A stretch of DNA of 13,665 nt, from assembly GCA_003647375.1 (NCBI GenBank), contig QMMS01000097.1, forward strand, positions 1-13,665, in the 5' to 3' direction. The number at the start of each line of letters is the position of its first letter. Position 1 is the first letter of the stretch. This stretch comes from Deltaproteobacteria bacterium (GTDB taxonomy: Bacteria > Desulfobacterota > Desulfobacteria > Desulfobacterales > B30-G6). Below the pieces are notes generated by a model that searched no databases, was not told where the DNA came from, and was given only the letters and a program-made list of their open reading frames with translations. This document shows, piece after piece, positions 1 through 13,665 of the stretch. A program made the translations under genes and the position numbers.

Positions 1-60
1 AATTATCATGGGAGAGAATGGGCCCTAAAAAATGCTCGTCGGAGCCCATGATAATTTTTT
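1..60 (+). terminator. Terminator-like hairpin with T tract at the window start
   Basis: Positions 1-12 (AATTATCATGGG) and 45-56 (CCCATGATAATT) are perfect reverse complements. They are separated by 32 bases, and the right arm runs into six T (55-60). The shape fits an intrinsic terminator of a gene lying to the left of the window, although the loop is long and the stem A/T-rich. It could also be one end of a small repeat element. The window cuts directly at the left arm, so its full extent is unknown. Confidence 0.45.
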
Positions 61-99
61 GCGGGTTACAGGCTGCTCATGTTGTGAGTGGCAATCATT

Positions 100-909
100 A
101 TGTCTAAATACCTGAACGCTATGACAGACTATTATCAAATTCTGGGGATTTCGACGGATACGAAGCCGGAGAAAATCAAGCAGGCATACCGGGACCTTGC
201 CTTCAAATACCATCCAGACCGCAACAGAGAAACGCCTGAAGCAGCTGAGAAGATGAAGCAGATCAATGAGGCTTACGCGGTTCTTTCCGATATGCAGAAA
301 CGTCGTGAGTACGACATGCTGCGACAACAGTTTGGATCATCTGCCCGTAATCGATTCCGTCAAAACTATACCGAACAGGATGTTTTCAGTGGATCGGATA
401 TTCACGTCATTCTGGAAGAGATGGCAAAGTCCTTTGGTTTTCGAGGATACCATGACATTTTCAGGGAATTTTATGGGAAAGGTTATCGGACCTTTGAAAT
501 CAAAAGACCCGGTTTTTTCATGAGGGGCTTTGTTTTTTCCGGTTCCATGGGGGGGCGTTCCCATGGCAAAGGACGGCTCCCGTTTGCAAAAAGCCCTCTT
601 ATCAGATTGGCGCAGCGGGCTTTTGAAAAAATATCCGACTCAACTTTGCCGGAAAGGGGACGGGATTTTTTCGAGGTGATCCATATCGATACGGATTACG
701 CGCAAAAGGGCGGCCCATATGCGTATTATCATCGTAAACGGTCCAAGAAGCTTGTCGTTACCATACCCCCGGGGGTGCGAGACGGCCAGAAGATTCGACT
801 GGCGGGCATGGGCGAGAACGGAAAGGGCGGTGGATTGCCGGGCGATTTGTTCCTTAAAGTACGCGTGAGGAAACCATTGTTGGAGCGCATCAAGAAACTC
901 ATTTCGTAG
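100..909 (+). CDS. DnaJ-type co-chaperone with one C-terminal domain, no zinc finger
   Basis: A cytosolic J-domain protein that should stimulate the ATPase of an Hsp70 (DnaK). The J domain opens with DYYQILGI and carries the HPD tripeptide (about residues 38-40) in YHPDRN. A basic, aromatic linker without the four CxxCxGxG zinc-binding repeats follows. The C-terminal 75 residues match a DnaJ substrate-binding domain (TIPPGVRDGQKIRL, then GDLFLKVRV). Only one such domain is seen, and the protein stops soon after it, so the usual second domain and dimerisation tail are missing; at about 269 residues it is shorter than DnaJ or CbpA. The start is uncertain: GTG at 88, ATG at 100 (weak GAGTGG upstream) and ATG at 121 (MTDYYQILG, the family-like beginning) are all in frame. 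It is a monocistronic gene after the hairpin at 1-60. Function is confident at family level only; it is not dnaJ itself. Confidence 0.85.
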   Translation: MSKYLNAMTDYYQILGISTDTKPEKIKQAYRDLAFKYHPDRNRETPEAAEKMKQINEAYAVLSDMQKRREYDMLRQQFGSSARNRFRQNYTEQDVFSGSDIHVILEEMAKSFGFRGYHDIFREFYGKGYRTFEIKRPGFFMRGFVFSGSMGGRSHGKGRLPFAKSPLIRLAQRAFEKISDSTLPERGRDFFEVIHIDTDYAQKGGPYAYYHRKRSKKLVVTIPPGVRDGQKIRLAGMGENGKGGGLPGDLFLKVRVRKPLLERIKKLIS

Positions 910-977
910 ATACTCGGGTCTATAGAGCCCCGCACGGCTTATGCCCTATAAGAGCTTTAGATTTTACATCCCATGTG

Positions 978-1147
978 AAAAATTCTAAATACGAATATCG
1001 AAATACAAAACAAATCCAAATATCGAATGCTCAAATACCCCAAACACATGCCTTTTTCTTATACCTTCAGAGCCTTGTTTTGATCATTTGTATTTTGATC
1101 ATTCGGTATTGTTTAGAATTTCGACATTCGTGCTTTGGATTTAAAAT
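978..1147. repeat. Long imperfect inverted repeat (about 170 bp, A/T-rich)
   Basis: The left arm (about 978-1035) and right arm (about 1076-1147) are imperfect reverse complements. For example, the left has AATTCTAAATACGAATATCG while the reverse complement of the right has AAATCCAAAGCACGAATGTCG, and both continue with GAAAT, one variable base, C, one variable base, then AAACAA. The middle is a loop of about 40 bases. The low-complexity wording (AAATACGAAT, CGAAATAC, CAAATCCAAA) is the style of intergenic hairpin repeats that recur in deltaproteobacterial and planctomycete genomes. That resemblance is from memory and unchecked. An open frame at 975-1406 runs through it but has no codon logic or protein family. 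Placed between the dnaJ-like gene and the 3' end of argF. Confidence 0.7.
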
Positions 1148-1180
1148 AGTGGCTTTCTTTGGCACAGCCAATCGCCTCAG

Positions 1181-1201
1181 ACCTGACCCAAAGGACCAGG
1201 T
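1181..1201 (-). terminator. Hairpin just downstream of argF
   Basis: Read on the minus strand, positions 1201-1181 form a nine-pair stem (seven Watson-Crick, two G-U) around a TTT loop: ACCTGGTCC TTT GGGTCAGGT. It begins 15 bases after the argF stop codon. No T tract follows, so it may be a 3'-end stabilising hairpin or an imperfect terminator rather than a clean intrinsic one. Confidence 0.4.
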
Positions 1202-1216
1202 ATCCTATATTGTCTG

Positions 1217-2204
<988 letters not shown>

Positions 2205-2351
2205 GCCGTACAAAATATGCCATTGTCGAATGACCGTATTTGGTATATGAACACTTAGTCGGGATAGGAAAACTGCGGTTCACGCTGGGCGGCTTGTTCC
2301 TTAAGGGCTTGCGCAAAAAGTATCACTGAGACAATATCGGAATAATATGCA

Positions 2352-4112
2352 ATGAAGGAAAAGAAGAAAAGTCTGGTCGACGTGATCATGGTGAACATGT
2401 TGTTAATGATCAGTCTTCCTTTGGTCCTCCTGGGTGGTATCGTTGTTTTGGGCGAGTATTATTTTTTCCGTCAGGACCGCGAGGTGATTAAAAAAGCCTA
2501 TATCCAGGAGCAGGAAGAGATTTTCAAGCACGAGGTGGAGAAGGCCATCGACTATATTCGGTGGACGCGCAAACAGCATCGGACTCCCGGCGATGACCAG
2601 GAGTCGGAGATGCTAAGCTGGATATCCAGGATTCGGTTTCATAACAAGGGCCGGTTACCTGGATTCCTGTTCGTGCGAACACACGAAGGTATCCAGCTGA
2701 TGAGCTTCAGTCGTCCCGATCTCATCGGCAAGGATATTTCTCTCCTGACAGACCTCGACGGCATTAATTCACACCAGCTCTTTTTGAAAGCCATCGAGAA
2801 ACCCGGGGGTGGGTGGGCCGATTATTCGTGGTTCAATCCCAGCACACGGGAAGTGGAGCTGAAACGGTCTTTTGCCAAAAGTGTACCCGAGTTGGGATGG
2901 TATGTTGGCGCAGGTTTCTGGTTTGGCGATATCGAAAGGGTCATATTCAACAAGCAGTTGATTTTCAGAAACAAGGTCATGAAGGAGGTTTCGACCATTT
3001 CATTGCTCCTTTCCGCCATGTTTCTTCTCCAGTACCTGGTATACCGGGTGATGATGCGCAAAATCCGGGGCAACTTCCATCAATTTGTCGAGTTTTTCAA
3101 TACATCGACCTCCACTGCTGTTCTAGTGGATGCAAAGGCTCTCAGTTATTCAGAGTTCGTCAACATGGCCAAGTCCGTCAACCAGATGATAAAGGCTCGG
3201 AATGTAGCCGATCAGGCACTGCGTGACAGTGAGAACCGCTACCGGTCAATTATCGAAAACATCGATCAAGGGTATTGTGAGGTAGGCTCGGATGGGAATA
3301 TCACTTTTTTCAACGACCGCATGCACGACATTGCAGGGTATTCGAGGGAAGAATTGACCGGTATGAACGCAGCGGTTATGCTGGATGAGAAGGATGTCGA
3401 AAAGGTATTCAAACATTTTGCAGATATCTATGAAACCGACGTGCCGCAACCGGAATTAACCTGTTTGATTAGACGAAAGGATGACACCTGGAAATTTGTG
3501 GGCCTTACGCCTACAGTCATCAAGGACGCCCAGGGAAACAAAACAGGGTTGCGCAGTATTGTCAGAGATGTGGATCGGCAGAAAGAATACGAAGAGAACC
3601 TGATCTATCTGGCATACCATGATGCACTGACGGGATTGAAAAACAGGAAGGCGTTTTATGAGCAGTTAAGCGACGCTCTTTATCACGCCAAACGGTATGG
3701 TACTGAACTGGGTTTGATCTATGTCGATATCGACAAATTTAAAAAAGTCAACGACACTCTGGGGCATGAGATGGGTGATGTGCTTTTACTGGAGATCAGG
3801 GACCGGTTGCAGAACACGCTGCGTAAAACCGATTTTATATCACGAATCGGTGGCGATGAATTTGTTGTCTTGGTGGACAACCCGAATAATTTTCATCCGG
3901 CAGCCATTGCAGAAAAGATTGTCAAGAATCTCTCCGAGCCATATAATCTCAAAGGGAATATGGTCGATTACATCTCCTCGAGTGTCGGAATCAGTGTTTT
4001 TCCCACCGATGCTGTAGAAATGGACAGCTTGGTCAGGAAGGCGGATCAGGCTATGTACGTGGCCAAGGAAAAGCGGAATGGTTATGTCAGATATGCGGAT
4101 GTGAACCTATGA
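2352..4112 (+). CDS. Membrane sCache-PAS-GGDEF diguanylate cyclase
   Basis: Predicted inner-membrane sensor making cyclic di-GMP from two GTP. The order is: transmembrane helix about 11-33; periplasmic single-Cache-like domain about 45-205, ending in the typical ELGWYVGAGFW strand; second helix about 213-235; HAMP-like linker with helical character about 245-290; PAS domain about 293-410; GGDEF domain about 415-580. The active-site loop GGDEF (500-504) is intact, and RKTD (491-494), five residues before it, is the product-inhibition I-site. No EAL or HD-GYP domain is present, so synthesis rather than hydrolysis is expected. The ligand of the Cache domain cannot be read from sequence; small organic acids and amino acids are common for this fold. 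ATG 2352 has only a weak ribosome site. It is divergent from argF across 217 bases and appears monocistronic. Confidence 0.92.
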   Translation: MKEKKKSLVDVIMVNMLLMISLPLVLLGGIVVLGEYYFFRQDREVIKKAYIQEQEEIFKHEVEKAIDYIRWTRKQHRTPGDDQESEMLSWISRIRFHNKGRLPGFLFVRTHEGIQLMSFSRPDLIGKDISLLTDLDGINSHQLFLKAIEKPGGGWADYSWFNPSTREVELKRSFAKSVPELGWYVGAGFWFGDIERVIFNKQLIFRNKVMKEVSTISLLLSAMFLLQYLVYRVMMRKIRGNFHQFVEFFNTSTSTAVLVDAKALSYSEFVNMAKSVNQMIKARNVADQALRDSENRYRSIIENIDQGYCEVGSDGNITFFNDRMHDIAGYSREELTGMNAAVMLDEKDVEKVFKHFADIYETDVPQPELTCLIRRKDDTWKFVGLTPTVIKDAQGNKTGLRSIVRDVDRQKEYEENLIYLAYHDALTGLKNRKAFYEQLSDALYHAKRYGTELGLIYVDIDKFKKVNDTLGHEMGDVLLLEIRDRLQNTLRKTDFISRIGGDEFVVLVDNPNNFHPAAIAEKIVKNLSEPYNLKGNMVDYISSSVGISVFPTDAVEMDSLVRKADQAMYVAKEKRNGYVRYADVNL

Positions 4113-4193
4113 CGCTCGGGGAAAACACTCCATTTGTAACAGATAACTATGGGGTCCAGCTAACTTGCCGGCCCGGATGTAACGATAATTTGT

Positions 4194-4222
4194 TTGACAA
4201 TTATCATTAATCAGACTAAATA
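4194..4222 (+). promoter_or_regulatory. Sigma-70-like promoter (TTGACA, 17 bp, TAAATA)
   Basis: A perfect -35 TTGACA (4194-4199) is followed, after 17 bases, by TAAATA (4217-4222), which matches 3 of 6 bases of TATAAT. The -35 is embedded in an inverted repeat GATAATT / AATTATC (4184-4190 and 4199-4205) that could be an operator. Transcription would start near 4229 and run into the hairpin and terminator at 4253-4340. Confidence 0.5.
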
Positions 4223-4228
4223 CTACAG

Positions 4229-4340
4229 CGAATGTACTAAAACCAATCAGAACCCGCTATACAACGGTGTATAGTCGGGAGTTATATGAAATAGACAAAG
4301 GCGTCTGGTCCTGTGACTACACAGGTCGGCGCCTTTTTTT
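4229..4340 (+). ncRNA. Candidate small RNA or attenuated leader before the glutamate-synthase-like gene
   Basis: Between the predicted start near 4229 and the T tract at 4334-4340 lies a compact unit of about 112 bases. It holds a hairpin at 4253-4279 (stem CCCG plus CTATAC paired with GTATAG plus CGGG, one bulged T, hexaloop AACGGT) and a terminator at 4297-4340. No coding frame of useful length is inside; only an ATG-AAA-TAG trinucleotide set follows a GGGAG at 4277-4281. This may be an independent small RNA or the terminated leader of the gene at 4477. The hexaloop has A at position 1 and G at position 4, as in ANTAR-protein target hairpins. I do not recognise a known riboswitch class. Confidence 0.45.
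4297..4340 (+). terminator. Strong intrinsic terminator inside the leader of the glutamate-synthase-like gene
   Basis: AAAGGCGTC (4297-4305) pairs with GGCGCCTTT (4328-4336; one T-G pair, the rest Watson-Crick). After a small internal loop, CCTGTG (4310-4315) pairs with CACAGG (4320-4325) around an ACTA loop. Seven T (4334-4340) follow the stem. It lies 185 bases after the cyclase stop and 137 bases before the next start codon. It therefore either ends cyclase read-through, ends a small RNA, or attenuates the gene at 4477. Confidence 0.85.
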
Positions 4341-4344
4341 GTTC

Positions 4345-4384
4345 TCAGGAGAGCCCCTGACCTAAGTTGAGCTCAGCTTAGGTC
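4345..4384 (+). promoter_or_regulatory. Second hexaloop hairpin overlapping a 26 bp near-perfect palindrome
   Basis: TCAGG (4345-4349) and CCTGA (4356-4360) close a loop of six, AGAGCC. Sharing bases 4359-4360 with it is a palindrome at 4359-4384: arms GACCTAAG and CTTAGGTC, core TGAGCTCA, with one mismatched symmetric pair only. The two structures cannot form fully at once in RNA. As DNA, the palindrome could be a repressor or activator operator about 93 bases before the start codon at 4477. No T tract follows it. Confidence 0.55.
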
Positions 4385-4476
4385 TAAAATACCCTGCTGT
4401 GGTTGACGGGGCTTCAGTGGGATTTACGGTAGAAAACGCGGTAAAACGGCAAGAACATTAGACCAAGGAGAGAGTC

Positions 4477-6129
4477 ATGAGATTTGTGAAATCGAACGAT
4501 GTATTGGGAACGACTAACAGAGGGAACCCGACGGAATCAGGGTTATGTACCTTGTGCAGGGCTGACTGCCAGGGCAAGTGTGAAGTATGGCTATCGAGTC
4601 TTGTGGGCAGGAAACTCCTCTATCCCCGCAGTTATGGCATCGTGACGGCCGGGGCCAACAATACGACTCATGTGGGTGTCTCCTATAATTCTCTCCGTAT
4701 TCAGGGGTATGCGTATGGGTCTCATGGCCTGAACAGTCGACTGACCAGTGATCCTGATGATTGCATCTTTCCCAACGTGAAACTCGAAACGGAATTTGGC
4801 AACGAGATCAAGACCAAGGCGCGCATACCGCTCATGACCGGAGCCCTTGGCTCCACCTTTGTGGCGGCAAAGTACTGGGAATCTTTTGCAGTTGGCGCGG
4901 CACTGGCCGGGATACCTGTTGTAATCGGGGAGAACGTTGTGGGTGTCGACCTGGAATCGGAAATTGATCCTTCACCGGAAAGAAAAGGCAAAATCAAAAA
5001 GGCACCGGAACTGGAACGGCGTATTGACAGCTACTTCAGGTATTATGATGGGTATGGTGGACTTTTTGTCCAGCTGAACGTGGAGGATACCCGTAATGGG
5101 GTGGCGGAATTTGTCGCCGATAAATATGGAGACAAGTGTATCATCGAGTTGAAATGGGGACAGGGGGCCAAGGATATCGGTGGTGAGATTCAGGTTACGA
5201 GTCTTGAATATGCCAAGTTTCTGCAGGACAGAGGCTATGTCGTGGATCCGGATCCCTCACTTCCGGAGGTCCAGCGGGCCTTTGAAACTCGCTCCGTCAA
5301 ATCGTTTGCCAGACACAGCCGGTTGGGGGGCACGGATCTTTCTACTGTGGAGCAGGTCCGCGAAGACTTCATGAGTTCGGTTGTTTATCTTCGAAGCCTT
5401 GGTTTTAATCGGATATCCCTCAAAACCGGTTCCTACGGCATGGAAGAACTGGCCATGGCCATCAAGTTTGCAACCGATGCCAAGCTGGATCTTCTGACCA
5501 TCGACGGATCCGGCGGCGGTACCGGCATGAGTCCCTGGAACATGATGCAAAGCTGGGGTGTTCCTTCCATAAACCTGCATTCCAAAGCCTATGAATACGC
5601 CAATATACTGGCGGCCAAGGGCCACCGGGTGGTGGACATGTCGTTTGCCGGCGGGTTTGCCCAGGAAGATAGTATTTTCAAAGGTCTCGCATTGGGGGCA
5701 CCATTCACCAAATTGATCTGCATGGGGCGGGCGCTCATGATACCGGGATTTGTAGGAGCAAACATCGAAGGTGCCCTGTTCCCTGAGAAAAGAGGGGATC
5801 TCAATGGCCACTGGGCAGAACTTCCCAAGAGCGTTCTGCGGGTGGGAAATGCAGCTACGGAAATTTTTTCATGCTACCATGATGTTGCAAAGAAACTCGG
5901 AAAAGATGAAATGGCTCATATCCCCTATGGTGCCATTGCCATGGTTAGCATGGTGGATAAACTTTATGGCGGGCTGCAGCAGCTATTGGCCGGTGCCCGC
6001 AAGTTCGACGTCAGGAATATTTCCCGAGGAGAGATTTTTTCAGGGAACCGGGAGACTGCCAAAGAAACCGGTATCGCCCATATGTGCGATGCCAATGATG
6101 AAAGTGCAAAGAAGATATTGAACGCCTAA
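4477..6129 (+). CDS. Glutamate-synthase-like FMN/Fe-S protein (GltB central domain type)
   Basis: Belongs to the FMN-binding glutamate synthase family, in which the catalytic barrel passes electrons to 2-oxoglutarate plus ammonia to form glutamate. At 550 residues it lacks the N-terminal glutamine amidotransferase domain and C-terminal beta-helix of full GltB. Cysteines C24, C27, C31 and C35 (CxxC-x3-C-x3-C) form a probable Fe-S site at the amino end. The barrel follows with IELKWGQGAKDIGGEI (about 223-238) and the phosphate-loop-like TIDGSGGGTGMSP (341-353), matching the FMN and substrate loops of the family. AAGGAG at 4465-4470 lies six bases before ATG 4477. No gltD or amidotransferase partner is next to it, so the ammonia and electron donors must come from elsewhere, or the true reaction differs. 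The 5' leader carries a terminator and hairpins. Family is sure, reaction inferred. Confidence 0.88.
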   Translation: MRFVKSNDVLGTTNRGNPTESGLCTLCRADCQGKCEVWLSSLVGRKLLYPRSYGIVTAGANNTTHVGVSYNSLRIQGYAYGSHGLNSRLTSDPDDCIFPNVKLETEFGNEIKTKARIPLMTGALGSTFVAAKYWESFAVGAALAGIPVVIGENVVGVDLESEIDPSPERKGKIKKAPELERRIDSYFRYYDGYGGLFVQLNVEDTRNGVAEFVADKYGDKCIIELKWGQGAKDIGGEIQVTSLEYAKFLQDRGYVVDPDPSLPEVQRAFETRSVKSFARHSRLGGTDLSTVEQVREDFMSSVVYLRSLGFNRISLKTGSYGMEELAMAIKFATDAKLDLLTIDGSGGGTGMSPWNMMQSWGVPSINLHSKAYEYANILAAKGHRVVDMSFAGGFAQEDSIFKGLALGAPFTKLICMGRALMIPGFVGANIEGALFPEKRGDLNGHWAELPKSVLRVGNAATEIFSCYHDVAKKLGKDEMAHIPYGAIAMVSMVDKLYGGLQQLLAGARKFDVRNISRGEIFSGNRETAKETGIAHMCDANDESAKKILNA

Positions 6130-6138
6130 AAAGGCTTT
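6124..6138 (+). terminator. Short hairpin over the stop codon of the glutamate-synthase-like gene
   Basis: GCCT (6124-6127), loop AAAA, AGGC (6132-6135), then TTT. The stem is only four pairs and includes the stop codon TAA, so termination here is likely weak. A second weak stem, CCGGAAG / CTTCTGG (6177-6183 and 6193-6199), lies between the two convergent genes and could serve the minus-strand gene. Confidence 0.25.
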
Positions 6139-6242
6139 ATAGATAACCGCATAAGAAAAAGAGCAACTGTAAACAGCCGGAAGCCCCCTTTTCTTCTGGT
6201 CTCACCATAGATAGAGCGAGTTGACTACGGCCCGCATTACGG

Positions 6243-9200
6243 TTATATGCGCCACTGTTTCGGGGAAAGGCCCAGTTTTTTCATCCGAGTGTAAAGAGAC
6301 GTTCGTTTCATACCTAACAACTCGGCAGCTCCTTTTGACCCGCCCATTTTACCTCCGGTTTTATCCAGCGTGTACTGGATATACCGACGCTGCAATTCAT
6401 CAAGAGTGACATCATCGGAAAATATATCATCAAAGGTGAATTTTGGTTTGCATTGAGATAAGAACTCCCAGTGCTCGGAGGAGCCTAACAAGGCGGTTCG
6501 TTCCATCACGTTTTTTAATTCCCGAACATTACCCGGCCAGGCATAAGTGCTGAGCTTGGCGTTATCGTCAGTGGTTAACTCGATCCGACGGGTCATGTTT
6601 TTTTTACAATAATACTTGAGAAAATACTCTGCAAGCATGACGATATCTTCAACTCGATCCCGCAAAGGAGGCAACTTCAATGGCATGACATTTATGCGGT
6701 AGTAAAGATCATTGCGGAATTTGCCGTTGTCTACCTCCCAGGCCAGGTCACGATTGGTCGCAACCAATAAACGAAAATCTACGCTAATTTGAGCCTTTCC
6801 CCCAATTCTTGGAAATTTTTGATCATCCAGCACACGAAGGAATTTAACCTGAAGTGCTTGGGGAATCTCGCCTATTTCATCAATAAAAAGGGTCCCTTGG
6901 TGTGCCGCCTCCATGCGGCCGATTTTTTGATGATTTGCGCCGGTGAAAGCCCCTTTCTCATAGCCAAACAGTTCACTTTCCAAAAGGTTTTCCGGAATTG
7001 TTGACGGATCTATTGTAACAAAGGGGCCCTCACGACGACGACTCATTTCGTGGATCCTTTTTGCTAAAAGTTCTTTACCAACCCCGGTCTCTCCCTGAAT
7101 ATACACGGTAGCTTCTGATGTGGCAATCCGGTCTGCCTGTTTTAAAAGCTTTCGCATAACCGGGCTTGTGAACTTGATATCTTGTCCGATCTGCTCCGAC
7201 TTATTGTCTAAATCTTTCACCCGCCCTTTTTCTTTCTGTCTCAGCGATTGGAAATAGTGTCTCTGCCAGGATAGGTGCTTTGATATTTCTGTCATAATGC
7301 TTTCCAGCACCGGCCCGCTCAAGAAATCAAAGCAGTGAGGGAAATAGATATTATCACAATAGAGTACGCCGGTGCCTAAGTCCTCTACTTTTATCGGGAG
7401 GCAGAGGAGGGCATGGTGGGTTCGGAAAATAATTGGCTTACCCTCACGAAAGGATTTTAAAATCAACTTCATCTTGGAGTGAAAGCTCTCTCCGGAAAGT
7501 TCATTTTTGCTCAGATTGAGAGATGCTCTCAATTCGAGGCGTGTGGATTTTCCTTCAGCAGACCAAAAGAGAGCGCTGCGTTCGGCCCCAAGAAACCGGT
7601 TCATTGTTGATACCAATAAATGCATGGCATATTTCAGGCTTGGCCGGACGAGTAATTGTTTAGCCATTTCATAAAAAAGACCTGTGAGTATAGACAGGTG
7701 GTCTACATCCTCCATGTCGGCCTGGTGATCATCCAATAAAAACCTGAGTCCATCCGGAAAGAATCTATCCAAGGAGCCGGACAACCCCTGCCGGGCTTTT
7801 TGCGCAAAAACAAGGGCTTCTTTTTGATTGCCCTGATTGAGCTTCAGGGTGGCAAGTGCTATCCTTGTCTTTGCTACTTGAAACGGGTCACCTGTGGAGT
7901 TGAGTAATGTTTCACTGGCCAGGAGATCTTTCTCAATTACCTCCCTGTCTGTCCCTTCGTGCAACCGCTTCTCGGCATTAAGCCTTATGGCCAGACCGCG
8001 GAGATGTGCATTGGGAGTATGCATGATTACATCCAGGAGATTTTCGAATTCATATCCGGGAATTGGCGGGTAACCGAGCTTTTCCAATTCAAAAAGCATC
8101 TCAAGAGTCCAAGGGGACCAGAACCGTCCCAGCATTCCATGCTTTATCGCTTTTGGCTGGAGCTGTGTCAGCATATCATGGCTTTCATTGGGGCGGTTTT
8201 CAATGAGGTGGTAATGCGCAAGCCCGCCAACGGCAAAATATTCCCCCAGAAAGTTACGGTCAGACAATGCTTCCTTCTGGGCCATCTGGAGATGAAAAGA
8301 GCCGTTCTCCCTATTTCCGCTCACCACCAACACAGTGCCCAGAATCGCCCTGATGATGGGTGAGACAGGGTTGTGACCTTTTGTGAGGCGCCAATTGAAG
8401 TCGAGTAAACCGATGGATCGGTGAAATTGGCCCAGGTAGGCCGAAGTCAATCCCATATATATGACACTGGAAGGATCCGCCAAAGCGTTTACCTTTTGCG
8501 ATCCAAGACGAATCAAAGCAAGTTCGAAATACTCCATAGCTTTCCCGAAATTGCCTTGCATATGGTAGTAAAGGGCAAGAAATTGGCTTGCCTGCTCAAG
8601 AATATCATCGTCGCCCAGGTTTTTTACAGCCATCTCCCCTAAGGCAAAAAATTCCAATGCCTTCGAAAGGTTGTTGGAAAAAAAGAAGACTCGGCCCATA
8701 TGCAGTTCAAGGAGCGCCGTAGAACGTTTGTCACCTAAACGATTCGATATTACTTTTGCCTTTTTCAATATTTGTGGGATTTCATTGAGATATTTTCCCA
8801 AAGAAACCGCGAGGTTGGATAATTCCAAGGCTGCGGAAATAAACAAAGAATCGTTTCCACGACTTCTAAGATTAGAACCCAGTTGGATAAGAGCCCGGCG
8901 GGAATATCTAAGGGCTTCAATATGGGAATGATTCTCCAACGCTGCCTGAGCAAGACTGCTGTTAATTTGAGCGGCTTCTTGGGCTCTATCACATTCAGCT
9001 AAAAGGGTTGCGTGTGTTCCCGAGGGTATCTGGTCAATGCAATTCAAATCATCGAGCTTATCCAGTATCATGGATACCCACGCAGAAGTGCGAATTTTTT
9101 CAAATTTTCGGACCAGGCTTGCGGGCAAATCAGGCGGTAAACCAAGTTCTTTGTTCCCATTTCGTTCTTTAGGATTTAGTTCCGGGAAGCGGTCAATCAG

Positions 9201-9332
9201 GTCCAGCAATTCGCCGGAATCGAGTGGGGGCAATGCTTTTGCCGTTTTAATGGTAATCGTTTTCCCCAGAGCGTGTATCCCTGCTAAAAATTCCAATTGC
9301 GCTGCAGATAATTCAGGCATCTTTTGTTCCAT
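6243..9332 (-). CDS. Sigma-54 enhancer-binding activator with TPR and GAF sensor regions
   Basis: A 1029-residue transcription activator that should bind upstream DNA and use ATP hydrolysis to open sigma-54 promoters. In numbering from GTG 9338 (add 2): a helical amino-terminal part to about 110; a long helical TPR-like array about 115-540; a GAF-like domain about 560-695; the AAA+ domain about 719-950 with Walker A GETGVGKE (749-756), the sigma-54 contact loop GAFTGA (796-801), Walker B GTLFIDE (815-821) and WPGNVREL (934-941); and a Fis-type helix-turn-helix about 1003-1023 (GAAELLGMKRTSLYTRMKKL). All catalytic loops are intact. There is no phospho-acceptor receiver domain, so control is probably by ligand or protein contact through TPR/GAF. 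ATG 9332 is preferred over GTG 9338, which has a GAG only three bases away. It is divergent from the operon at 9837, whose -24/-12 promoter is its obvious target. Confidence 0.93.
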   Translation of the reverse strand: MEQKMPELSAAQLEFLAGIHALGKTITIKTAKALPPLDSGELLDLIDRFPELNPKERNGNKELGLPPDLPASLVRKFEKIRTSAWVSMILDKLDDLNCIDQIPSGTHATLLAECDRAQEAAQINSSLAQAALENHSHIEALRYSRRALIQLGSNLRSRGNDSLFISAALELSNLAVSLGKYLNEIPQILKKAKVISNRLGDKRSTALLELHMGRVFFFSNNLSKALEFFALGEMAVKNLGDDDILEQASQFLALYYHMQGNFGKAMEYFELALIRLGSQKVNALADPSSVIYMGLTSAYLGQFHRSIGLLDFNWRLTKGHNPVSPIIRAILGTVLVVSGNRENGSFHLQMAQKEALSDRNFLGEYFAVGGLAHYHLIENRPNESHDMLTQLQPKAIKHGMLGRFWSPWTLEMLFELEKLGYPPIPGYEFENLLDVIMHTPNAHLRGLAIRLNAEKRLHEGTDREVIEKDLLASETLLNSTGDPFQVAKTRIALATLKLNQGNQKEALVFAQKARQGLSGSLDRFFPDGLRFLLDDHQADMEDVDHLSILTGLFYEMAKQLLVRPSLKYAMHLLVSTMNRFLGAERSALFWSAEGKSTRLELRASLNLSKNELSGESFHSKMKLILKSFREGKPIIFRTHHALLCLPIKVEDLGTGVLYCDNIYFPHCFDFLSGPVLESIMTEISKHLSWQRHYFQSLRQKEKGRVKDLDNKSEQIGQDIKFTSPVMRKLLKQADRIATSEATVYIQGETGVGKELLAKRIHEMSRRREGPFVTIDPSTIPENLLESELFGYEKGAFTGANHQKIGRMEAAHQGTLFIDEIGEIPQALQVKFLRVLDDQKFPRIGGKAQISVDFRLLVATNRDLAWEVDNGKFRNDLYYRINVMPLKLPPLRDRVEDIVMLAEYFLKYYCKKNMTRRIELTTDDNAKLSTYAWPGNVRELKNVMERTALLGSSEHWEFLSQCKPKFTFDDIFSDDVTLDELQRRYIQYTLDKTGGKMGGSKGAAELLGMKRTSLYTRMKKLGLSPKQWRI

Positions 9333-9364
9333 GGCCACTATCTCAAATTTCCATTTTGGTTTTA

Positions 9365-9523
9365 CCTGAACTGAGCAATTTTTCCCGAAGAGATGTGCCG
9401 AGATCTTGATGGAGGAGGGTTCGCAAAAAACGCAGGCATACCAGTGGATTTGTCCAGGCTTTTTGCGAACCCTTGATCCGCAAGAAATTGGTGCAGGTCG
9501 AGATAAAAATCGCTCAGTTCAGG
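9365..9523. mobile_element. MITE-like element: 159 bp imperfect palindrome with terminal repeats and TTTA flanks
   Basis: The ends are perfect 12-base inverted repeats: CCTGAACTGAGC (9365-9376) and GCTCAGTTCAGG (9512-9523). After one mismatch they extend by ATTTTT / AAAAAT. A second perfect pair of 14 bases lies inside: AGGGTTCGCAAAAA (9416-9429) and its complement at 9460-9473. Both pairs share nearly the same centre (about 9444), and the bases between them are also partly complementary, so the whole element folds on itself. TTTA stands directly outside both ends (9361-9364 and 9524-9527), as a target duplication would. A 60-residue minus-strand frame crosses it but resembles no protein I know. 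The element ends 32 bases before the activator gene start, so it may carry or displace that gene's promoter. Confidence 0.6.
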
Positions 9524-9620
9524 TTTAATATACTCAGGGTTCAATTCCCCACCCCCTTGGGGCGATCAGTACTAAATACCATGGTCATGAAATGCATGTC
9601 AAGAAAAGCGTCTGAATACG

Positions 9621-9646
9621 GACTCCACAGTGACTCTATGGAGTCA
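9621..9646. promoter_or_regulatory. Candidate upstream activator site for the sigma-54 regulator
   Basis: GACTCCA (9621-9627) and TGGAGTC (9639-9645) are a perfect seven-base inverted repeat with an 11-base spacer. Overlapping it, TGACTC-TATG-GAGTCA (9631-9646) is a second perfect dyad, giving three GACTC-type half sites. The centre lies about 105-110 bases before the predicted sigma-54 start site, the usual distance for enhancer-binding proteins. Assignment to the neighbouring regulator is inference from position and symmetry. Confidence 0.5.
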
Positions 9647-9690
9647 GATGCCTGCTTCAAGGCAAAAGCTGCATTCAAAAATTATAAAAA

Positions 9691-9703
9691 TATCAATAAG
9701 TTA
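9691..9703 (+). promoter_or_regulatory. Consensus IHF-binding site
   Basis: TATCAATAAGTTA fits the IHF consensus WATCAA-N4-TTR at every defined base and has an A/T-rich run (9677-9690) on its 5' side, as good IHF sites do. It lies between the candidate activator site and the -24 element, where a bend would bring the activator to the polymerase. Confidence 0.6.
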
Positions 9704-9718
9704 TAAAAATAGTTCGCT

Positions 9719-9734
9719 TGGCATGCGAGTTGCA
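9719..9734 (+). promoter_or_regulatory. Sigma-54 (-24/-12) promoter of the Mo-enzyme operon
   Basis: TGGCATG-CGAG-TTGCA matches the sigma-54 consensus TGGCACG-N4-TTGCA with one difference, and the key GG (9720-9721) and GC (9732-9733) are separated by exactly 10 bases. The start of transcription would be near 9744, leaving a leader of about 93 bases before ATG 9837. The divergently encoded sigma-54 activator beside it strongly supports the call. Confidence 0.85.
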
Positions 9735-9836
9735 AGTTTAATAAAAAATTGGATTTTTGTAGATCTTGAGTCGTTGAGGATAGGTGAGATGATAGGGCGC
9801 AAGTTCTTAACTGTACGCAAGGAGGAATAAGAAATT

Positions 9837-11957
9837 ATGGAAAGTAAGATTAGCCCGGATGGTAAATTTCTGTGTTTGAGGTGCCATCAGAAGTGCCATC
9901 TGACGGGGCAAGTCAGTGATGGTAAATTGGTGGGCATTGAAGGTGCGACCTGTATAAAAGGAAGAACAATTCCCGATCTTGTGTATCATCCCGACAGGGT
10001 GCTTTATCCGCAAAAGCGGGTGGGTGAAAAAGGATCAGGAAAATGGGAGCGTATCTCATGGGAGCAGGCCATAGAAGAAATCGCTGCCAAAATGAATGAG
10101 GTAACAGATAAATACGGTTCTGAAACTATTTATCTCTCAACAGGTTCCGGACAAAAACAGATAGGAAACCAGGCGTGTGAAATTGGAAAGAAATTTTTCG
10201 ATACTCCCCAGACCCATTGGGGACGTTACACCTGTATCATCCCTCAGGCTACCGCTGATTTTGGGACAGCCGGTGAAACCCTCGCCTATGAATACTGTGC
10301 TGAGTACAGCAAATCAAAACTGATAATGCTCTGGGGCGCTAACGTGGATTTAACCTGCCCGGCTCAGGCACGTGATATCAGGGAAGCGGTTCGTGGCGGT
10401 ACCAAGCTGATTGTTGTCGATCCCAGGGCGATACCCATGGCGAAGAAAGCCAATCTATGGCTGAAAATCAAGCCTGGAACAGATACGGCTTTAGGGTTAG
10501 GGATGATCAATGTGATTATCAATGAAGAGCTTTATGATAAAGATTTTGTAAAAAACTGGACAGTGGGTTTTGAGAGATTAAAGGCACATGTTCAGGAATT
10601 CACACCTGCGTGGGCTGCTCCAATTACGGATCTGTCCGAGGCAGATATTATTGCAGCAGCCAGGCTTTATGCAAAAACGCCTCCAGCCACCCTGTATGCA
10701 CGAACCGGTGCTGCTGCCCAGCAGATAAATTCGTCCCAGAATGCCCGGACCATGGCCTGCCTGATCGGCCTATGCGGCAATGTTGATGTCCCGGGTGGAA
10801 ATATACCGTATTTGAGGACCTTTAATGCCAAGTATTTTTACCATTCATATACTACCCGTATGAGTCTGAGAGCCTCGCCCAATAAAGAAAACAAGTTTTT
10901 TGGTTTTGGGAAATATCCAATGATGCACATGATCAGTATGTGTGACATGCCCACCTGTATAAGGGGTATGCATGACGGGCGCACCAGGGCGGCCTGGATT
11001 GTTGCAAATAATTTGGTTGTATCCGACCAGGATAGCCGGATGGTTTTTGAGGGTTTGAAGAAGCTCAAGCTTGTGGTTGTTTCCGATTATTTTATGACGC
11101 CTACAGCCGAGGTTGCTGACTATGTCCTTCCCGCTTGCTCGTATGCGGAGATAGACAATATTGTTGGCACCTTTCAAGAGCCTTATGATTATGCAATTGC
11201 ACACAGAAAAATAATAGAGCCCCAAGGCGAGTGCTGGGATGACAGGAAAATGGTCATCGAGGTCGGTAAAAAGATGGGTCGCGGTGAAGTTTTCTGGAAA
11301 GATGTTGAAGACTGGCTTGATTGGCGGCTGAAATACCTGGGAAAGACATTTGATGAAATGTGTAATATGCCGGATCACAAAATAGACTTTCCGCGGAGCT
11401 ATAGGAGATATGAAAAAAGTGTCCCCGGCTTTGGAACCCCTAGTGGAAAATTTGAATTTTATTCTGAGATCCTTGACGTCATCGGAACCGAACCTCTCCC
11501 GACCTTCCGGGAAAATCCTGAGAGTCCGGTAAGCAGTCCTGAGATTTTCAAGGAATACCCCTTTATTTATATGCAGGTCAGGCTGGCAGGCTTTCAGCAC
11601 ACTGAAGGAAGGCAGATAGAGAGACAACGAAAAATGCACCCCGATCCTATTCTGGAGATGCATCCGGATCCGGCGGGCAAACTGGGAATCAGTGACGGCG
11701 ATTGGGTTAAGCTTCAAATAGCAGAGCAAAAGTATAAAGACAAACACATATCGTTCAGGGTCAAACTGGTTGATACGATGCACCCGGAGACAGTTGGAGC
11801 AGCCCATGGGTGGTGGTTCCCTGAGAAACCGGCTCCAGAGCACGGCGCCTTTGATTCAAATATAAATGCCCTGTTGTCTATGGAGCATGGACCTTACGAG
11901 CCGCTTGTGGGGAATATTCAGCAAAGAGCCATTGCCTGCAAAGTGACGAAGGCTTGA
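9837..11957 (+). CDS. Molybdopterin oxidoreductase, acetylene-hydratase-like branch
   Basis: A DMSO-reductase-family enzyme of 706 residues that should bind a bis-pterin molybdenum or tungsten centre and one [4Fe-4S] cluster. The cluster ligands are C13, C16, C20 and C39 (CLRCHQKC, then GATCIKGR). RVLYPQKRVG and WERISWEQA follow, as usual. C133 in GRYTCIIPQ sits where this family places the metal ligand, so a Cys-ligated metal is likely. LGMINVIINEELYDKDFV (220-237) and YFMTPTAEVADYVLPA (418-433) resemble Pelobacter acetylene hydratase, compared from memory. The Asp that follows the second cluster Cys there and activates water is His17 here, so acetylene hydration is doubtful. No Tat signal or redox partner subunit is seen; it looks cytoplasmic. 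AAGGAGG (9819-9825) precedes ATG 9837. First gene of a sigma-54 operon with SCP2 and acyl-CoA dehydrogenase genes. Substrate unknown. Confidence 0.88.
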   Translation: MESKISPDGKFLCLRCHQKCHLTGQVSDGKLVGIEGATCIKGRTIPDLVYHPDRVLYPQKRVGEKGSGKWERISWEQAIEEIAAKMNEVTDKYGSETIYLSTGSGQKQIGNQACEIGKKFFDTPQTHWGRYTCIIPQATADFGTAGETLAYEYCAEYSKSKLIMLWGANVDLTCPAQARDIREAVRGGTKLIVVDPRAIPMAKKANLWLKIKPGTDTALGLGMINVIINEELYDKDFVKNWTVGFERLKAHVQEFTPAWAAPITDLSEADIIAAARLYAKTPPATLYARTGAAAQQINSSQNARTMACLIGLCGNVDVPGGNIPYLRTFNAKYFYHSYTTRMSLRASPNKENKFFGFGKYPMMHMISMCDMPTCIRGMHDGRTRAAWIVANNLVVSDQDSRMVFEGLKKLKLVVVSDYFMTPTAEVADYVLPACSYAEIDNIVGTFQEPYDYAIAHRKIIEPQGECWDDRKMVIEVGKKMGRGEVFWKDVEDWLDWRLKYLGKTFDEMCNMPDHKIDFPRSYRRYEKSVPGFGTPSGKFEFYSEILDVIGTEPLPTFRENPESPVSSPEIFKEYPFIYMQVRLAGFQHTEGRQIERQRKMHPDPILEMHPDPAGKLGISDGDWVKLQIAEQKYKDKHISFRVKLVDTMHPETVGAAHGWWFPEKPAPEHGAFDSNINALLSMEHGPYEPLVGNIQQRAIACKVTKA

Positions 11958-11994
11958 TTTTCTTGATGTTGAAGTGTGAAAGGAGAAAACAAAA

Positions 11995-12564
11995 ATGCCA
12001 GAAGATTTGATCGATAGAATTATCAATTTGGAACCGAAAGATGTCGAAGCCAAATTGCCCGCCCTTCTGGGTGAGATAGAAAACAATGGTGTTGAAGAAT
12101 CGATGAATGAATATCCCGGCGTATTGCTCCAGATATTCCTGAAGCTTGAAGAAAGCGATTTGGTAAGGATAGGGGTTGATTCCCCGGAACTATTTGACAG
12201 GCTCACCAAAATTGTATGGGAGGGTGTGTCAAAAAGATCGGAGGGTGTTGCATCCTACCTCGATGAGGTTGTCAGGGACTTGCCCAGGAAAAAATTTGTT
12301 GTCAATTTTGAGACGTTTGACACACCCTTAAAGCTGCATTTTGTGGTATCTGACGGGAAGTTTTCCGGTGATGTGGGTATGACTAGCTTCAGAGAGCAGG
12401 ATTGCAGGTGGTTTGCGGATACACAGACGATTCTCGCATTAATGAGGGGAGAGTTTCGACAAACAATGCTTTTTACTGAAAAGCTTTTTTTTGAGGGGGC
12501 ATTTGGATTGCTGGGAAAAAAGGCAGTGCCACTGTGCGCCCTGCTGGGAAGCTTATTAATGTAA
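11995..12564 (+). CDS. SCP2-like sterol/lipid carrier domain protein
   Basis: A small 189-residue soluble protein without signal peptide or membrane helix. Residues 1-95 are helical, acidic and of no family I recognise. Residues about 98-188 fit the SCP2 fold: beta strands (KKFVVNFETFD, LKLHFVVSDGKFSG), then a helix and sheet in ADTQTILALMRGEF (141-154), and the final amphipathic, hydrophobic tail (GLLGKKAVPLCALLGSLL). SCP2 domains hold fatty acyl-CoA, sterols or other hydrophobic molecules in a tunnel. AAAGGAG at 11979-11985 precedes ATG 11995. It starts 37 bases after the Mo enzyme and ends 22 before the dehydrogenase, so all three are almost certainly one transcript. It could carry a poorly soluble substrate or its CoA ester between the two enzymes. 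The SCP2 assignment rests on pattern, not a search. Confidence 0.65.
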   Translation: MPEDLIDRIINLEPKDVEAKLPALLGEIENNGVEESMNEYPGVLLQIFLKLEESDLVRIGVDSPELFDRLTKIVWEGVSKRSEGVASYLDEVVRDLPRKKFVVNFETFDTPLKLHFVVSDGKFSGDVGMTSFREQDCRWFADTQTILALMRGEFRQTMLFTEKLFFEGAFGLLGKKAVPLCALLGSLLM

Positions 12565-12586
12565 TTTAAGAGAAGGAGAGTACAAC

Positions 12587-13665
12587 ATGGAATTAGATTT
12601 ACTTAAGGAAAAATACCTGGGTATTCCCGAGGGATCACTGATGCAGGCTGCCGTGCTCCGTGACGTTATGGAGGAGAAGGTATGGCCCCGGCGGCTGGAT
12701 TTGGAAGGAGGCTTTCACAGGGATGCAGAACTGGGAAGAAAGACAAAGGATGAACTTCACCAGGAATTAGTAGATTTAAGCCAGGTCAGGGGGCTTTTCC
12801 CACCGGAAATTGATGGCGTGGGCATGCCCTGGATTATGGAGTTTCTCTATCCGAGCATAGAGGAATTATCCCGCGGTGACTGTGGCCTGTTAATGGATAC
12901 ATTGGTGCCCGGATGGGCTTTTCTTGCCGCCACAAAGGCATCTAACATGGATGTATTGAAGGACTATGGGGCTATTTTCACAGGGCCTGACATGCACCAT
13001 GCATGCCTGTCGATGACCGAACCCCAGGGCGGCTGCAATATCCTTGATGAAAGTATGAAAGGTAAGACAATAAGAACGACTGCCATACTTGACGGGGACG
13101 ATTATGTAATCAATGGTCTGAAATTATGGCCGAGCGGATCGGGTGAAGCTGAGTATTTTATGACCGTCTGCACGACCGATCCCAGCCTGGGAGATGAAGG
13201 GATCTGCCTGCTTTATCATCCGCGTGATGTAGAAGGCCTTTCTACGGGTCCCAATATCCATAAAATGGGGATGATTTTTACAGATTTTAATGGATGGATC
13301 AAATATGAAAACGTAAGGGTACCAAAGAAATACCGGGCTGCAGGTCCGGGGAGAGATGCTGAACTCTGGCGGGATGCCCTTGCTGCAGCAAGGTTTCTCA
13401 GTGCCCCGATGGCTCTTGGTGCTGCCCAGGCAGGTTTTGAAATTGCGTTGGAATACACAAGAACAAGAATTGCCGGGAACAAACCGGTCAGGGAGCACTC
13501 AATGCATGCCGGCATGCTTGCAGACATGGCCATCGCCATTGAAGCCTCCAGAGCCTATAATATACAGGTGGCAAGGATGTTTGACAGGCCTGAGCAATTT
13601 GGACCCTGGCATGGATCTTATTTGTCCGGAAAAGCCAGCGGTGCAAAGGTGATGTCTTCTGATAC
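12587..13665 (+). CDS. Acyl-CoA dehydrogenase (3' end beyond the window)
   Basis: A flavin (FAD) dehydrogenase oxidising an acyl-CoA at C2-C3 and passing electrons to ETF. The 359 residues present cover the amino-terminal helices, the beta domain and the start of the carboxy-terminal helices. CLSMTEPQGGCN (140-151) is the FAD/substrate loop, a variant of the usual TEPxAGSD. INGLKLWPSGSG (175-186) corresponds to the NGxKxWIS segment. YENVRVPKKY (240-249) is the dV-VP signature before the last domain, and the helices around 262-330 include RTRIAGNKPV. The catalytic glutamate of most members lies farther on and is not in the window, so activity and subfamily cannot be judged. AAGGAG at 12573-12578 gives good spacing to ATG 12587. 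It is the third gene of the sigma-54 operon, 22 bases after the SCP2-like gene. Confidence 0.9.
   Translation, partial: MELDLLKEKYLGIPEGSLMQAAVLRDVMEEKVWPRRLDLEGGFHRDAELGRKTKDELHQELVDLSQVRGLFPPEIDGVGMPWIMEFLYPSIEELSRGDCGLLMDTLVPGWAFLAATKASNMDVLKDYGAIFTGPDMHHACLSMTEPQGGCNILDESMKGKTIRTTAILDGDDYVINGLKLWPSGSGEAEYFMTVCTTDPSLGDEGICLLYHPRDVEGLSTGPNIHKMGMIFTDFNGWIKYENVRVPKKYRAAGPGRDAELWRDALAAARFLSAPMALGAAQAGFEIALEYTRTRIAGNKPVREHSMHAGMLADMAIAIEASRAYNIQVARMFDRPEQFGPWHGSYLSGKASGAKVMSSD

Follow-up and report, generated by a model that had tools for sequence, protein, structure and literature searches.

Without oxygenases at their disposal, anaerobes have to break into inert and insoluble molecules by other means, and to our knowledge few enzymes are known for such O2-free attack. 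Several described systems resemble parts of the locus analysed here. Acetylene hydratase of Pelobacter acetylenicus (structure 2e7z) is non-redox yet requires reduction to W(IV) for activity; according to the portion of the source available, its Asp13 is subfamily-specific, a change to Ala abolishing activity and a change to Glu altering it little (PMC12096430). The steroid C25/C26 dehydrogenases of Sterolibacterium are Mo-dependent enzymes that act anaerobically on very hydrophobic substrates by water-derived hydroxylation (PMC11061730; PMC7411048, both as far as available); they are type II DMSO-reductase enzymes of alpha-beta-gamma composition (PMC11061730). AorABC of Aromatoleum is a tested case of electron flow from a W enzyme through Fe-S clusters and FAD to NAD+, its AorB subunit belonging to the AOR family and not to the DMSO-reductase family (PMC6365974, available portion). 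No SCP2 partner is reported for either system in those portions. The SCP2 fold is found in UbiT and UbiJ, proposed or shown to hold lipid for modifying enzymes; in the available text, UbiT belongs to an O2-independent hydroxylation pathway of quinone synthesis, and its hydroxylase partner, UbiU-UbiV, belongs to the U32 family and is thus no Mo enzyme (PMC6747719).

The DNA inspected here (the window) is a stretch of 13,665 nt. Three ORFs lie in the same direction, encoding in order a Mo/W enzyme, an SCP2-fold protein and an acyl-CoA dehydrogenase-family protein; they are separated by 37 and 22 bases, and each is preceded by a ribosome site. The features considered are:

6243–9338, minus strand: sigma-54 activator gene (1031 aa; AAA+ sigma-54 interaction domain, Pfam Sigma54_activat, 4.5e-65), divergent from the operon
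9621–9645, no strand assigned: inverted repeat GACTCCA-N11-TGGAGTC, found by script
9719–9734, plus strand: sigma-54 (-24/-12) promoter-like site TGGCATGCGAGTTGCA, agreeing with the consensus at 11 of 13 positions
9819–9825, plus strand: ribosome site AAGGAGG of the Mo enzyme gene, read from the sequence
9837–11957, plus strand: Mo/W-bisMGD enzyme (706 aa) of the DMSO-reductase superfamily, acetylene-hydratase-like, CLRCHQKC clade
9873–9953, plus strand: segment encoding the [4Fe-4S] motif, with Cys13, Cys16, (His17), Cys20 and Cys39 of the Mo enzyme
10233–10235, plus strand: Cys133 codon; this residue is expected to bind Mo/W, being aligned with acetylene hydratase Cys141 and invariant in the Mo-family alignment A2
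11979–11985, plus strand: ribosome site AAAGGAG of the SCP2-like gene, read from the sequence
11995–12564, plus strand: SCP2-fold protein (189 aa), with a helical N-terminal part (about residues 1–95) and a C-terminal SCP2 domain
12280–12561, plus strand: SCP2 domain proper (about residues 96–189; boundary set by eye from the model secondary structure and the matched ranges)
12573–12578, plus strand: ribosome site AAGGAG of the dehydrogenase gene, read from the sequence
12587–13663, plus strand: N-terminal 359 residues of an acyl-CoA dehydrogenase-family protein, whose ORF is still open at the window end

Both sigma-54 features looked for were present, i.e. the putative -24/-12 site and the activator gene. 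TGGCATGCGAGTTGCA was the sole site in the window to score 11/13 against the -24/-12 consensus. Simulation gave an expectation of 0.46 sites of that score per window, with at least one in 111 of 300 simulated windows; for the operon strand of the 498-base gap, arithmetic estimation gave about 0.01. The activator also carries AAA_lid_14 and HTH_8 domains, the latter a Fis-type DNA-binding end, plus a weak TPR match in its N-terminal part (TPR_12, 1.5e-7), and is probably the regulator of the operon. The inverted repeat is a possible, weak candidate for its binding site, some 0.3 such repeats being expected by chance (an estimate). An earlier, sequence-only reading had described three closely spaced genes with good ribosome sites behind a sigma-54 promoter, and the ORFs, gaps and sites were all found as described. 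Its proposal of a single operon is also supported, the operon being probably inducible.

The Mo enzyme matched the Pfam Molybdopterin domain (3e-45), PF00384 and PF01568 both being detected; the two domains, the metal-ligand residue and the fold place it in the DMSO-reductase superfamily. The closest solved structure, by sequence and by fold, was acetylene hydratase, in agreement with the branch named in the sequence-only reading; the predicted model was weak in residues 1–53, 582–600 and further stretches. The enzyme is predicted to be cytoplasmic, since no export signal was visible by eye. Like acetylene hydratase, it has a Cys metal ligand and a four-Cys [4Fe-4S] set. Cys occupied the ligand position in 21 of the 22 clade rows (the other had a gap), a set containing some fragments and a single short fused protein (P0077), and in all 114 other relatives. 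The window enzyme also keeps the residues aligned with Lys48 and Arg606 of acetylene hydratase. Unlike in that enzyme, the Asp13 position is taken by a His (His17). His also stood in every clade row that could be read at this position (15 of 15; seven had gaps) and in 103 of 109 relatives outside the clade, the others having Gln (four), Tyr (one) or Ser (one), with five gaps; Asp was found in none of the aligned relatives, clade or other. The literature searched, as far as its text was available, yielded nothing on the effect of a His at this position.

Further differences from acetylene hydratase lie in the SCP2 partner and in the NAD(P)H/FAD modules of relatives of the window enzyme. Long fused forms made up 63 of the 123 Mo proteins, precomputed Pfam lists giving a pyridine-nucleotide oxidoreductase domain, and some rows counted as unfused (P0047, P0049, P0080) may be truncated or split fused proteins. 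In the fused proteins the module interrupts the stretch that separates the residues corresponding to Cys20 and Cys39, and CLRCHQKC stands before it in 55 of the 63. No module is fused to the window enzyme itself, nor is a flavoprotein partner visible within the window; such a partner may lie beyond it. The CLRCHQKC clade comprised at least 80 database proteins in a quick tree with flagged long branches, which covered neither the fragments or ragged ends P0016, P0089, P0090, P0095, P0099, P0111 and P0123 nor the matches ranked after P0098; we know of no experimentally tested member. Genome searches with the Mo family (A2) gave 13 of 389 genomes in the class of G004 at 1e-180 (G131 alone above 1000 bits, the next at 717), five of 245 in the class of G772 (best 662 bits), one of 194 in the order of G131 (G131 itself) and none of 23 in the class of G006. 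The class of G002 gave four of 85 at 1e-200 (best 741 bits), with five loci: four had another motif, CQ.CH..C, one had no motif, and none of the five showed an SCP2 match in the short stretch around it. In a contig scan for Mo relatives, among the matches listed, the protein of a Nitrospirae MAG (L001) was 50% identical and the others 33–39%.

The SCP2 assignment of the 189-aa protein made in the sequence-only reading stands for the predicted fold, whose top matches were UbiJ-SCP2, and not for sequence significance: PF02036 gave E 0.014 and 16.1 bits against a cut-off of 21.3. PF02036 matched three of the 13 members of the SCP2-like family at E ≤1, and no NCBIfam name matched the protein. From the model, it would bind a ligand, presumably a lipid. 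Searches with this family (A1) found it in one of seven genomes, one of 389 in the class of G004, none of 85 in the class of G002 and one of 295 in the phylum of G001, the last being a genome already found; a second search (A3) gave none of 35 genomes. The empty searches are bounded by the sensitivity used, and absence is not thereby proven. In IMG/VR, 59 pattern matches included no relative.

Homologues of the SCP2 protein in these searches (A1 and A3) came only from the genomes of L001 and G131, and in both they lay beside a Mo gene. Mo and SCP2 genes adjoin in three settings: the window and two other neighbourhoods, by which the pair is represented outside it. In L001, the Mo gene (222–2390) is followed by the SCP2 gene (2442–3038) and a PadH-like flavoprotein gene (3104–4384; NCBIfam 387 bits, under the equivalog cut-off of 475); L001 was also the only one with an SCP2-like match among the 80 Mo loci listed from the contig scan. 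In G131 (locus L083), a SnoaL-like gene, a Mo gene fused to the NAD(P)H/FAD module and an overlapping SCP2 gene are found. The L001 flavoprotein resembles the FAD/NADH subunit PadH of phenylglyoxylate dehydrogenase (Aromatoleum) and is comparable to AorC, the FAD subunit of AorABC, as the available text describes it. When the two genomes with the pair were searched for the dehydrogenase, nothing closely related was found (best matches 185 and 166 bits), so a CoA step is not general. Of the trio read earlier as a unit, it is the Mo–SCP2 pair that recurs in these genomes; judged from gene order, the conserved unit is this pair, accompanied by an NAD(P)H/FAD module that is either fused or encoded nearby. 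The literature searched, as far as available, yielded no account of the trio, which agrees with the earlier statement that no characterised pathway contains it.

The dehydrogenase identified in the sequence-only reading was upheld by Pfam (middle domain PF02770, 7e-13; C-terminal domain PF00441, 1.2e-12) and by full-length relatives. The part bearing the catalytic Glu falls beyond the window; the 96%-identical full-length protein P0131 has it (Glu397), as do all 11 closest full-length relatives (P0131–P0141). Among wider relatives, Leu replaced Glu in nine of the 75 readable, 45 of 120 being unreadable. The middle and C-terminal domains and the Glu recall short-chain, glutaryl-CoA and cyclohexanecarbonyl-CoA dehydrogenases; unlike known acyl-CoA dehydrogenases, the protein reached no NCBIfam equivalog cut-off, and no Pfam N-terminal domain was listed for its seven closest relatives (P0131–P0137). 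Automatic names for the Mo enzyme and the dehydrogenase were rejected because the listed NCBIfam scores were under cut-off (all of those for the 25 of 26 families listed for the former, and 12 of 12 for the latter). For the Mo enzyme these included a type II alpha subunit (DMSO_red_II_alp, 193 bits vs 985) and EbdA (89 bits vs 2000), which sets the enzyme apart from the type II steroid and ethylbenzene dehydrogenases. Eight neighbourhoods of more distant dehydrogenase relatives (31–42%) were also inspected. A divergent sigma-54 activator was present in three (L130, L132, L133) and one located elsewhere in L134; an HGD-D gene occurred in one of the eight, and UbiD and AFOR genes in one. No catabolic partner was seen at L127 (3.8 kb) or L129. 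L128 is not read as a fumarate-addition cluster: glycyl-radical activase, AAA protein and HGD-D genes were seen, with no glycyl-radical enzyme.

Judging from the relatives, the Mo–SCP2 pair may catalyse redox chemistry linked to NAD(P), with a molecule insoluble in water as substrate. The sequence-only reading had proposed hydration or oxidation of a hydrophobic substrate by the Mo enzyme; in the hydration version, an unsaturated hydrophobic substrate would be hydrated as by acetylene hydratase, and the product converted to a CoA ester and oxidised. The structural kinship, the ligand Cys and the retained Lys48 and Arg606 equivalents speak for this and, since acetylene hydratase itself is active only after reduction to W(IV), electron-transfer modules are compatible with it; in principle, reductive activation might be the sole function of the flavin module. 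However, a whole NAD(P)H/FAD module in about half of the relatives would seem to exceed the needs of occasional activation, and hydration is not supported because both the window enzyme and its clade have His in place of Asp13; it is very improbable. The Mo enzyme might also be a reductase, using NAD(P)H to reduce a hydrophobic compound at an enone, aromatic, carboxylic or nitro/N-oxide group, as detoxification or as an electron sink, with the dehydrogenase running reductively. The inserted module is GltD-like, and such modules usually take electrons from NADPH; moreover, acryloyl-CoA and caffeyl-CoA reductases are among the matches of the dehydrogenase, some members of whose family are reductases. 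The catabolic-style sigma-54 control and the genes found next to some of the related dehydrogenases argue against reduction, as does AorC, which runs towards NAD+ in AorABC (PMC6365974, available portion), and this alternative is improbable.

A biosynthetic role, in which a membrane lipid such as an isoprenoid quinone or a hopanoid would be the target of O2-independent modification by the Mo enzyme and the SCP2 protein would act like UbiT/UbiJ, is unlikely. It would fit the UbiJ-SCP2 fold matches, the UbiT precedent (PMC6747719, as available) and a pair found in two phyla without a close dehydrogenase relative in the two genomes tested, but it sits poorly with the sigma-54 control and the dehydrogenase partner in the window, with an SCP2 family so rare (two genomes in the A1 and A3 searches) and with the lack of any recognised quinone or lipid biosynthesis gene adjoining.

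The preferred reading, about as likely as not, is a Mo/SCP2 redox scheme encoded by an inducible operon that most likely serves the anaerobic breakdown of a water-insoluble compound. In that scheme, the divergent sigma-54 activator would turn the operon on, and the SCP2 protein would hold the hydrophobic substrate and present it to the cytoplasmic Mo/W enzyme. The latter would perform a two-electron reaction, most likely a water-dependent hydroxylation or dehydrogenation and less likely a reduction, with His17 as the acid/base over the metal in place of Asp13. Electrons would pass from the [4Fe-4S] cluster to a flavoprotein and on to NAD(P). In the window subclade, the dehydrogenase, with its catalytic Glu, would oxidise a later, probably CoA-bound, intermediate. 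More tentatively, the pair may represent a new class of O2-independent lipid oxidoreductase, in which a cytoplasmic Mo/W enzyme, linked to NAD(P)H by a flavin module inserted in its [4Fe-4S] motif or by a separate PadH-like subunit, would hydroxylate or dehydrogenate an isoprenoid, sterol-like compound or hydrocarbon held by a dedicated SCP2 carrier, coupled in the window lineage to CoA-ester oxidation. Members of the CLRCHQKC clade are readily mis-named formate dehydrogenase or acetylene hydratase, and the Mo–SCP2 pair is small enough to be a convenient object for expressing the proteins and screening substrates. If true, the pairing of a Mo/W enzyme with a lipid carrier of its own would represent a new route by which insoluble substrates are brought to a metal centre.

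The three genes that the sequence-only reading had joined in one inducible operon were confirmed from their open reading frames (ORFs); they are separated by 37 and then 22 bases and have good ribosome sites. A candidate for the sigma-54 promoter proposed ahead of them was also seen, beginning 118 bases 5′ of the Mo start codon:

9719-9734, strand of the operon: candidate sigma-54 site, 11 of 13 consensus positions matched
9837-11957: Mo/W enzyme gene (ORF reading)
11995-12564: gene for the 189-aa protein, predicted SCP2 fold (ORF reading)
12587-13663, open at the window's end: acyl-CoA dehydrogenase gene (ORF reading)

Scored against the sigma-54 consensus, such a site is expected by chance 0.46 times per 13.7 kb, and at least one appeared in 111 of 300 simulated windows; the candidate lies in a 498-base gap, on the right strand, adjoining a divergent sigma-54 activator gene. 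Tail to tail with this activator gene lies that of an FMN-domain glutamate-synthase-like protein (4477-6129; 550 aa), possibly a redox partner or a mere neighbour. The gene at 2352-4112 encodes a diguanylate cyclase whose sensor domains are of the sCache and PAS types.

Profile searches located the SCP2-like family in two genomes, the Nitrospirae MAG FK_Sedi_B_Bin.60 and G131 (class of genome G004), and in none of the others searched (0/85 and 0/35). In both, the SCP2-like gene sits directly after a Mo gene of the window's clade. The order in the Nitrospirae locus is Mo, SCP2, flavoprotein, the last being nearest to the phenylglyoxylate dehydrogenase NADH subunit, PadH (it scores 387 bits, under the 475-bit cut-off). 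In the G131 locus (L083) it is SnoaL-like, fused Mo, SCP2, with the latter two genes overlapping by 17 bases given the start codon chosen at 10007. The SnoaL-like gene (L083:13663-14088; Pfam SnoaL_2) lies immediately upstream of the fused Mo gene. Some 7 kb from the pair, a sigma-54 activator (L083:2-2641) shares ∼30% identity with the window's regulator across 885 aligned positions. Neither genome yielded a close relative of the window's dehydrogenase, the best matches scoring 185 and 166 bits. Taking the trio as the conserved unit was probably a mistake; the Mo gene and its SCP2 partner, together with an NAD(P) module, probably fill that role. The trio, whole or in parts, probably recurs among database proteins at 48–70% identity, since the SCP2 protein P0008 and the Mo protein P0014 have the same longest-contig figure (34162), and the SCP2 protein P0009 and the dehydrogenase P0137 have 30345 in common.

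Among 123 Mo proteins (the window's, the 120 database matches listed, and those of the G131 and Nitrospirae loci), 63 exceeded 830 aa. Fifty-five of these carried CLRCHQKC at the N-terminus, and their match to the window from Cys39 onward started only at residue 487–545; a module of ∼470 residues thus interrupts the [4Fe-4S] motif between its third and fourth Cys, where one would hardly expect an inserted domain. In the other eight, the N-terminal motif was missing from the available sequence. Fused examples are L083:9991-13554 and the >830-aa proteins among P0018–P0095. In the two tested (the G131 protein and P0059), Pfam Fer4_20 and Pyr_redox_2 fell within the inserted stretch, a domain combination as in GltD/NfnB-type NAD(P)H-FAD-Fe-S proteins.

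A quick 87-row tree placed the window inside an 80-row clade (SH-aLRT 100; 62 fused, 18 unfused), its nearest supported groups being unfused. The inserted module suggests NAD(P)-linked redox chemistry for this clade. The earlier emphasis on hydration by the Mo enzyme was probably misplaced. The fused module might instead serve the reductive activation of a non-redox Mo enzyme, since acetylene hydratase itself is reported to be active only once reduced to W(IV).

The dehydrogenase's catalytic Glu was kept in all 11 full-length close relatives (P0131–P0141; 56–96% identical), aligning with that of short-chain acyl-CoA dehydrogenase; across the 120 matches listed, a sequence pattern gave Glu at this site in 66 and Leu in 9, with no reading for the other 45. 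Distant relatives at 1e-75 occurred in 11 of 241 genomes (class of G004), and the neighbourhoods of eight, 31–42% identical to the window's protein, were examined. In L128, a 2-hydroxyacyl-CoA dehydratase-type (HGD-D) gene adjoins the relative, with a glycyl-radical activase nearby; besides the relative and this activase, the cluster (L128:2847-11824) has two genes of HGD-D type and one for an AAA_5 protein, and no glycyl-radical enzyme was recognised in the stretch read. In L131 (2127-7013), which looks like another anaerobic catabolic cluster, UbiD-type and aldehyde:ferredoxin-oxidoreductase-family (AFOR) genes flank the relative. A divergent sigma-54 activator faces it in three of the eight (L130, L132, L133); L127 and L129 showed no comparable partner. 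By analogy, these neighbourhoods lean towards a catabolic role for the window's dehydrogenase.

Known systems resemble parts of this arrangement. AorABC is a purified enzyme with W, Fe-S and FAD and NAD+ as acceptor (PMC6365974); steroid dehydrogenases are Mo enzymes that hydroxylate insoluble substrates with water (PMC11061730; PMC7411048); UbiT is an SCP2 helper for O2-independent hydroxylation (PMC6747719). As far as the accessible portions of these sources go, none unites the parts proposed here. Acetylene hydratase-like genes are reported from sediment Chloroflexi (PMC3971608), and putative sterol carrier protein genes of Archaeoglobus are induced along with beta-oxidation genes, but with no link to a Mo enzyme in the text available (PMC3949148). 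The open-licence literature, as far as accessible, yielded no description of an SCP2 protein partnering a Mo enzyme, nor of such an inserted module. The earlier reading was right in that the operon has the look of an inducible system, not described before, that handles a hydrophobic substrate.

The earlier observation is thus confirmed and its interpretation partly supported. For every enzymatic step we infer the following. The SCP2 protein would hold the substrate and pass it to the Mo/W enzyme, probably cytoplasmic since inspection by eye showed no export signal, which would carry out a two-electron oxidation or a hydroxylation with water, electrons passing through Fe-S and flavin to NAD(P). 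In the window's lineage, the dehydrogenase would oxidise a CoA ester at a later step, the operon being switched on through sigma-54 induction.
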